This document shows, piece after piece, positions 1 to 64,000 of a stretch of 64,000 nucleotides of DNA (positions are counted from its first letter, which is position 1; each line of letters begins with the position of its first letter). The DNA comes from Bacteroidales bacterium (GTDB lineage Bacteria > Bacteroidota > Bacteroidia > Bacteroidales > UBA932). The notes under the pieces were generated by a model that saw only the letters and a program-made list of their open reading frames with translations, did not search any database and was not told the origin of the DNA. The DNA is taken from assembly GCA_017447265.1 (NCBI GenBank), contig JAFSOA010000009.1:1-64000 (forward strand), written 5' to 3'. Made by a program: the position numbers and the translations under genes.

Positions 1-225
1 AAATACGCGGCCAAGCGGGAGTCCTGTCTCGTGACGGCGCAGGTTCTTCGACCGTTAGCGGAGCGTAGCGACAGCTAAAAGGGAGAAGTTCGCCGTCAAG
101 GGACGGACGCGCAGGCGGCGCCTGCCGCGAACCTTGAGGAGCAACGCTGTCAGACCCTGCACAGGAGCGCCGCGAGAGACAGTATCAAGGTCGATACTTC
201 TCCACCCACTTTTGGCGGTGATCCT
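1..225. other. Non-coding, highly structured intergenic stretch of unknown identity
   Basis: No convincing coding frame is seen. Several complementary segments could pair in a nested fashion: CTGTCTC 24-30 with GAGACAG 176-182, CGGCGC 35-40 with GCGCCG 167-172, and AGGTTC 41-46 with GAACCT 129-134. Local hairpins are TTAGC 55-59 with GCTAA 74-78, CCGTC 93-97 with GACGG 102-106, GCAGGC 111-116 with GCCTGC 120-125, and AGTATC 181-186 with GATACT 193-198. I could not match it to the RNase P, tmRNA, SRP or 6S core sequences. It may be a structured RNA, a dispersed repeat, or the 3' region of the leftward gene beginning at 3270. Frame 1 is open to 78 and could be the tail of a gene outside the window. 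Confidence 0.35.
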
Positions 226-3200
226 TTATTTCAACCAGCTTTCCAGCACCTTCGCTTCTTCGCTTCGGCCGAAGTTGTTGTAGGTGCGGATGAGATAGTA
301 GAACATGGTGGCCGCATCGTCGGCGAGCTTCTTGTCGAGGATGTCGTCCTCGCCGGAGCCGACGGGCGTGGAGTAGAAGAACAGCGACTGGACGGTCTCC
401 TTGCCGAGCTGGTTGCCGACCGCTAGGGCTTTTTCAGGCCGGCCGAGGCGGAAGTATGCCTCCACGATACTCAGCAGTGACCACTCGTTGAGGCTGCGGA
501 GCATCGACACGTTGTAAGGGAAGTTCCGGGCGGGCATGCACTCGATGCACTTGTCGAGCACCTGCTCCGCCTTGGCCAGTTCGCCCTTTTCGATCAGGGC
601 CGAGGCCGTGGTGGAGAACATGTCGCGCAGCGGCACGACGGCCGAGAAAGTGTAGACGTTCTGGTAGTCCCAGTGGACGGTCGTGTCGGCCAGCGACGCG
701 AAGCGGTAGGTGTTCATGATGCGGTCGTAGAGCGCGTCGGCGTCCATCGTGGCTTCCCGGTCGGTATAGTCGTTGAGGAAAGGCACGAGCTTGTAGACGA
801 TGCCGTCGTACTGCAGCCAGGGATCCAGGCCGAGCTTGGTCTCGTTGCGCGAGACGAAGTAGATGGGCCGCGACCAGTCGTAGTTGGCCAGGATATCGAG
901 GATGATGAGGTCGAACTTCGTGAGGTTGTTGCCGCTGATGCTCAGGATGATCTGGTCGACGACCCTGTCGCGCAGGTTTTCCGGGACAAGGCCGCAGCGG
1001 ATGGCGTTCTCCTTGTTGACGGGCACGACCAGCTGGTGGCCCGGGATGAAATCGTCGCCGTTGCGCTTGAAGCGCTCGTCCTTGAAGACATTGATGGCTT
1101 CGGAGGCCAGGATGGCGTGGTCCACCACGTCGACCACCGGCGTATAGTCATTGGTACCGTAGAGGTACTGGATGCGCGGGATGCTGATGTTGATCGGGTC
1201 GGACTCGTAGAAGCGGTGCTTCATCTGGTCGATGTACCAGTCGGTGCCCAGCAGCGAGGAGTTGACGATGCGCACGTCGGTGCGGATGCCTTCCACTTCC
1301 TGGGCATACCAGAGCGGGAAGGTGTCGTTGTCGCCGTGGGTGACCAGCAGGGCCTGCGGGGCGAGGCCGGAAAGGTGGTTCCAGGCCAGGTCGCGGGCGG
1401 AGTAACGGCCGCTGCGGTCATGGTCGTCCCAGTTCTGGCAGCCCATGAGCACGGGCACCACGAGGCCCAGGGCCACGGCCAGGGCGGCGGCGGGCATGCC
1501 GCCTTCTTTTTTGGTGAGGCGCTCGAACCAGCTCTGCAGGGCCATCACGCCCAGTCCGATCCAGAGCGCAAAGACATAGAAGGAACCCGCGTACGCGTAG
1601 TCACGCTCGCGTACCTGGAAAGGCGGCTGGTTGAGGTAGACCACGATGGCCAGGCCGGTCAGCAGGAAGAGCAGGCCGGTGACCCAGCTGTTGCGTCCGT
1701 CGTGGCGCAGCTGGAAGAAGAAGCCGATGAGGCCCAGCAGGAGCGGGAGGAAGAAGTAGTGGTTCTTGCTGCGGTTATGGGCCAGGTAGTCGGGGGCGAG
1801 GCTCTGGTCGCCCAGGCGTGCGTTGTCGATGAATTTGATGCCGCTCTCCCAGTTGCCCCGGATCAGGTCGCCCGGCGTGTCGCCGTGCAGGTCGTTCTGC
1901 CGGCCCACGAAATTCCACATGAAGTAGCGGACATACATATAGTTCACCTGATAGTCGAAGAAGAAGCGCAGGTTGTCCTTCATGGTCGGCATCTGGAAGT
2001 TGTAGGGCTTGCCGTAGAGCGTTGCGCGGCGGGTGACCGTCTTGGTGGTGTATCCCTTGTAGAACTCCTTGTAGCGCTCGTCGAAGCCGTTCCACATGCG
2101 CGGGAAGAGCATCTTCGTGGAGGAAGGATAGGAGGCGTCGATGTTGAGGGCGTGGTAGTATTTGCCGTCGAGCGGGGTCCAGTAGGGCTTTTCATCCACC
2201 TCATAGGGCGAGGTGTACATCTGTCCGTAGAGGATGGGGTTGGAGCCGTACTGCTCGCGGCCCAGGTAGCGGATCAGCGTGTAGGGGTTGTCAGGCTGGT
2301 ATTCGTTCATCGGGGTGCCGGTGCTCGAACGGATGACCGTGACGGTGAAGAGCGAGTAGCCGAGCACGATGGCGGTGACCATCAGCGTGGCGGTGTGGGC
2401 CAGGCCGCGGTCCTTCTTGCGGAAGAGCCACATCAAGAAGAAGCAGGCGGCGAAGAAGAGGACCATGAAGACCGTGGCACCCACGTTGAACGGGGCGCCG
2501 AAGCTGTTGACGAAGAGGCGGTCGACACCGGCGGCCAGGCGCGGCAGATAGGGGATGATGCCGAACAGGATGACGGCCAGGACAACGCCCGAGACGGCCA
2601 GCACGCCCACGGTGCGCAGGAAGGTGACGGGTTTCTTGTGCTTCTTGTAGTAGATCAGGTAGACGATGGCCGGGATGGTCAGCAGGTTGAGCAAGTGCAC
2701 GCCGATGGACAGGCCCATCAGGAAGCAGATGAGCACCAGCCAGCGGTTGGCATACGGCTGGTCGGCCTGCTCTTCCCATTTGAGGGCTGCCCAGAAAACA
2801 ATGGCGGTGAAGAGCGACGACATGGCATAGACTTCACCCTCTACGGCCGAGAACCAGAAGGTGTCGGAGAAGCAGTAGGCGAAGGCGCCCACCAGGCCGG
2901 CCCCGAAGAGGCCTACGGCCCCGGCGGTCGACAGGGTCTTGCCGCGTTTCTCGTTGAGCCGGCGTCCGAAGTGGACGATGGTCAGGTAGAGGAAGAAGAT
3001 GGTGAACCCGGAGCAGAGGGCGCTCATGGCATTGACGGCCACGGCCGCGTGCTCGGCGTCGGTGAAGAGCGTGAAGATGCGGGCGAACAGGTTGAAGACC
3101 ATGTTTCCGGGCGCGTGGCCGACTTCGAGTTTGTAGGACGAGGCGATGAACTCGCCGCAATCCCAGAAGCTGGTGGTGGGTTCAATGGTTGCAAGATAAA

Positions 3201-3270
3201 CCAGCGATGCGAGGACGGCGACACACGCCGCGAGGATGCGATTGATCTTGTTGAACTGTTTGGTATCCAT
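226..3270 (-). CDS. DUF2723 family polytopic membrane protein (GT117/TMEM260-like)
   Basis: This 1014-residue protein starts with a membrane segment followed by the family signature around residues 32-56, including FWDCGEF and GHAPG. About a dozen hydrophobic segments follow up to roughly residue 600. The soluble remainder ends in a helical, TPR-like stretch (about 880-1014). DUF2723 proteins are membrane glycosyltransferase-like enzymes of the GT-C class, related to TMEM260, and are near-universal in Bacteroidota. A role in O-mannosylation or envelope glycosylation is family inference. The ATG at 3270 follows a TATCTTTG promoter element on the minus strand. It is transcribed divergently from the SUI1-like gene. 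Confidence 0.88.
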   Translation of the reverse strand: MDTKQFNKINRILAACVAVLASLVYLATIEPTTSFWDCGEFIASSYKLEVGHAPGNMVFNLFARIFTLFTDAEHAAVAVNAMSALCSGFTIFFLYLTIVHFGRRLNEKRGKTLSTAGAVGLFGAGLVGAFAYCFSDTFWFSAVEGEVYAMSSLFTAIVFWAALKWEEQADQPYANRWLVLICFLMGLSIGVHLLNLLTIPAIVYLIYYKKHKKPVTFLRTVGVLAVSGVVLAVILFGIIPYLPRLAAGVDRLFVNSFGAPFNVGATVFMVLFFAACFFLMWLFRKKDRGLAHTATLMVTAIVLGYSLFTVTVIRSSTGTPMNEYQPDNPYTLIRYLGREQYGSNPILYGQMYTSPYEVDEKPYWTPLDGKYYHALNIDASYPSSTKMLFPRMWNGFDERYKEFYKGYTTKTVTRRATLYGKPYNFQMPTMKDNLRFFFDYQVNYMYVRYFMWNFVGRQNDLHGDTPGDLIRGNWESGIKFIDNARLGDQSLAPDYLAHNRSKNHYFFLPLLLGLIGFFFQLRHDGRNSWVTGLLFLLTGLAIVVYLNQPPFQVRERDYAYAGSFYVFALWIGLGVMALQSWFERLTKKEGGMPAAALAVALGLVVPVLMGCQNWDDHDRSGRYSARDLAWNHLSGLAPQALLVTHGDNDTFPLWYAQEVEGIRTDVRIVNSSLLGTDWYIDQMKHRFYESDPINISIPRIQYLYGTNDYTPVVDVVDHAILASEAINVFKDERFKRNGDDFIPGHQLVVPVNKENAIRCGLVPENLRDRVVDQIILSISGNNLTKFDLIILDILANYDWSRPIYFVSRNETKLGLDPWLQYDGIVYKLVPFLNDYTDREATMDADALYDRIMNTYRFASLADTTVHWDYQNVYTFSAVVPLRDMFSTTASALIEKGELAKAEQVLDKCIECMPARNFPYNVSMLRSLNEWSLLSIVEAYFRLGRPEKALAVGNQLGKETVQSLFFYSTPVGSGEDDILDKKLADDAATMFYYLIRTYNNFGRSEEAKVLESWLK

Positions 3271-3305
3271 ATGTCGTACTATTACATTCTATTTTCCGTA
3301 AACTA

Positions 3306-3334
3306 CAAAGATATAGGTTTTATCGCTAACTTTG
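3306..3334. promoter_or_regulatory. Divergent Bacteroidota -7 promoter elements
   Basis: CAAAGATA at 3306-3313 reads TATCTTTG on the minus strand and points at the DUF2723 gene. TAACTTTG at 3327-3334 points right, 19 nt before the SUI1-like start. Both fit the Bacteroidota primary sigma consensus TAnnTTTG. The -33 elements are weak. Confidence 0.6.
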
Positions 3335-3353
3335 CGAAAAATTTACAACGAGC

Positions 3354-3701
3354 ATGCCACAAGACTGGAAAGACCTGTTGAAAGGCGCCTTCGCCGAAGA
3401 ACTGGCCTCACTGCCGCCGGAAGCCGTTCCGGAGCCGGCTGCTAGCGCCGCTCCCGACTTCCGGAAGCAGCGGCTCATCGTGACCATCGATCGCCGCCGC
3501 CGGGCCGGCAAGCAAGTGACGCTGGTGACAGGTTTCAACGGCACGGACGAAGAGCTGGCGGCGCTGGGCAAACAACTCAAGACGAAACTCGGCGTGGGCG
3601 GCTCGGCGGGCGATGGGGAGATCCTGCTGCAGGGCGATGTCCGCGACAAAGTAGTGGCTTTTCTGATGGCGCTGGGCCATCGTGCCAAACGGGGGAATTG
3701 A
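3354..3701 (+). CDS. Translation initiation factor SUI1/YciH-like protein
   Basis: The protein has 115 residues. Its first ~38 residues are variable and Ala/Pro-rich, and the rest is a compact SUI1 (eIF1-like) domain. The domain contains the TLVTGF segment (about residues 55-61), the GxGG turn near 80, and the ILLQGDVRDKVV strand-helix near 90-100 that marks the YciH branch. Such proteins bind the small ribosomal subunit and affect start-codon fidelity in other bacteria, though their physiological role is poorly defined. The gene ends 7 nt before the DUF4271 start and probably heads a run continuing into hemD, rnpA and yidD. Confidence 0.88.
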   Translation: MPQDWKDLLKGAFAEELASLPPEAVPEPAASAAPDFRKQRLIVTIDRRRRAGKQVTLVTGFNGTDEELAALGKQLKTKLGVGGSAGDGEILLQGDVRDKVVAFLMALGHRAKRGN

Positions 3702-3708
3702 CGCATCG

Positions 3709-4326
3709 ATGAGAGTACTGCCCGAACCTTACATGCTGGCGGTCCTGCTGCTGGACGCCGTGCTGCTGCTCCTGCTCTACGAGCGGCTGCTGGCGGCGCT
3801 CCGTGCCGCGGCGGACTGCTACCGGAATCCCTACAGCACGCGGGAGTTTCTGGGCAACAACTATCTCTGCCTTTCGGTCCGGCAGGTCTTCGTGCTCCTG
3901 CTTCCCTTCTATGCCGGCACGCTGGTGACGACCGGCGTGAGCCGCGTGGGCTTCGGCTGGACGCTGGCCCTGCTGGTGGCGCTGGCGCTGTTCCGGCTGC
4001 TGGCCTGCCGCACGCTGGGGTGGCTGACCTCCCGGAATGGGACATTTCGGTCCTTGGAACGGGTCAACGAGGCGGTGTGCGTCCTGGCGATTTTCACGTC
4101 GTTGCCGTGCTTCATTTTGGGCTGGCTGGCACCGGGAGTCCCGCACTGGCTGCTCTGGGGCGCACTTTCCCTGATTGCAGCGACAGCTGCGGCGGTGTAT
4201 GTGTGGCGGGGCACCCAAATTATTTTTTCAGGACAATTTTCAATTTGTTATTGGGTTTTGTATCTTTGCGCCCTGGAATTTTTACCGATTTGTGTGGTTG
4301 TTAACATTTTGATGCATGGAAATTAA
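3709..4326 (+). CDS. DUF4271 domain-containing integral membrane protein
   Basis: This is a roughly 205-residue membrane protein with about six hydrophobic segments. The ATG at 3709 is preferred over an upstream in-frame ATG at 3682 that lies inside the SUI1-like gene. The motif NPYSTREFLGNNY near the N-terminus, and its position just before hemD, fit the DUF4271 family, which is widespread in Bacteroidota and uncharacterised. The last 11 nt overlap hemD. A TATCTTTG promoter element sits within its 3' end, so hemD may have its own promoter. No catalytic motif is seen, and a link to haem or membrane biogenesis is only contextual. Confidence 0.75.
   Translation: MRVLPEPYMLAVLLLDAVLLLLLYERLLAALRAAADCYRNPYSTREFLGNNYLCLSVRQVFVLLLPFYAGTLVTTGVSRVGFGWTLALLVALALFRLLACRTLGWLTSRNGTFRSLERVNEAVCVLAIFTSLPCFILGWLAPGVPHWLLWGALSLIAATAAAVYVWRGTQIIFSGQFSICYWVLYLCALEFLPICVVVNILMHGN
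4261..4268 (+). promoter_or_regulatory. Internal -7 promoter element for hemD
   Basis: TATCTTTG matches the Bacteroidota -7 consensus. It lies inside the 3' end of the DUF4271 gene, 47 nt before the hemD start, in a locally AT-rich stretch that contrasts with the surrounding coding sequence. Confidence 0.55.
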
Positions 4327-5065
4327 ACGAGTTCTCATCTCGCAGCCCGAACCTTCGGGTGCCTCTCCTTACACCGACCTGATTTCCAAGTGGGGCCTGA
4401 CCATCGATTTCCGCCCGTTCTTCCGGGTGGAGGGTGTTTCGGTACGGGACTTTGTGGCTCAGCGGGTTACGATCCTCGACTATACGGCCATCGTGTTCAC
4501 TTCACGCCTGGCCATCGACGCTTTTTTCCGCATCTGCGAGCAGACGCGCGTCAACGTGCCGGAAACCATGAAGTATTTCTGCCAGAGCGAGGCCATCGCC
4601 GTGTACCTGCAGAAGTACATCGTCTACCGCAAGCGCAAGATCTTCTTCGGCGCCGGCACCGTGGCCTCGATGGTGGACTCCATCGGCGCGAAGCACCGCA
4701 ACGAGAACTTCCTGATTGCCTGCACCGACAGCCTGAAGCCCGAGATCCACAAGTTGTTCACGAAAGAAAAGCTGAAGCACGGCAGCGCCGTGTTCGTGCG
4801 GACCGTGAGCAACGACCTGCGCGACATCGACCTGCACAGCTACCAGCTGGTGGCCTTCTACAGTCCTTCGGACGTGCGCTCGCTGCAGGAGAGCTTCCCT
4901 GCATTCCAGCAGGGCGAACTCCGCTTCGCCACCTACGGCCCCTCGACGGCCCGCGCCATGGAAGAGGCCGGCCTTCAGGTGGAGATCAAGGCCCCCTCGC
5001 CGCAGGCCCCTTCGATCGCCGAGGCCCTGAGCAACTATTTGGAAGCCAACAAAGAGAAAGAATGA
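4316..5065 (+). CDS. hemD: Uroporphyrinogen-III synthase
   Basis: A 249-residue cytosolic HemD-family protein, the usual length. The family makes the D-ring-inverted uroporphyrinogen III from hydroxymethylbilane in tetrapyrrole synthesis. Visible signatures are the N-terminal strand KRVLISQPEP, the YTAIVFTSRLAIDAFF segment at about residues 55-70, and the C-terminal FYSPSDVRSL, ATYGPSTARAMEEAGL and PSIAEAL segments. Sequence conservation in this family is low, so the call rests on these segments and on the neighbours: hemD-rnpA-yidD is a recurrent Bacteroidota string. The stop overlaps the rnpA start as ATGA. Confidence 0.85.
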   Translation: MEIKRVLISQPEPSGASPYTDLISKWGLTIDFRPFFRVEGVSVRDFVAQRVTILDYTAIVFTSRLAIDAFFRICEQTRVNVPETMKYFCQSEAIAVYLQKYIVYRKRKIFFGAGTVASMVDSIGAKHRNENFLIACTDSLKPEIHKLFTKEKLKHGSAVFVRTVSNDLRDIDLHSYQLVAFYSPSDVRSLQESFPAFQQGELRFATYGPSTARAMEEAGLQVEIKAPSPQAPSIAEALSNYLEANKEKE

Positions 5066-5367
5066 ATGAACGCCAGATTCTCTCGTTGCTGAAAACCGGA
5101 CAGGTGGCTTTCCGCCACCCGCTCAAACTGCATTTTCAGCCTGGGACGGGGGAATTCGGGGTATCGGTGCCCAAACGCCATTTCAAGCGCGCTGTCAAGC
5201 GCAACCTGCTCAAGCGCCGGGTGCGCGAGGCGTACCGGCTCAACCGCAGCCGCCTGGGAGAACAGGACTACGACATTTTCATCTACTATATAGGCAAGGA
5301 AGTGGAGGACTATGAACGAATCGAAAAAAGCCTTGTGGCGCTCCTGGACGATCTGGCTGCCCACTAA
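5062..5367 (+). CDS. rnpA: Ribonuclease P protein component
   Basis: This 101-residue basic protein is the protein subunit of RNase P, which binds the catalytic RNA and helps remove 5' leaders from pre-tRNAs. The RNR signature is evident around residues 45-60 ([14 protein letters not shown]), preceded by [13 protein letters not shown]. The ATG at 5062 overlaps the hemD stop by 4 nt. The reading frame is open far upstream, but the homologous region starts here. The 3' end overlaps yidD by 56 nt in another frame. Confidence 0.92.
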
Positions 5368-5557
5368 ACTCATCCGGCTGTACCAGATCTTCCTGTCGCC
5401 CTACATGGGTCAGGAGTGCCGCTACACGCCCACCTGCTCGAACTACGCCCTCGAAGCCTTGCAGAAGCACGGCCTGCTGCGTGGCAGCTGGCTGGCTGTC
5501 AAGCGCATTCTCCGCTGTGCGCCCTGGGGCGGCAGCGGCTACGATCCGGTGCCTTGA
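5312..5557 (+). CDS. yidD: Membrane protein insertion efficiency factor YidD
   Basis: The 81-residue protein carries the YidD hallmark [15 protein letters not shown] and a C-terminal [14 protein letters not shown]. YidD is a small amphipathic, inner-membrane-associated protein that assists YidC-dependent insertion. The ATG at 5312 lies 56 nt inside rnpA, so translation is probably coupled. The 3' end overlaps the convergent acyltransferase gene by 19 nt. No yidC is present in the window. Confidence 0.93.
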
Positions 5558-7395
5558 TCTTTCAGGGTATAGCCGAAGCGGTTCATGATGGCTTCGCGCT
5601 CGGGGAAGGTGGTGATGTCTTTGGTCATCGAGACGATTTCCTCGCGGGGGTAATCGGTCAGGCGGAGGAGAATCAGGCCGTCAAGACTGTAGTTGAAGAG
5701 CGGATCCACGTTGAAGCAGAGGATGCGGGCGTGGACCTTCATGTATTTCTTCACCAGCGTCGGCATCCGGTACTGGTTGTCCGACAGCCGCATCAGGAAG
5801 CGGTCGAACTTCTCGAAACCATCCATCTTCTTCCGGAGCAGGCTGCGCGGATTGATGCGCAGATAGTCGGGATCGAACGGCGTGGACGGGACGGCCGTCC
5901 GCTCCGGCAGCATCGAAGAATGCTTGTTTTCCAGATAGTAGACCATCAGGCTCTGGTAGAACTTCGGATAGCTGTTGCTGATGCTAACGGGCCCCAGGAA
6001 ATATCGGACGTCCGGGAAGCGCATGACGCTATGCATCAAGCCTTTGAGTAGCAGCATCAACGGCAGGGGCTCCTTCTGGTACTCCAGGCTCACAAAGCTG
6101 CGGCCCAGCTCGCAGACCTCGCGCAGCGTCGGCTCGAAATCCTTGGAATAGGAAAAGAGCGAACTTGTGTAGAAGCCTTCCAGGCCTCCGTGTTTTTCAA
6201 AGATTTCGCTGCCAATGCCGAGCCGGTAGGCGCCGGCGATCCGCTTGCGTTTGGCATCCCAGAGAATCAGATGCTTGTAGTATTTGTCGTAGTCGTCGAT
6301 GTCGAGGGCCTGGTTGCTGCCTTCGCCCGTGGCGCGGAACGCCTCTTCCCGGCGGCGACCCAGCTCCATGATCGCGACGGGAATGTCTTTGGCCTCGGCC
6401 AGGTAGCACTGGTAGTTGGCCACGTCGAACAGCTTCTTGCCGGCGGCCCTGAGCCGGTCGAACTCCTTGACGACGGCTTTCTTGTCGCGCGGGAGCGCGA
6501 TGGGCGTCACCACCGCCGGTGTCGGCAGCGGCGTCTTGTTGCTGTCGTTGAATTCCGCTTCCATGCAGTAGACGCGGCTGCGCAGATAGCCGCCGAGCTG
6601 GTCCAGGTCGGCATATTCGGCCAGTTCATTGGGCATGATGGGCTTGCCGATGCGCATCGGGATGGTCTTTCCCTTCTTGTTGAAGAGCTCGTTGGCCAGG
6701 TTGATGGTCCGCAACATCGGGTGGAAGCGGCCCAGGAAATGGAATTTCCGCGAGTTCTGTGCTTCGAAATAGATGGGAATCACCGGCACGTTCGCATTGC
6801 GGATGAGCTTGATCATCGACTCGGGCCAGGGGACGTCCTCGATCACATGCCGCTTCAGCGCGGTGCGGCGGGAAGGACGCTGGTAGGTCGATACTTCGCC
6901 GGCGGGGAAAAGGCCGAGGCTGCCGCCGGCGGCCAGATGCTCCTTGGCCAGGCGGATGCCCGACAGGCTGCTGCGCGAGGTCACGCTGTCCGTGAAAGGA
7001 TTCACCGCGAAGAATGACTCCTTGAGGGAGGGAATCATCGTCAGGATGAAGTTGGTCAGGATTTTATAGTCGGTGCGCATCGTGCCGATCACGGCGCTCA
7101 GGATCAGGCCGTCGACCGATCCGACAGGATGGTTCGAGATGGTGATGAAAGGCCCGTCCTGCGGAATGTTGTTGAACTGGGCCGGGTTGAGGTCGTAGTT
7201 GATGCCGATGTCCCCGAGGATGTGTGCCGAGAATTCGGGACCCTGGTACTGCTTGCACCGGTCGTTCGACTTGTTGACCTTGTTGAATCCGAACAGCCAC
7301 ATCGCCAGCGAAGCCAGAATCCAGCCGATGGGACCGCGCATGTGCAGCAGCCCCATAATGTCGGATTTATTGATTATCTTTGTTTTCTTCTTCAT
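5539..7395 (-). CDS. Two-domain aminolipid acyltransferase (PlsC-like plus GNAT/OlsB-like)
   Basis: The 618-residue protein joins two acyltransferase modules. Residues about 90-290 form a PlsC/lysophospholipid acyltransferase domain with [10 protein letters not shown], the FPAGEVS block and a VPVIPIYF strand. Residues about 320-540 resemble the OlsB/hemolysin GNAT domain, with [19 protein letters not shown] and ELGRSFV. This layout matches bifunctional OlsF enzymes, which make ornithine lipids by N- then O-acylation; separate GlsB and GlsA do this for glycine lipids in Bacteroides. The amino-acid substrate cannot be read from sequence. The ATG at 7395 follows a TACCTTTG element. It is divergent from uvrC. 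Confidence 0.85.
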
Positions 7396-7412
7396 AAGAA
7401 GCGAACAGAAAA

Positions 7413-7420
7413 CAAAGGTA
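7413..7420 (-). promoter_or_regulatory. -7 promoter element for the acyltransferase fusion
   Basis: CAAAGGTA reads TACCTTTG on the minus strand, 17 nt before the ATG of the acyltransferase gene. It lies in the 36-nt gap shared with the divergent uvrC. Confidence 0.5.
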
Positions 7421-7431
7421 ACAATTATTCC

Positions 7432-8919
7432 GTGAATCTCCGAGAGAAGATCGACAATCTGCCCCACGACCCGGGCGTGTACCGCTACCTCGATGCGGGC
7501 GGAACGGTAATCTATGTGGGCAAGGCGAAGGACCTCAAGCGCCGCGTTTCGCAGTATTTCCGGCCGCCGGAGCAGCTGGACCGCAAGACCCGCGCGCTGG
7601 TGGAACACATCGCCGACCTCCACTACACCGTGGTGGAAACGGAAGAAGACGCGCTGCTGCTGGAGAACAACCTCATCAAGCAGCTGCAGCCCCACTACAA
7701 CATCCTGCTCAAGGACGACAAGACCTATCCCTGGATCTGCATCCGCAAGGAGCCCTTTCCCCGCGTGATGCTCACCCGGCGCTACGTGCAGGACGGTTCG
7801 CTCTACTACGGGCCCTACGCCTCCGTGTTCCATGCGCGCCGGCTCCTCGACCTGATGGGCAATCTCTATAAACTGCGCATCTGCGCGCATCCGCTCACGC
7901 CCGAGCAGATTGCCGGCGGGAAGGTCCGCTGTTGCCTGAACTACCACCTTGAAAAATGCGCGGGCCCCTGCGAAGGCCTGTTCAGCGAGGAAGCGTACGA
8001 CGCCCAGATCGAGGAGATCAAGAAACTGCTCAGCGGCCGCACGCGCCAGCTGATGAGTGCCTGCCGCGCCGCGATGCAGCAGGCCGCCGCCGAGCTCCGC
8101 TTCGAGGACGCACAGGAGTGGAAAGAGCGGCTCGCGCTGCTGGAAGCCCACCACGAGCGCGAAAAAGCCGTCGGTCACGGCATCCTCGACATGGAAACCT
8201 ACAAGCTCCTGAAAGAGAAGAATCTGCCCCAGCGCATCGAAAAATCCGAGAAAGTGGTGGCCCAGCTGCAGAAAGACCTCGGCATGGCGGTGCCGCCACG
8301 GCACATCGAATGCTTCGACAACTCCAACATCCAGGGCACGAACCCCGTGGCTTCGTGCGTGGTGTTCAAGGACGGCCTGCCGAGCAAGCGCGACTACCGG
8401 CATTTCAACATCAAGACCGTGGTGGGCGCCAACGACTATGCGTCGATGAAGGAGGTGGTGAACCGGCGTTATTCGCGGATGATGGCCGAGGGGGAGGAAT
8501 TGCCGCAGCTCATCGTGATCGACGGCGGCAAGGGACAGCTCGGTTTTGCGCTGGAAGCCCTGCTGGAGCTGGGCATCGCGGACCAGGTGTTCATCGTGGG
8601 TCTGGCGAAGCGCCTGGAGGAAGTCATAGTGCCGGGCGATCCGCTTCCGCTCTTTCTGGACCGCAACTCCTCGTCGCTGCGCGTGCTCATGCAGATCCGC
8701 GACGAAGCCCACCGCTTCGGCATCACCCACCACCGCAATCTCCGCAGCAAGGCCCAGACTGTCAGCCAGCTGCGCGCGATTCCGGGCATCGGGCCCAAAA
8801 CCGAGGAAAAGCTCATCAAGCAGTTCAAGAGTTACAAGCGGATCAAGGAAGCGTCCCTGGAGGAACTTACGGCTGTGGTCGGGCCGAAGCTTGCTTCGCT
8901 AATCCATTCCACTGAATAA
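7432..8919 (+). CDS. uvrC: UvrABC system protein C, lacking the usual central segment
   Basis: UvrC makes the two incisions around DNA lesions in nucleotide excision repair. The GTG at 7432 gives 495 residues; the family is usually about 600. Present are the GIY-YIG domain (PGVYRYL, IYVGKAKDLKRRV; residues 13-90), the Cys-containing CCLNYHLEKCAGPC (167-180), a UVR helix pair (about 205-240), and the RNase H-like nuclease with FDNSNIQGT (Asp near 296), VIDGGKGQ and RDEAHRF. A C-terminal helix-hairpin-helix (PGIGPKTEEKL) follows. The UVR motif runs almost directly into the nuclease domain, so about 105 residues normally lying between them are missing, in frame. The 3' end overlaps pnuC on the other strand by 53 nt. 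Confidence 0.93.
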   Translation: MNLREKIDNLPHDPGVYRYLDAGGTVIYVGKAKDLKRRVSQYFRPPEQLDRKTRALVEHIADLHYTVVETEEDALLLENNLIKQLQPHYNILLKDDKTYPWICIRKEPFPRVMLTRRYVQDGSLYYGPYASVFHARRLLDLMGNLYKLRICAHPLTPEQIAGGKVRCCLNYHLEKCAGPCEGLFSEEAYDAQIEEIKKLLSGRTRQLMSACRAAMQQAAAELRFEDAQEWKERLALLEAHHEREKAVGHGILDMETYKLLKEKNLPQRIEKSEKVVAQLQKDLGMAVPPRHIECFDNSNIQGTNPVASCVVFKDGLPSKRDYRHFNIKTVVGANDYASMKEVVNRRYSRMMAEGEELPQLIVIDGGKGQLGFALEALLELGIADQVFIVGLAKRLEEVIVPGDPLPLFLDRNSSSLRVLMQIRDEAHRFGITHHRNLRSKAQTVSQLRAIPGIGPKTEEKLIKQFKSYKRIKEASLEELTAVVGPKLASLIHSTE

Positions 8920-9565
8920 GGCCGTAGACGGCGTTCGCCAGGAAGAAGGCGAACATCACCAGCATCAGCGCCGCGTGTTCTTCGCCCCGGATGGTGGCGA
9001 TGGTCCATTTGACGACCTGCATGGCATCGAGCGCGATCCAGATGTACCACTGCTCTGCAATGGCCTTGACCATCATGTACATGGCCAGGATCGAGACCAC
9101 CGTGGTGGTGGCGTCGAGCCAGGGCTGGGAATCGCCGATGGCCGGCAGGCCGAGCACCCAGGCGAAGACCGGGATCAGCACCGCCGCCGCGGCCAGCAGC
9201 ACGAGCGCCATCCGTTTGTCGAGGTGCCGCACGTTGACGGCGCCGCTGTCCTGGTTCTGGTTCTTCTTCCAGCTGATCCAGCCCGCGAACTGCATGGGCA
9301 GATAGTAGAGCAGGTAGATGGCGGAATCGGCGTAAAGCTTTGATTTCCAGGAAATATAGACGTAGATAGCGTTGTAGATGATGCCGAAGAAGTAGTTCCA
9401 TATGTTGCCCCGCGCGCAAAGCACCAGGTTGACGATGCCGGTGACGGCCACGATGAAGCCGAGGGTGTCCCAGCCGTCGCCGAGCAGTGACGAGACGATG
9501 CTGACCACCGTGGTGCCGAGAATCAGGAACCAGTCGAACCAGTTGAGGGCAAGGTCTTTTTTCAT
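8867..9565 (-). CDS. pnuC: PnuC-family nicotinamide riboside/mononucleotide transporter
   Basis: A 232-residue protein with about seven membrane segments. PnuC motifs are visible: the WNYFFGIIYNAIYVYISWKS region, LYADSAIYLLYYLPMQFAGW, and a late WYIWIALDAMQV segment with the tryptophan/aspartate pattern that lines the vitamin path. PnuC proteins move NAD precursors by facilitated diffusion; some relatives carry thiamine or riboflavin. No NAD-kinase or riboswitch context settles the substrate here. The gene follows the zincin/barrel gene on the minus strand with a 3-nt gap. A second family member lies at 18479-19063. Confidence 0.87.
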   Translation of the reverse strand: MKKDLALNWFDWFLILGTTVVSIVSSLLGDGWDTLGFIVAVTGIVNLVLCARGNIWNYFFGIIYNAIYVYISWKSKLYADSAIYLLYYLPMQFAGWISWKKNQNQDSGAVNVRHLDKRMALVLLAAAAVLIPVFAWVLGLPAIGDSQPWLDATTTVVSILAMYMMVKAIAEQWYIWIALDAMQVVKWTIATIRGEEHAALMLVMFAFFLANAVYGLIQWNGLAKQASARPQP

Positions 9566-9568
9566 GGT

Positions 9569-12535
9569 TTACAGGCCGGTGGAAAGGACGAAGCGGATGG
9601 AGCCCCACTTGGGAGAGCCGTAAACCCGGGTGTACTGGACGCCGAACTTGAGCTCCGTGCCGATGCGGAAGAGGTAGGTGTTGAGCATCAGCTTGGTACC
9701 GTAGGACAGGTAGTTCTGCGGCGCGAAACCGATGATGTCGTTGCCGTTGTAGACGGGTGCGCGCGTATCGCGGGCGGCGTCGACAAAGGGGATGAGCAGG
9801 ACACGCTTCAGGTAGAAGAACCAGCCGCCGTTGAGGTCGCCAGCATAGATGGGCATGGCGTATTCGGCCAGCAGGCGGTGGTAGTTCATCAGGATCATGT
9901 TGTCGTAGCCGTAGGGGCGGCGCACCAGGTTGAAGGCCGGGCTGAAGAACAGGCCGCCCTCGGGCTGGTGCTGGTAGGCGTAGGTGAGCTTGAAGCCGTC
10001 TTCGATGCGGAAGCCGGGCAGGTAGGTGTAGGCGCGCAGGGCGCCGACGGGGTTGCGGATTTCGGCGGGGCCGATGCGGGTCTGGGCGGTGAGCTGGAGG
10101 CCGAAGCCCAGGCGGGGCGTCAGGCGTGAGGTGGGTTGCGCGAGCCGGGAGTCGATCAACAGGTCGGCGTTCAGCACGCGGGAGTAGTTGCTGCCGATGA
10201 AACGGCTGTCGGGCGTCACGAAGAGATAGCCGTCGTTGGTCATGGCGTAGCTCAGGTGCGGTTCGACGGTGGTGGCCCAGCCTCCCTTGGAGAAGTGCAG
10301 CGGCACGGACAAGCGGAGATTGAAGTTGATGGCGGCCTTCGAGAGGGTGTCGAGCCGGGCGACGGGCACGCCGGGCCGGTCGTGGTGCCGCATATCGTTG
10401 TACTGGAAGGTGCGGCTGCGCTCGTTGAAGTCGAACGCCGTCTCGATCACCGGGTACAGGCCGGTATATTTCACGTAGGCGTGGGCGCCGTGATGGCGCT
10501 TGTGATAGGAGTAGCCCAGGACGGTGGCCAGGGTTCCCATCTCGTTCTGCGACATGATGGTCACGCCGGGGGCCACGTACTCGTACAGCCGTTCCAGATG
10601 ACTGATGTCCAGGCCGCTCAGGTCGTTCATGATGCGGTCGATGTTGACGTAGAGCGGCGCCCAGGAATGGATGTGGAAGCCATGGAGGAGCTTGCTGTAG
10701 TGCCTGGCCGGGAGGGAGTCAATCTGGCTGCGCAGTTCCTGGTCTTCGGCTTCGGTACGAGGCTTTACATGCAGGGGCACCTGTCCGGCGTTCCTGTCGG
10801 CCACGCGGTTGAGGATGTAGGGGTGCTCGAACGAGGCGGGCTTCCGGTCTTTCCGGGCGAGCGGCAGACGGACGGGCCTGTAGCCCTCGTGGCTGTAGTC
10901 GGCGTAGTAGAGGGTCCCGGTGGCTTCGTCGAGCCAGGGCTCGGCGGTGCCGTGGGGTGCGTTGACCCAGCGCTGCAGCCGGCCCGTGCCCGGATCAAGG
11001 GCGTAGATGTTGCTCAGTCCGTCGAGGTCGGTGACGAAGCAGAGGAGGCTGTCGCCGACGCTTCTGAGGTCACGGATCATGCGGCTCTGGGGCGGCACCA
11101 CGCGGGTCCACGTGCTGTCGTCGTGCCGGTAGATGCCTTCTCCCTCTTTGGTGACGACGGTGGCGTAGCGGACCTGGCCGAGCTGGACCAGGTTGACGAG
11201 CTGGCCGCCTTCGGGCGCGGGGAACTTCTCGCGCAGTGTTCCGTCAGGCTCCAGCACGACGGCCGCAGAGCCTCCCTTGACCAGGTATTCGACGGCCAGG
11301 ATGCTGCCGTCGGGGGCTACGCTGGGATTGACATAGCGGGTGTGGCGGGTAAGGGTCTTCATGCGCCCGTTGCGGGTGTCATAGCGGCGGATCACGGACC
11401 AGGAGCGCATCTCCCAGCGCGGGTCGGGCACTATCTCGGAGAAGATGAACGTATGGTCGCTTTCTTTGACCAGGGTGCTGGCATTGGCGGAGAAGGGCCG
11501 GACGTAGCGGTAGCGGCCCAGCGAGTCGATGCGGCCCAGGTGTTTTTCGAAAGGGAGGCCGCTCATCGTGACGTAGATTTTGTCGTCGACGGGCAGCGGA
11601 TTGGTGAATTCGAGATAGTACTTGCTGTGGCCCTTGAGCACGGGTTCGGAAGGGGAATAGGGCATGCGCAGGTAGTAGTCCCAGCTCCACATCGAGTTGT
11701 AGCGGGCCACGGCTTCACGCCAGTTCTTGCGGGTGGTCAGGCCGGAGGCGAGGATGCTGCTTCGGTTCGAGACGCTGAAGAAGCGCCACCAGCTGTGCAC
11801 TTTCTCCTGCAGGATGTCGCCCATGACGAAGTAATTGCCGGAGTTGTCGCGCATCGTGCTGTTGATCATGTAGCCGAAGGCGTATTTGTTGGGCGTGTAC
11901 CGGCGGTAGGAGCCGTAGCGCCAGTTGTCGTAGGCGCGGATATCGCCCGCCAGGAAGGCGGCGCGGTAGTATTTCAAAAATTCGGGGTTGCGGCCGCGGC
12001 CCGCGGCGGACATGTCGGTTTCATTCGATACGGCGTCGCCTTCGTTCTGGGTCGTGGACGGGAAGCCCATGACGAAGGCCTGTTCGCCGAAAATGATGAA
12101 TAACGGCCGCAGGTTTCCTTTGTTGTAGTGGGCGAACTGTCCCACGTGACGGCCTTCGTGGAGGGCCAGCTGGTCGACCCAGTCGAGGGCATAGAGCGGT
12201 GTTCCGGGCGGCGTGGTGTAGAGTTCGATGCGGCGCGGGGCCCACGACACGTTGCCGTTGCTGTACATGTTGTAGGGCTGCAGGATCATGGGCATGCGCG
12301 GGGCGTCGATGTGGAGGCCCGTCAGGGTGGCGTCGCGGGTGCGCTCAAAGGAATAGAGATATTCGCGGGCCAGGGAGTCGATTTCGCGCGGATAGATGAC
12401 GGTGAAGTGTTCGCCTTTGAGCTGCTTCCAGAAAACAGTGGTAGGAGCACTGCCGGGGAAGTGGTACTGTCCGGCCGCCTGCGGTGCGATGAGCAGCAGG
12501 CAGAAGATGAGCAGGGCGGTGCTTTTTTTCCACAT
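9569..12535 (-). CDS. Secreted zincin-like / beta-propeller / outer-membrane-barrel protein
   Basis: The 988-residue protein begins with a signal peptide (about 1-22). The next ~200 residues contain HEGRH at 126-130, an HExxH zinc motif, followed by NEGDAVSNE with a plausible third ligand at Glu165. This suggests a gluzincin-type metallopeptidase. Residues about 300-600 contain repeated strand patterns (for example NPSVAPDGSILAVEY) typical of TolB/WD40-like propellers. The last ~350 residues have alternating aromatic strands and end in SIRFVLSTGL, like an outer-membrane barrel. I do not recognise a named family. Surface or periplasmic proteolysis is inference. Its ATG lies 7 nt from a TATCTTTG element. 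Confidence 0.7.
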   Translation of the reverse strand: MWKKSTALLIFCLLLIAPQAAGQYHFPGSAPTTVFWKQLKGEHFTVIYPREIDSLAREYLYSFERTRDATLTGLHIDAPRMPMILQPYNMYSNGNVSWAPRRIELYTTPPGTPLYALDWVDQLALHEGRHVGQFAHYNKGNLRPLFIIFGEQAFVMGFPSTTQNEGDAVSNETDMSAAGRGRNPEFLKYYRAAFLAGDIRAYDNWRYGSYRRYTPNKYAFGYMINSTMRDNSGNYFVMGDILQEKVHSWWRFFSVSNRSSILASGLTTRKNWREAVARYNSMWSWDYYLRMPYSPSEPVLKGHSKYYLEFTNPLPVDDKIYVTMSGLPFEKHLGRIDSLGRYRYVRPFSANASTLVKESDHTFIFSEIVPDPRWEMRSWSVIRRYDTRNGRMKTLTRHTRYVNPSVAPDGSILAVEYLVKGGSAAVVLEPDGTLREKFPAPEGGQLVNLVQLGQVRYATVVTKEGEGIYRHDDSTWTRVVPPQSRMIRDLRSVGDSLLCFVTDLDGLSNIYALDPGTGRLQRWVNAPHGTAEPWLDEATGTLYYADYSHEGYRPVRLPLARKDRKPASFEHPYILNRVADRNAGQVPLHVKPRTEAEDQELRSQIDSLPARHYSKLLHGFHIHSWAPLYVNIDRIMNDLSGLDISHLERLYEYVAPGVTIMSQNEMGTLATVLGYSYHKRHHGAHAYVKYTGLYPVIETAFDFNERSRTFQYNDMRHHDRPGVPVARLDTLSKAAINFNLRLSVPLHFSKGGWATTVEPHLSYAMTNDGYLFVTPDSRFIGSNYSRVLNADLLIDSRLAQPTSRLTPRLGFGLQLTAQTRIGPAEIRNPVGALRAYTYLPGFRIEDGFKLTYAYQHQPEGGLFFSPAFNLVRRPYGYDNMILMNYHRLLAEYAMPIYAGDLNGGWFFYLKRVLLIPFVDAARDTRAPVYNGNDIIGFAPQNYLSYGTKLMLNTYLFRIGTELKFGVQYTRVYGSPKWGSIRFVLSTGL

Positions 12536-12542
12536 AGAAATG

Positions 12543-12590
12543 CAAAGATAGGCAAAAAGTATTCCCCGATGTGTTTTTTGGCTATCTTTG
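12543..12590. promoter_or_regulatory. Divergent -7 promoter elements with almost no leader
   Basis: CAAAGATA at 12543-12550 reads TATCTTTG leftward, ending 7 nt before the zincin/barrel start. TATCTTTG at 12583-12590 points right and ends 5 nt before the tadA ATG. If transcription starts a few bases after the element, both mRNAs would be leaderless or nearly so. Confidence 0.6.
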
Positions 12591-12595
12591 TTGGT

Positions 12596-13027
12596 ATGAA
12601 CGATGAACTATACATGCAGGAAGCGTTGCGCGAGGCGCGTCAGGCGCTGGCGGAGCGGGAAGTGCCGATCGGCGGCGTGGTGGTGTGCGGCGGTCGCATC
12701 ATCGCGCGGGCGCACAATCTCACCGAGACGCTGACCGATGTGACGGCGCATGCGGAGATGCAGCTCATCGGCATGGCGGCGGAGTTTCTGGGGGGCAAGT
12801 ATCTGAACGACTGTACGCTGTATGTGACGGTGGAGCCTTGTCCGATGTGTGCGGCGGCCCTCGCCTGGGCGCAGCTCGGCCGTCTGGTCTATGGCGCCGA
12901 CGACCCCAAACGCGGCTACACGCTCTTCTCCCCGTCTCTTCTCCATCCGCGCACCGAAGTCACGCGCGGCCCCCTCGCCCCCGCCTGCTCCCAGTTAATG
13001 ACAGATTTCTTCAAAAACCAACGCTAA
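12596..13027 (+). CDS. tadA: tRNA adenosine(34) deaminase / nucleoside deaminase
   Basis: A 143-residue cytidine-deaminase-fold enzyme. The zinc and catalytic motifs are HAE (within DVTAHAEMQLI, about residue 57) and PCPMC (about 83-87). The length and VPIGGVVV segment near the N-terminus suit TadA, which converts wobble adenosine 34 of tRNA-Arg(ACG) to inosine. A guanine deaminase is a less likely alternative. The frame is open upstream, but the ATG at 12596, directly after a promoter element, starts the conserved domain. Confidence 0.88.
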   Translation: MNDELYMQEALREARQALAEREVPIGGVVVCGGRIIARAHNLTETLTDVTAHAEMQLIGMAAEFLGGKYLNDCTLYVTVEPCPMCAAALAWAQLGRLVYGADDPKRGYTLFSPSLLHPRTEVTRGPLAPACSQLMTDFFKNQR

Positions 13028-13033
13028 TTTCAG

Positions 13034-13083
13034 GCGTTGATTTCCAGCGTCACATCCGCTAGGATACAACGCAGTATCAACGC
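13034..13083 (+). terminator. Possible hairpin terminator after tadA
   Basis: GCGTTGAT (13034-13041) pairs with ATCAACGC (13076-13083), with an inner GCGT/ACGC pairing, followed by a short pyrimidine run. The loop is long, so termination is uncertain. The rest of 13028-13122 shows no gene. Confidence 0.35.
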
Positions 13084-13122
13084 TTCCTTTTCATGCAATT
13101 TTTTTATTTTCGCAAAAAGTAA

Positions 13123-13130
13123 TACCTTTG
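13123..13130 (+). promoter_or_regulatory. -7 promoter element upstream of the tRNA-Gln region
   Basis: TACCTTTG, in an AT-rich tract, fits the Bacteroidota -7 consensus. It points toward tRNA-Gln about 175 nt downstream. The transcript would run through the inverted repeat and two GC hairpins. Confidence 0.5.
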
Positions 13131-13152
13131 CGTTTTAGACTTCCTGATCGGC

Positions 13153-13305
13153 CGCTAATAAGTCCGCATCAGCGGACCGCCGGAGGCCGGTACTTTTGCA
13201 GCAAAAGCTCGAATCCGCAGATAACCCCTGCATAGCAAAAGTACTAAGGCCGGGAGGCGCGGGGTCTGGGGCAGCGCCCCAGCTTAAGGTCAGGGACTGC
13301 GTCCC
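13153..13305. repeat. Inverted repeat with face-to-face -7 elements plus GC hairpins
   Basis: GTCCGC/GCGGAC form a hairpin near 13162-13177. GGCCGGTACTTTTGC (13185-13199) is mirrored by GCAAAAGTACTAAGGCC (13235-13251). Each arm carries TACTTTTG, one on each strand and pointing toward the other. Two further hairpins follow, GGGGC-AGC-GCCCC near 13269-13280 and CAGGGAC-TGC-GTCCCTG near 13291-13307; the last runs into the first bases of tRNA-Gln. No coding frame is supported. It looks like a dispersed palindromic element next to a tRNA gene. Confidence 0.55.
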
Positions 13306-13376
13306 TGAGATATGGTGTAATGGTAGCACTACAGATTTTGGTTCTGTCTGTTCAGGTTCGAATCCTGATATCTCAA
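13306..13376 (+). tRNA. tRNA-Gln (anticodon UUG)
   Basis: The acceptor stem TGAGATA (13306-13312) pairs with TATCTCA (13369-13375). The D arm contains GTGT-AATGGTA-GCAC, the anticodon arm ACAGA-TTTTGGT-TCTGT presents TTG, and the T arm is TCAGG-TTCGAAT-CCTGA. The opening U1-A72 pair is characteristic of bacterial tRNA-Gln. CCA is not encoded. No other tRNA was found in the window. Confidence 0.95.
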
Positions 13377-13479
13377 CAAAATAACCAATCGAACGCACCA
13401 CTGTGGAACCTCCGAGTAGTCTGAATAGTGACGGGAGCTCATCCGAGCCCTTGGCCACGTGGTGTCTTCACCACCACAT

Positions 13480-14115
13480 ATGCCACTATTCCTGAAAAAA
13501 GAACTTGAAGACGACGCCCGGATCTACGTCTGGGAAATCACCGAGACCGAAGAAGAGCTGATGGCTTCCACCTCTGTCCCCGACAATGAGCTGGAAGAGC
13601 TTTCTTATACGCGCAGCGAAGCCCGCCGCAAGGAGAAACTGGCCGAGCGCGCGCTGCTCAACGAGATTTTCCCCGAGAAGTTGTACCTGGGCCACCACGA
13701 CAACGGAAAGCCGTATCTGCAGAACACGGCCATGGAGATCAGCATCTCCCATACGAACCGCTTCGTGGCCATCCTCCTGCATCCCGACGAGGACCTGGGC
13801 ATCGACATCGAGTGTCTCGACCGCGACTTTTCGGCCGTGGAGCAAAAGGCGCTGAGCGAAGACGAACAGGAAGACCTCGACGAGCGCAAGAAGAACCTCC
13901 AGCTGGCCATCTACTGGTGCGCCAAAGAGGCCATCTACAAGCGGATGTCGATTTCCGATGTGGATTTTGCCGAGCAGATCGAAGTCGAGCGCTTCAATCC
14001 GCGCGACGAAGGCGAGATCGAGGCGACGTTCACGCACAAGGACGGCACGGAGATGGAATTCGAACTCAGTTACGAGGTGATCGAGAACCATGTGATGGTG
14101 TGGGTGGTCGGTTAA
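13480..14115 (+). CDS. 4'-phosphopantetheinyl transferase superfamily protein
   Basis: A 211-residue protein with the Sfp/AcpT signatures: ISISHTNRFVA (about residues 89-99), GIDIE (about 107-111, metal-binding Asp and Glu) and WCAKEAIYK (about 147-155). These enzymes transfer phosphopantetheine from CoA to carrier proteins, most likely the fatty-acid ACP here. A GTG 21 nt upstream is in frame, but the ATG at 13480 follows a small hairpin (13459-13474) and starts the conserved protein. It is not obviously in an operon with tyrS, which begins 29 nt later. Confidence 0.87.
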   Translation: MPLFLKKELEDDARIYVWEITETEEELMASTSVPDNELEELSYTRSEARRKEKLAERALLNEIFPEKLYLGHHDNGKPYLQNTAMEISISHTNRFVAILLHPDEDLGIDIECLDRDFSAVEQKALSEDEQEDLDERKKNLQLAIYWCAKEAIYKRMSISDVDFAEQIEVERFNPRDEGEIEATFTHKDGTEMEFELSYEVIENHVMVWVVG

Positions 14116-14144
14116 TTGTTTAACTTTTTTGGATAATCCTATCG

Positions 14145-15434
14145 ATGAAGAATTTTGTCAAAGAACTCCAATGGCGTGGAATGATCCACGACATCATGCC
14201 CGGAACCGAAGAAGAACTGATGAAAGGCCCCGCAGCGGCATATGTCGGCATCGATCCGACGGGAGATTCCTTACATATCGGTCACCTGGTCAGCATTATG
14301 ATCCTCAAGCACTTCCAGGCTTGCGGACACAAGCCCTACGCCCTGGTGGGCGGTGCCACGGGCATGATCGGCGACCCCTCCATGAAATCGCAGGAGCGCA
14401 ACCTGCTCGACGAGAAGACCCTCGCGCACAACGTGGCCTGCATCAAGGCGCAACTGGGCAAGTTCCTCGATTTCGAGTCGGACGCCCCCAACAAGGCCGA
14501 GTTGGTCAACAACTACGACTGGATGAAGGATTACACCTTCATCAACTTCACCCGCGACATCGGCAAGCTCATCACGGTCAACTACATGATGGCGAAAGAT
14601 TCCGTGAAGAAACGCCTTTCGCGCGAATCGAACGAAGGCATGTCGTTCACCGAGTTCACTTACCAGCTCCTGCAGGGCTACGACTTCCTCTACCTGTATG
14701 AGCACAACGGCGTGAAGCTGCAGCTGGGCGGCGCCGACCAGTGGGGCAACATCACCACCGGTACAGAACTTATCCGCCGCAAGCTCGGCGGCGAGGCTTT
14801 CGCCCTCACCTGCCCGCTCATCACCAAGGCCGACGGCGGCAAGTTCGGCAAGACCGAAAAAGGCAATGTGTGGCTCGATCCCGAACGCACTTCGCCCTAC
14901 CAGTTCTACCAGTTCTGGCTCAACGTGTCGGACGCCGACGCCGAGCGCTACATCAAGATCTTCACGATGCTCGACCGCGAGACCATCGAAGCGGCCGTCG
15001 CCGCCCACAAGGAGGCCCCCGAGCGCCGCGAGCTCCAGAAGCTCCTGGCCCGTGAAGTCACCATCATGGTCCACAGCGAGCGGGAATACGAGAACGCCGT
15101 GGCCGCTTCGCAGATGCTCTTCGGCAAAGGCACCGTCGAAGCCCTCAAGGCCCTCGACGAGCGCACCTTCCTCTCCGTGTTCGAGGACGTGCCGCAGTAC
15201 ACCCTGCCCAAGAGCGCCCTGCCGGGCGACCTCCTCGAGACCCTCGCCGTCAGCACCGACATCTTCCCCAGCAAGGGAGAATGCCGCAAGACCATCCAGG
15301 GCAACGGCCTGAGCATCAACAAAGAGAAAGTGTCCGACACGGCGCTTCAGCTCACCGCGGAACACCTGCTGGACGGCAAGTACATCCTGGTGCAGAAAGG
15401 CAAGAAGAACTACTACATCCTGAAATTCGAGTAA
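14145..15434 (+). CDS. tyrS: Tyrosyl-tRNA synthetase
   Basis: A 429-residue class Ic synthetase of normal length that charges tRNA-Tyr. The HIGH motif is HIGH at residues 44-47 ([10 protein letters not shown]), preceded by YVGIDPTG. Tyrosine-pocket segments YDFLYLYE and [11 protein letters not shown] are present, and the second signature is KFGKTEKGN, a KMSKS variant with Thr at the final position. A C-terminal S4-like RNA-binding region follows ([18 protein letters not shown]). Its stop overlaps the rbfA start by one base (TAATG), implying coupling. Confidence 0.96.
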
Positions 15435-15778
15435 TGGAAAGCGAAAGCACGAGACAACAGAAAGTGTCGCGGCAGATCCAGAAGGACCTGGCCGAGATCA
15501 TCCGTGCGCGCGGCATGGCCGCGTACGACGGCGCCATGGTCACCGTCAGCGGCGTGAAAATCACGCCCGACCTGGCGCTGGCCAAAGTGTATGTGAGCAT
15601 CTTCCCCTCGTCGAAAGCGGAAGGCGTGATGCGCCAGCTCGAAGACGAAACTTCCCGCCTGCGCGGCGAACTGGGCCGCCGGGTGGCCAAACAGCTCCGC
15701 ATCGTGCCGGAACTGGCCTTCTACCTCGATGACTCGCTCGATTATGTCGAGCACATCGACGAACTGCTGAAGAAATAA
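15434..15778 (+). CDS. rbfA: Ribosome-binding factor A
   Basis: A 114-residue RbfA with KH-fold motifs VTVSGVKITPDLALAKVYVSIF (split across residues about 37-57) and a conserved end ELAFYLDDSLDYVEHIDELL. RbfA binds the 30S subunit and assists late 16S maturation and cold adaptation. The start codon shares one base with the tyrS stop. The LolC/E-type permease follows 15 nt later. Confidence 0.93.
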   Translation: MESESTRQQKVSRQIQKDLAEIIRARGMAAYDGAMVTVSGVKITPDLALAKVYVSIFPSSKAEGVMRQLEDETSRLRGELGRRVAKQLRIVPELAFYLDDSLDYVEHIDELLKK

Positions 15779-15793
15779 TTCCCCACCGGACCG

Positions 15794-17065
15794 ATGAGAC
15801 TCTCCCGGTTCATGGCGTGGCGCTATCTGTTTGCGAAGAAGTCGCACAATGTGATCAACATCATCTCGATCATATCGGCGGCGGGCATCGCCATCGGAAG
15901 CGCGGCGCTGGTGATCATCCTGAGCATCTACAACGGTTTCGATTCGATTGTCCGCGACCTCAGCGACAGCCATACGGCCGACGTGCTGGTGAGCCCGGCG
16001 TCGGGCAAGGTCTTCGCCTATGATGCGCGCTTCGACTTCCTGGACGCCGACCCGCGGGTCCGCGCCCGTTGCGGTGTACTGGAAGAGAACGTGTTCGCCC
16101 AGTACGGCGAGCGCAACAAGGTGGTGACGGCCCGGGGTGTGGATTCGCTCTATGAAGACGTCACGGGCCTGCGCGACTTCGTGGTGGACGGTGTGTTCGA
16201 ACTGGCGTACGGCGACCTCAACCAGGTAGTGCTGGGACGCACCGTGGCCCTGGAGCTCGGGGTGCGCACGTCGTTCCTGCAGCCGCTCACCGTGTGGTTC
16301 CCCAGCCGCACGCAGGCGGTGGACCTGCTCAATCCGCTGGCGTCGCTCCGGCAGGAGAAGCTGCATCCGGTGGGCATCGTGGCCCTGGAGCAGCACTTCG
16401 ACCAAACCTATATGTTCATGCCGCTTTCCACCCTGCGGACCCTGCTGGAATACGACGACGAGGTGTCGGGCGTGGAACTTTACCTGACACCGGCGGGCCT
16501 CAACCGGAAGGGACTGGCCTCAAAGGCCTTTCTTACGGAACTGCAGGCGGCGCTCGGCGACGGCTTCGTGGTGCGCGACCGCCAGCAGCAGAACACGATG
16601 CTCTACAAGCTGCTGAAATACGAGAAGATCGCCATCTACCTGATCCTGCTGTTCATCATACTGATCATCTCGTTCAACATCTACGGCTCGCTGTCGATGC
16701 TGATCATCGAAAAGCGCGACGACATCGCGACGCTGCGGGCCATGGGGGCCGACGATACGCTCGTGGCGCAGATTTTCGTCCGCGAAGGCTGGCTGATCTC
16801 GCTGCTGGGCATCGCCGTCGGTGTGCTGGCCGGCCTGGGCGTCTGCTGGGTGCAGCAGCATTTCGGCCTCGTGAAAATGCCGGGCCATTTCGTGGTGGAC
16901 GCCTATCCGGTGGTGGTCCAGGCCGCCGACGTGCTGATCATCGTCGCCGGCGTCGCCCTCATCGGCTGGCTGATTTCCTTCCTAACCCGAGAAATAGTGT
17001 TATCTTTGCATTCCCATGAAGCAAAGCGAGAAGATCATAGCGGAAGTCACTTCGGGCGAGTATGA
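15794..17065 (+). CDS. LolC/LolE-type ABC transporter permease
   Basis: A 423-residue MacB/LolE-family permease with one N-terminal membrane helix (about 25-47), a large periplasmic domain, and three C-terminal helices (about 275-300, 325-350, 375-400). Conserved segments are [22 protein letters not shown] (split) and [14 protein letters not shown] before helix 3. Such permeases extract lipoproteins from the inner membrane with LolD, which is not in the window. The C-terminal ~16 codons overlap sufB by 50 nt and contain the sufB promoter, an unusually long overlap. Confidence 0.85.
17001..17008 (+). promoter_or_regulatory. -7 promoter element for the suf operon
   Basis: TATCTTTG lies inside the 3' end of the permease gene and ends 7 nt before the sufB ATG. 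This predicts a near-leaderless suf mRNA. No Fur- or IscR-like operator was recognised. Confidence 0.6.
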
Positions 17066-18479
17066 GCACGGGTTTGAGACGGCGGTGGAGCAGGACTTCA
17101 TCCCGAAAGGCCTCAACGAAGATATCATCCGGCTGATTTCCAAGAAGAAAGAGGAGCCCGCGTGGCTGCTCGAGTTCCGGCTGAAAGCCTTCCGGCAGTG
17201 GCAGAAGATGGCGCTGCCCACCTGGGCGCATCTGGACATTCCCGCGATCGATTTCCAGGACATCATCTATTATGCGGCGCCCAAGGCCCCCGCGCACAAG
17301 TCCGAGAAGCGGGCCATCGACCCCGAAATCGAGAAGACCTTCGACAAGCTCGGTATTCCGCTCAACGAACGCGAAGCCCTCGCCGGACTGGCCGACGGCT
17401 CCGGCACGGCCGTCGACGCCGTGTTCGACAGCGTGTCCGTGAAGACCACCTTCAGCGAGACGCTGGCAGAGAAGGGCATTATTTTCTGCTCTTTCTCCGA
17501 AGCTGTGAAGAATTATCCGGAGCTGATTCGCAAGTACCTGGCTTCCGTGGTGCCTGTCGCCGACAACTTCTACAGCGCGCTCAACAGCGCCGTGTTCAGC
17601 GACGGTTCGTTCTGCTACATTCCCAAAGGCGTCCGCTGCCCGATGGAGCTCTCGAGCTATTTCCGCATCAACGCCCGCGGCACAGGCCAGTTCGAGCGGA
17701 CGCTCATCGTGGCCGACGAAGGCGCCTATGTGAGTTACCTGGAAGGCTGCACCGCGCCGCGCCGCGACGAATCGCAGCTCCACGCCGCCGTGGTCGAAAT
17801 CGTCGTGGAAAAGGACGCCGAAGTGAAATACTCCACCGTGCAGAACTGGTATCCCGGCGATGCCGAAGGCCGGGGCGGCATCTATAATTTTGTCACCAAA
17901 CGCGGCCTCTGCAAGGGCAGCGGCAGCAAGCTCTTCTGGACCCAGGTCGAGACGGGCAGCGCCATCACCTGGAAATACCCGAGCACCATCCTCAAGGGCG
18001 ACAACAGCGTCTCGGAGTTCTACAGCGTGGCCGTGACCAACAACTGCCAGCAGGCCGACACGGGCACCAAGATGATCCATATCGGCCGCAATACCGTCAG
18101 CCGCATCGTGAGCAAAGGCATCTCGGCGGGCCGCAGCCAGAACAGCTACCGCGGCCTGGTGAAGGTGCTTCCGGCGGCGGAAGGCGCACGCAACCATTCC
18201 CAGTGCGACTCGCTGCTGCTGGGCGACAAATGCGGCGCCCACACTTTCCCGGTCATCGATTCGGCCAACCCCGGCGCGACCATCGAACATGAAGCCACCA
18301 CCTCGAAGATCAGCGAGGAGCAGCTCTTCTACTGCCGCCAGCGCGGCATCACGGAAGAAGACGCCATCGGCCTGATCGTAAACGGCTACGCCCGGGAAGT
18401 GCTCAATAAATTACCCATGGAATTCGCCGTTGAGGCGCAAAAACTCTTACAAGTCTCCCTGGAGGGGAGCGTCGGATAA
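17016..18479 (+). CDS. sufB: Fe-S cluster scaffold SufB
   Basis: The 487-residue SufB is full length. It is the scaffold on which Fe-S clusters are built, in complex with SufC ATPase and SufD. The beta-helix core contains [14 protein letters not shown] (essential Cys region) and [20 protein letters not shown] (His-Glu pair). The N-terminal segment [25 protein letters not shown] matches the family. It heads sufB-pnuC-sufC-sufD. Cysteine desulfurase SufS and SufE are not encoded in the window. The stop overlaps the pnuC start by 1 nt. Confidence 0.97.
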
Positions 18480-19063
18480 TGAACTGGCTCGATCTCACCT
18501 CATCCGTCCTCGGCCTGGCCTGTGTATTCCTGGCCGGCCGTGGCAGCAAATACAACTTCTGGGTAGGTTACCTCTACACCATCGCGCTCTTTTTCCTGTT
18601 CTGGCAGAAGAACCTGGTGGCCTCCCTGCTGCTCCAGCCCATTTCGCTGGGCATCAATATCCTCGGTCACTACCGCTGGACCCATCCCAAGGCGGGCGAG
18701 GCAAGCTCCGAGAAGACCGGCGAACTGAAGGTCAGCATGCTCAGCTGGCCCGAACGCGTGCTGACGGTCGCTGTCGTGCTGGTGGTGGCCGCCCTGTGGG
18801 GCTGGCTGCTCGGGCGCCTTTTCCCCGCCGACCCGCACCCGTACCTCGATTCCTGTGTCACCGTCCTGATCCTCGTGGCCCAGTTCCTCAGCGCCCAGAA
18901 AAAGTGGGACTGCTGGGTGGCCTGGATCGTCGTCAATATCACCCAACTCATCCTGCACCTGTCGGTCGGCAACATCTTCATGCCGATTGTCAGTGCCCTG
19001 TATCTTGTCAACGGCATCATCTCCCTGGTCAACTGGGAGAAAATGTATAGGAGAAAAGCCTGA
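18479..19063 (+). CDS. pnuC: PnuC-family vitamin transporter inserted in the suf operon
   Basis: A 194-residue protein with about seven hydrophobic segments. PnuC-like features are KYNFWVGYLYTIALFFLFW, a NILGHYRW segment and a late CWVAWIVVNITQLI helix. It is only distantly similar to the copy at 8867-9565 and is shorter. One-base overlaps with sufB (TAATG) and with sufC (TGATG) show it is transcribed and probably translated as part of the suf operon. No functional link between NAD-precursor uptake and Fe-S assembly is established. Substrate is uncertain. Confidence 0.82.
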   Translation: MNWLDLTSSVLGLACVFLAGRGSKYNFWVGYLYTIALFFLFWQKNLVASLLLQPISLGINILGHYRWTHPKAGEASSEKTGELKVSMLSWPERVLTVAVVLVVAALWGWLLGRLFPADPHPYLDSCVTVLILVAQFLSAQKKWDCWVAWIVVNITQLILHLSVGNIFMPIVSALYLVNGIISLVNWEKMYRRKA

Positions 19064-19821
19064 TGAACAACCTGCTCACAATCGAAAACCTGCATGCCTC
19101 GGTCGGAGAGAAGGAGATTCTCCGCGGCATCAACCTGGCTGTCAAGCCGGGTGAAGTCCACGCCATCATGGGGCCCAACGGTTCGGGCAAAAGCACCCTC
19201 TCCGCCGTGCTGGCCGGCCGCGACACCTTCACCGTGACCGAAGGTTCCGTCCGCTACGACGGCCGCGACCTGCTCGCCCTCTCGCCGGAGGAGCGCGCCT
19301 GGGCCGGCGTCTTCCTCGGATTCCAGTATCCGGTGGAGATTCCGGGCGTGAGCAACGTCAATTTCATGAAAGCTGCGGTCAGTGAGCAGCGCAAGCAGCG
19401 CGGCCAGGAGCCGCTGAATCCTGCGCAGTTCCTGAAGTTGATGCGCGAAAAGATGGCCTATGTGGAGATGGACAGCAGTTTCTCGGGCCGGGGTGTCAAC
19501 GTGGGCTTCTCGGGCGGCGAGAAAAAGCGCAACGAGATCTTTCAGATGGCGATGCTCGAGCCGCGCCTGGCCATTCTTGACGAGACCGACTCCGGCCTCG
19601 ACGTGGACGCCCTGCGCATCGTGGCCACCGGCGTCAACCGCCTCAGGCGTCCCGACAACGCCTTCATCGTCATCACCCACTACCAGCGTCTGCTCGACTA
19701 CATCGTCCCCGACGTGATCCATGTGCTCTACAAAGGTCGCATCATCAAGACCGCCGGCAAGGAGCTGGCGCTCGAGATCGAGCAGAAAGGCTACGACTGG
19801 CTCATTCAGGAAAGCGAATAG
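19063..19821 (+). CDS. sufC: Fe-S assembly ATPase SufC
   Basis: A 252-residue ABC ATPase. Walker A GPNGSGKST is at about residues 34-42, the Q-loop region GFQYPVEIPGV at about 87-97, a SufC-specific signature FSGGEKKRNEIFQM near 148-161, Walker B LAILDETDSGLD near 167-178, and the switch His in VITHYQRLL. SufC binds SufB and SufD and its ATPase cycle reshapes the scaffold. It starts on the pnuC stop and ends 3 nt before sufD. Confidence 0.97.
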   Translation: MNNLLTIENLHASVGEKEILRGINLAVKPGEVHAIMGPNGSGKSTLSAVLAGRDTFTVTEGSVRYDGRDLLALSPEERAWAGVFLGFQYPVEIPGVSNVNFMKAAVSEQRKQRGQEPLNPAQFLKLMREKMAYVEMDSSFSGRGVNVGFSGGEKKRNEIFQMAMLEPRLAILDETDSGLDVDALRIVATGVNRLRRPDNAFIVITHYQRLLDYIVPDVIHVLYKGRIIKTAGKELALEIEQKGYDWLIQESE

Positions 19822-19824
19822 TCC

Positions 19825-20529
19825 ATGGAACCCCTCGTTCTCACCAACCCTGAAGGTCCGGTGCGGATCGCGCCGGAAGCCGGTGCTTCCGCTGTGTACC
19901 TCGTGCTGCAAGATGCGGCTGAGCAGGCGCGCGAGTGCGACTGGGAGATCGTGCTCCCGGAAGGCGCCTCGCTCCGGATGGTGTTCCTCTCGCTCGACGG
20001 CGCCCTGTTGCGCAACCGCCTGCACGTGTCCCTGCAGGGCCGGCATGCCGCCTGCGAACTGAGCGGCCTCTGCCTGGCCGACGGTAGCCAGGAGATGGAC
20101 TATGACATCGTGCTGGCCCACGAAGTGCCGCAGTGCCGGAGCACGCAGCTGTTCAAGAACATTGTGGGCGGACGCGCCGTGACCCGTTTCAACGGGCTGA
20201 TCAAAGTCGTGCCCGACGCCCAGCAGACCGAAGCCTACCAGGCCAACCACAATCTGCTGATCAGCGAGACGGCCAAAGCCTATACCCGGCCGCAGCTCGA
20301 GATTTATGCCGACGATGTGAAGTGCAGCCACGGTGCCACGATCGGCCGCCTCAACCCGGACGAGCTGTTCTATATGCGTTCCCGCGGCATCCCGCAGGCA
20401 GAGGCGCGTCTGCTGCAGCAGCTGGCTTTCTGCAACGAGGTGCTGGAGAAGATTCCTTCGGCCGGGCTGCGGGAGCAGTTGCAGCTACGGATCGAAAATC
20501 GGCTGCGGCAACTGGCTTTGGGGTTATAA
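19825..20529 (+). CDS. sufD: Short SufD, core domain only
   Basis: SufD partners SufB and SufC in Fe-S cluster assembly. This protein has 234 residues, whereas typical SufD has about 420-450. The C-terminal beta-helix core and dimer-interface segment DDVKCSHGATIGRLNPDELFYMRSRG (split, about residues 164-190) are kept, including the Cys and His known to matter in E. coli SufD. The N-terminal helical region and part of the beta-helix are missing. The ATG follows sufC by 3 nt and no upstream continuation is possible because sufC occupies it. It looks like a reduced gene rather than a frameshift. Confidence 0.88.
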   Translation: MEPLVLTNPEGPVRIAPEAGASAVYLVLQDAAEQARECDWEIVLPEGASLRMVFLSLDGALLRNRLHVSLQGRHAACELSGLCLADGSQEMDYDIVLAHEVPQCRSTQLFKNIVGGRAVTRFNGLIKVVPDAQQTEAYQANHNLLISETAKAYTRPQLEIYADDVKCSHGATIGRLNPDELFYMRSRGIPQAEARLLQQLAFCNEVLEKIPSAGLREQLQLRIENRLRQLALGL

Positions 20530-20642
20530 ATTGTCAAAACGGCGCTATTTATTGTCAAAAGGTCGAAAGTTTGCTTTGGGGACGCAACATTTCGGGCCTG
20601 GGCTGCATCTATGAAGTGGTTTAGGTTTTAGTATATTATCAG

Positions 20643-20680
20643 AAAAAGGTGGCCTTTGTGTGAGAAGGGCCGCCTTTTTT
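20643..20680 (+). terminator. Bidirectional intrinsic terminator after suf operon
   Basis: A 15-bp stem with two G-U pairs (20643-20657 with 20665-20679, 7-nt loop) is flanked by A-run and T-run. It lies between sufD and the convergent glycan operon. The rest of 20530-20712 is non-coding, with a short direct repeat ATTGTCAAAA at 20530 and 20551. Confidence 0.85.
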
Positions 20681-20712
20681 GTGTTTACCGGGGCTCCGCC
20701 CCAAAACCTCAT

Positions 20713-22380
20713 TTATTTATTCATGTTCGGGATGAAGCCGACGACCGCGCCGGAACCATCCGCTTCCCGCCACAAAACCGTAAACAGCTGGGGATAGGCC
20801 TGTATGGTCGGCATGATCACCACCGCAGACGTCCGGTAGACAGCATCCAGCACAAGGGCACTGACCTCGTTGTCCTCCAGGTAACGGACGATTTCCGCCG
20901 GCGTGCCCTCCTTCGGCATCGAGACGGCATGATGGTACTTGGAGTGGAAATAGAAGATCTCCGGTTTCCGCGCGACAAACACCCAGTGGTCCGGCAGGAG
21001 GGCGCACTTGGCGCACTCGTCCAGATAGACCTGATAGGTTTTGTGATTCTGGAGCTGATCGAACGTTTTGACGGCGGCAAATTTCCGGTAATAATCCTGG
21101 ACGGAACGGTAGGTCGGCAGGAGCAGGGCGAGCAAGAGCAGGGCCAGCACCGGCGTCAGGCCCTTGGCAAGCCAGGCAGGTTCCTGCCGATATCTGGACA
21201 GGCGTTGCGCAATCCAGTGCGCCGTCCAGCAGACACCCGCCACCAGCGCCGCCAGCATCAGCGGCAGGAGCGGGATGAAATAGCGGATGTCAGCATAATA
21301 GGGTGGGTAGAACATCAGCGAGCCGAAGGTCGCCAGAAAATACAGGATGAGCAGCAGTGACAGCCTCTTCATCGACAACAGACCGACCAGCATGAAGGCG
21401 ATGACCAGGATGCCCGGGACCCAGCGCCGGTCTTCTTCCGGGAAATTGAGCTTGAATGAGGCGTTATCGGGGTCGATCAGCGAATTCGGAATATAATACG
21501 GCACGAAGGCCATCAGGTTTCGCTTGACGCGGTTCAGCCAGAAGCTCGTCATTTTGTCGGTGCTTTCGTTCGCGACCGGCTGCGTGAAGGTGTTCAGGTA
21601 TTCGCTGGTATAGCCGGGCTTGACCCGCTGGTTGCGGGCGTCCCAGCCAGCCTTGGCGGCGAAGAAAGACAGGAGGACCAGGGCGGAGGCCATCAGGGGC
21701 ACAGCCCAGCTTTTCACCGCTTTCTTCCGGCGGAGGAAGGCTTTTCCGCCCAGGATCAGGAAGGTCAGGGTAACAGCCAGAATGAGCGAGATACCCATCG
21801 TCCGCACGAAGTACAGCGCAGCGGTCAGCAGGCAGAGGCCCGCGAGCAGCAGGATCTGCCGGATGTTTTTTTGGCGGAGTCTTTCGAAATCCAGCTCAAG
21901 GCAGAGGGCGATGATGGCCAGGGTGAGGGTCGTGTAGAGCATTTCGCTCATCAGGATGGTCGCCCAGCGCAGCAGTTCCGGGTGCCAGATCGTCAGGAGG
22001 CAGGCAGCCAGGGCGATCCAATGGCCCTGGTGGCCAATGGTCTTGCGCACGATCCGGAAGAGCAGCAGGATGGAAATCAGCAGCAGGAAACCGTTGAGCA
22101 TCTTCAGCGCCACGACATTGTCGGGGAAGATGTGATAGAAAAGCGACATGAAAGCCGGATAACCCGGCGGGAAGTGCATGTGCGGCTCGGGGACCGGACC
22201 GATTTCCGATACGTAGCCATGCCCCTGGGCCAGGCTTCGCGCCAGCTGGTAATACACGTAGTTATCGCCGTTCATGTCCATCTTCTTATCGAAGACAGCG
22301 GAATAGTTAATGGCGAAACAGACCACGATCACGGCCAGCATCAGCCAGCGGAGCGTCTTCTCATTCAGACTTACTTTCAT
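20713..22380 (-). CDS. GT-C-like polytopic membrane glycosyltransferase
   Basis: A 555-residue membrane protein with about 10-11 helices. The first periplasmic loop contains [20 protein letters not shown] (Asp-Asn region) and PPGYPAF, the pattern of ArnT/PMT-like (GT39/GT83) enzymes that use polyprenyl-linked sugars. A C-terminal soluble domain follows (about 430-555). The ATG at 22380 is preferred over an upstream alternative because it begins the hydrophobic N-terminus; it overlaps the upstream gene by 20 nt. It is the last gene of a gtrA-FAD enzyme-GT operon, suggesting envelope glycan modification. Acceptor and sugar are unknown. Confidence 0.78.
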
Positions 22381-23932
22381 GATACTCCTTTTCTGTATTG
22401 ACATTCCATACATTCTCCTTGCCTGTCACGTGGTCGCGGATGTTACGGACCGCTTCCATGGCCGTCAGCATCGAATGGTCCATGTTGTTGTAACGATGCT
22501 GGCCGTTGCGCCCCAGGCAATATAGATTCTCGATGCCGTCAAGGAAAGCCTTGACCTTGTCGAGCTCATAATAGCTTCCGAAATAGGCGGGATAAGCCTT
22601 CTTCATCTTCACCCGGCAGGCATCAAGCACATCCTCGCGCTCGACCACTCCGATTTTTACCAGCTCGTCGACAGCCAGGCGGATGAAGTCCTCGTCGGAC
22701 ATCTGCCAGAGCTGGTCTCCCTCCGTGCAGAAATACTCCATCCCAATCCACATCGTGTTCTCGTAGTCCTTCACCAGATAGGGCGACCAATTGTTGAAGA
22801 TCTGCAGGCGGCCCACCTTCACATCGCGGTCCTGCACGTAGATCCAGGTGTCCGGCACACGCTCCGCATAGGTTTTGATCTTCGTGCGGTTTTTGATCTT
22901 GAGCTTGCGCACGCAGAGGCCCACGGTCATGAAGTCGCGGTAGGGCAGCTCACGCGCGATCCGCGCCACGTCTTCCGGCACGTCGATGCCCGAGAGCGCG
23001 GCAACCAGGTCCTTGACAGGCATGGTGGAGAAGAGCCAGTCGCAGGGTTCGTGGACCACGCTGCCGTCAGGGCCGCGGTAGCCTACCGAAGTCACGCGTC
23101 CGCCTTCGACGTGGACATCCACCACCTCGGCTTGCTTGCGCAGGGTACCGCCGGCTTGCATCACATCGTCGGCCACCTGCTCCCAGAGCTGGCCAGGTCC
23201 ATATTTTGGATAGATATACTGCTCGATGAGGGAGGTTTCTACCTTGTCGCCCTGCTTCTCTTTCCGGTGCGTAGCCTTGTTGAGCATGTCTTTGAGCACA
23301 GCTGCCACGGAAATGCCTTTTACGCGCTGGCTGCCCCAGTCGGCGCCAAGATTGGAGGGGTGCACGCCCCACACTTTCTCTGTGTAGTCTTCGAAGAACA
23401 TCTGGTAGAGCGGCTTCCCGAAGCGGTTGATATAGAAGTTCTCCAGCGAAGTCTCCGGCAGCTTGTGGACCACTGAAGCCAGGTATCCGAAGCCAGCCTG
23501 GACGGTGCGGCGCAGGCCCATGTTGGCGAAAGTATTGGCCGAGAGCGAGATGGGATAGTCGAAGAACTTACGCAGGAAGAAGATGCGGCTTACGCGGTGG
23601 CGGATCAAGGTCACGCAGTCTTCCTTTTCCGGGTCGGGCCCATCCGGCGCCAGGGGTTTGTCGTCCAGCCCGAGCAGAATGTCGTCCTTGGAACGGGCGC
23701 CCTGCAACGGCATCTGCTTGGCCCACCAGTCCATCACCTCCTGGTTTTTCGAGAAGAAGCGATGGCCACCCAGGTCCATGCGGTTTCCTTTGTATCGGAT
23801 AGTCTGGGAGATGCCCCCAATGGCATCGGTGGCTTCCAGAAGGGTGGGTACAATGTCCGTTTTGTCCAGCAGTTCGCTGGCCGCGGTCAGGCCCGCCGGT
23901 CCGGCACCGATGATGACGGCTTTCTGTTTCAT
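22361..23932 (-). CDS. FAD/NAD(P)-dependent oxidoreductase, UDP-galactopyranose-mutase-like
   Basis: A 523-residue flavoprotein. The N-terminal dinucleotide motif [14 protein letters not shown] (about residues 9-22) is followed by an acidic strand end LLEA and GHRFFSK (56-62). Sequences such as [14 protein letters not shown] and the C-terminal [18 protein letters not shown] resemble UDP-galactopyranose mutase and protoporphyrinogen-oxidase-type amine oxidases. It likely acts on a nucleotide-sugar or lipid-linked intermediate of the adjoining membrane enzymes, but substrate is inference. The ATG overlaps the end of gtrA by 4 nt. Confidence 0.82.
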
Positions 23933-24360
23933 TTGGAAAGGGTTTGGGTCGATTTGTTGAAAAGGATGAACTTGCGGGCGAAGAAGTTCCAGAAAAACAC
24001 GATGGCCGTGGAGATCAGCTTAGCCACCATATAGTGCAAGTGCAGTTTCTCGCAACCGACGTACATGATCAGCTCATTGAGTCCCAGGCCAACCACGCCG
24101 ATGATGGCGAATACAGAAAATTCAGCCCAGCGGTTTTCCATCCGCCGGTCGCCAAAGACCCACGATGTGCTGAGAACATAGTTGCAGACCAGGCCGAGGA
24201 TGAAGGCGATGCACGCCGACACTAGGTAGTGAAGGTGGAATACTTCCGTCAGCAGCCACAGGCTGCCGTAGTCGACCACAAAGGCGCAGCCCCCCACGAT
24301 GGCGTAGCGGAACAACTGGATCCATAGGTTCTGGACTTTCCCGGTCAGGAGCTGCTTCAT
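23929..24360 (-). CDS. GtrA family membrane protein
   Basis: A 143-residue protein with four membrane helices. It carries the GtrA pattern [16 protein letters not shown] near the N-terminus, [11 protein letters not shown] in the middle, and a [13 protein letters not shown] end. GtrA-like proteins are thought to flip or position polyprenyl-linked sugars for periplasmic transfer. It is first in a three-gene leftward operon and overlaps the next gene by 4 nt. Its ATG lies 6 nt after a TATTTTTG element. Confidence 0.9.
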
Positions 24361-24366
24361 AAATTA

Positions 24367-24383
24367 CAAAAATAACAAAAATA
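24367..24383 (-). promoter_or_regulatory. Tandem -7-like elements for the gtrA operon
   Basis: CAAAAATA occurs twice (24367-24374 and 24376-24383), reading TATTTTTG on the minus strand. The nearer copy ends 6 nt before the gtrA ATG. Confidence 0.5.
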
Positions 24384-24430
24384 ACGGGATGCCAGAACAA
24401 GTCCGGCAGGGACGAAGGGTTGAAAAGCGG

Positions 24431-24577
24431 AGGCTATGGTGGCCTGATGCAGGTAGCCTCAATATGGATGTTCATAACAAGTTGTTGAAAATCAGCCCAT
24501 TCTGATTCTTAACCTGGTTTGAAACAAGCAGGTTGTTTTTAGTATCTTTTTGGATATCAGCGAGTTGTTATGAACAT
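24431..24577. repeat. Hairpin cluster at the left end of a REP-associated transposase element
   Basis: AGGCTA (24431-24436) pairs with TAGCCT (24454-24459). A perfect 13-bp inverted repeat, ATGTTCATAACAA (24468-24480) and its complement (24565-24577), encloses two smaller hairpins: AATCAG/CTGATT (24490-24507) and AACCTG/CAGGTT followed by T's (24511-24540). Such subterminal structures are what HUH single-strand transposases recognise. No gene is seen here. Confidence 0.6.
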
Positions 24578-24600
24578 TTGGAAAAGGCGATTTCGTGAAT

Positions 24601-24608
24601 TATATTTG
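24601..24608 (+). promoter_or_regulatory. -7 promoter element for the transposase
   Basis: TATATTTG lies 22 nt before the ATG at 24631. Because it overlaps the only upstream in-frame start (GTG at 24595), it argues for the downstream ATG. Confidence 0.5.
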
Positions 24609-24630
24609 TACACAATTAAAATGGGGCGAC

Positions 24631-25542
24631 ATGCGGGGAAGAATATCTTTTACGAGAGGTGCTGTTCAGCACGTCTATCAAAAAACCAACAAAGGATTTT
24701 TGATTTTCTATTCCGGACGGGATTGTCTGGTGTTTTTCACGATTTTCTGCATGGCCGCCCGGAAATGCGGCGTCAGGGTTCTTGGTCTGTGCCTGATGGT
24801 CGACCATATCCATGTTTTAGTGGAGGCTAATTCGAAGGAACAGCTTAGTCGCTTCGTCCATATGTATACAAGATCCTTCAGCAGGATGTATAACCAAGCG
24901 TATCCGCAGGCCAATCTCTCTTTTCATAGCCCTTTCGGAAAGGCGTCTAAGGTGGGAGAGAAAAAGATCAAGTCGGCCATCGCTTATCTGTACAACAACC
25001 CGGTGGAGAAACAACTATGCAACAAAGTTGAGCAATCCAGATGGAACTTTCTGGCTTATGCGCAGAACAAACATCCCTTCTCGGATCCTTTCGTCGAAAA
25101 CCGATCCAGGGGATATTTACGGAAGGCCCTGCATGAAGTCAGGGAAGAATTTGCACAGGGTCGGCCGCTCAACTACGCCCAACTGGCTCGAATGACAAAG
25201 AATCTCAACCGACAGGAGTTGGCCCAATTGAGCGATTTTATCATAAGGACCTACAATTGCATCGATTATGCGGCGCTTCAAAGTCATTACAACAGTTTTG
25301 ATGACATGGTCATGGCCATCAATAGCAATACAGGTTCTGAATATGATCTGAAAGAAGATTTCACGGCGGGTTCCGATGGGATCTATACGACGATGACCGG
25401 ATTCCTGTTGCAGACAAAGGAATTGTCCTGTATCGGCGACCTGCTAAAACGGCCTGAAGAGGAGCGCCGCCGTCTCTGGGAGCCTCTTGCCATACGAACG
25501 GGTGCTAGTGCCCGCCATCTCACCAAATATCTCCATCTATGA
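24631..25542 (+). CDS. REP-associated tyrosine transposase (Y1/HUH, IS200-like)
   Basis: A 303-residue protein. The N-terminal ~150 residues form a Y1_Tnp domain with the HUH motif HIH at 59-61 (LMVDHIHVLVE) and a later AIAYLYNNPVEK segment holding the probable nucleophilic tyrosine. The C-terminal ~140 residues end in RTGASARHLTKYL, like a helix-turn-helix. These proteins nick and join single-stranded DNA at hairpins, and many are domesticated to spread REP sequences. Hairpins flank the gene on both sides, and its GC content is lower than its neighbours. It appears intact. Confidence 0.88.
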   Translation: MRGRISFTRGAVQHVYQKTNKGFLIFYSGRDCLVFFTIFCMAARKCGVRVLGLCLMVDHIHVLVEANSKEQLSRFVHMYTRSFSRMYNQAYPQANLSFHSPFGKASKVGEKKIKSAIAYLYNNPVEKQLCNKVEQSRWNFLAYAQNKHPFSDPFVENRSRGYLRKALHEVREEFAQGRPLNYAQLARMTKNLNRQELAQLSDFIIRTYNCIDYAALQSHYNSFDDMVMAINSNTGSEYDLKEDFTAGSDGIYTTMTGFLLQTKELSCIGDLLKRPEEERRRLWEPLAIRTGASARHLTKYLHL

Positions 25543-25578
25543 TGTGCACTGTAAGAACTTGACAATCAATAATATAAA

Positions 25579-25614
25579 ACAATATACCCGCCAGTAGTTA
25601 GGCGGGTATATTGT
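25579..25614. terminator. Perfect 14-bp hairpin downstream of the transposase
   Basis: ACAATATACCCGCC (25579-25592) and GGCGGGTATATTGT (25601-25614) form a perfect stem with an 8-nt loop between two convergent genes. It could be a bidirectional terminator, or the right-end hairpin of the transposase element. 25615-25674 shows no gene. Confidence 0.65.
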
Positions 25615-25674
25615 TGTAATCATCTGATATACAAGCAGTTGCTGTGCATAACGCGTAGCGCGCCGCGTGGGGAA

Positions 25675-26661
25675 TCAATACCCTTGCGCATGGATGGGAA
25701 GTTCGGCACCTTCCGGCGTGACCAGGACGGGGCCCACGTCGGGACGGGCGGTGTGGCCGATGATTTCGAAATCCTGGAAATCCTTGCGGACGACATCGTG
25801 CTTCTCGATGGGCAGGGTGAAGAGGAACTTGTAGTCGTCACCGCCGTTCATGGCTGCCGTCACCACGTCCATGTCGATTTCCTCGGCCATGGCGAAGGTC
25901 TGGGAAGAGATGGGAATCTTCTCGAGATAGATCTTGGCGCCCAGGCCCGTGTCGCGCGTCAGCCGGATGACGGCCTCGCCCAGGCCGCGGGTGAGGAAAT
26001 AGCCGCGGGAGGGCAGCGCATCCGCCTCGATGAAACGGGTCACGATGCCCGGCTTGATCTCCGGACTCAGGTAGCTGGCCAGGACGGCCTTGTATTTCGA
26101 CAGATCGGGCTGCTCGCCCGTGCCGGTGAACGAGACTTTCTCGCGCTCCAGCACGTGCAGGCCCATGTAGGCCGCGCCCACATGCCCGCTGAGGCAGATC
26201 AGGTCCATGTTCTTCGAAGCCGGGATCTTTTCGATGACGCCCTTTTTCTGGACGCCGCAGGCCGACAGGCCGATGGCCAGCCCGTTGACGGACGGGTTGA
26301 GTTCGAGTGCCAGCTGACCGACGCCGTGTTCCCGGCAGGCAGCCAGCACGCCCTGCCAGAGCTCCGCCACATCCTCGTAGCAGAAACGCTTGGAGAGTCC
26401 CAGCACCACCGACAGGGACGCCGGCTGGCGCAGGTCGGCGTAGAGCTCGCCGAGTACGTTGAGCACGGCCTTGTAGCCCAGGTGCTTGAGCGGCGTGTAG
26501 ACCAGGTCGAAGTCACAGCCTTCCAGCATGAGTTTCTGGGCGCTGCAACATTCTCCTTTCTGCTTGAGCCGCAGGGGTTGTTCGTTGGTATATCCGCTCT
26601 GGTCGAAGAGCTTTTCGAGGACGGCCTGCTTGCCGATGCTTGCAATCTCGGTTCTTGTCAT
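25675..26661 (-). CDS. Degenerate ThiL/AIR-synthase-like protein (probable pseudo-enzyme)
   Basis: The 328-residue protein aligns with thiamine-monophosphate kinase of Bacteroidota: MTRTEIASIG start, CDFDLVYTPLKHLGYKAV (about 48-65), LICLSGHVGAAYMGLHVLE and the end GGDDYKFLFTLP. The ATP/Mg residues expected in ThiL are absent. The GDDAA-type motif is missing, the conserved Asp after the GYKA helix is replaced in NVLGELYA, the GGDT site reads ELNPS, and the DISDGL site reads TRGLGEA. It is therefore probably catalytically dead or altered. The ATG at 26661 lies 7 nt after the metallophosphoesterase stop, so the two are co-transcribed. No thiamine genes or riboswitch are nearby. Confidence 0.72.
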   Translation of the reverse strand: MTRTEIASIGKQAVLEKLFDQSGYTNEQPLRLKQKGECCSAQKLMLEGCDFDLVYTPLKHLGYKAVLNVLGELYADLRQPASLSVVLGLSKRFCYEDVAELWQGVLAACREHGVGQLALELNPSVNGLAIGLSACGVQKKGVIEKIPASKNMDLICLSGHVGAAYMGLHVLEREKVSFTGTGEQPDLSKYKAVLASYLSPEIKPGIVTRFIEADALPSRGYFLTRGLGEAVIRLTRDTGLGAKIYLEKIPISSQTFAMAEEIDMDVVTAAMNGGDDYKFLFTLPIEKHDVVRKDFQDFEIIGHTARPDVGPVLVTPEGAELPIHAQGY

Positions 26662-26668
26662 CGTAGGA

Positions 26669-29089
26669 TTATTGGATGGATATTGTATAGGTCGGGACCG
26701 TGACCTTGCCTTCTTCATCGTAGACGGTGGCCTCGATGCGGTCTTTCCGTACCTGGACGTCCAGGCGCGACTGGTCGTCGTTGATCAGGATGGGGAAGGC
26801 ATTGTTCATGGTGCCCGCGGGAATGAACATGTGCTCGTGGAGGTCGGCGCCGATCATCAGGTCGATGCCGGCCCGGTTGAGGAGCGGCATGAACTGACGG
26901 TTCATCCACTGGTGCGGCACGAAGTCGTCGGGGTCGCCGAAGTCGACCATGGGCGCATGGATGATGCAGATCTTAACCGGTGCCTTGCGGAAGGCCGGGG
27001 CTTGCATGGCTTCTTCCGCCCAGGCCAGCTGCTGGCGCAGGTAGTCTTCGTAGATACGGTCGCCCGTCAGGGCCAGGGAATTCTTTACGCCGGTTTCGCC
27101 GGCATCCAGGACGAGGAAGGCCACGGGCCCCTCGCGGAAAGTATAGTAATAAGGCGCCGTGCCGTCTTTCGGGAAGATCTTCTCGACCAGCATGACCCCG
27201 CTGCCGCGGCCCTCGTGGTTGCCGCGCGAGAAGACCACCGGCAGGTCGGCGCCGCGGTCGCCCAGCGGTCCCACCTCATACTTGTAGAGGCTGTCCAGCG
27301 TCCAGTTGCCGGCCGAGATGATGTCGCCGTTGAGGAGCAGGAAATCGTTTTCCCGGAGATCGATGTCGTCGAGCAGGGCGGCATAGTGGTCCAGCTGCAT
27401 GTGCACGTCGTTTATCACGGAGAAACGGCAGGTCTTGCGGTTGGGATCGAAGGTCGTGACCTGATGCCGGCCGGAGTACATGTCGCGTCCGTAGGCCGGC
27501 CTGCGCGGGTTCAGGGCGTCGACCACGCGGTTGCCGACCCGATAGCCGTAAGCGCCGCCGCGCGAGAGACCCTCGACCCGGACGGTATGGTGCGTGCCGA
27601 ACATTTTCCGGCCCGCATATTCTTCGTAGATGCGGCGCCCGTTGTCGAGCTCCACCCAGCCCTGGCAGGGGACGTCGGTGGCCCAGAGCACCGTAAAGGC
27701 GTCTTCGCGCATGTCGGTCACCCACGGTCCGAAGGTCAGGTGGGAATCCTGCGCTTCCGTGCGGGGCTTGGCCGGGATCACGGTGCTGTCGACCGGGTTG
27801 CCGTGGCGGTCATGGAGGGTCAGGACCATCTGCCCGGCATCCACGGCCAGGTGGATGGCACTGACGGTATGGGAACCTTCCGTCCATCGGAAGGCGATCT
27901 TGTCGGGATTCTGCAGCGGGGTGTCGTCAAAATCGCGGCCCCGGTCGTCGTCGCAGACCGAGGTCTGGAGGTAGACAGTGCCGCGGCGGCCGTCGGTGAC
28001 CTGCCCGTCGAAGAGCGGCAGGCTGCGCACGTAGATGTGGTTGTTGCCGGCCACGGCCAGGTCGACATCCAGTTCGTCGAAGATCCGGTGCCAGCGGGTG
28101 TACTGCACGGCGCGCCCGTTGGTGCCGTTGAACCACTCGTAGTGCTGGCACACCACCACGAAGGCGGGCGGATTCTCGCCGCCGCGCGCAAAGGTCACGC
28201 AGTCGCGGAGCCAGTCGGCCGCCGCGTTGAAGGTCTCCGGGGTGCCCATGTCTTCCGTGTTGAGCATGACGAAGAGGGTGTTGCCGTAGCGGAAGTGATA
28301 GCAGACCCCCTCGGCCCGCTCGTAGCCGTTCTGCGGATAGAAGGAGGTGCCGGTGAAGAAAGGATTCGGGACGCCGAAGTCCTGCGATACCTGGGACTGG
28401 CGGGTCCAGTTGTCGTGGTTGCCGTTGACCCGCGCCCAGAGCAGTTCGCTGAAGTTCTCTTCCTCGAACATCTGCCGCCAGAAGGAGTAGCTGCCGCCCC
28501 AGGCGACGACGTCGCCCGGACTCAGGATCCAGTCGATCGACGGGTCAATGCGCTGCAGGGTGTCAATCATGCCCATGGCGGCTTTCAGCCGGGTGGGGAT
28601 GGGCGGATAGCTGTGGAAATCGGAGATGATGCAGGCCGACCAGCGCTCGGCACCAGCGGTGCGGAAGCGGTGTTCCGTGCTGCGGGCGACCGCCTGTCCG
28701 CCGGCTTTTTCCAGAATTACGTATTTGTAGTCGGTGTCGGGCTGCAGCCCGTCGATCATGACGCCGCATTTGGTGAAGACGGCCGATTCATGGATGTTGG
28801 TGCCGTCCGGCGCCTTGGAATAGATGCCGTCGAAGGCGTCGAAGCGTTCGTGCCGGGAGGGCTTGACATCGCGGGCTTCCGCCCAGTCCTGGTCCGAGAC
28901 GGTCGTCAGGCGGACGCAGGTGTGCTTGAACGTGGTGTCGCAGGCCCAACTGATGCACATGGAGACCGAGGCGTCGGTGCCGGGTCCGGCCGAGATGCCG
29001 TGTAGCTTGTCGGTGACAGGGATGTCGGAAACGGATTGCGGGGGATTGCCCGTCAGGAGCATCAGGGCGAAGACGAAGAGGGCTTTCAT
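26669..29089 (-). CDS. Secreted protein with two tandem metallophosphoesterase domains
   Basis: An 806-residue protein with a signal peptide-like start. It contains two purple-acid-phosphatase-like units, each a fibronectin-III-like domain plus a calcineurin-like phosphoesterase. Unit 1 (about 30-400) has ISDFHSY, SPGDVVAWGG, VNGNHDNW, CQHYEWF and GNNHIY. Unit 2 (about 440-806) has INDVHMQ, LNGDIISAG, SRGNHEGRG, IIHAPMV and GADLHEHMF. The final GHxH-type motif of unit 1 has Asn in place of the first His, so that metal site may be altered. Substrate is unknown. It precedes the ThiL-like gene in the same operon. Confidence 0.85.
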   Translation of the reverse strand: MKALFVFALMLLTGNPPQSVSDIPVTDKLHGISAGPGTDASVSMCISWACDTTFKHTCVRLTTVSDQDWAEARDVKPSRHERFDAFDGIYSKAPDGTNIHESAVFTKCGVMIDGLQPDTDYKYVILEKAGGQAVARSTEHRFRTAGAERWSACIISDFHSYPPIPTRLKAAMGMIDTLQRIDPSIDWILSPGDVVAWGGSYSFWRQMFEEENFSELLWARVNGNHDNWTRQSQVSQDFGVPNPFFTGTSFYPQNGYERAEGVCYHFRYGNTLFVMLNTEDMGTPETFNAAADWLRDCVTFARGGENPPAFVVVCQHYEWFNGTNGRAVQYTRWHRIFDELDVDLAVAGNNHIYVRSLPLFDGQVTDGRRGTVYLQTSVCDDDRGRDFDDTPLQNPDKIAFRWTEGSHTVSAIHLAVDAGQMVLTLHDRHGNPVDSTVIPAKPRTEAQDSHLTFGPWVTDMREDAFTVLWATDVPCQGWVELDNGRRIYEEYAGRKMFGTHHTVRVEGLSRGGAYGYRVGNRVVDALNPRRPAYGRDMYSGRHQVTTFDPNRKTCRFSVINDVHMQLDHYAALLDDIDLRENDFLLLNGDIISAGNWTLDSLYKYEVGPLGDRGADLPVVFSRGNHEGRGSGVMLVEKIFPKDGTAPYYYTFREGPVAFLVLDAGETGVKNSLALTGDRIYEDYLRQQLAWAEEAMQAPAFRKAPVKICIIHAPMVDFGDPDDFVPHQWMNRQFMPLLNRAGIDLMIGADLHEHMFIPAGTMNNAFPILINDDQSRLDVQVRKDRIEATVYDEEGKVTVPTYTISIQ

Positions 29090-29115
29090 TTTCCAGAAAC
29101 GGTGGTTTCAACATA

Positions 29116-29123
29116 CAAAGATA
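29116..29123 (-). promoter_or_regulatory. -7 promoter element for the phosphoesterase operon
   Basis: CAAAGATA reads TATCTTTG on the minus strand, 26 nt before the ATG at 29089. The rest of 29090-29259 holds no gene and no recognisable cobalamin riboswitch for the rightward reductase. Confidence 0.55.
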
Positions 29124-29259
29124 AAAAATTTCGGGGGAAAAACCCTTCCGGTGCCACTCTGGCCGCCGTGTTTATTAGATGTTGAAAAAATGCCCCGGAC
29201 GGGCATGGGTTTCCCCCTCGAAATGCAGTAACTTCGTAACCTCTTTTTTCCTGAAACGA

Positions 29260-31785
29260 ATGAAAACCTATACCTACGAAGAAGCCCTGGCTGCCAGCCT
29301 CGCCTATTTCAAGGGAGATGAGCTCGCAGCGACTGTCTGGATCAACAAATACGCGGTCAAGGATTCTGCCGGAAACCTCTATGAAAAGTCCCCGGACGAC
29401 ATGCACCACCGCCTGTCCGCCGAATTCGCCCGCATTGAAAAGAACTATCCCGAACCGCTGAGCGAAGAGGATATCTACCAGCTCCTGAGCAATTTCCGCT
29501 ATGTGGTGCCGCAGGGCGGCCCGATGACCGGTATCGGCAACAACAACCAGGTGGCCTCGCTCAGCAACTGCTTCGTCATCGGCCACGACAAGCAGGCCGA
29601 CTCCTACGGCGGCATCCTGATGCTCGACCAGGAGCAGGTGCAGCTGATGAAGCGCCGCGGCGGCGTGGGACACGACCTGTCGTACATCCGTCCCACCGGC
29701 AGCCCCGTGCTCAACAGCGCACTGACCTCGACGGGCGTGGTGCCTTTCATGGAGCGCTTCTCCAACTCCACCCGTGAAGTGGCCCAGGACGGCCGCCGCG
29801 GCGCCCTGATGCTCACCATCTCGATCAAGCACCCCGATTCGGAGCGCTTCATCGACGCGAAGATGGAGCAGGGCCGGGTGACCGGCGCCAACGTATCGGT
29901 CAAGATTGACGACGCGTTCATGCGCGCTGCCCTGTCCGGCCTCCCTTACCAGCTACAGTACCCCGTGTACGGGGATAAACCCAAATATGAGCGGACCATC
30001 GATGCCGCGGCGCTCTGGCGCAAAATCATCCACAATGCCTGGAAGTCGGCGGAGCCGGGTGTCCTGTTCTGGGACACGGTGCTGCGCGAGTCGGTGGCGG
30101 ACTGCTACGCCGACCAGGGCTACCGGACGGTGAGCACCAACCCCTGCGGCGAGATTCCGCTCTGCCCTTATGACAGCTGCCGCCTGATCGCCATGAATCT
30201 CTATTCCTATGTGAAAAGTCCCTTCACGAAGCGTGCGCGCTTCGACTGGGACCTCTTCAGGAAACACGTGGGAATGACCATGCGCCTGATGGACGACCTC
30301 ATCGACCTGGAAATGGAAAAGATCGAGCAGATCCTTGACAAGATCAAGCACGATCCGGAGGAAGAAGAGGTCAAGCGCACCGAGTACAATCTCTGGCTCA
30401 AGATCCGCAAGAAAACCCTGGGCGGTCGCCGTACTGGCCTGGGCATCACGGCGGAAGGCGACATGCTGGCCGCGCTCGGCCTGCCCTACGGATCGCCCGA
30501 GGCCATCGATTTCGCCGTGAAGGTGCAGCAGACCCTCGCCGTGGAGGCGTACCGCGCATCGGTCGACATGGCCGGCACGCGCGGTGCCTTCCCGCTCTAC
30601 AACGCCGCCAAGGAGGAGCACAACCCCATGATCCTCCGCATCAAAGCCGCCGACCCTGAACTCTACGAACGCATGACCGCCACGGGACGCCGCAACATTT
30701 CGATGCTGACCATCGCTCCGACCGGCACCACCAGCCTGATGACCCAGACCACCTCGGGCATCGAGCCGGTGTTCCGTCCCTTCTACCTGCGGCGCAAGAA
30801 AGTCAATCCCAACGACAAGAACGTCAAAATCTCGTTCAAGGACGAGAAGGGCGACTGTTTCGAAGAGTATTTCGTGTTCCACCACAAGTTTCTGGACTGG
30901 GCTGAAGTGGCGGGCTACAAGCGGGAAGACGTGCTGCACATGAACCAGGCCGAACTCGACAAGCTGGTGCAGGCTTCGCCCTACAACAAGTCGACGGCCG
31001 GCGACATCGACTGGGTGGCCAAGGTGAAGCTGCAGGGTGCGGTGCAGAAGTGGGTGGACCACAGCATCAGCGTGACGGTCAACCTGCCGCACGATATCTC
31101 CGAGGAAATGGTGGCGAAGGTCTACCAGTCCGCCTGGGAATGCGGCTGCAAGGGCATTACGGTTTATCGCGAAGGGTCCCGTGCCGGGGTGCTGGTTTCC
31201 AGCGAAGGCGAGAAGGACAAGCGCGCGTCCATCAAGCCGAAGAAGCGTCCGCAGTCGCTCGAGGCGGACGTGATTCGTTTCCGCAACGGCAGCGAGCAGT
31301 GGATCGCGCTGGTGGGCAAGCTGGGCGGACAGCCCTACGAGATCTTCACCGGCATCGTGGACGAAGACACGCGCAACATCCCGCGCAGCATCGAGTCGGG
31401 CTGGATCGTCAAGGAGACCGACCCGGCCACCGGCAACAGCCGCTACGACTTCCATTTCCAGGACAAGTACGGCTATCCGAGCGTGGTGGGCGGCATCTCC
31501 CACATGTTCAACAAGGAGTACTGGAACTACGCCAAGCTAATCTCGGGCGTGCTGCGCAACGGCATGCCGATCGTCGACGTGCTCAACCTGGTGCAGGGCC
31601 TGGAGCTCGACAGCACCACCATCAACACGTGGAAGAACGGTGTGGAGCGGGCGCTCAAGCGCTATATCCCCAACGGTACGCGCGACGAGTCGGGCAAGAA
31701 GTGCAAGCATTGCGGCAGCTCGAACCTGGTGTACCAGGAGGGTTGTCTGGTGTGCCTGGACTGTGGCTATTCAAAATGCGGTTAG
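29260..31785 (+). CDS. nrdJ: Adenosylcobalamin-dependent (class II) ribonucleotide reductase
   Basis: An 841-residue reductase that makes deoxyribonucleotides using a B12-derived radical. Signatures are SLSNCFVIG, NPCGEIPLCPYDSC (substrate-binding, active-site Cys), a GLGITAEGDMLAALG segment and APTGTTSLM. The C-terminus is a Cys-rich tail with two CxxC pairs (CKHCGSSN and CLDCGYSKCG), as in NrdJ reductases that are re-reduced by thioredoxin. The ATG at 29260 starts the homologous region; an in-frame extension to 29179 is not supported. The stop is 4 nt before ispE. Confidence 0.95.
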   Translation: MKTYTYEEALAASLAYFKGDELAATVWINKYAVKDSAGNLYEKSPDDMHHRLSAEFARIEKNYPEPLSEEDIYQLLSNFRYVVPQGGPMTGIGNNNQVASLSNCFVIGHDKQADSYGGILMLDQEQVQLMKRRGGVGHDLSYIRPTGSPVLNSALTSTGVVPFMERFSNSTREVAQDGRRGALMLTISIKHPDSERFIDAKMEQGRVTGANVSVKIDDAFMRAALSGLPYQLQYPVYGDKPKYERTIDAAALWRKIIHNAWKSAEPGVLFWDTVLRESVADCYADQGYRTVSTNPCGEIPLCPYDSCRLIAMNLYSYVKSPFTKRARFDWDLFRKHVGMTMRLMDDLIDLEMEKIEQILDKIKHDPEEEEVKRTEYNLWLKIRKKTLGGRRTGLGITAEGDMLAALGLPYGSPEAIDFAVKVQQTLAVEAYRASVDMAGTRGAFPLYNAAKEEHNPMILRIKAADPELYERMTATGRRNISMLTIAPTGTTSLMTQTTSGIEPVFRPFYLRRKKVNPNDKNVKISFKDEKGDCFEEYFVFHHKFLDWAEVAGYKREDVLHMNQAELDKLVQASPYNKSTAGDIDWVAKVKLQGAVQKWVDHSISVTVNLPHDISEEMVAKVYQSAWECGCKGITVYREGSRAGVLVSSEGEKDKRASIKPKKRPQSLEADVIRFRNGSEQWIALVGKLGGQPYEIFTGIVDEDTRNIPRSIESGWIVKETDPATGNSRYDFHFQDKYGYPSVVGGISHMFNKEYWNYAKLISGVLRNGMPIVDVLNLVQGLELDSTTINTWKNGVERALKRYIPNGTRDESGKKCKHCGSSNLVYQEGCLVCLDCGYSKCG

Positions 31786-31789
31786 GCCC

Positions 31790-32527
31790 ATGCTGCTGTT
31801 TCCCAACGCCAAGATCAACCTGGGCCTGCATGTGATCCGCAAGCGCCCGGACGGTTACCACGACATCGAGACGCTGTTCTATCCCGTGCCGGGACTCTGT
31901 GACGTGCTTGAACTGGTCCCTGCCGAACGCTTCGAGATGCACTGCCATAACGCGGAGATCGCAGGGGGGAATCTCTGCGAGAAGGCCTGGCAGCTGCTGG
32001 CGTCGCGCTTCGACATCCCGCCTGTGGCCATCCACCTCTACAAGAAGATTCCCATGGGTGCGGGGCTGGGCGGCGGCTCGTCCGATGCGGCTTTTACGCT
32101 GGTCGGGCTCAACCGGCTTTTCGGGCTGCAGCTGCCGCAGGATGAGCTGGCGGGCCTGGCGGCCCGCCTGGGCAGCGACTGCGCCTTCTTCGTCTACAAC
32201 CGCCCGATGCTGGCCCGCGGCCGCGGCGAGATTCTCACGCCGGTCGATTTCCAGCTCGAGCGTACGGTGCGCATCTTTCCGCAGCCGGTCTTCGTTTCCA
32301 CGCGGGACGCCTATGCCGGCATCACGCCGCGGGAGCCGGAGCGGGACATCCTGTCCGTGCTGAAGCATCCTGTCGAGGAATGGAAAGACTTGTTGGTCAA
32401 TGATTTCGAAGAAACGGTCTTTGCGAAGCACCCATCTCTGGCACATGCCAAAAAAGCCCTCTACTACGATGGCGCCGTGTATGCGGCCATGTCGGGCAGC
32501 GGGTCGGCGTTATTTGCCATTTACTAA
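31790..32527 (+). CDS. ispE: 4-diphosphocytidyl-2-C-methyl-D-erythritol kinase
   Basis: A 245-residue GHMP kinase of the MEP isoprenoid pathway. It starts with FPNAKINLGLHVIRKRPDGYH and has the ATP loop PMGAGLGGGSSDAA at about residues 88-101, GSDCAFFV, and a MSGSGSALFA glycine loop near the C-terminus. The protein is slightly short for the family (about 260-290) but all motifs are present. It follows nrdJ by 4 nt. Its 3' end overlaps the convergent thioredoxin-like gene by 18 nt. Confidence 0.94.
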   Translation: MLLFPNAKINLGLHVIRKRPDGYHDIETLFYPVPGLCDVLELVPAERFEMHCHNAEIAGGNLCEKAWQLLASRFDIPPVAIHLYKKIPMGAGLGGGSSDAAFTLVGLNRLFGLQLPQDELAGLAARLGSDCAFFVYNRPMLARGRGEILTPVDFQLERTVRIFPQPVFVSTRDAYAGITPREPERDILSVLKHPVEEWKDLLVNDFEETVFAKHPSLAHAKKALYYDGAVYAAMSGSGSALFAIY

Positions 32528-33325
32528 AACCTTTTCCAACGGGGCGTCTTTCAGGACGACCCGTTTTTCTTCGTCCAGCAGATAGAGCGACGGGATGGCC
32601 CGCACCCAGTAGCGGGTGTCGCTGAGAAGGAGCTGGTCGGGGTCGTAGCCGCAGATCCATTCTCCCGGGTAGTTGGGCAGGTAGTCGAGCCAGGTCTCGA
32701 CGTCGGCGTCGGGATGGATGTTGATCACCAGCAGCTCCCCTGCGGCGATGCGGGCGGAGACCTCCGGGTCGGCGGCCAGCGCTTCGGTGATCTCCTTGCA
32801 GTTGGCGCAGCCGGGATTGCTGAAGAACAGCAGGGTCTGGCGCGGGTGCCGGCTGTCGATGGCGGCGTGCAGGGTTGTCGTGCGGCCGTTGGGCAGGGTG
32901 AAGGGGAAGTCCGCGGCCACCGTGCCGGGTCGGTTGAGGAGCAGGCGCGGCTCCAGCCAGGCGGCGCGGTCGCGCTGTTCGCGCGTAGCATGGGGCGAAG
33001 TCTGCAGGTGGGCCACCACGGGCAGATAGAGTTCCTCGTTGCGATAGGGGCTGTTGGGATCCAGGAAGAATTTCTCCTGCAACTGCATCTGCAACTGCCA
33101 TTCCGCACTGTCACGCTCTGCCTCCGCCAGGAGGGATTCCTGCCGGACCCATGCTTCCATGGGCGAGAGCGTGGACAGCAGCTGGGCGTACTGCTCGAAT
33201 CTGGCTGCCCGGGCGTTCAGCGAATGCTGGCCGTATTCAGACAGGGAAGGGCCCTGGCTGGCAGGCTTGCAGCCGCTGAGCAGCAGGAGGGCCGCACACA
33301 GGAGAGACAGGTGACATTTTGTCAT
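32510..33325 (-). CDS. Thioredoxin-like lipoprotein (DUF5106-type)
   Basis: A 271-residue predicted lipoprotein: a hydrophobic signal ends in LLLLSGC. The N-terminal ~130 residues are helical, as in DUF5106 proteins of Bacteroidota. The C-terminal half is a thioredoxin fold with the active site NPGCANCKE (CxxC) and the cis-proline segment AIPSLYLLD. It is likely periplasm-facing and involved in thiol redox or metal handling. The ATG at 33325 is preferred to a TTG 21 nt upstream because it directly begins the signal peptide. It is divergent from groES. Confidence 0.83.
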   Translation of the reverse strand: MTKCHLSLLCAALLLLSGCKPASQGPSLSEYGQHSLNARAARFEQYAQLLSTLSPMEAWVRQESLLAEAERDSAEWQLQMQLQEKFFLDPNSPYRNEELYLPVVAHLQTSPHATREQRDRAAWLEPRLLLNRPGTVAADFPFTLPNGRTTTLHAAIDSRHPRQTLLFFSNPGCANCKEITEALAADPEVSARIAAGELLVINIHPDADVETWLDYLPNYPGEWICGYDPDQLLLSDTRYWVRAIPSLYLLDEEKRVVLKDAPLEKVLVNGK

Positions 33326-33335
33326 AAAAAAGCTG

Positions 33336-33362
33336 TTGGCACTCAATTTGTCTTAGTGAGCC
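33336..33362. promoter_or_regulatory. CIRCE-like HrcA operator upstream of groES (tentative)
   Basis: TTGGCACTC (33336-33344) matches 8 of 9 bases of the left CIRCE half TTAGCACTC. After a 9-nt spacer comes TAGTGAGCC (33354-33362), which keeps only part of the right half. Its place before groESL supports the idea, but the right arm is poor. Confidence 0.4.
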
Positions 33363-33366
33363 AGTG

Positions 33367-33374
33367 CAAAATTA
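33367..33374 (-). promoter_or_regulatory. -7 promoter element for the thioredoxin-like lipoprotein
   Basis: CAAAATTA reads TAATTTTG on the minus strand, 41 nt before the ATG at 33325. It overlaps the intergenic region shared with groES. Confidence 0.4.
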
Positions 33375-33402
33375 AACAATAAACGTTAAAAATATAATCA
33401 TC

Positions 33403-35318
<1,916 letters not shown>

Positions 35319-35334
35319 TCTTGCTTCGGCAATC

Positions 35335-38300
35335 CTAGAGATGAACCTCCTTCACCGCATGGTGACGGAGGTTTTTCTTTTCCAGGAAACTGTAGAGCTC
35401 GTAGCCGGGAGCGACGTTGTACTTTTTGGAGATGAGACTCAGGCGGTCGTCGATGTCGTCGTGGCGGAAAAGGACGTCGATGAAGAAGCGGGCCTTGCCT
35501 TTGTGGTGCTTGATCTCCTTGAGCAGGGCGCTGCGAAGTTCCGGCGTGGAGGCTTCCAGCGGTATCTCGACGTGCAGTTCCCTGAAGAATTCATCCTTGG
35601 TGTTGGAGAGCAACATCATGTTCTGGATGCGGAGCTCGTAGCTGTCCTCGGACGCATTGTCGTCTTTCTTGCGGAAGCGCTGCCGCGTGGCGCACTTGAC
35701 CAGCAGGGCGGTGTGGACCTGCATGTATTTCATGAAGGTCTCGTAGTCTTTGCTGAAGAGGGAGAAGGTGTGGCTGCCGGAGAAGTCTTCGAGCGTGAAG
35801 CGGCACCAGGGCTTGTTGCCGCTCTTGGTGTAACGCACGTCACACTCCGACACCAGCCCGGCCACGTAGTATTCCTTGTTCTGCACGGACTTGTCGGTCT
35901 GCAGCGTCCGGTCGATCTCGTCGATCCGGGCGATGTCGGCCGTGGCGAACTGCTCGATCTCGAAGCGGAAGCGGTCGAGTGGATGGGCCGACAGATACAT
36001 GCCCACGCACTCCTTCTCCTTCTTGAGCAGTTCCATCTCGTTGGCCTCGACCTTGGGCGGTATGTTGGGCCGTACGGGCTTGAGTTCGGCCATGTCGCCG
36101 AAGAGGCCGCCCGAAGACATCGAGTCGTTGTGGAACTTGGCGGCGTAACCCAGCAGCACGTCCAGGTAGGTTTCGTCTTTCCCCGTCTCGAAGAAATACT
36201 GCGACCGGCTCATATCGGGGAAGCTGTCGAAGGCACCGGCGTAGACCAGGCATTCGACAACCTTCCGGTTGATGACGCCCAGCGGCATACGTTCCACGAA
36301 ATCGAAGATGTCGGTGAAGGGACCGCCTTTCCGCCGCTCGGCGATCACGGCGTCGATGACATTGGCGCCCACGCCCTTGATGCCGCCCATGCCGAAGCGG
36401 ATCTGTCCTTTCTTGTTGACGGTGAACTCCGTGGCGCTCTCGTTGATATCGGGGCCCAGGACCGGGATCTGCCAGTGGCGGCAGTCGTCCATGATCTTGG
36501 TGATCTCCTCCATGTTGTTGAGATTGCAGCTCATGTTGGCGGCGAAGAACTCAGCCGGATAATGGGCTTTCAGCCAGGCGGTCTGGTAGCTCACCCAGGC
36601 ATAACAGGTGGCGTGCGACTTGTTGAACGCGTATTCCGCAAAGGCGCGCCAGTCCTGCCAGATCTTGTTGAGCAGCGTTTCGGAGTGTCCGTGCGCCTGC
36701 CCGCCTTCCATGAACATGACATAGAGTTCCTCCATGTCCTTGATCTTCTTCTTGCCCATGGCCTTGCGGAGCTTGTCGGCCTGGCCCTTGGTGAAGCCGG
36801 CCAGCCTCTGCGACAGCAGCATCACCTGCTCCTGGTAGACCGTGATGCCATAGGTGTCTTTCAGGAACTCTTCCATCTCCGGCGTGTCGTAGGCGATGGG
36901 CTTGATACCCTGCTTGCGGTCGACGAAGTCGGGGATGTAGTCCATCGGACCCGGCCGGTAGAGCGCGTTCATGGCGATCAGGTCTTCAAAGCGCTCCGGC
37001 TGCAGCTTCTGCAGCCATTCCTTCATGCCGGGCGACTCGAACTGGAAGATCGAGGTGGTATCGCCGCGTCCGTAGAGTTCGTAGGTGGCCTTGTCGTCGA
37101 TGGGGATGGCTTCGATGTCGATGTCCAGGCCGTAGCCCTCCTTGATCAGGTCGAGGGTCTTGTGGATGATCGACAGGGTGTTGAGGCCCAGGAAGTCCAT
37201 CTTCAGCAGGCCGCATTCTTCGATATAGTGGCCGTCGTACTGCGAGGTCCAGACCTCTTCGCCCGTATCTTTGTCTTTCGACAGGCAGATGGGGATATAG
37301 TCGCTCAGGTTGCCCGGTCCGATGATGGTGGCGCAGGCATGCATGCCGACCTGCCGGATGCTGCCTTCCAGTTGTTCGGCGTACTCCAGCACTTCCTTGT
37401 TGAGAGCGTTGTCCTCCCTGGCGAGCTCGTCCCTGAATTCAGGCACCAGGCGGAAGCAGTTGGCCAGCGTGATCTTGACGCTCTTCTCTTCCATCTCGCC
37501 CTTCTCGTTTTTCTTGCGTTCGAAGAGGCGGGCCGGCACCATTTTCGAGAGACGGTTGCTCTCGTCGATGGTCACGTGGCTGATGCGCGCCACGTCCTTG
37601 ATGGCACCCTTGGCGAGCATGGTGCCGAAGGTGATGACGCGGGACACGTGGTCTGCGCCGTAGGTTTCCTCGACATAGCGGTGCGCGGCTTCCAGGTTCT
37701 CGAAGTCCACGTCGATATCGGGCATGGAGATACGCTCCGGGTTGAGGAAGCGCTCGAACAGAAGCTGGTATTTGATCGGGTCGAGGTTGGTGATCCACAG
37801 GCAGTAGGCCACCACGCTGCCGGCGGCCGAGCCGCGGCCCGGACCTACGAGCCAGCCCTCCTTGCGCATGGCCCGGATATAATCCTGGACGATCAGGAAG
37901 TAGTCGGGGAAGCCCATCGAGGCGATGGTCTTCAGCTCGAAGTCGATGCGTTCCTCCTGCTCGGGCGTGAGGGTCTCGCCGTAGCGGATGTGTGCTCCCT
38001 GGTAGGTGAGGTGGCAGAGGAAAGCCACCGACTTGCAGAAGTCGTCGCCCCGATAATGGCCTTTCGGGTCGTTTTTACCGGCGTCGATATAGGGTTTGTA
38101 TTGTTCCAGATACCGGTCGATGTCGCGGAGGAAGTCCTCGTCGATCCTGAACTTGGGCAGGATGTAGTCGTGGTCGATCTTGTAGGCCTCCACCTTGCCG
38201 GCCACTTCCAGCGTGTTGCTGATGACTTCGGGATGCTCCGGGAAAAGCGCCGCCATTTCTTCCTCGCTCTTGAGGAATTCCTGCTGGGTGTAGCGCAGGC

Positions 38301-39054
38301 GCTTCGGGTCGTCGATGTCGGAGTTGGTGGTCAGGCAGATGAGGCGGTCATGCGCCGGCCCGTCTTCCCGGCGGATGAAATGGACGTCGTTGGTCGCCAC
38401 CACTTTCACCCCCAGTTCTTCGGCCAGCGAGAAAATCACGGGATTGACCTCCATCTGGGCCCGGTACACGTCATCGTCGAGATCCGGCACTTCGGTCTTG
38501 TGCTTCATCACCTCCAGGTAGTAGTCCTCGCCGAAGACCCGCTGGTGCCAGCGGATGGTCTCGCGGGCAGCTTCGATGTTTCCGTCCAGGATGTTGCGGG
38601 GGAGCTCGCCGGCCAGGCAGGCGGAGCAGCAGATCAGGTTGTCATGGTACTGCTCGATGATCTCGTGCGACACGCGCGGCTTGTAATACATTCCGTGAAT
38701 ATGTCCCTCCGTGCAGATTTTCATCAGGTTCTGATAACCTGCGTAGTTCTTGGCCAGCAGGGTCAGGTGGTAGTATTTGCGGTGGTCGTTGTCCTTGAGG
38801 CGGTGGTCGTAGTGCCGTGTCACATACACCTCGCAGCCGATGATGGGCTTGACGACGGGCTGCTTGTTCTCGTCCAGGTTGCTCTTGTCGTAGGCGAACT
38901 TGAAGAACTCCTTCACGCCGTACATGTTGCCGTGGTCGGTAATGGCCAGGGCCGGCATGTTGAGCTCGCGGGCGCGTGCGAACAGTTTCTCGATGTCGGA
39001 AAATCCGTCGAGAATCGAGTATTGCGTGTGGACGTGCAGGTGTACGAAGGACAT
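35335..39054 (-). CDS. dnaE: DNA polymerase III alpha subunit
   Basis: The 1239-residue replicative polymerase has an N-terminal PHP domain ([13 protein letters not shown] with metal-binding histidines; ITDHGNMYG), palm motifs [10 protein letters not shown] and PDIDVDFE (catalytic aspartates, about residues 440-447), the [24 protein letters not shown] segment, and an OB fold near 1000-1090. This is the DnaE1 type. The final codons coincide with the groEL terminator on the opposite strand. Only 2 nt separate its ATG from the upstream methyltransferase stop, and no clear promoter of its own is visible. Confidence 0.97.
   Translation of the reverse strand: [1239 protein letters not shown]
35344..35380 (+). 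terminator. groEL intrinsic terminator inside the dnaE 3' end
   Basis: AACCTCCTTCACC (35344-35356) pairs with GGTGACGGAGGTT (35361-35373), 12 of 13 positions, with a GCAT loop and a T-rich tail. On the minus strand the same bases encode the last residues of DnaE. Confidence 0.85.
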
Positions 39055-39056
39055 AG

Positions 39057-39938
39057 TTATTTTAAAATAATATCTTTTCGAAAAGAAATAATATTTTGAT
39101 GATGATGATTGATCTTATAAGCGTATGGATATCCAAATGGATAGAGAGGTTTGACTGTTTGTAGCAACACAGTTGTCCCAACATATTGGAAACCAATATC
39201 TTGCATCATTTTTACAATATCTGCTTGCACACAAATTTCTTTTTTCTCTACAGTAAAATCACTGATAATAATTGATGCATATTTTTTATCTCGCAAACAA
39301 TCGTATCCTTTTTTCATGATTGCTTTCAGTGCTGAAAGAAAATCTTCATAGTTTTCAAAGTTGCCTAAATCATTATTATTATCGCTATAATATATTATTC
39401 CATCACGAGCGGACATGCGAAAATTTTTACCATTGTTGTTTCTCGTCCCTTTTGATTTATTACGAAGAATATTATGATATGGAGGAGAAGTTACAATATA
39501 ATCAACAAATCCGACATTATCTAAAAGAGCAAGACTATCTCCAACATAATAGACACAGTCGGGAATGCTCTTTCTATTAGCAATACGTTCTAAATATAAT
39601 TGATGATACTCTTCACTCAAATCAATGCCAACACCCTTTCGTTTAAGATTATCTGCGGCAATCAGAGTAGTTCCACTTCCAGCAAAGGGATCTAGAACAA
39701 TCATACCCTGCTTGGTAAATAAGCTGATAAGTTTTTCTATATCTTTAATTAAAAAAGGAGCTGGGTGTTTGTATGCGGCTTTGTCCTCAGGGCATGATTC
39801 CGAAATCCAAAAGCTTTTTGTTAACAATAACCAAGAACGCCCGTCCAAATCATTTAAAACATTTCTTTCATCGTATTTACCTGGCTGATTCTCAAGAGAC
39901 TTAGGTTTTCTTGGCCTTTTCTGTTTGTTTTCTTTCAT
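39057..39938 (-). CDS. DNA methyltransferase (SPPY type, N4-cytosine or N6-adenine)
   Basis: A 293-residue AdoMet-dependent DNA methyltransferase. In order it has motif X-like HPAPF (58-62), motif I DPFAGSGTT (83-91), motif II GIDLSEEY (104-111) and motif IV TSPPY (150-154). This gives the X-I-IV order with no large insert between I and IV. SPPY favours N4-cytosine but does not prove it. The Lys/Arg-rich N-terminus and NDLDGRSWLLLTKSFW segment recur in methylases of restriction systems. The gene is AT-rich compared with both flanks. Its ATG overlaps the stop of the upstream methyltransferase-nuclease gene (ATGA), so the two form an operon. Confidence 0.85.
   Translation of the reverse strand: MKENKQKRPRKPKSLENQPGKYDERNVLNDLDGRSWLLLTKSFWISESCPEDKAAYKHPAPFLIKDIEKLISLFTKQGMIVLDPFAGSGTTLIAADNLKRKGVGIDLSEEYHQLYLERIANRKSIPDCVYYVGDSLALLDNVGFVDYIVTSPPYHNILRNKSKGTRNNNGKNFRMSARDGIIYYSDNNNDLGNFENYEDFLSALKAIMKKGYDCLRDKKYASIIISDFTVEKKEICVQADIVKMMQDIGFQYVGTTVLLQTVKPLYPFGYPYAYKINHHHQNIISFRKDIILK
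39064..39097. repeat. Long AT-rich near-palindrome at the methyltransferase/dnaE junction
   Basis: The 34 nt form a near-perfect inverted repeat centred on TTCGAA, within the last codons of the methyltransferase gene. A separate perfect palindrome TTATTTTAAAATAA (39057-39070) covers its stop codon. They may mark an integration junction, attenuate read-through into dnaE, or serve as a terminator. Confidence 0.55.
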
Positions 39939-42355
39939 AGCTTTTTTGATAAGGCTTTGATATCGTCAATACTAATTTTTTGGGAAGTCTTTAGTTTTCT
40001 AATATCCTCATAGGTAAGATATCTCCAAGAACTACTCCTAAAAGATTCAAGAAACATAGGATCTTGATATTGTTGAAGTTCTTGAACTCGTCTATCTGGG
40101 ATAATCATGAACTTCGGAAGACTACCTTCTAAATTTGACGAACGGCTTATTGCTTCAATGAATCCTGTTGAATTCTCCACTTCAAACACCGCAGAAATTT
40201 TATTTCCAGATAACCAAACATTGTCTATCATCTCGATACGCGATAACGTGTAGTTGTCATATCCAGTCAATACAGTATCTAAATCCGCGTAAGAAGAAAG
40301 ATCAATTAGTTTTGTTTGTCCATCAACAAATTCACTTTGTTCTCGTCTTCCTACGAAAGGCTCAAAATGAGCTTTTCGCGCTAAATAACACAACTCTTCA
40401 ATTATATGCGTGTGCGTAGTACATTCTGTTTCTACGTCATCTTTTAATTTCCATTTTCCTTGGGATTTTTGGGCATATTTACTCAGGACTTTACTAATTC
40501 CCTGCATATCTGGTGTCTGCCCATTCGGAAACTGTTTGAATATTTCAGCAACAACATCGTCATAACGGACAGAAACATTCCGTCGTAGGAAAGACCTTAT
40601 TGTAAGATCAACCCTTTCGGAAAGAGGAAAAGATAAATGACTAATGTAAGAAGAAGGATTATTAAACCAATAGTAATCTCCAGACTGGTCTCGTTGATTT
40701 TTCTCGACACAGAAAATCCTATCTTTTCCTACGTCTGTACTTAGTATTTTTTGAATCTCTTCAGCTGGTTCGTCAGGTTGAAGATAACCAGCCTGAAGCA
40801 TCTCGGGAAGTAATCCGTTCAAAATAAACGTGAAAGGTGTTTTTTCTGCTCGCTCAACGAGAATATCTATGGTCTTCTGACGAACAAAATGATACAACTC
40901 AACATCTCCTTTTAAATTCATACTATCCGTTGCTTTTTTACAACGAATGTAGAAATCCGAACTTGTTGTCCCATATGGATTAGCGACATTTGATTCACCC
41001 GAACGTCTATTATACTGATGAGTCACCTTTTCGAACACAAACCCGGCCTTTCTGATTGCGCTAACAAAATCATTCCATTCTTTAATATCTTGATTGTGAA
41101 AAGTAACAACCATATAATGATTGGGTTTCAGCACATTATAGAGATTTTTGAAGGCCCTATCTAGTTTCAGAGTATATGAGTTTCGAGAAGTGATACCCTT
41201 TTTATAAGTTATCTCTCCTGAAGAATCGGGAGTATATCGTTTATTGAAATGCTGCAACCAAACAAGCCAAACAAGGCTTAAATCCATATACTGAACTAAA
41301 CCGCCATAGGGCGGATCAGTTATGATGAAATCGATACTATCCGCAGCAATGTAATCACATATATCAGCAATGTCTAACACACCATAATTAACATCTGCTT
41401 TTAAATCCGGCCAGCGAGGGGAATTTTTAATCTTGAATTTTTTGTTCGCAGGGATAGATTGCTCAACGTCAATCATAGCGTTGACGACGCCCTGTTTGTC
41501 AAAACATGAACGAAGAAAAACAATCAAAGGGTTTTGTTCCATGGAACGATTTCGAATCATATAATCGGCCCTACCCCAACTCCCGGAAAAGTCCCTATTT
41601 CCAGCCTCTCCTCTAGGAACGACCATCTTGGATACCAAATGAAGAGTATGAACAAACGCATACATCAACGGTAAGCGAACTGATTTTTCAGAATGCTGTA
41701 TTAAATCAAAGATCTTGGCTAAAATATATAAGTTTCTTCTCGTCCATAAACAATCGAAAGAGTTTCCTCCGATTTTCTTTATAAAAGTATTGTTAATTGA
41801 AGGATTTCTAGGGAAAGGATCCTGAGGATACCAATAGGAAATATCAAGGTCCTTCATAGAAATGGCTTTTTGTAGATCGATATTATCAGCTTGGGTAGAG
41901 ACTCCCTGTCCCTTATCATCCTTCATACGGACATGTGTTAAGGAGCCCTTAATCCAAATATAATTGTAAATGGTCATTTCCTGACCACTTGACGTAGTTT
42001 TTAAATAATGATCTCTATAGATGGTGTCTAATTCAATGGTTTTCTTTATGCCATCAACAGCTTTAGTAAAAGCGGTCTTGTCAAAAGGACTCGTAAGGAC
42101 ATCAATAACGAACGCTGATAAGGGGTTCAAATCTGTTGAAATAACTTTGCGCCCGTTTTTTAAACACTCAAAAGTAGAAATACCACTCCCCATAAAAGGG
42201 TCTAAAACAACGCCATTTTCAGGGCAATAGTGTTTAATATAATCACTCCAAATATTATGAGGTTTTCTCCCCCAATACTTCATCGCTTTATACATAGGAG
42301 GGCGAGTCGCCTCAACTAAAGCGTAATTAATGTGATCCGGGTTATATTCTTCCAT
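39935..42355 (-). CDS. DNA methyltransferase fused to a C-terminal nuclease-like domain
   Basis: An 806-residue protein (ATG at 42355; an in-frame TTG at 42379 is less likely). Motif I DPFMGSGISTFE lies at about 52-63, preceded by KYWGRKPHNIW, and motif IV is ITDPPYGG at about 345-352, an adenine-type DPPY. The ~280 residues between I and IV may be the target-recognition region. Residues about 580-650 look like a winged helix. The C-terminal ~110 residues contain IDNVWLSGNKISAVFEVEN and KFMIIPD, resembling PD-(D/E)XK-type nuclease segments in which Asp711 and Glu725/Glu727 are candidate ligands. A single-chain restriction-modification role is inference. Confidence 0.8.
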   Translation of the reverse strand: MEEYNPDHINYALVEATRPPMYKAMKYWGRKPHNIWSDYIKHYCPENGVVLDPFMGSGISTFECLKNGRKVISTDLNPLSAFVIDVLTSPFDKTAFTKAVDGIKKTIELDTIYRDHYLKTTSSGQEMTIYNYIWIKGSLTHVRMKDDKGQGVSTQADNIDLQKAISMKDLDISYWYPQDPFPRNPSINNTFIKKIGGNSFDCLWTRRNLYILAKIFDLIQHSEKSVRLPLMYAFVHTLHLVSKMVVPRGEAGNRDFSGSWGRADYMIRNRSMEQNPLIVFLRSCFDKQGVVNAMIDVEQSIPANKKFKIKNSPRWPDLKADVNYGVLDIADICDYIAADSIDFIITDPPYGGLVQYMDLSLVWLVWLQHFNKRYTPDSSGEITYKKGITSRNSYTLKLDRAFKNLYNVLKPNHYMVVTFHNQDIKEWNDFVSAIRKAGFVFEKVTHQYNRRSGESNVANPYGTTSSDFYIRCKKATDSMNLKGDVELYHFVRQKTIDILVERAEKTPFTFILNGLLPEMLQAGYLQPDEPAEEIQKILSTDVGKDRIFCVEKNQRDQSGDYYWFNNPSSYISHLSFPLSERVDLTIRSFLRRNVSVRYDDVVAEIFKQFPNGQTPDMQGISKVLSKYAQKSQGKWKLKDDVETECTTHTHIIEELCYLARKAHFEPFVGRREQSEFVDGQTKLIDLSSYADLDTVLTGYDNYTLSRIEMIDNVWLSGNKISAVFEVENSTGFIEAISRSSNLEGSLPKFMIIPDRRVQELQQYQDPMFLESFRSSSWRYLTYEDIRKLKTSQKISIDDIKALSKKL

Positions 42356-42636
42356 AGCAGGAGTAATTGTGTTACACAAAAAAACATAGCAATTTAAAGT
42401 TTTTTATTGATATCCACAAGAGGCTTCATCTCATTTTTATGTCACGCTTGTTCTTCTTAATGTCTAGAGATTCGAAGGATAGAGATAATCGTCGATTTTG
42501 TAGTTGTTAAGTATCTTAATGTTAATGACAAATACGAATCACTAGTATAGTGCAAACAAGATTCAATACCATTATCTATAGCAATGAAAAAAGAATCAGC
42601 GCAATCAAAAAGACCTAACCTTATCAATCAAAGAAT

Positions 42637-42665
42637 AAAAAACTCCGTCACCTTTCGATGACGGA
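42637..42665 (-). terminator. Intrinsic terminator of the gpmI operon
   Basis: On the minus strand TCCGTCA/TGACGGA (42644-42650 and 42659-42665) form a 7-bp stem with an 8-nt loop, followed by a T6 run (A6 at 42637-42642 on the plus strand). It would stop transcription from gpmI and the EF-hand gene. Confidence 0.8.
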
Positions 42666-42729
42666 AGACATACTGTGTTCTAGCCAAGATTAACGGCTTT
42701 CTGAATGGATGGAAACTGTTTGAAACAAA

Positions 42730-42764
42730 GTCTGGCCATAAAAAGACTCGATTAATGGCCAGAC
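42730..42764. repeat. Perfect 10-bp inverted repeat
   Basis: GTCTGGCCAT (42730-42739) and ATGGCCAGAC (42755-42764) form a perfect stem with a 15-nt loop, just downstream of the EF-hand gene stop. There is no T-run. It could be a processing or stability hairpin, or lie at the island edge. Confidence 0.6.
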
Positions 42765-42774
42765 GCAACAAACA

Positions 42775-43050
42775 TTATTTCTTCAGGCTGTCGATCTTGT
42801 CTTTGGCCTTGTCCATCAGTCCGGCGGCGTCGTCCATCAGCTTGCCGGTGTTTTCTTTGACTTCGCCGATGATTTCCTTGGCTTTCGGAGAGGCCTTGTC
42901 GTAGAGGTCTTTGGCGTTGTCGACCATTTCGTCGGCCACTTCATTGAATTTCTTGCTGGCCTTGGCGGCGGCGCATTTGAGTTTCTCGTCCAGGGACACT
43001 TTGCCGTCGGAATTCAGGTCGCGGGGATCTTTCAGGGTTTCTTCGCTCAT
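42775..43050 (-). CDS. Small EF-hand-loop protein with amphipathic helices
   Basis: A 91-residue acidic/lysine-rich protein without signal peptide. Residues 11-22 (DLNSDGKVSLDE) match the canonical 12-residue EF-hand loop, with ligands at positions 1, 3, 5 and 12 and Gly at 6. The rest (about 25-91) is a repetitive amphipathic helix rich in Ala, Lys and Asp, recalling YtxH/CsbD-like stress proteins. I do not recognise a named family. It lies 19 nt after gpmI, is probably co-transcribed with it, and is followed by a strong terminator. Calcium binding is inference. Confidence 0.7.
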   Translation of the reverse strand: MSEETLKDPRDLNSDGKVSLDEKLKCAAAKASKKFNEVADEMVDNAKDLYDKASPKAKEIIGEVKENTGKLMDDAAGLMDKAKDKIDSLKK

Positions 43051-43069
43051 GATTGTATGTATTTCAGGA

Positions 43070-44587
43070 TTAAATCAGGGATTTTCCGGTCATGGCGGCG
43101 GGCTGCGGGATGCCCATCAGCTTGAGGATGGTGGGGGCGATGTCGGCCAGGCGGCCGTCGCGCACCTCCTTCACGTCGTCGTCCACGACGATGAACTGGA
43201 CCTGGTTGAGCGAATGCTGGGTGTTTTCAGTAAAGTCGTCGTTCACGGCGTGGTCGGCGTTGCCATGGTCGGCCGTGATGAGCACGGTGTAGCCGTTTTC
43301 GCGGGCGGTGCGGACCACGCGGCCGACGGCGCTGTCGATGTAGCGCACGGCGTCGCAGATCGGGCAGTATTTGCCGGTGTGTCCCACCATGTCGCCGTTG
43401 GCGTAGTTGAGGATGATCATGTCGTGTTTGCGCGTCTCGATGTCGGCGGTCAGGGCCTTGGTCACTTCTGGTGCGCTCATCTCGGGTTGAAGGTCGTAGG
43501 TAGCTACCTTCGGCGAGTTGATGAGGATGCGGTCTTCGTTTTCATACGGGGCTTCGCGGCCGCCGTTGAAGAAGAAGGTGACGTGGGCGTATTTCTCGGT
43601 CTCAGCGATGCGGAGCTGCTTCTTGCCGGCCTTGGATACGACTTCGCCGAGGGTTTCCTGCACGTTTTCCTTGTCGAAGAGGATGTGCAGGCCGGTGAAC
43701 TTGTCGTCGTACGGGGTCAGGCAGCAATAATAGAGCGGGATGGTGTGCATGCCCTGCTCCGGCATGTCAGTCTGGGTAAGGGCCGCGGTGATCTCGCGGG
43801 CGCGGTCGTTGCGGAAGTTGAAGAAGATCACGGCGTCGCCTTCCTCGATGGTGCCGACGGGTTTGCCGTCTTCGCCCACGATGCAGACCGGCTTGATGAA
43901 TTCATCGGTGACGCCGGCGTCGTAAGAGGCCTGGATGGCGTCGGTCGCCGACGTGGCGGGCGTGCCGACCCCGTTGACGATCAGGTCGTAGCCTTCTTTC
44001 ACGCGCTCCCAGCGCTTGTCGCGGTCCATGGTGTAGAAACGGCCGCAGATGGAAGCGACCTTGCCCGTTGTCTCGGCCATGACATGCTCGAGTTCGGCGA
44101 CAAAGCCCTTGCCGCTGTGCGGGTCTGTGTCGCGACCGTCCATGAGGCAGTGCACGAAGACCTGCGAGAGGTTCATCTTGGCGGCTTCCGCCAGGAATTC
44201 GTAGAGGTGGTTGAGGGAACTGTGCACACCGCCGTGCGAGCAGAGGCCCATGAAGTGCAGCTTCTTGCCGGAGTCGGCCACGTAGGTGTAGGCGCGGCGG
44301 ATCTCCTCGTTCTGCAGGAGGCTGTGGCTGCGGCAGGCGCGGTTGATTTTCACCAGGTCCTGGTAGACGATGCGGCCACCGCCGATGTTGAGGTGTCCCA
44401 CTTCAGAATTGCCCATCTGCCCCTCGGGTAGTCCCACATCTTCGCCGCAGGCGTTCAGGTGCGAGAAAGGATATTTTTCGCGGAGGGCGTCGATTTCCGG
44501 CGTTCCGGCCGTGTAAATCGCGTTGGAATGGTCATGGCGACCTTCGCCCCATCCGTCCAGTATCATCAATAATACTTTCTTCTGCAT
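43070..44587 (-). CDS. gpmI: 2,3-bisphosphoglycerate-independent phosphoglycerate mutase
   Basis: A 505-residue alkaline-phosphatase-superfamily enzyme that interconverts 3- and 2-phosphoglycerate in glycolysis using Mn. It has [11 protein letters not shown] at the start, the phosphoserine motif [17 protein letters not shown] (Ser near 63), and late metal-binding [11 protein letters not shown] and ITADHGNAD segments. The ATG at 44587 begins LDGWG in the standard place. It is divergent from rnr, with a TACTTTTG element upstream. Confidence 0.96.
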
Positions 44588-44596
44588 AATATTTAT

Positions 44597-44631
44597 TATT
44601 TTTGTAGATACAATTTGAAGTGGCAAAAGTA
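44597..44631. promoter_or_regulatory. Divergent -7 elements between gpmI and rnr
   Basis: TATTTTTG (44597-44604) points right toward rnr. CAAAAGTA (44624-44631) reads TACTTTTG leftward toward gpmI. The two promoters overlap head-on, so the divergent transcripts would overlap by about 20 nt. Confidence 0.5.
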
Positions 44632-44640
44632 AGGAATAAT

Positions 44641-46722
44641 ATGGGAATTTCGAATCGAAAGAGTACCAAAAAGAAAAAAAATGCCGCGCAACCGCGTGAA
44701 GGCGCGCTCAAACGGGCAAAGCGCCTGGCCCGGGGCGGGCAGGAACCGGTCCGGACGACGGAACGGCGCTCCAGGAGCCTGGAGGAGTTTGAAGGGACTG
44801 TCTCGCTCTCGCGCGACGGCTTCGGTTTCGTGAAAGCGGAGGGCCTGAAAGACGACGTGTTCATTCCGATGCGGAAGCTGCATTTTGCGCTCAACGGGGA
44901 CTTTGTGAAGATCGCCGTGTCGAAGCGGCGCATCCAGTCCGGCCTGAAAGGCCGCAGCCTGGAGGGGGAAGTAGTCAAGATCATCCATCGCAGCACGAAA
45001 CCCCATATCGGCGTGCTGGTGGTCCGCGGACGTCAGGTCTGGGCCATCGTCGAGAGCAAAAACATGCCCTATGACATCCGCATTGACGTGCATGATCCGG
45101 AAGAACTGCCGGAAATCGGCGGCCAGAAAGCCGCGCACGGCATGAAGGTCGCCGTGCTGGTGACCGACTGGCCCAAGCGCAGCGCCGAGCCGCTGGGCCG
45201 CATCGTGGATGTGCTGGGCATGCCCGGTGAAAACGATACGGAAATGCACGCCATCCTGGCGGAGTACCAGCTGCCTTACCGCTTTGAAGCTGAGGTGGAA
45301 AAGGCGGCCGACAAGATCTCCGACGCCATCACGTCGAAAGACCTGGCCGGGCGTCGCGATTTCCGCGGTGTGACCACGTTCACCATCGACCCGACCGACG
45401 CCAAGGATTTTGACGATGCGCTTTCGTACCGCCGGCTCGAGAACGGCAACGTCGAGGTGGGCATCCACATTGCCGATGTCACGCACTATGTGACGCCGGG
45501 CTCCGTGATCGACAAGGAAGCGTTTGCCCGCGGCACCTCGGTCTACCTGGTGGACCGGACCATCCCTATGCTGCCCGAAAACCTCTCGAACAAGCTCTGT
45601 TCGCTCCGTCCGCACGAGGACAAGCTCACCTTCAGCGCCGTATTCGAGCTCAACGCCAAGGCCAAGGTCATCGGCCAGTGGTTCGGCCGCACCGTCATCA
45701 ACTCGGACCAGCGCTTCGACTACGAGCAGGCCCAGCAGATCATCGAGACGAAAGAGGGCCCGCTCGCCGAAGAGATCCAGGCGCTGCACGAACTGGCCTC
45801 CATCCTGCGCAGGCAGCGTTTCGAGAAGGGAGCCATCTCGTTCGAGCGGCCCGAGATGAAAGTCATCGTGGACGAGACCGGCAAGCCGCTGGATGTGATC
45901 CAGAAAGAGAGCAAGGAGAGCAACTGGCTCATCGAGGAGTTCATGCTGCTGGCCAACCGCTGCGTGGCGGAATATGTCACTAAAAAATGCAAGGCGAAGA
46001 ATCCGACCTTCGTCTATCGTATCCACGAGAATCCGGATCCGGAGAAGCTCGACAGCCTGCGCCAGTTTGCCAAAAACTTCGGACACAAGCTGGGCGACAC
46101 GTCGAATCCGAAGGAGGCGGCGGGGGCGCTCAACGCGCTGATGAAGGAGTCCAAGGGCAAGCCGGAAGAGAATGCGCTGCAGCTGCTGGCGCTCCGCAGC
46201 ATGGCGCGGGCGCGCTATTCTACCGACAATGTGGGACATTATGGCCTGGCGTTCCAGTACTATACGCATTTCACGTCGCCCATCCGCCGTTATCCCGACA
46301 TGATGGTGCACCGGCTGCTGGCCATGTACATGGACGGCGCGACTTCGCAGGACAAGCTCTACTTCGAGGACTGCTGCGAGCACTGTTCGGTGCGGGAGCA
46401 GATTGCGACCGATGCGGAGCGGGCTTCCATCAAGTACAAGATGGTGGAATTCATGCAGGACAAGATCGGCCGCGTGTTCGACGGGCATATCAGCGGTCTC
46501 ACGGAGTGGGGCATCTATGTGGAGATCGAACCGACGAAGGTGGAGGGCATGGTTGCGTTGCGGGACATCCGTTTCGACTGGTTCCAGTTCGACGAGGAGA
46601 AGTACGAGACGCGGGCGAAGGCATCCGGCAAGGTTTATCGTCTGGGAGACCCGGTGAAGGTTCGTGTTCTCCGGGCCAATCTGGAACAAAAAATCATAGA
46701 TTATGAATGGATTGAAGAATAA
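44641..46722 (+). CDS. rnr: Ribonuclease R
   Basis: A 693-residue RNB-family 3'-5' exoribonuclease with a basic N-terminus, cold-shock-like RNA-binding domain ([13 protein letters not shown]), and RNB core with [18 protein letters not shown], whose aspartates bind Mg. It also has [21 protein letters not shown] (split) and a C-terminal S1 domain ([17 protein letters not shown]). It degrades structured RNA. The ATG at 44641, preceded by AAGGAAT, is chosen over an in-frame GTG at 44620 that overlaps the gpmI promoter. The next gene begins about 150 nt downstream after a repeat block. Confidence 0.95.
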
Positions 46723-46747
46723 CGGTCGCTATGCGGCTCTGGTTTCC

Positions 46748-46869
46748 GTCTCGCTCGCAGAAAAATGCTCGCTCACCGGAAACACACCCGCCGCTTCGCT
46801 CCCTTCCATGTCCCGCTCGCAGAAAAATGCCCGCGGCTCCGCAAAACACCCGCCACTACGCTCGCTTCC
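46748..46869 (+). repeat. Two-copy 60-nt direct repeat
   Basis: Copies at 46748-46807 and 46810-46869 align without gaps. Both share CGCTCGCAGAAAAATG and, after a diverged middle, ACACCCGCC and a CGCT...CTTCC end. They lie between rnr and the glycosidase and are followed directly by the palindrome at 46870. Confidence 0.75.
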
Positions 46870-46899
46870 CGTCATGCCGGGCTTGATCCGGCATCTCAT
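46870..46899 (+). repeat. Dispersed palindromic repeat, copy A
   Basis: The core ATGCCGG-GCTTGAT-CCGGCAT (46874-46894) is a perfect 7-bp hairpin preceded by CGTC. A related hairpin is at 52901-52929. The ATG in the core is the likely start codon of the glycosidase gene. Confidence 0.7.
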
Positions 46900-47731
46900 A
46901 GCGATCTTCGTCCTATTCCTGTCGGTCCTCCCGCTGCGGGCGCAGGAGACGGAGTTGCTGTGGACCGGTGAATGGCATCACGAAGTTGTGGCCGAGGGGA
47001 TTACGCTGCACTGTGCGGCTTTCAAGGGCACGTTGTTCGATGCGAATCAGTATCTCTGTGTACTGGAGGTGGCGCCGGGGGCGCGGTTCGACATCGTGCC
47101 GGCCGGGGAACGCACGCTCGAGAAAACGACGGCGCTGGCCGGACGTTACGGCGCCGTCGCGGCCATCAACGGCTCTTTCTTCAATATGAAGGCGCCCTAC
47201 GGTTCGGTCAACTACCTGCGCGTCGACGGCGAGGAACTGGCGCCGAATGCCTATGACGGCTACGAGAATAAAACCGGAGGCCGCAGCACGCGGCAGACCG
47301 GTGCCGTTGCGACGTTCAAAGGGGGGCTGTACGTGCTCAAGGCGGATGCCATCGCCCGCTGGGAGCGGGACATCGAAGCGGAAGACGTCGTGACGACGGG
47401 TCCGATGCTGCTGATCGGCGGCGAACGCGAGCCGATTGTCGTCAACGATTTCAATACGCGGCGCAATCCGCGCACGGCGGTCGGCCGCCGGAGCGACGGG
47501 ACGGTGCTGCTTGTGGTGGCCGACGGCCGCAACGCCGAGGCGGCCGGCCTGACGATGCCGGAATTGCAGCAGGTGATGCAGGCGCTGGGTTGTGCCGATG
47601 CTGTCAACCTCGACGGCGGCGGCTCCACCGCCATGGTCGTACGCGGCAAGGTCGTCAATCATCCCAGCGACAACCGTCGCTTCGACGCCGCTGGCGAACG
47701 TGCTGTCGCCAACGCGATCATTGTCCGCTGA
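46874..47731 (+). CDS. Secreted phosphodiester glycosidase (NAGPA domain)
   Basis: A 285-residue protein with a signal peptide (about 1-24) ending LPLRAQ. NAGPA-family motifs are AAINGSFFNMKAPYGS, RNPRTAVGRRSDGTVLLVVADGR (split) and NLDGGGSTAMVV near the C-terminus. The family cleaves phosphodiester-linked sugars; bacterial members are linked to peptidoglycan or teichoic-type polymers, so cell-wall processing is inference. The ATG at 46874 begins the signal peptide and sits inside a dispersed palindrome. An in-frame ATG at 46703 would add 57 low-complexity residues from repeats and is rejected. Confidence 0.85.
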   Translation: MPGLIRHLIAIFVLFLSVLPLRAQETELLWTGEWHHEVVAEGITLHCAAFKGTLFDANQYLCVLEVAPGARFDIVPAGERTLEKTTALAGRYGAVAAINGSFFNMKAPYGSVNYLRVDGEELAPNAYDGYENKTGGRSTRQTGAVATFKGGLYVLKADAIARWERDIEAEDVVTTGPMLLIGGEREPIVVNDFNTRRNPRTAVGRRSDGTVLLVVADGRNAEAAGLTMPELQQVMQALGCADAVNLDGGGSTAMVVRGKVVNHPSDNRRFDAAGERAVANAIIVR

Positions 47732-47739
47732 TCCGGCCC

Positions 47740-48405
47740 TCACGCCAGCACGGCGTGGAGGACGTCGAGCGATTTGGCGTCGATGGTGGTGCCCAGGTGG
47801 TGGGAAAGATACTGTAACATTTTGCGGGAAAAGGCCTGGCGGCGGTCGGCGGAAAGCGGAATGGCCATCGCCGTCTCGAAAGGCGAACGGAGCAGCAGCC
47901 GGAGCAGGTCTGTCTCCGCCGGTGTGAAAAGGCCTTGCGGCTCCACCGGATCGCCCGGCATGAAGCCCAGCTGCACGGCATAACTCACCAGAAACCAGAG
48001 CGGGAAGTTGGCTACGCTGCCCCTTTCCCGGTCCAGCATGTCAATCGCCTCGCAAAGCCAGTCAAAAAACTGCGGATCGGCGAGTTCCGTGGTGAAGCTG
48101 CGGTAGAGCACCTCGCTGAGAAACATGGCCACGCTGCTTTTCACGCGGTTGGCGCGGATCTCATGCAGCACGGCGGCGGGCTCCCATTCACGCAGCCACG
48201 CCAGCGAACTCCTGGGCGATTCGGCGCTCACCACGTCGAGCACGCTGAGCGGATAGAAAGCCGCTACGGCGTTCCCGCGCTTGATGCCGCGCACGAGAAA
48301 GCTGCGGCGTCCGCTCTGCGCGTCGATGGCGTGCAGCACGACGCTCGATTCGGCGTATTTCGTCAGATGGAGGACGACGATCCGGGATTTTGCAACAGAT
48401 GGCAT
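47740..48405 (-). CDS. recO: DNA repair protein RecO
   Basis: A 221-residue RecO. The N-terminal OB fold carries SRIVVLHLTKYAESSVVLHAI and RRSFLVRGIKRG. The helical C-terminal part contains LSEVLYRSF and LWFLVSYAVQLGFMP. RecO anneals single strands and loads RecA in the RecFOR pathway. Zinc-type cysteines found in some RecO proteins are absent, as is common in Bacteroidota. Its 5' end overlaps the rdgB 3' end by 43 nt in another frame. Confidence 0.88.
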   Translation of the reverse strand: MPSVAKSRIVVLHLTKYAESSVVLHAIDAQSGRRSFLVRGIKRGNAVAAFYPLSVLDVVSAESPRSSLAWLREWEPAAVLHEIRANRVKSSVAMFLSEVLYRSFTTELADPQFFDWLCEAIDMLDRERGSVANFPLWFLVSYAVQLGFMPGDPVEPQGLFTPAETDLLRLLLRSPFETAMAIPLSADRRQAFSRKMLQYLSHHLGTTIDAKSLDVLHAVLA

Positions 48406-48968
48406 TGCAGCAGGCGCATGGCCTTTCCGCGGTGGGAAAGCCGGTTCTTTTCTTCAATGGAAATCTCGGCGATGGTCAGGTCGAGACCTTCTGGAACAAA
48501 AATTGAATCATAGCCGAAACCTTGGACGCCTTCGCTCTCCTGCAGGGCGATATGACCTTCGCAGGTTCCTTCGAAAACGTGGAGCCTGCCGTCCTGGATG
48601 AGCGATACGACACAGCGGAAACGCGCGGTCCGCTTTTCGAAAGGCAGTCCTTCGAGTTCTTTGAGCAGCCTGCGGCGATTGGCGGCAGGGTCCTTGTCAC
48701 TGCCGGCATAGCGGGCTGAATAGACCCCCGGCGCACCGCCGAGCGCATCGACTTCGAGGCCGGTGTCGTCGGCGAAACAGTCCTCCTGAAACAGGTTCCA
48801 GACGGCACAGGCTTTCTGGATGGAGTTGCCGCGGAGGGTGTCGTGGGTTTCGGGGAGGTCGCCCGGGAAACCGAGCGAAGCCGGTGTCCGTACCTGGAAG
48901 GCGGGTCCCAGAATTACCTGGGCTTCTTCCTGCTTGTGCGGATTGTTGGTGGCAAAGATGAGCTTCAT
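48363..48968 (-). CDS. rdgB: Non-canonical purine NTP pyrophosphatase (Ham1/RdgB)
   Basis: A 201-residue inosine/xanthosine triphosphatase. Family motifs are IFATNNPHKQEEAQ at the start, CFADDTGLEVDALGGAPGVYSARYAG (split, about 65-90), GFGYDSIFVPEG, and the late KNRLSHRGKA. It removes ITP/dITP and XTP from the nucleotide pool. The long overlap with recO suggests coupled translation. The ATG at 48968 is 19 nt from a TATCTTTG element. Confidence 0.95.
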   Translation of the reverse strand: MKLIFATNNPHKQEEAQVILGPAFQVRTPASLGFPGDLPETHDTLRGNSIQKACAVWNLFQEDCFADDTGLEVDALGGAPGVYSARYAGSDKDPAANRRRLLKELEGLPFEKRTARFRCVVSLIQDGRLHVFEGTCEGHIALQESEGVQGFGYDSIFVPEGLDLTIAEISIEEKNRLSHRGKAMRLLQCHLLQNPGSSSSI

Positions 48969-48987
48969 GGCAAATGCTTAGGAGAAC

Positions 48988-49016
48988 CAAAGATACGGAT
49001 AAAATTGCTATTTTTG
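48988..49016. promoter_or_regulatory. Divergent -7 elements for rdgB-recO and the Ctp protease
   Basis: CAAAGATA (48988-48995) reads TATCTTTG leftward toward rdgB. TATTTTTG (49009-49016) points right and ends 8 nt before the protease ATG. Confidence 0.55.
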
Positions 49017-49024
49017 TGCGTTAT

Positions 49025-50608
49025 ATGAGCAGACAGATGAAAAGAATGATGAAAGGGACGGCCCTGGCCGTCGTACTGTTGCTGGGTGTCGCCGCTCCGC
49101 AGGGGCGGGCGCAGAGCCAGCACTTCAAACTGGGACAGAGCATGGAAATCGAGTATGCCGTGCTGCAGGAACTGGCACAGGCTTACGTCGACACCATCCA
49201 GTTCGACAAGATGATTCTTTCCGGGGTGCGGGCGATGCTTGCCTCGCTCGACCCGTATACGGTATACATCTCTGAAGAAGAAGGCGACGACTTCGAGCTG
49301 ATGACCACCGGCAACTATGGTGGCGTGGGGTCGCTGATCCGCAAGCTGCCCGGCGAGGGCGTGCGCATCATCGAGCCGTACGAGAATTCGCCGGCCACCA
49401 AGGCCGGCCTCCAGCCCGGCGACATGATCCTGGAAATCGACGGCCTTCCCGTCTATGACGAGACTTCTGAACAGAGTTCGGGACGCATGAAGGGACAGCC
49501 GGGTACGGACGTGCAGTTCAAGGTGGTCAAGGGCCGTACGAAAGATACCGTCGACCTCGTGGTCACACGCGAGCGCATCCATGTGTCGGACATCGCCTAC
49601 GCCGGCATCTACCGCGACGACATCGGCTACATCCTGCTCTCCGGCTTCACGGCCAATATGGCCGAGGAATTCAAGGAGGCCGTCCGCCAGCTCAAGGAAG
49701 CGGGTGCCAGGCGACTGGTCATCGACCTGCGCGACAATGGCGGCGGCGTGATGGACGAAGCCATCAACCTCGTCTCGACCTTCGTGCCCAAGGGTACGCT
49801 GGTGGTGTCGTCGAAGGGCCGTGTGGAAGAGATGAACCGCCAGTACCTGACCACCGAGGCGCCGCTCGATACGACCATGCCGCTGCTGGTCATGGTCAAC
49901 GGCCATTCCGCTTCCGCGTCGGAGATCACGGCCGGCGCCCTGCAGGACCTGAAGCGCGCCACTATCGCCGGCGAGCGTTCGTTCGGCAAGGGCCTCATCC
50001 AGTCCGTGCGCCCCATGCCGTACAACTCCCAGATGAAACTCACCACCGGCAAGTACTACACGCCGAGCGGACGCTGCGTGCAGGCCATCGACTATAGCAA
50101 CCGTCACGAAGACGGCTCGCTCGACAAGGATCCGGGCGGCGGCATCGCCCCCGACATCGAAGTGACCAGCCCGCTGCTGAGCCGCCCCACGGCGTCGCTC
50201 GTGTACTACGACATTCTCGGCTCCTATGCCATCGAATACTTCCTGGCCCACAAGAGTATCGACCGCGACTTCCACCTGAGCGATGCGGAATATGAAGACT
50301 TCGTGCACTATGCCGCCGCCCAGGACTTCGACGCCCGCACCGCCGCCCAGACCGCGCTCGACCAGATGATCAAGGCCGCCAAGGCCGAAGATCTCTATGA
50401 CAATTACAAAGAGGAGATCGAAGCGCTGCAGAAGAAGGTCAACATGGACAAGGAAACGGTGCTGCGCGCCAAGAAAGACGAGATCCAGCCTCTTCTCGAA
50501 CAGGAGATAGTCACCTGCTATTACTTCAACCGCGCCAGCGTGCCGGTGGCCCTCCGCTACGACGGGCAGCTTCGGGAAGCTGTCGACAAATGGCTGTCCC
50601 GGCAGTGA
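49025..50608 (+). CDS. S41 carboxy-terminal processing protease (Ctp/Prc)
   Basis: A 527-residue periplasmic serine protease. A signal peptide (about 1-30) is followed by a helical region, a PDZ domain (about 90-170, GGVGSLI and AGLQPGDMILEIDG) and the S41 catalytic core. The core includes DLRDNGGG, the nucleophile in GHSASASEI, and the general-base lysine in ERSFGKGLIQ. The family trims the C-termini of envelope proteins. The start at 49025 fits both signal peptide and promoter. The final ~70 residues are an alpha-helical extension. Confidence 0.93.
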   Translation: MSRQMKRMMKGTALAVVLLLGVAAPQGRAQSQHFKLGQSMEIEYAVLQELAQAYVDTIQFDKMILSGVRAMLASLDPYTVYISEEEGDDFELMTTGNYGGVGSLIRKLPGEGVRIIEPYENSPATKAGLQPGDMILEIDGLPVYDETSEQSSGRMKGQPGTDVQFKVVKGRTKDTVDLVVTRERIHVSDIAYAGIYRDDIGYILLSGFTANMAEEFKEAVRQLKEAGARRLVIDLRDNGGGVMDEAINLVSTFVPKGTLVVSSKGRVEEMNRQYLTTEAPLDTTMPLLVMVNGHSASASEITAGALQDLKRATIAGERSFGKGLIQSVRPMPYNSQMKLTTGKYYTPSGRCVQAIDYSNRHEDGSLDKDPGGGIAPDIEVTSPLLSRPTASLVYYDILGSYAIEYFLAHKSIDRDFHLSDAEYEDFVHYAAAQDFDARTAAQTALDQMIKAAKAEDLYDNYKEEIEALQKKVNMDKETVLRAKKDEIQPLLEQEIVTCYYFNRASVPVALRYDGQLREAVDKWLSRQ

Positions 50609-50641
50609 TTCTTCCGTTTCCGGCAGCCTGCCGCCAGGCGC

Positions 50642-51874
50642 TTACTTGAACAGATAGACCTTGTCGCCCCGGCGGACTTTTTCCGGGACAGGGATGGAGC
50701 AGAGGTCGCCTTTGGCGGCCTCTTCCAGGATATGCGCATCGTCGAGCCGGATCTCGGCCGGACTGACTTCCAGCACGCCGGTGGTGGACCCGCAGATCAG
50801 TAGCGGATCGCCCACCCGGAACGACCCTGTCTCCAGCAGGATCTCCGCCACGCCGAGCCGGGCGTAATAGTCCGTCACGCGACCCAGGTAGACTTTCGTG
50901 CGGGATGCCTGGTTGCCGTAGACGCTGCTCCATTCGCCCAGCCGGGCGCCCTGGTAGTAGCCGTCCCAGAAACCGCGGTTGAACACGGTCGCCAGGCGCT
51001 CTTTCAGCGCTTGTGCCAGCGCCGGCGTGAAAGCCCCCTTCTCGACGGCATCCGCCGCTTCGCGGTAGGCACCCGCCGCCGTCTTGACGTATTCCGCGCT
51101 GCGCGCCCGTCCCTCGATCTTGAACACCGACACGCCCGCCGCTGCCATCTTGTCGAGAAACTCGATGGTACACAGGTCTTTGGGCGACATGATGTATTGG
51201 TTGTCGATGTGCAGCTGCCGCCCGGAATCCAGGTCCGTCACCTCGTAGCCGCGCCGGCACACCTGGTAGCAGTTGCCCCGGTTGGCCGACGCTGCATGCT
51301 CATGGAGCGACAGGTAGCATTTCCCCGAAACAGCCATGCACAGGGCTCCGTGGCAGAACATCTCGATCTGTACCGGACGGCCCGAAGGACCGCAGAGGCC
51401 CTCACGGTCGATGGCTTCCCGGATGGCCTTCACCTGGTGCAGGTTGAGCTCGCGGGCCAGCACGACTACGTCGGCGAACTGGCTGTAGAAACGCAGGCTT
51501 TCCAGGTTGGAGATGCTCAGCTGCGTGGAGATGTGCACTTCAAGTCCGCGGGCGCGGGCGGCGGCGATGGCAGCCATGTCGGAGCAGATTACGGCGCTGA
51601 CGCCGGCTTCGGCGGCGGCATCGAGCACTTCCCGCATGGCCGGCAAATCCTCGTCGTAGAGGGTGATATTGAGGGTCAGATAGCTGCGCAGGCCTTTATC
51701 CCGGCAGATCGCGCAGACTTGACGAAGGTCTTCCGGTGCAAAGTTGTTGGCGGAATGTGAACGCATGTTGAGCCGGCCGATGCCGAAATACACGGAGTCG
51801 GCACCGCCCTGGATGGCCGCCTGCAGGCATTCGAAATTGCCCGCCGGCGCCATGATCTCAAGCTTATTTTTCAC
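50642..51874 (-). CDS. U32 family peptidase-like protein (TrhP/YegQ type)
   Basis: A 410-residue protein with the U32 signature EMFCHGALCMAVSGKCYLS (about 175-193), continued by NRGNCYQVCRR. The four cysteines suggest an Fe-S or metal site. The N-terminal barrel starts IMAPAGNFECLQAAIQGGADSVYFG (split). In E. coli and Bacillus, TrhP-type members take part in tRNA U34 5-hydroxylation; others are linked to ubiquinone synthesis, so the exact role is inferred. It overlaps the upstream prenyl synthase by 11 nt and is co-transcribed. Confidence 0.87.
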   Translation of the reverse strand: MKNKLEIMAPAGNFECLQAAIQGGADSVYFGIGRLNMRSHSANNFAPEDLRQVCAICRDKGLRSYLTLNITLYDEDLPAMREVLDAAAEAGVSAVICSDMAAIAAARARGLEVHISTQLSISNLESLRFYSQFADVVVLARELNLHQVKAIREAIDREGLCGPSGRPVQIEMFCHGALCMAVSGKCYLSLHEHAASANRGNCYQVCRRGYEVTDLDSGRQLHIDNQYIMSPKDLCTIEFLDKMAAAGVSVFKIEGRARSAEYVKTAAGAYREAADAVEKGAFTPALAQALKERLATVFNRGFWDGYYQGARLGEWSSVYGNQASRTKVYLGRVTDYYARLGVAEILLETGSFRVGDPLLICGSTTGVLEVSPAEIRLDDAHILEEAAKGDLCSIPVPEKVRRGDKVYLFK

Positions 51875-52841
51875 GGTGGATGAGTCTTTCGGCGAACTGC
51901 TCGAGGTTGCGGGTCTGCCAGGGCGCGAAACCGGCCTGGGCGAGTGAGGCCAGCGCCTTCCGGTGCCAGGCCAGGATCTCTTCTTCTGCGGCTTCCTTCA
52001 CGCCCATTTCCGTATAGAACATCCGGACAGCCTCGACCTTGAACGCGCGCTCCTCTTCTCCTATCTGCATGAGTTTCTCCAGCTGCAGTTTCTGCTCGCT
52101 GCCGGCGCGGCGGAAGCATTCCACCAGCAGCCAGGTCTTCTTGTTGTTGACGATGTCGCCGCCGATCTTCTTGCCGAAGACCTTCTCGTTGCCGAAGGTG
52201 TCGAGGTAGTCGTCGGTGATCTGGAACGCGATGCCCAGCTGATAGCCGAACTTGTAGAGCGCGTCGCACACCCCGATGGAAGCGCCGCCGATCAGGGCGC
52301 CCATCTTCGCGGCGCAAGCCAGCAGCACGGCGGTCTTCAACCCGATCATCGACAGGTAGTCGTCCATCGTGATGAGGGGCAGCGTCTCGAAATCCATGTC
52401 GTACTGCTGTCCTTCGCACACCTGGACGGCCGTCTCGGAGAAGAGGTTCATCACCTTGGGCAGGATGTCCTGCGGGGCGTACGCCAGATACTTGTACGCC
52501 AGGATCGACATCACGTCGCCCGAAAGGATGGCCACTTCCTCATTCCATTTCTTGTAGACGGTGGGGTGGCCGCGCCGGGTGTCGGAACGGTCCATGATGT
52601 CGTCGTGGATGAGGGTGAATTCGTGGAAAACCTCCAGGGCCATGGCCGGAAAGATGATGGCATTGCCCATGTCTTCGCTCAACAGGTTGTAGGAGAGCAG
52701 GCAGAGCTTGGGGCGGATACGCTTGCCGCCGATGGCCATCATGTAGCCGATGGGGTCATACAAATTGGAGGGTTCCCGCTTTACGTGCTGGAGCTTCGAG
52801 CAGTTTTCTACGATGCGGTCAATTTCTTCGAGGGTGTACAT
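51864..52841 (-). CDS. Trans polyprenyl diphosphate synthase
   Basis: A 325-residue all-helical isoprenyl synthase. The first aspartate-rich motif is LIHDDIMD (about 77-84) followed by RRGHPTV. The second is ITDDYLD (about 207-213). GGKRIRP binds the allylic or homoallylic substrate. Product length (farnesyl to octaprenyl) is not decided by inspection; menaquinone side-chain synthesis is a likely use. Its promoter TAACTTTG (52862-52869, minus strand) is 20 nt upstream. Confidence 0.92.
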   Translation of the reverse strand: MYTLEEIDRIVENCSKLQHVKREPSNLYDPIGYMMAIGGKRIRPKLCLLSYNLLSEDMGNAIIFPAMALEVFHEFTLIHDDIMDRSDTRRGHPTVYKKWNEEVAILSGDVMSILAYKYLAYAPQDILPKVMNLFSETAVQVCEGQQYDMDFETLPLITMDDYLSMIGLKTAVLLACAAKMGALIGGASIGVCDALYKFGYQLGIAFQITDDYLDTFGNEKVFGKKIGGDIVNNKKTWLLVECFRRAGSEQKLQLEKLMQIGEEERAFKVEAVRMFYTEMGVKEAAEEEILAWHRKALASLAQAGFAPWQTRNLEQFAERLIHREK

Positions 52842-52861
52842 AATCGCAACGGTTTATCCAA

Positions 52862-52869
52862 CAAAGTTA
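52862..52869 (-). promoter_or_regulatory. -7 promoter element for the prenyl synthase operon
   Basis: CAAAGTTA reads TAACTTTG on the minus strand, 20 nt before the ATG at 52841. Confidence 0.5.
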
Positions 52870-52900
52870 ATCATTTCCCCGTCATTTCTGTAGAATAATC

Positions 52901-52929
52901 CGTCATTCCGGTCTTGCCCCGGAATCTAT
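52901..52929 (+). repeat. Dispersed palindromic repeat, copy B
   Basis: CGTC is followed by ATTCCGG-TCTTGCC-CCGGAAT (52905-52925), a perfect 7-bp hairpin with the same 7-nt loop length as copy A at 46870. The stem differs from copy A by a compensatory change (G-C to T-A). A diverged partial copy, CGTCATTTCTG, precedes it at 52880. Confidence 0.7.
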
Positions 52930-52944
52930 ATCACAGATAATCCG

Positions 52945-52952
52945 TATATTTG
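52945..52952 (+). promoter_or_regulatory. -7 promoter element for rsgA
   Basis: TATATTTG ends 5 nt before the rsgA ATG, predicting a leaderless or near-leaderless message. Confidence 0.6.
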
Positions 52953-52957
52953 CAGCG

Positions 52958-53875
52958 ATGGAAAAAGGCATCGCAACGGTTGTAAAGCACACGGGAAGCC
53001 ATTACTTGCTCTCCGTGCTGCCCGAATGGAACCCCTTCCCGGCGGTCATCCGGGGCAAGTTGCGCCTGTCCGGCACCAAGACCACCAATCCGGTCGCCGT
53101 CGGCGACCGCGTGGAATTCGAAGGCGAGACCATCACCCGGATCCTGCCCCGCAAGAATTACATCATCCGCCGCTCCACCAACCTGAGCCGCGAAAGCCAT
53201 ATCATCGCCGCGAACCTCGACCGCGTGCTGCTGCTGGTCACCATCATCCTGCCCGAGACCAAGCTGGCTTTCGTCGACCGCTTCCTTGTGACCTGCGAAG
53301 CCTATGGCATCCGCCCCGTGATCCTGGTCAACAAGACCGATCTCTACACGGAGCCTGTACTGCAGGAGCAACTCGCCGCTTTCAAGGCACTCTACCGGAA
53401 TGCGGGCTACGAGGTGCTGGAGATTTCCGCCCGGACGGGCGCGGGGGTCGCGCAGGTGCGGGCCCTCTGCCGCGACGGGCTGACCCTCTTTTCCGGCGCC
53501 TCCGGCGTCGGCAAGTCCTCCCTGCTGAAAGCCCTCGATCCCAGCCTCGATCCGAAGATCGGCGAGATCTCACTGAGCCATCTGCAGGGCAAGCATACCA
53601 CCACCTTTTACGAGATGCATCCGCTGTCCGGCGGCGGTTACGTCATTGATACGCCGGGTATCCGGGGTTTCGGCCTGGTCGACATCGAGGCCGAGGAACT
53701 CAGCACCTATTTTCCCGAGATGCTGCGCGTCATGGACGACTGCCGCTTCAAGCCCTGCACGCACACGCATGAGCCGGGCTGCGCCGTCAAGGCGGCGCTG
53801 GAGGCCGGCACCATCTCCCCCGAGCGTTACAACTCTTATCTGGGGATGCTGGAAGAAGAGCACAAGTACCGTTAA
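52958..53875 (+). CDS. rsgA: Ribosome small-subunit GTPase RsgA
   Basis: A 305-residue circularly permuted GTPase that checks 30S maturation. After an N-terminal OB fold come the G motifs in permuted order: NKTD (about 125-128), SARTG, the P-loop GASGVGKSS (about 184-192), and DTPG (about 230-233). A C-terminal zinc knuckle follows (CRFKPCTHTHEPGC). The length is normal. The MATE gene starts on the base after the stop. Confidence 0.97.
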   Translation: MEKGIATVVKHTGSHYLLSVLPEWNPFPAVIRGKLRLSGTKTTNPVAVGDRVEFEGETITRILPRKNYIIRRSTNLSRESHIIAANLDRVLLLVTIILPETKLAFVDRFLVTCEAYGIRPVILVNKTDLYTEPVLQEQLAAFKALYRNAGYEVLEISARTGAGVAQVRALCRDGLTLFSGASGVGKSSLLKALDPSLDPKIGEISLSHLQGKHTTTFYEMHPLSGGGYVIDTPGIRGFGLVDIEAEELSTYFPEMLRVMDDCRFKPCTHTHEPGCAVKAALEAGTISPERYNSYLGMLEEEHKYR

Positions 53876-55192
53876 ATGGCCTTTCGCAATCCCATCAACC
53901 GGGAAGTGGTCCGCCTCGCCGTGCCGAGCATCCTGGCCAACATCACGGTACCCCTGGTGGGTATCGTGGACACGGCCATCGCCGGGCACCTGGGCGACGC
54001 CGTGCTGATCGGCGGCATCGCCGTCGGCACCATGCTCTTCGACCTGCTCTACTGGAACATGGGCTTCCTGCGGGTAGGCACGGGCGGTATCACGGCCCAG
54101 GCCTTCGGCCGCGGCGACCTGAAGGCCGCGATCGGCACATTCTCCCAGGGCATCGCCACCGCCATCGTGGCTTCCATGCTGGTGCTGGCCATCCAATGGC
54201 TGTTTGCGGAGGGCATGTTCCTGCTGGTGGACTGCTCGCCCGAAGTGGAGCACATCGCCCGCAGCTATTTCTTCATTCGGGTCTGGGCGGCGCCCGCCAC
54301 GCTGTCGCTCTTTGTGTTCAAGGGCTGGTTCATCGGCATGCAGAACACGGTGTTTCCGATGATCGTGGACCTGTGGGTCAATCTCGTCAATATGCTGGCG
54401 AGCTGGCTTCTGTCGTACTATACGCCGCTGGGCATCAACGGGGTGGCTGTCGGCACGCTGATTGCGCAATGGACGGGGCTGGTGCTGGCTTTCCTGCTGA
54501 TGCGGGCCCGCTACCGGCCGATGATGCAGCAGACCACCATCCTGCACAGCATGAAGTGGAAGTATTTCCGTATCTTCTTCTCCATCAATAGTTTCCTCTT
54601 TATCCGTTCCCTGCTGATGCTGGTCGTGTACGAAGGGTTCACCATCTTCGCCGCCCGCTTCGGCGACGTGGAACTGGCCGTCAGCTCGGTGATGATGCAC
54701 CTGCTGCTGCTCTATTCGTATTTCGTCGACGGGTTCGCCTATGCCGGCGAAGCCCTGACGGGGCGTTTTATCGGTGAACAGGACCGTCACTCGCTGAACC
54801 AGACGGTGAAATATGTCTTTTTCTGGGGTTCGGTCATCGGGGTCGTGTCCACTGTGGCTTATGCGGTCTTCCCCCGGTCGATCATCGGTATCCTGACCGA
54901 CAATCCGGCGGTCATCACCGCCAGTGAACCCTATCTGTTCTGGTTGCTGCTTATGCCCTTGCTCAGCTGCGTGGCTTTCATCTGGGACGGCATCTACGTG
55001 GGCGCCACGGCATCCCGTTCGCTGATGATCTGCATGATCTGGTCGGCCGGCCTGTTCATCGCCGCTTTCTACCTGTGTGAACCCCGCTTTGGCGCCCAGG
55101 CGCTCTACATCGCGTACTTCGTGCATCTCGTGGTTCGCTCCGTCTACATGACCCTCGCCGCTCCGCGGAGTGTTTGGACGAAGTTGTCATGA
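53876..55192 (+). CDS. MATE family efflux transporter
   Basis: A 438-residue protein with 12 predicted membrane helices in two related halves. It resembles the DinF-like branch of the MATE (MOP superfamily) exporters: PSILANITVPLVGIVDTAIAGHLG at the start (split) and TGGITAQAFGRGD. Cation-driven export of drugs or metabolites is the family role; substrate is unknown. It starts directly after the rsgA stop and is probably translated by coupling. Its stop overlaps a third, degenerate copy of the dispersed palindrome. Confidence 0.92.
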   Translation: MAFRNPINREVVRLAVPSILANITVPLVGIVDTAIAGHLGDAVLIGGIAVGTMLFDLLYWNMGFLRVGTGGITAQAFGRGDLKAAIGTFSQGIATAIVASMLVLAIQWLFAEGMFLLVDCSPEVEHIARSYFFIRVWAAPATLSLFVFKGWFIGMQNTVFPMIVDLWVNLVNMLASWLLSYYTPLGINGVAVGTLIAQWTGLVLAFLLMRARYRPMMQQTTILHSMKWKYFRIFFSINSFLFIRSLLMLVVYEGFTIFAARFGDVELAVSSVMMHLLLLYSYFVDGFAYAGEALTGRFIGEQDRHSLNQTVKYVFFWGSVIGVVSTVAYAVFPRSIIGILTDNPAVITASEPYLFWLLLMPLLSCVAFIWDGIYVGATASRSLMICMIWSAGLFIAAFYLCEPRFGAQALYIAYFVHLVVRSVYMTLAAPRSVWTKLS

Positions 55193-55217
55193 CGGGATTC
55201 CCCGTTCCGGATCAAGT
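55188..55217 (-). repeat. Degenerate dispersed repeat, copy C (inverted)
   Basis: TCCGGATCAAG at 55207-55217 is the complement of the CTTGATCCGG core of copy A, and GTCATGACGGGATTCC precedes it. It overlaps the MATE stop codon. The hairpin is less perfect than in copies A and B. Confidence 0.45.
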
Positions 55218-55241
55218 TTCGCTTTTCTAAACAGAAAGTTT

Positions 55242-55249
55242 TATCTTTA
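55242..55249 (+). promoter_or_regulatory. Variant -7 element for the phospholipase-D-like gene
   Basis: TATCTTTA differs from consensus only at the last base and ends 4 nt before the GTG start at 55254. Confidence 0.45.
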
Positions 55250-55253
55250 CAGC

Positions 55254-56480
55254 GTGTTTGGCCTGAAATATCTGGTTTGCTTTGTTTCAGTCCTCTGCGG
55301 ATTGCACCTGACGGCGATGGCAGCAGAGGAAGAGCGTTCCGTTTCCGACTATTTGCTTCCGGTGGTGGAGCTGTTGTCGCGGGGCGATCCTGCGCTGATG
55401 CCGGCAGGCGGGAATAAAGTCGAAGTCATCACGGACGGCCGTCTGCTATGGGAACGGATGCTGCGGGACATCAGGAGCGCCCGGAGATTCATCCGTATCG
55501 AATACTATCGCTGGGCGCCCGATGAAGCCGGCGACCAGATTCGCGAAGCGGTGCTCGAGAAACTGGCGGAGGGCGTACAGGTGCAGATCCTGATCGAGAA
55601 CCTCTGCAGTCCCTTCCTCCCGAAATCGTTCTATCAGAAAATGGAGAAAGCCGGAGCCCGGCTCTTGTTTTTTACCGATACCGATGGTTCTCCTTCCCGG
55701 TTTTTCCGCGGGATCCGCTATCGCGATCATCGGAAAATTCTGGTGATCGATGAGGAAACCGGCTATACGGGCGGGACGAATATCGCCAAGAAGTACCGCG
55801 ATGAGTGGCGCGACACGAACATCCGCATCAAGGGGCCTGCGGCGGCTTTATTGGGCCGCTTCTTCGACGAGATGTGGGAGCGGCGTGGCGGAGCGCCGTT
55901 GGAGGCTTCTCTGGCCGAACCGCAGCCCGTGGAGGGCGGCGTGACTGTCCAGCTGTGCACCTTCGGTGCCGGCGATACCATTATGGTGGCGGCCATCTGC
56001 AAGATGCTGGAACTGGCCAGGGAGCGTGTCTATATCCAGACGCCGTATTTCTGTCCGACGGAAAGTATTCTCCGGGCGATGCGCGAAGCGGCGGAGCGGG
56101 GCGTGGATGTCCGGATCCTGCTTCCCAAGGAGGTGGACGAGCCTTTCATGAAGCTGGCCAACGAGTCGTTCTATGAGGAATGCCTGGAAAAACCGGTGAA
56201 GATCTATGAGTACACGCCCCGTTTCGACCATACCAAGATGGTCTTGTGTGACAGGAATCTTTCGCTCTTGGGGTCCACGAATATGGATTACCTCAGTCTC
56301 CTGATCAACTATGAGATCGCGGCCCTGGTCTGCGATGCCGCACTGACGGAAAAGCTGTCATCCGACTTCCTCCGGCTCCTGGACGACGCAGAGGAAATCA
56401 CGCTGGAAGGCGCCCGTGCCGCCTTCCGCAAAGACAAACACGACCGCAGTTTTTGGCACCGCCTCCGTAAACGGCTGTAA
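55254..56480 (+). CDS. Secreted phospholipase D-like / cardiolipin synthase
   Basis: A 408-residue protein with two HKD motifs: HRKILVID (within YRDHRKILVIDEETGYTGG) and HTKMVLCD (within FDHTKMVLCDRNLSLLGSTN). It is the right size for the ClsA/ClsC catalytic part but begins with a cleavable-looking signal peptide (FGLKYLVCFVSVLCGLH..TAMA) instead of the usual two N-terminal membrane helices. It would thus act outside the inner membrane, on phospholipids or another phosphodiester. The GTG at 55254 is chosen because it starts this signal and follows the promoter. Confidence 0.87.
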   Translation: MFGLKYLVCFVSVLCGLHLTAMAAEEERSVSDYLLPVVELLSRGDPALMPAGGNKVEVITDGRLLWERMLRDIRSARRFIRIEYYRWAPDEAGDQIREAVLEKLAEGVQVQILIENLCSPFLPKSFYQKMEKAGARLLFFTDTDGSPSRFFRGIRYRDHRKILVIDEETGYTGGTNIAKKYRDEWRDTNIRIKGPAAALLGRFFDEMWERRGGAPLEASLAEPQPVEGGVTVQLCTFGAGDTIMVAAICKMLELARERVYIQTPYFCPTESILRAMREAAERGVDVRILLPKEVDEPFMKLANESFYEECLEKPVKIYEYTPRFDHTKMVLCDRNLSLLGSTNMDYLSLLINYEIAALVCDAALTEKLSSDFLRLLDDAEEITLEGARAAFRKDKHDRSFWHRLRKRL

Positions 56481-56548
56481 ATCGATTGGTTTTTTTGTAA
56501 ATTTTTTTGCAAATTTGTAGATTCAATTGCAATTTCAAATCAAAAGCC

Positions 56549-57775
56549 ATGAATATCACACCAAATGCTCAGAAGTACATCGATCTGGAAGATCGGTACG
56601 GCGCCCATAACTATCATCCTCTGCCGGTTGTCCTTTCGAAGGGTAAAGGCGCGTTCGTCTGGGATGTGGACGGCAAGCGTTATTTCGACTTCCTGTCGGC
56701 CTACTCTGCCGTGAACCAGGGACACTGCCACCCGAAAATCGTAAAAGCCCTCACGGACCAGGCCCAGAACCTGTGCCTGACTTCGCGCGCCTTCTACAAC
56801 GACTGCCTCGGCCCCTATGAGGAGTTCGCCACCAAGTTTTTCGGCTACGACAAGCTCCTGCCGATGAACTCTGGCGCAGAAGCCGTCGAGACAGCGCTCA
56901 AGCTGGCCCGCCGCTGGGGCTACGTGGTCAAAGGCATTCCTGAGAACGAAGCCCTGATCATCGTCTGCGACGGCAACTTCCACGGCCGCACCATCACCAT
57001 CGTCACCATGTCGAGCGACCCGGACAGCTACTACAACTACGGTCCGTTCACCCCGGGTTTCATCAAGATTCCGTACAACGACACGGAATCCCTGCGGAAA
57101 GTGCTCGATGAGAAGGGCGACAAGGTCTGCGCCATGATTGTGGAGCCTATCCAGGGCGAGGCCGGCGTCTATGTGCCGGACGACGGCTACATCAAGAAAT
57201 GCTACGACCTCTGCCACGCGCACAACGTGCTCTTCATCGCCGACGAGGTGCAGACGGGTATTGCCCGTACCGGCAAGATGTTCGCCTGCGACCACGAAGG
57301 CGTGCGCCCCGACATGATCACAATCGGCAAAGCTCTCTCCGGCGGTGTGCTGCCCGTTTCCGCCGTGCTGGCCGACGACGAGATCATGCTGACCATCAAG
57401 CCGGGTGAGCACGGTTCGACCTTCGGCGGCTTCCCGCTCGCGGCCAAGGTGGCCGTAGCCGCCCTCGAAGTCATCCGCGACGAGCACCTGACCGAAAACG
57501 CCGCCCGCCAGGGCGTCATCTTCCGGGAAGAGATTGCCAAGATCAAGTCGCCGTATTTCAAGTCGGTCCGCGGCAAGGGCCTGCTCAACGCCGTGATCAC
57601 CGAACCGCAGAACGGCATCGAAGCCTGGGACATCTGCCTGAAGATGGCGGAAAAGGGCCTGCTTGCCAAGCCGACGCACCGCCACATCATCCGCTTCGCG
57701 CCGCCTTTGGTCATCACCGAGGAGCAGCTCCGCGAAGCCATCGGCATCATCAAGGAAGTCTTCGAGACGATCTGA
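56549..57775 (+). CDS. rocD: Ornithine aminotransferase
   Basis: A 408-residue class III PLP aminotransferase. Its start, AQKYIDLEDRYGAHNYHPLPVVLSKG (split), and the GHCHPKIVKAL segment fit ornithine delta-aminotransferase. Other motifs are NSGAEAVETALKLAR, the cofactor Asp region ADEVQTGIARTG and the PLP lysine in IGKALSGG. It converts ornithine and 2-oxoglutarate to glutamate semialdehyde and glutamate. It converges on an OTC-carbamate kinase pair, which points to an ornithine/arginine catabolic cluster. The ATG at 56549 matches family N-termini. Confidence 0.94.
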   Translation: MNITPNAQKYIDLEDRYGAHNYHPLPVVLSKGKGAFVWDVDGKRYFDFLSAYSAVNQGHCHPKIVKALTDQAQNLCLTSRAFYNDCLGPYEEFATKFFGYDKLLPMNSGAEAVETALKLARRWGYVVKGIPENEALIIVCDGNFHGRTITIVTMSSDPDSYYNYGPFTPGFIKIPYNDTESLRKVLDEKGDKVCAMIVEPIQGEAGVYVPDDGYIKKCYDLCHAHNVLFIADEVQTGIARTGKMFACDHEGVRPDMITIGKALSGGVLPVSAVLADDEIMLTIKPGEHGSTFGGFPLAAKVAVAALEVIRDEHLTENAARQGVIFREEIAKIKSPYFKSVRGKGLLNAVITEPQNGIEAWDICLKMAEKGLLAKPTHRHIIRFAPPLVITEEQLREAIGIIKEVFETI

Positions 57776-57794
57776 TGATAAGAGGACAAGAAAG

Positions 57795-57824
57795 AAGGGC
57801 GCCTGTCTGGGGCGCCCTTTTTCT
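57795..57824 (+). terminator. Intrinsic terminator after rocD
   Basis: AAGGGCGCC (57795-57803) pairs perfectly with GGCGCCCTT (57811-57819), with a 7-nt loop and a T-rich tail. Confidence 0.88.
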
Positions 57825-57830
57825 ATGCGG

Positions 57831-57890
57831 CTGCGGATGGGGATCAGGCTCGGGTGGGATAAATATCCAGAGAGCCTTCCCCATCCGCAG
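57831..57890 (-). terminator. Long inverted repeat between rocD and the OTC gene
   Basis: CTGCGGATGGGGA (57831-57843) and its exact complement (57878-57890) form a 13-bp stem around a 34-nt loop that itself has a GGCT/AGCC pairing. It ends 4 nt from the OTC stop and may terminate or stabilise the leftward transcript. Confidence 0.55.
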
Positions 57891-57894
57891 TGCA

Positions 57895-58896
57895 TCAGTC
57901 ACCTAAGGTTGCGACCATGACAGCCTTGATCGTGTGCATGCGGTTTTCGGCTTCGTCGAAGACGATGCTGTTCTCGCTTTCGAAGACGTCTTCCGTCACT
58001 TCGATGCCGTCGAGGCCGAACTTCTTGTGGACGTCGCGGCCGGCCTGGGTCTCCAGGTTGTGGTAGGAAGGCAGGCAGTGCATGAACTTGCATTTCGGGT
58101 TGCCGGTGCGTTCCATCATCTTCTTGTTGACCTGGTAGGGCATCAGCAGCTTGATGCGCTCCTTCCAGACTTCGTCGGGCTCGCCCATCGACACCCAGAT
58201 GTCGGTATAGAGGAAGTCGCAGCCCTTCACGCCGGCGTCGACGTCGTCGGTCAGGGTGAGCTTCGCGCCGGTTTCCGCGGCGATCCTGCGGCAGGTTTCC
58301 ACGAGTTCCGGATTCGGCCAGAGCGACTTTGGCGCGACGATGCGCACGTCCATGCCCATCTTGCAGCCGCCCACCATCAGGGAGTTGCCCATGTTGAAGC
58401 GGGCGTCGCCCAGGTAGGCGTAGGAGACCTGGCTGAGCGGCTTGTCGACATGTTCGCTCATGGTCAGGAAGTCGGCGAGGACCTGCGTGGGATGGAATTC
58501 ATTGGTCAGGCCGTTCCACACGGGGACGCCCGAGAATTCGGCCAGCTGCTCCACGGTGGTCTGGGCGAAGCCGCGGTATTCGATGCCGTCGAACATGCGT
58601 CCGAGCACACGGGCGGTGTCTTTCATGGATTCCTTGATGCCGATCTGCGAGCCGGAAGGACCCAGATAGGTGACATGGGCACCCTGGTCGTAGGCCGCCA
58701 CTTCAAAGGCGCAGCGGGTGCGGGTGGAGGTCTTCTCGAAAATCAGGGCGATGTTCTTGCCCTTCATCCGCGCTTGTTCGGTGCCGGCATATTTGGCGCG
58801 CTTCAGGTCGCGGGCCAGGTCGAGGAGATACTGTATTTCCTTGGGGGTGAAGTCGAGCAGCTTGAGGAAGCTGCGGTTTCTGAGGTTGTAAGCCAT
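57895..58896 (-). CDS. argF: Ornithine carbamoyltransferase
   Basis: A 333-residue transcarbamylase. The carbamoyl-phosphate loop is [11 protein letters not shown] (about 57-67), followed by HPTQVLADF (about 135-143), an ornithine-side SMG segment, and HCLPSYH, a variant of the canonical HCLPAFH. Pairing with carbamate kinase on the same strand (26-nt gap) suggests the catabolic direction: citrulline and phosphate to ornithine and carbamoyl phosphate. A biosynthetic role cannot be excluded. No arginine deiminase gene is in the window. Confidence 0.93.
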
Positions 58897-58922
58897 GTTG
58901 ATAGAAATATAAAAAGGGTGTT

Positions 58923-59861
58923 TTATTGGACGATGCGTGTGCCGCAGGCCGGGTTGTCGAGCTGGCCGGCTTCGGTGATGACACATTCCTTGCCACCGTT
59001 TTCCACGAAAAGGATACCGGCCCGCACTTTCGGGGCCATGGAACCTTCGGTGAAATGGCCTTCGGCAAGATACTGCTTCGCTTCTGCCACGGTGATCACG
59101 TCGAGAGCACGCTCGCCGGGCTTGCGGAAATTGAGATAGACCTTCGGGACATCGGTCAGGATATAAAACTCGTCGGCGCCGATCAGCGTGGCGCACAGGG
59201 CGGATGCCAGGTCCTTGTCGATGACGGCTTCCACGCCGCTGCGCAGGCCGTCGTGCTCGACGACAGGGATGCCGCCGCCGCCGACCGTGACCACGATGTG
59301 GCCGGCGTCGGCCAGTTGCTTGACGATCTCGATGTTGTTGATCTTGAGCGGTTTGGGCGAGGCGACGACTTTGCGCCAGCCGTTGCCCTTCGGATCTTCC
59401 CGATAGATGGCGCCGGTCTCGGCGTGGAGACGCTCCGCTTCATCTTTCGTGTAGTAGGGGCCCACGGGTTTGGTGGGGTTCCGGAACATCGGGTCGTCCT
59501 TGTCGACCACCACCTGGGTGACGAGCGAGACGACATGGCGCTGCAGGCCGTGCTGCACCAGCACGCGGTTCATGCCCTGCTCGATCATGTAGGCGATGGA
59601 ACCCTGGGTCTCCGCACCGCAGAAATCCATCGGCATGGCCGCCACGCCGAAGGCTTTCTTGCCGGCTTCGTGCTGCAGCATCACATTGCCCACCTGGGGA
59701 CCGTTTCCGTGGCCGATGACCACGTTGAAGCCGCGTTCCAACAAATTGTATAATTGCCCGCAGGTCTGTTCGACATTGGCGAGCTGTTCCTGATACGTGC
59801 CTTTCTGCCCGCTGCGCAGGAGCGCATTGCCGCCGAAAGCCACCATAGCCAGTTTTTTCAT
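58923..59861 (-). CDS. arcC: Carbamate kinase
   Basis: A 312-residue amino-acid-kinase-fold enzyme. Signatures are [12 protein letters not shown] near the N-terminus, [11 protein letters not shown] (about 49-59), [10 protein letters not shown] (about 208-217), [15 protein letters not shown], and GSMAPKVRA near the end. It makes ATP from carbamoyl phosphate and ADP, the energy step of the arginine deiminase and related pathways. It is first in the leftward pair with the OTC. The ATG at 59861 begins the conserved [11 protein letters not shown]-like start. Confidence 0.96.
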
Positions 59862-59913
59862 GTATATTTTATGATTTTTTGTGTTTATGCGTTCCGTTTC
59901 GGCGGAGCGCATA

Positions 59914-59943
59914 CAAAGATAAGAATAGTTTTTTGTATTTTTG
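59914..59943. promoter_or_regulatory. Divergent -7 elements for arcC-OTC and the receptor operon
   Basis: CAAAGATA (59914-59921) reads TATCTTTG leftward toward arcC. TATTTTTG (59936-59943) points right and ends 6 nt before the ATG at 59950. Confidence 0.58.
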
Positions 59944-59949
59944 TGCGAT

Positions 59950-60687
59950 ATGAAAAAGAAAGCCCTCACCCTTCTGCTGGCCCTGGCATGGCTCGTGCTG
60001 TCCGGCGCGGGAAGCGCAGCCGCGCAGGATGACTATACCCTTTTCCGGGACGGAGCGGGCGAGGCGTCCCTCCTCTTCCGGGGGCACAAGGCTTTCGACT
60101 ACAACATGCTCTATAACGGCACGCCTTTCTGGACCAGTCCCCGCTACCTGCCCGGAACGGTGGTCTACAACGGCAAACATTATGACGGCATTGAGCTCAA
60201 CATCGACGCGGCGCGGCAGGAGCTCATCGTGCGCATCGGAAAAGGCGTCTCCAACAAGGTGCTGAGCAATGAATTCGTGTCGGAGTTCTCGCTTGGCGGG
60301 CGGCGCTTCCTGAACCTGCAGCATCTGTATGGGGAGGCGGCGCCTTTCGGGTACTGGGAGGTGCTCTATGACGGGCGGAACAAGGTCGTGCGGCGCGTGA
60401 CCAAGACCCTGGAACAGGATATCGACGGCACCAAGCGCGACGAGACCCGTTTCGACGGCACTTACCGCCATGACGTCTATCAGAGTTTTCTTTATACCGA
60501 GAACTATTGCTATCTGAAAGAAGACGGCAGCATCGTTCCGGTCCGCCGCCGCAAGGACGTCCTCAAACTGCTTGACAAGACACAGCGGCGCGAAGCGCGC
60601 CGTCACATCCGTGCGATGGAATCGACGAACCTGCTGCCCTTCGACCGCTACTTCGTGGAGGTGGTCCGTTACCTGGAATCGCGATGA
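59950..60687 (+). CDS. Secreted protein of unknown function preceding a TonB receptor
   Basis: A 245-residue protein with a signal peptide (about 1-26, ending GSAAAQ). The mature part has strand-rich segments such as TVVYNGKHYDGIELNIDAARQELIVR and YWEVLYDGRNKVVRRVTKTLEQ, and ends in a basic helical tail. I recognise no family or catalytic motif. It overlaps the receptor gene by 4 nt (ATGA), so it likely serves in the same outer-membrane uptake system as a periplasmic or surface partner. Confidence 0.7.
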   Translation: MKKKALTLLLALAWLVLSGAGSAAAQDDYTLFRDGAGEASLLFRGHKAFDYNMLYNGTPFWTSPRYLPGTVVYNGKHYDGIELNIDAARQELIVRIGKGVSNKVLSNEFVSEFSLGGRRFLNLQHLYGEAAPFGYWEVLYDGRNKVVRRVTKTLEQDIDGTKRDETRFDGTYRHDVYQSFLYTENYCYLKEDGSIVPVRRRKDVLKLLDKTQRREARRHIRAMESTNLLPFDRYFVEVVRYLESR

Positions 60688-63353
60688 AAAAGCTGACCCT
60701 TTTCCTGACCGTCATGGCTGCCCTCTGCTGCAGCCTCCCGCTCCGGGCCCAGCAGCCCGCCGGAACGGCCTTCGGCGTATACAAGGCCGGGGTCGACGAA
60801 CTGATCCGCTTCATCCGCACGGAGTTTTCGCCCGACGTGTACTGCGTGCGCGACACCTCCGACCACAAGAACTACACGATACGCGTGCCCCGCGAGGAAT
60901 TCCTGCAGCGGGCCTTTGAAGAACTCGAAGCCAACGGCTACACCATCACCCGCTACGACGGCAAGTATTTCATTGTCCGGGGCACGGACATCGCCACCCA
61001 GCTGCCCCCGGGCTATTTCGACAGCCGCAAGCCCGTGGTGGACACGGCTTTCCAGAAATACCTGAGCGACCAGACCACGGTCATGACCTTCCAGAACAAG
61101 GTCTATGAGATCGGTGACCCGGACACCCGGCAGAAAGCCAGCAAAGCGACCGTGCGCGGCTACGTGCGCGACGTGTCGAGCGGCGAACCGCTGGTGGGCG
61201 TGTCGGTCTATCTCGACGACGGGAAATCCTATACCCAGACCGATGCCTACGGCTTCTACAAGCTGACCGTCCCGACGGGCCCGGGCAAGCTGGGTTTCAG
61301 CGGTTACTCGCTGGAAGACATGAAGCTCGACCTGGTGGTCTACGGCGACGGCGCGCTCGACGTGGTGATGAAAGAGAAAGTCTTTACGCTCAAGGGCGCC
61401 GTGGTGACCTCCGAGAGCATGTCGCAGCACCGCACCCCGAAGATGGGCGTGGAGGTGGTGCGCATGAGCACCATCAAGAACGTGCCGGTGGTCTTCGGCG
61501 AAGCCGACGCCCTGAAGGTGGTCATGACCCTGCCGGGCGTCAAGTCGGTGGGCGAGGCGTCGGGCGGCTTCAACGTGCGCGGCGGCTCCACCGACCAGAA
61601 CCTCATCCTCTTCAACGAAGGGACGATCTACAATCCGAACCACATGTTCGGCATCCTTTCGTCGTTCAACCCCGATGTGATCAACGACGTGGAGCTGTAC
61701 AAGAGCTCGATTCCCGCGCAGTACGGCGGGCGCATCTCCTCGGTGCTGGAAGTCCGAAGCCGCGACGGCAACAGCAAGCGGGTGCAGGGATCCCTGGGCC
61801 TGGGTCTGCTCACGAGCCGCCTGCACCTCGAAGGACCGCTGGTGAAAGACCGCACCACCTTCATCCTGGGCGGCCGTACCACCTACTCGAACTGGATCTT
61901 CCGGCTGCTGCCCGCCAACAGCAGTTACCAGGGCGGCAAGGCTTCGTTCCAGGACGGGAACCTGGGCCTGACCCACAAGATCAACGATCGGAACACCCTT
62001 CATGCCTACGGCTATTATTCGCGCGACAAGTTCAGCTTCAGCAACGACACGACCTTCCGCTACCGCAATATCAACGGGGCGCTGAAATGGCACAGCATTT
62101 TCAACGACCGGCACTCGATGACCTTCACCGCGGGCTATGACAGTTATCACTACGGGATTGAAGACACGTTCAACAGCCACGCGGCCTACAAGCTCAACAC
62201 GGGGGTGGACCAGTATTTCGCCAAACTGAACTTCAAGTCCTCGCTCAGCAACGCGCACACCTTCACCTACGGCTTCAACGCCACGTTCTACGACCTCAAT
62301 CCGGGTTCCCTGATGCCGGTGGGCGATTCGTCGCTGGTGCAGGGGAACACGCTGGACCGGGAGCGGGCCCTCGAAGCCGCGCTCTATGTGAGCGACACCT
62401 GGATCGTGAACGAACATCTTTCGCTGGAGGCGGGCTTGCGCTGGTCGCAGTTCCTGCGCAAGGGCAACACGCGCTTCCACGGCGGGCCGGAATTCCGCCT
62501 GTCGGGCAAATATTCCTTCAATGATGTCACCAGCGTCAAGGCAGGCTTCAACACGATGCGGCAGTACATCCACATGATCTCCAACAGCATCAACGTGTCG
62601 CCCACCGACAGCTGGCGCCTGGCCAGTGACCAGCTCCGTCCCCAGACCGGCTGGCAGGCCGCCGCGGGCGTCTACCGTACGCTGTTCGACAATACCCTCG
62701 ACCTCTCGCTCGAAGCCTACTACAAGCGGGTCAAGCATTTCATCGATTACAAGAGCGGTGCGGTGCTCGTGATGAACCCCAACCTGGCCGACGACCTCAT
62801 CGAGACGGAAAACCGTTCTTACGGGGTGGAGTTCATGGCGAAGAAGTCGGTCGGCAAGCTGAACGGCTGGATTTCCTATACGTATTCCCGCTCGCGCCTG
62901 CGCGAGATGGAAGACCGCGGCATCAACACCATCAACGGCGGAGACTGGTACAACGCACCCTATGACAAGCCGCACGACGTGAAGGTGGTGGCCAACTACA
63001 AATTCACCCACCGCTACAGCATCTCGGCCAATCTCGATTACGCCACGGGCCGTCCCGTCACCATCCCGGTGGGCCGCTACATCTACCAGAACGGCATGCG
63101 CCTGGTCTACTCCGAGCGCAACGGCTACCGCATCCCCGACTATTTCCGCCTCGACCTGGCCCTGATCATCGAGCCGAGCCACTACCTGAAGAAACTGACC
63201 CACATGTCCTTCACCATCGGCTGCTACAACGTCACCGGCCGCAAGAACCCGTACTCCGTGTACTACACCACCGACGGCGGCTCGATCAACGGGCACATGC
63301 TGAGCGTCTTCGCCACCCAGATCCCCTATATCAACTTCAATCTGAAATTCTGA
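60684..63353 (+). CDS. TonB-dependent outer-membrane receptor with carboxypeptidase-like domain
   Basis: An 889-residue receptor. A signal peptide (1-22) is followed by an STN-like N-terminal domain (about 30-100), a carboxypeptidase-regulatory-like beta-sandwich (about 150-230, VRGYVRDVSSGEPLVGVSVYL, split), the plug (about 250-350, GGFNVRGGSTDQNLILFNEG) and a 22-strand-type barrel ending NFNLKF with the terminal Phe. The STN domain often signals to FecR-type regulators, but none is visible here. The ligand is unknown. The next gene encodes a DUF4249 lipoprotein, a common partner of such receptors. Confidence 0.93.
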   Translation: MKKLTLFLTVMAALCCSLPLRAQQPAGTAFGVYKAGVDELIRFIRTEFSPDVYCVRDTSDHKNYTIRVPREEFLQRAFEELEANGYTITRYDGKYFIVRGTDIATQLPPGYFDSRKPVVDTAFQKYLSDQTTVMTFQNKVYEIGDPDTRQKASKATVRGYVRDVSSGEPLVGVSVYLDDGKSYTQTDAYGFYKLTVPTGPGKLGFSGYSLEDMKLDLVVYGDGALDVVMKEKVFTLKGAVVTSESMSQHRTPKMGVEVVRMSTIKNVPVVFGEADALKVVMTLPGVKSVGEASGGFNVRGGSTDQNLILFNEGTIYNPNHMFGILSSFNPDVINDVELYKSSIPAQYGGRISSVLEVRSRDGNSKRVQGSLGLGLLTSRLHLEGPLVKDRTTFILGGRTTYSNWIFRLLPANSSYQGGKASFQDGNLGLTHKINDRNTLHAYGYYSRDKFSFSNDTTFRYRNINGALKWHSIFNDRHSMTFTAGYDSYHYGIEDTFNSHAAYKLNTGVDQYFAKLNFKSSLSNAHTFTYGFNATFYDLNPGSLMPVGDSSLVQGNTLDRERALEAALYVSDTWIVNEHLSLEAGLRWSQFLRKGNTRFHGGPEFRLSGKYSFNDVTSVKAGFNTMRQYIHMISNSINVSPTDSWRLASDQLRPQTGWQAAAGVYRTLFDNTLDLSLEAYYKRVKHFIDYKSGAVLVMNPNLADDLIETENRSYGVEFMAKKSVGKLNGWISYTYSRSRLREMEDRGINTINGGDWYNAPYDKPHDVKVVANYKFTHRYSISANLDYATGRPVTIPVGRYIYQNGMRLVYSERNGYRIPDYFRLDLALIIEPSHYLKKLTHMSFTIGCYNVTGRKNPYSVYYTTDGGSINGHMLSVFATQIPYINFNLKF

Positions 63354-64000
63354 TGAAAAAGCGCTGGTTTGTTCTTCTCTTTATGGCTGTCGCCGCCGCC
63401 GTGGGGTCGTGCGTCTACGATTTCGACCCGCAGATCGACGGGGAGGGCGGCTACATGATCGTGGAAGGCAACATCGTCATCGGGGAAATCAGCCCGATCC
63501 GGCTCAGCTACTCCTGGTCGCTGGTCGATACCCTCGCCACGCAGGACGCGGAGCGCATGCGCATCCTCTATCAGAGCAAGATGCATGTGGAAGACAGCAA
63601 CGGCGGACGCTACGAGAACGACGGTCTCGCTTCCACCCTTTCCGGCATTGTCGGCGGCTCTCCCACCGGCTATTTCGACATGCGGGATGCCGATCCCTCG
63701 CTGGAATACCGCCTGGTGATCGAAAATGCCAACGGCACCTACGCCTCAGCCTGGGCCCGGGCCCTGTCGCCGGGGCAGATCGACAGCCTTTCCTACGAGA
63801 TCAACCCGGACAAAACGCTGCTGAGCATCTGCGTGTCGACCCATTCGGACAATACGGAGCCCAGCTTCTACCAGTGGAAAGTGGATGAAACCTGGGAATA
63901 CCACGCCGAGACACCGGCCGCCTACAAATATCTCTATACAGGCGATGTCGACGGCGAGGTCGTGCCCCTGCCGGACAGCGAGAGCACCTACCGCTGCTGG
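63353..64000 (+). CDS. DUF4249 domain-containing lipoprotein (partial, runs off the window)
   Basis: Only the first 216 codons are present. The frame is open to the window edge. A lipoprotein signal ends at VGSC (Cys20), followed by YDFDPQIDGEGGYMIVEGNIVIGE, the start pattern of DUF4249 proteins. The ATG shares one base with the receptor stop (TGATG), so translation is coupled. DUF4249 lipoproteins accompany TonB-dependent receptors in Bacteroidota and probably sit at the outer membrane as ligand-binding or lid partners; this role is inferred. Confidence 0.87.
   Translation, partial: MKKRWFVLLFMAVAAAVGSCVYDFDPQIDGEGGYMIVEGNIVIGEISPIRLSYSWSLVDTLATQDAERMRILYQSKMHVEDSNGGRYENDGLASTLSGIVGGSPTGYFDMRDADPSLEYRLVIENANGTYASAWARALSPGQIDSLSYEINPDKTLLSICVSTHSDNTEPSFYQWKVDETWEYHAETPAAYKYLYTGDVDGEVVPLPDSESTYRCW

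Follow-up and report, generated by a model that had tools for sequence, protein, structure and literature searches.

In the window, by which we mean the whole 64,000-nucleotide stretch of Bacteroidales DNA analyzed here, two overlapping genes, M1 and M2, stand between a ytxH-like gene and dnaE, and the question is what kind of system they encode. The first-pass annotation took them as a possible compact restriction-modification module with two methyltransferases and one nuclease domain, perhaps for an asymmetric site, and the sequence evidence favors this reading. Its observation of strong AT-richness against GC-rich neighbors was borne out, because the GC content of 39057-42665 is 0.357 and that of 266 overlapping same-length stretches elsewhere in the window averages 0.599 (sd 0.019, minimum 0.529), which corresponds to an island of about 36% GC in a window of 60% GC. 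The congener G1014 (L131) carries an empty site with the same flanks and without the island, and its dnaE segment is 91% identical to that of the window. BLAST pairing with this empty site continues through 42755, and by eye the printed sequences of the window and G1014 are alike onward to about 42,670. Positions from about 42,670 up to 42,774 are thus native flank, and the earlier extent of 39057..42774, which was right about a two-gene island, was slightly too long. The terminator-like hairpin at the upstream edge is weak by itself because nearly as many are expected in shuffles (Table 1). The repeats listed for the island ends included no conspicuous direct pair that brackets it, Rfam gave no matches within 38000-44000, and the Bacteroides-type promoter TAnnTTTG had no exact match upstream of M1 (42340-42800, minus strand). 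The island is foreign-looking and represents a horizontal gain at this locus.

Table 1. Features of the island, in window coordinates.
Feature	Position	Strand	Evidence
M2, 293-aa SPPY methyltransferase	39057..39938	minus	ORF; PF01555 8.4e-27; 72% identical in L003, 61% in L083, in both immediately following M1
M1, 806-aa fused methyltransferase, alpha-like motif order, DPPY, C-terminal nuclease-like domain	39935..42355	minus	ORF, PF01555, PADLOC, 7 complete relatives including the window copy
M1 residues 1-104, AdoMet-binding half, DPFMGSG	42044..42355	minus	PF01555 at residues 27-77; identity 75% L003, 60% L083
M1 residues 105-325, internal insert, probable target-recognition domain (TRD) of the BREX type 3 (BrxXI/PglXI) kind	41381..42043	minus	Insert HMM; TRD role inferred
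M1 residues 326-480, catalytic half, DPPY at 347-350	40916..41380	minus	Alignment A2; identity 76% L003, 56% L083
M1 residues 481-639, linker region including winged-helix-like part	40439..40915	minus	Sequence sharing among relatives
M1 residues 640-806, C-terminal restriction-enzyme-like domain, candidate PD-(D/E)XK with E-x-E	39938..40438	minus	PADLOC REase_II, hhalign
Candidate active site D711...E725-V-E727	40175..40225	minus	Invariant in alignment A1 (8 sequences); pattern 17/17
AT-rich island leader; upstream boundary near 42,670	42380..42670		Without counterpart in G1014 (L131) empty site
Terminator-like hairpin, upstream island edge	42643..42666	minus	1 found vs 0.9 expected in shuffles

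ORF calls and alignments confirmed what had been described of the genes, namely two intact ORFs, an ATGA overlap (39935-39938), DPPY in an 806-residue M1 and SPPY in M2, where the alignment places it at residues 151-154. Chance ORFs are ruled out, since both genes are intact, overlapping and conserved in distant genomes. The length of M1 is counted from ATG, and an in-frame TTG at 42379 would give 814 residues. M1 matches Pfam N6_N4_Mtase (PF01555) at 2.6e-16, with the matched residues of its AdoMet half given in Table 1, and its best match in PADLOC is PglXI (9.9e-38), with MTase_II PDLC03367 at 2.9e-34. The order of its parts is AdoMet motif, insert, DPPY, linker and nuclease-like domain. 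The linker is common to all relatives with a C-terminal nuclease, and its last part is also found in relatives with an N-terminal one.

The C-terminal domain of the window, searched alone, matched PADLOC REase_II PDLC03534 at 8.2e-4, and that of L003 gave no match to this model in the same search. The standalone relative L050 matched the model at 5.2e-134. A domain search matched 10 standalone proteins at 1e-9 to 1e-13 versus none of 834 shuffled ORFs, and hhalign of the domain against seven standalone proteins gave a probability of 98.8 and a profile-profile E of 7.5e-17. Half of the 10 (L047, L050, L136, L137 and L138) are immediately preceded by an ORF reading as a DNA methyltransferase, the ORFs adjoining L050 and L136-L138 being identified by sequence reading and not by family search. 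These comparisons show homology of the M1 domain to type II restriction enzymes that stand alone; the likeness to the PDLC03534 family includes D..ExE, and the difference is that theirs are free-standing whereas that of M1 is fused to a methyltransferase. When the domain profile and two relatives were used to search PDB sequences, no restriction enzyme and nothing credible came back, and neither NCBIfam nor Pfam names a family that covers the domain or the standalone proteins related to it. The pattern D-x(n)-E-x-E-x-S/T-T, in which the usual lysine is replaced by glutamate, is kept in 17/17 sequences inspected; D711 and the first glutamate (E725) are invariant, and E727 occupies the position of the PD-(D/E)XK lysine. 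The E-x-E without the usual lysine is therefore as first described, and because it is common to all 17 sequences its missing lysine is a family trait and not decay. BamHI is a precedent for an E-x-E active site. The nuclease call, uncertain in the first-pass annotation, is strengthened by the shared motif and by the homology to REase_II proteins.

A profile search had also been proposed for the insert, then placed at residues 60-340. The HMM of M1 residues 100-322 alone matched the BREX-linked PglXI protein L064 at 1.6e-20 and none of 834 shuffled ORFs. By this measure, homology links the insert to its counterpart in the BREX type 3 methyltransferase; this is new with respect to the published statement that the BREX insert has no homologs outside BREX. 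It is probably a target-recognition domain, and in four M1 relatives it contains a four-cysteine motif. M1 thus shares with BrxXI (PglXI) a homologous methyltransferase core and large internal insert; in contrast, the BREX type 3 methyltransferase ends in three helical HTH domains, according to the part of PMC12839542 that describes it, and M1 has a C-terminal nuclease-like domain instead. BREX partners (e.g. PglZ, BrxC and the BrxHII helicase) were absent from the locus, where two genes stand between housekeeping genes, and the PglZ family had a single, partial match in the assembly (79% complete), on another contig; a BREX locus is ruled out on these grounds.

The role of M2 was considered from its similarity and its linkage to M1. 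Its PDB match to a cytosine-N4 methyltransferase spans residues 50-124 only. The first-pass annotation held that its reading would fail if the two genes did not co-occur in other genomes, and the pair is present in L003 and L083 as well as in the window, three distant genomes forming one clade in which the genes are always adjacent, although these are only 3/7 of the complete M1 relatives. In the sister clade (4/7), a RadC-N-like helix-hairpin-helix gene takes the place of M2, and no close M2 was found elsewhere in those four genomes. For the closest other relatives of M2, a second methyltransferase was adjacent or fused in 5/5 loci inspected among those listed.

Relatives of the M1 core also occur in other layouts. 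At 14/14 places inspected, which were those listed for inspection, an N-terminal PDY-x(n)-DAK nuclease-like segment is fused to a related methyltransferase core; other partial relatives (among them L042, L006, L045, L054 and L055) are outside this count and the tree, L042 being split in two ORFs, and L004, with its frame broken up, is likewise outside the tree. These fusions (~750 aa, e.g. L039 and L086) have the methyltransferase core in common with M1 and also resemble it close to where the linker ends, but their nuclease-like segment is N-terminal with PDY..DAK, the C-terminal domain is absent, and they form a separate clade. Phage records contained one partial match, and viral contigs gave no relatives with the window protein as query and one, without the C-terminal domain, with the alignment, so that a phage gene pair is ruled out. 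A plasmid-borne relative is ruled out as well, since none of the 19 plasmid records matching M1 does so over >80% of it.

Several different nuclease partners accompany the same core. We consider it fairly likely that the BREX type 3 core and its recognition insert together act as a mobile chassis common to BREX and type II restriction, which evolution has joined to a C-terminal E-x-E nuclease in this island and, in other settings, to an N-terminal PD..DxK nuclease, to a gene lying separately downstream, to motors of the McrBC type, to a helicase or to BREX. If so, BREX type 3 would share ancestry with ordinary restriction-modification, contrary to the no-homolog statement, and the recognition insert could be studied in a two-gene rather than a many-gene system, the action of BREX type 3 being poorly understood.

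The best explanation of the island, to which we give a probability of roughly 0.7, is a combined restriction-modification system of Type IIC, whose site is probably asymmetric. M1 would recognize the site via its insert and methylate one strand, probably at N6-adenine, as DPPY suggests, and its C-terminal PD-(D/E)XK-type domain would cut DNA without the marks, probably once two M1 molecules meet. M2, with SPPY, would mark the other strand, perhaps at N4-cytosine, so that host sites would stay protected, also after replication; the system may restrict phage. The assignment to Type IIC follows the presence of nuclease and methyltransferase domains on one polypeptide, as recognized in M1 by sequence homology alone. 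The usual description of Type IIG in the part of PMC4081073 dealing with these enzymes, a gamma-class methyltransferase behind an N-terminal PD-D/EXK, does not apply to M1; AdoMet stimulation of cleavage is another trait given there for this type.

The operon of L083 suggests a different division of labor. It is tightly packed and consists of an XRE-type regulator (HTH_3, 3.6e-10), M1, M2 and an HNH gene (PF01844, 7.2e-8), and because of the last the fused domain may not be the sole or main nuclease there. Its upstream XRE-type regulator is of a kind found in many type II systems and as such favors the Type IIC reading. Alternatively, the pair might supply just the modification activity of a system that cuts with the product of a third gene, this HNH gene for instance; the C-terminal domain of M1 would then only bind DNA or some partner, and in the window the pair would be an orphan. 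A search of the assembly of the window returned no homolog of this third-gene product of L083, an empty result that carries little weight without a control, and the domain, besides having no lysine, shows lower conservation than the methyltransferase halves (identities of 50% with L003 and 43% with L083, compared with 75-76% and 56-60%). However, the pair in L003 is directly flanked by a tatD-like gene and tyrS without an adjacent HNH-type gene, D..ExE is kept in the domain of L083 itself, and E-x-E is also found in standalone proteins placed where a restriction gene would sit. We regard this alternative as unlikely.

Two other explanations are far less probable. The PADLOC match of M1 to PglXI and the homology of its insert to that of a BREX-linked protein would fit a non-cleaving, BREX-like or epigenetic module, in which M1, as a BREX type 3 methyltransferase gone astray, would act in defense or regulation; this is very doubtful, given the lack of adjoining BREX genes, the lone partial PglZ-family match, and a C-terminus that is restriction-enzyme-like instead of the three helical HTH domains. 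Slightly more doubtful still is a modification-dependent (type IV-like) role, in which the domain would cut foreign DNA that carries modified bases and the methyltransferases would have a different function. Methyltransferases with the same core do adjoin McrBC-like genes in L004 and L005, but the standalone relatives of the domain have ordinary methyltransferases as neighbors and were matched by a type II model, and nothing links the domain to modified bases.

The Type IIC reading retains the self-contained module of the first-pass annotation and amends its remark that no named defense system was recognized in it: the island would be of a known kind, Type IIC, with the layout of BtgZI. To our knowledge, BtgZI is the single precedent in print for this layout. 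As described in the relevant part of PMC4081073, BtgZI has an N-terminal alpha-class methyltransferase and a C-terminal variant PD-D/EXK in which Q replaces E. By motif order and domain homology M1 has the same one-chain layout, the comparison being by description and of layout only, whereas its active site differs, having E725-V-E727, an E-x-E without lysine. The same part of PMC4081073 describes most Type IIC enzymes as an N-terminal nuclease with a gamma-class methyltransferase, and some, such as Eco57I and BpuSI, as having one or two accompanying methyltransferases. M1 and M2 resemble these two in combining an R and M protein with a separate methyltransferase, and differ in the reversed order of M1 relative to the usual Type IIC and in its internal insert. 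If the reading is true, the island would represent a second lineage with the rare BtgZI layout, methyltransferase first and cutter last, with an accompanying second-strand methyltransferase, and the existence of one E-x-E nuclease family in both standalone and fused form would allow a direct test of cutting without the usual lysine.

M1 and M2, a DPPY and a separate SPPY methyltransferase gene that overlap by ATGA, form a real two-gene island that was acquired horizontally. Both open reading frames claimed by the first-pass annotation are there, and so is the AT-rich stretch amid GC-rich neighbours, with a GC content of 0.357 against 0.599 around it; of 266 equally long, overlapping stretches taken from the rest of the window, the one poorest in GC has 0.529. 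Because the same flanks occur without the island in the congener G1014 (gene order gpmI, ytxH-like gene, dnaE, the last two separated by about 126 bp), the island is an insertion. The N-terminal segment of dnaE in G1014 is 91% identical to that of the window, and BLAST paired the two sequences through window position 42755 on the ytxH side, where likeness continues by eye to about 42,670, and from the start codon onward on the dnaE side. The window's own assembly (2.13 Mb, 79% complete) has a single M1 copy, and its four N6_N4_Mtase matches are all inside the island.

Coordinates of the island genes, their flanks and extra genes at related loci
Feature	Sequence	Position	Strand	Remark
M1	window	39935-42355	minus	806 aa
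M2	window	39057-39938	minus	293 aa
ytxH-like gene, small	window	42775-43050		flank of island
dnaE	window	35335-39054		flank of island
Helix-hairpin-helix gene	L036	11116-11403		directly before M1
Helix-hairpin-helix gene	L037	3476-3772		directly before M1
Helix-hairpin-helix gene	L081	5833-6120		directly before M1
Helix-hairpin-helix gene	L082	9497-9784		directly before M1
Extra genes (HNH, XRE-type)	L083	4805-6298 and 9598-9921

Only 2 nt separate the end of M2 from the start codon of dnaE (39054-39059), and the native stretch upstream of dnaE is mostly gone after the insertion, so dnaE may now be co-transcribed with the predicted restriction-modification operon. In another congener, the same dnaE flank holds a different 230-aa ORF of 35% GC (L121, 1994-2686), and the flank may therefore take up foreign DNA repeatedly. 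An IS200-like transposase ORF (Y1_Tnp, 7.9e-11) of 47% GC lies amid GC-rich DNA at 24595-25542 of the window.

In M1, the AdoMet motif DPFMGSG is followed by a long insert, DPPY (residues 347-350), a linker region and the C-terminal domain, the motif order known as alpha-class; by convention, DPPY goes with adenine and SPPY with cytosine. Identity to the M1 of the two other M1-M2 loci, L003 and L083, was 75% and 60% in the AdoMet half, 57% and 35% in the insert, 76% and 56% in the DPPY half, 62% and 43% in the linker, and 50% and 43% in the C-terminal domain, so that conservation is lowest in the insert and the C-terminal domain. M1 is uncommon: within the order, 3 of the 393 genomes covered gave a full-length match (own, G192, G047), at phylum level 4 of 395 (own, G552, G657, G590), and in the family 1 of 299 (own only). 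Scanning genome contigs turned up two loci in Bacteroides MAGs: L003, which is complete, and L002, where the contig end interrupts M1.

Judged by homology, the C-terminal domain of M1 is restriction-enzyme-like. An hhalign comparison of seven fused domains with seven standalone proteins gave a probability of 98.8 (E 7.5e-17), and the fused-domain HMM matched ten standalone proteins among 834 ORFs (1.1e-13 to 1.9e-9) and none of 834 shuffled ORFs. One of the ten, L050, matches the PADLOC REase_II model PDLC03534 at 5.2e-134; the window domain by itself reached 8.2e-4, and the L003 domain had no PADLOC match in the same search. Five of the ten (L047, L050, L136, L137, L138) directly follow an ORF recognised by reading as a DNA methyltransferase, L049 stands alone, L052, L061 and L062 have no adjoining methyltransferase within the stretch shown, and L063 is truncated where its record ends. 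The earlier nuclease call, held uncertain for want of a catalytic lysine, gains from this homology, and a D-x-hydrophobic-W ... E-V/I-E-x-S/T-T pattern in 17 of 17 sequences makes the absence of the lysine a family trait; PDB sequence searches with the domain returned no restriction enzyme. BamHI is a restriction enzyme with E-x-E. At L047, a second, unrelated-looking ORF of 247 aa (2483-3226) with a nuclease-like E-A-K stretch lies 3′ of the standalone relative.

The M1 core occurs with several partners. It is joined to the C-terminal domain in seven complete relatives, window included, and to an N-terminal PDY..DAK segment in 14 of 14 places inspected, where the one match to Pfam HSDR_N among those tested, that of L039, reached only 0.0076. 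It is followed by a separate gene of 363-367 aa at L038, L084 and L085 (no Pfam family for that of L038), adjoins McrBC-like genes at L004 and L005 and a helicase at L117, and at L064 is part of a BREX-like locus. A tree of 27 cores places the C-terminal-nuclease group in a single clade (98/97) and the N-terminal-nuclease group in a separate one (100/100); deeper branching is weakly supported.

Within the former clade, the M2-linked M1s of the window, L003 and L083 form one subclade (100/100), and L036, L037, L081 and L082 form the other (100/99). The expected co-occurrence of the pair thus held in the first subclade but not in the second, where no M2 adjoins M1. Best M2-type matches in the genomes of these four were 6.7e-43 (G047), 1.2e-13 (G552) and 6.6e-16 (G657), with none in G192; the true M2 of G590 scored 4.5e-169. 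All four loci instead carry, directly upstream of M1, a 95-98 aa helix-hairpin-helix gene resembling the UPF0758/RadC N-terminal region (1.5e-16 for L081, with which the other three proteins align).

M2 shares 72% and 61% identity with the M2 of L003 and L083, respectively. An M2-type match at 1e-25 turned up in 9 of the order's 393 genomes. A second methyltransferase was beside or fused to the M2-type protein in 5 of 5 places viewed, drawn from the eight genomes besides the own one, which is the pattern of systems in which each strand of an asymmetric site has a methyltransferase of its own. A 615-aa ORF at L156 (4063-5910) combines a D12-class adenine methyltransferase with an M2-type methyltransferase (Pfam 7.3e-46, 1.3e-28).

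Two more genes belong to the L083 operon, one for an XRE-type regulator preceding M1 and an HNH gene that follows M2. The HNH protein could be the nuclease of that system, which counts against the simplest reading, that the fused domain cuts; however, no HNH gene adjoins the island or L003, and no homologue of the L083 protein was found in the 79% complete own assembly. Since the L083 M1 retains its C-terminal domain, two nucleases possibly act in a single system there.

From these comparisons, the likeliest reading of the island is a Type IIC restriction-modification system accompanied by a further methyltransferase. M1 would bind its target site via the insert, methylate one strand and, through the C-terminal domain, cut unmarked DNA, and M2 would mark the opposite strand. 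PMC12707154 notes that combined enzymes may methylate as monomers and cut only once assembled, a delay that would give a new host time for protection; by analogy, such a scheme would fit an island of two genes with no regulator of its own. As described in PMC4081073, Type IIC enzymes are combined enzymes, mostly with an N-terminal nuclease and a gamma-class methyltransferase, some are accompanied by one or two extra methyltransferases, and BtgZI deviates in having an N-terminal alpha-class methyltransferase and a C-terminal PD-D/EXK variant, so that the kind of system is an established one and BtgZI is a precedent for the layout. Searches of full-text literature, with most subscription journals outside their coverage, yielded no other paper on the M1-M2 pair.

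The insert of M1 belongs to the BREX type 3 kind. The best PADLOC match of M1 is PglXI (9.9e-38). In a one-sequence search, a profile of the seven M1 proteins aligned across the insert with L064's PglXI-type protein (E 3.6e-65), which adjoins an annotated BrxA and a BrxC-like protein (3.1e-21) and whose type 3 assignment is based on the PglXI match. An HMM of M1 residues 100-322, with the catalytic motifs left out, matched L064 (1.6e-20) and none of the shuffled ORFs. Four M1 relatives, the window M1 not among them, have a four-cysteine motif in the insert. Contig 4 of the own genome (L157, 74940-75116) holds a partial PglZ-family match, barely above the cut-off, in a 736-aa frame. According to PMC12839542, the insert is the hallmark of the type 3 methyltransferases of BREX, and searches with it returned no homologs outside BREX, whereas the homology seen here lies outside BREX. 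The probable common descent with a BREX type 3 methyltransferase is the most interesting feature of the island.
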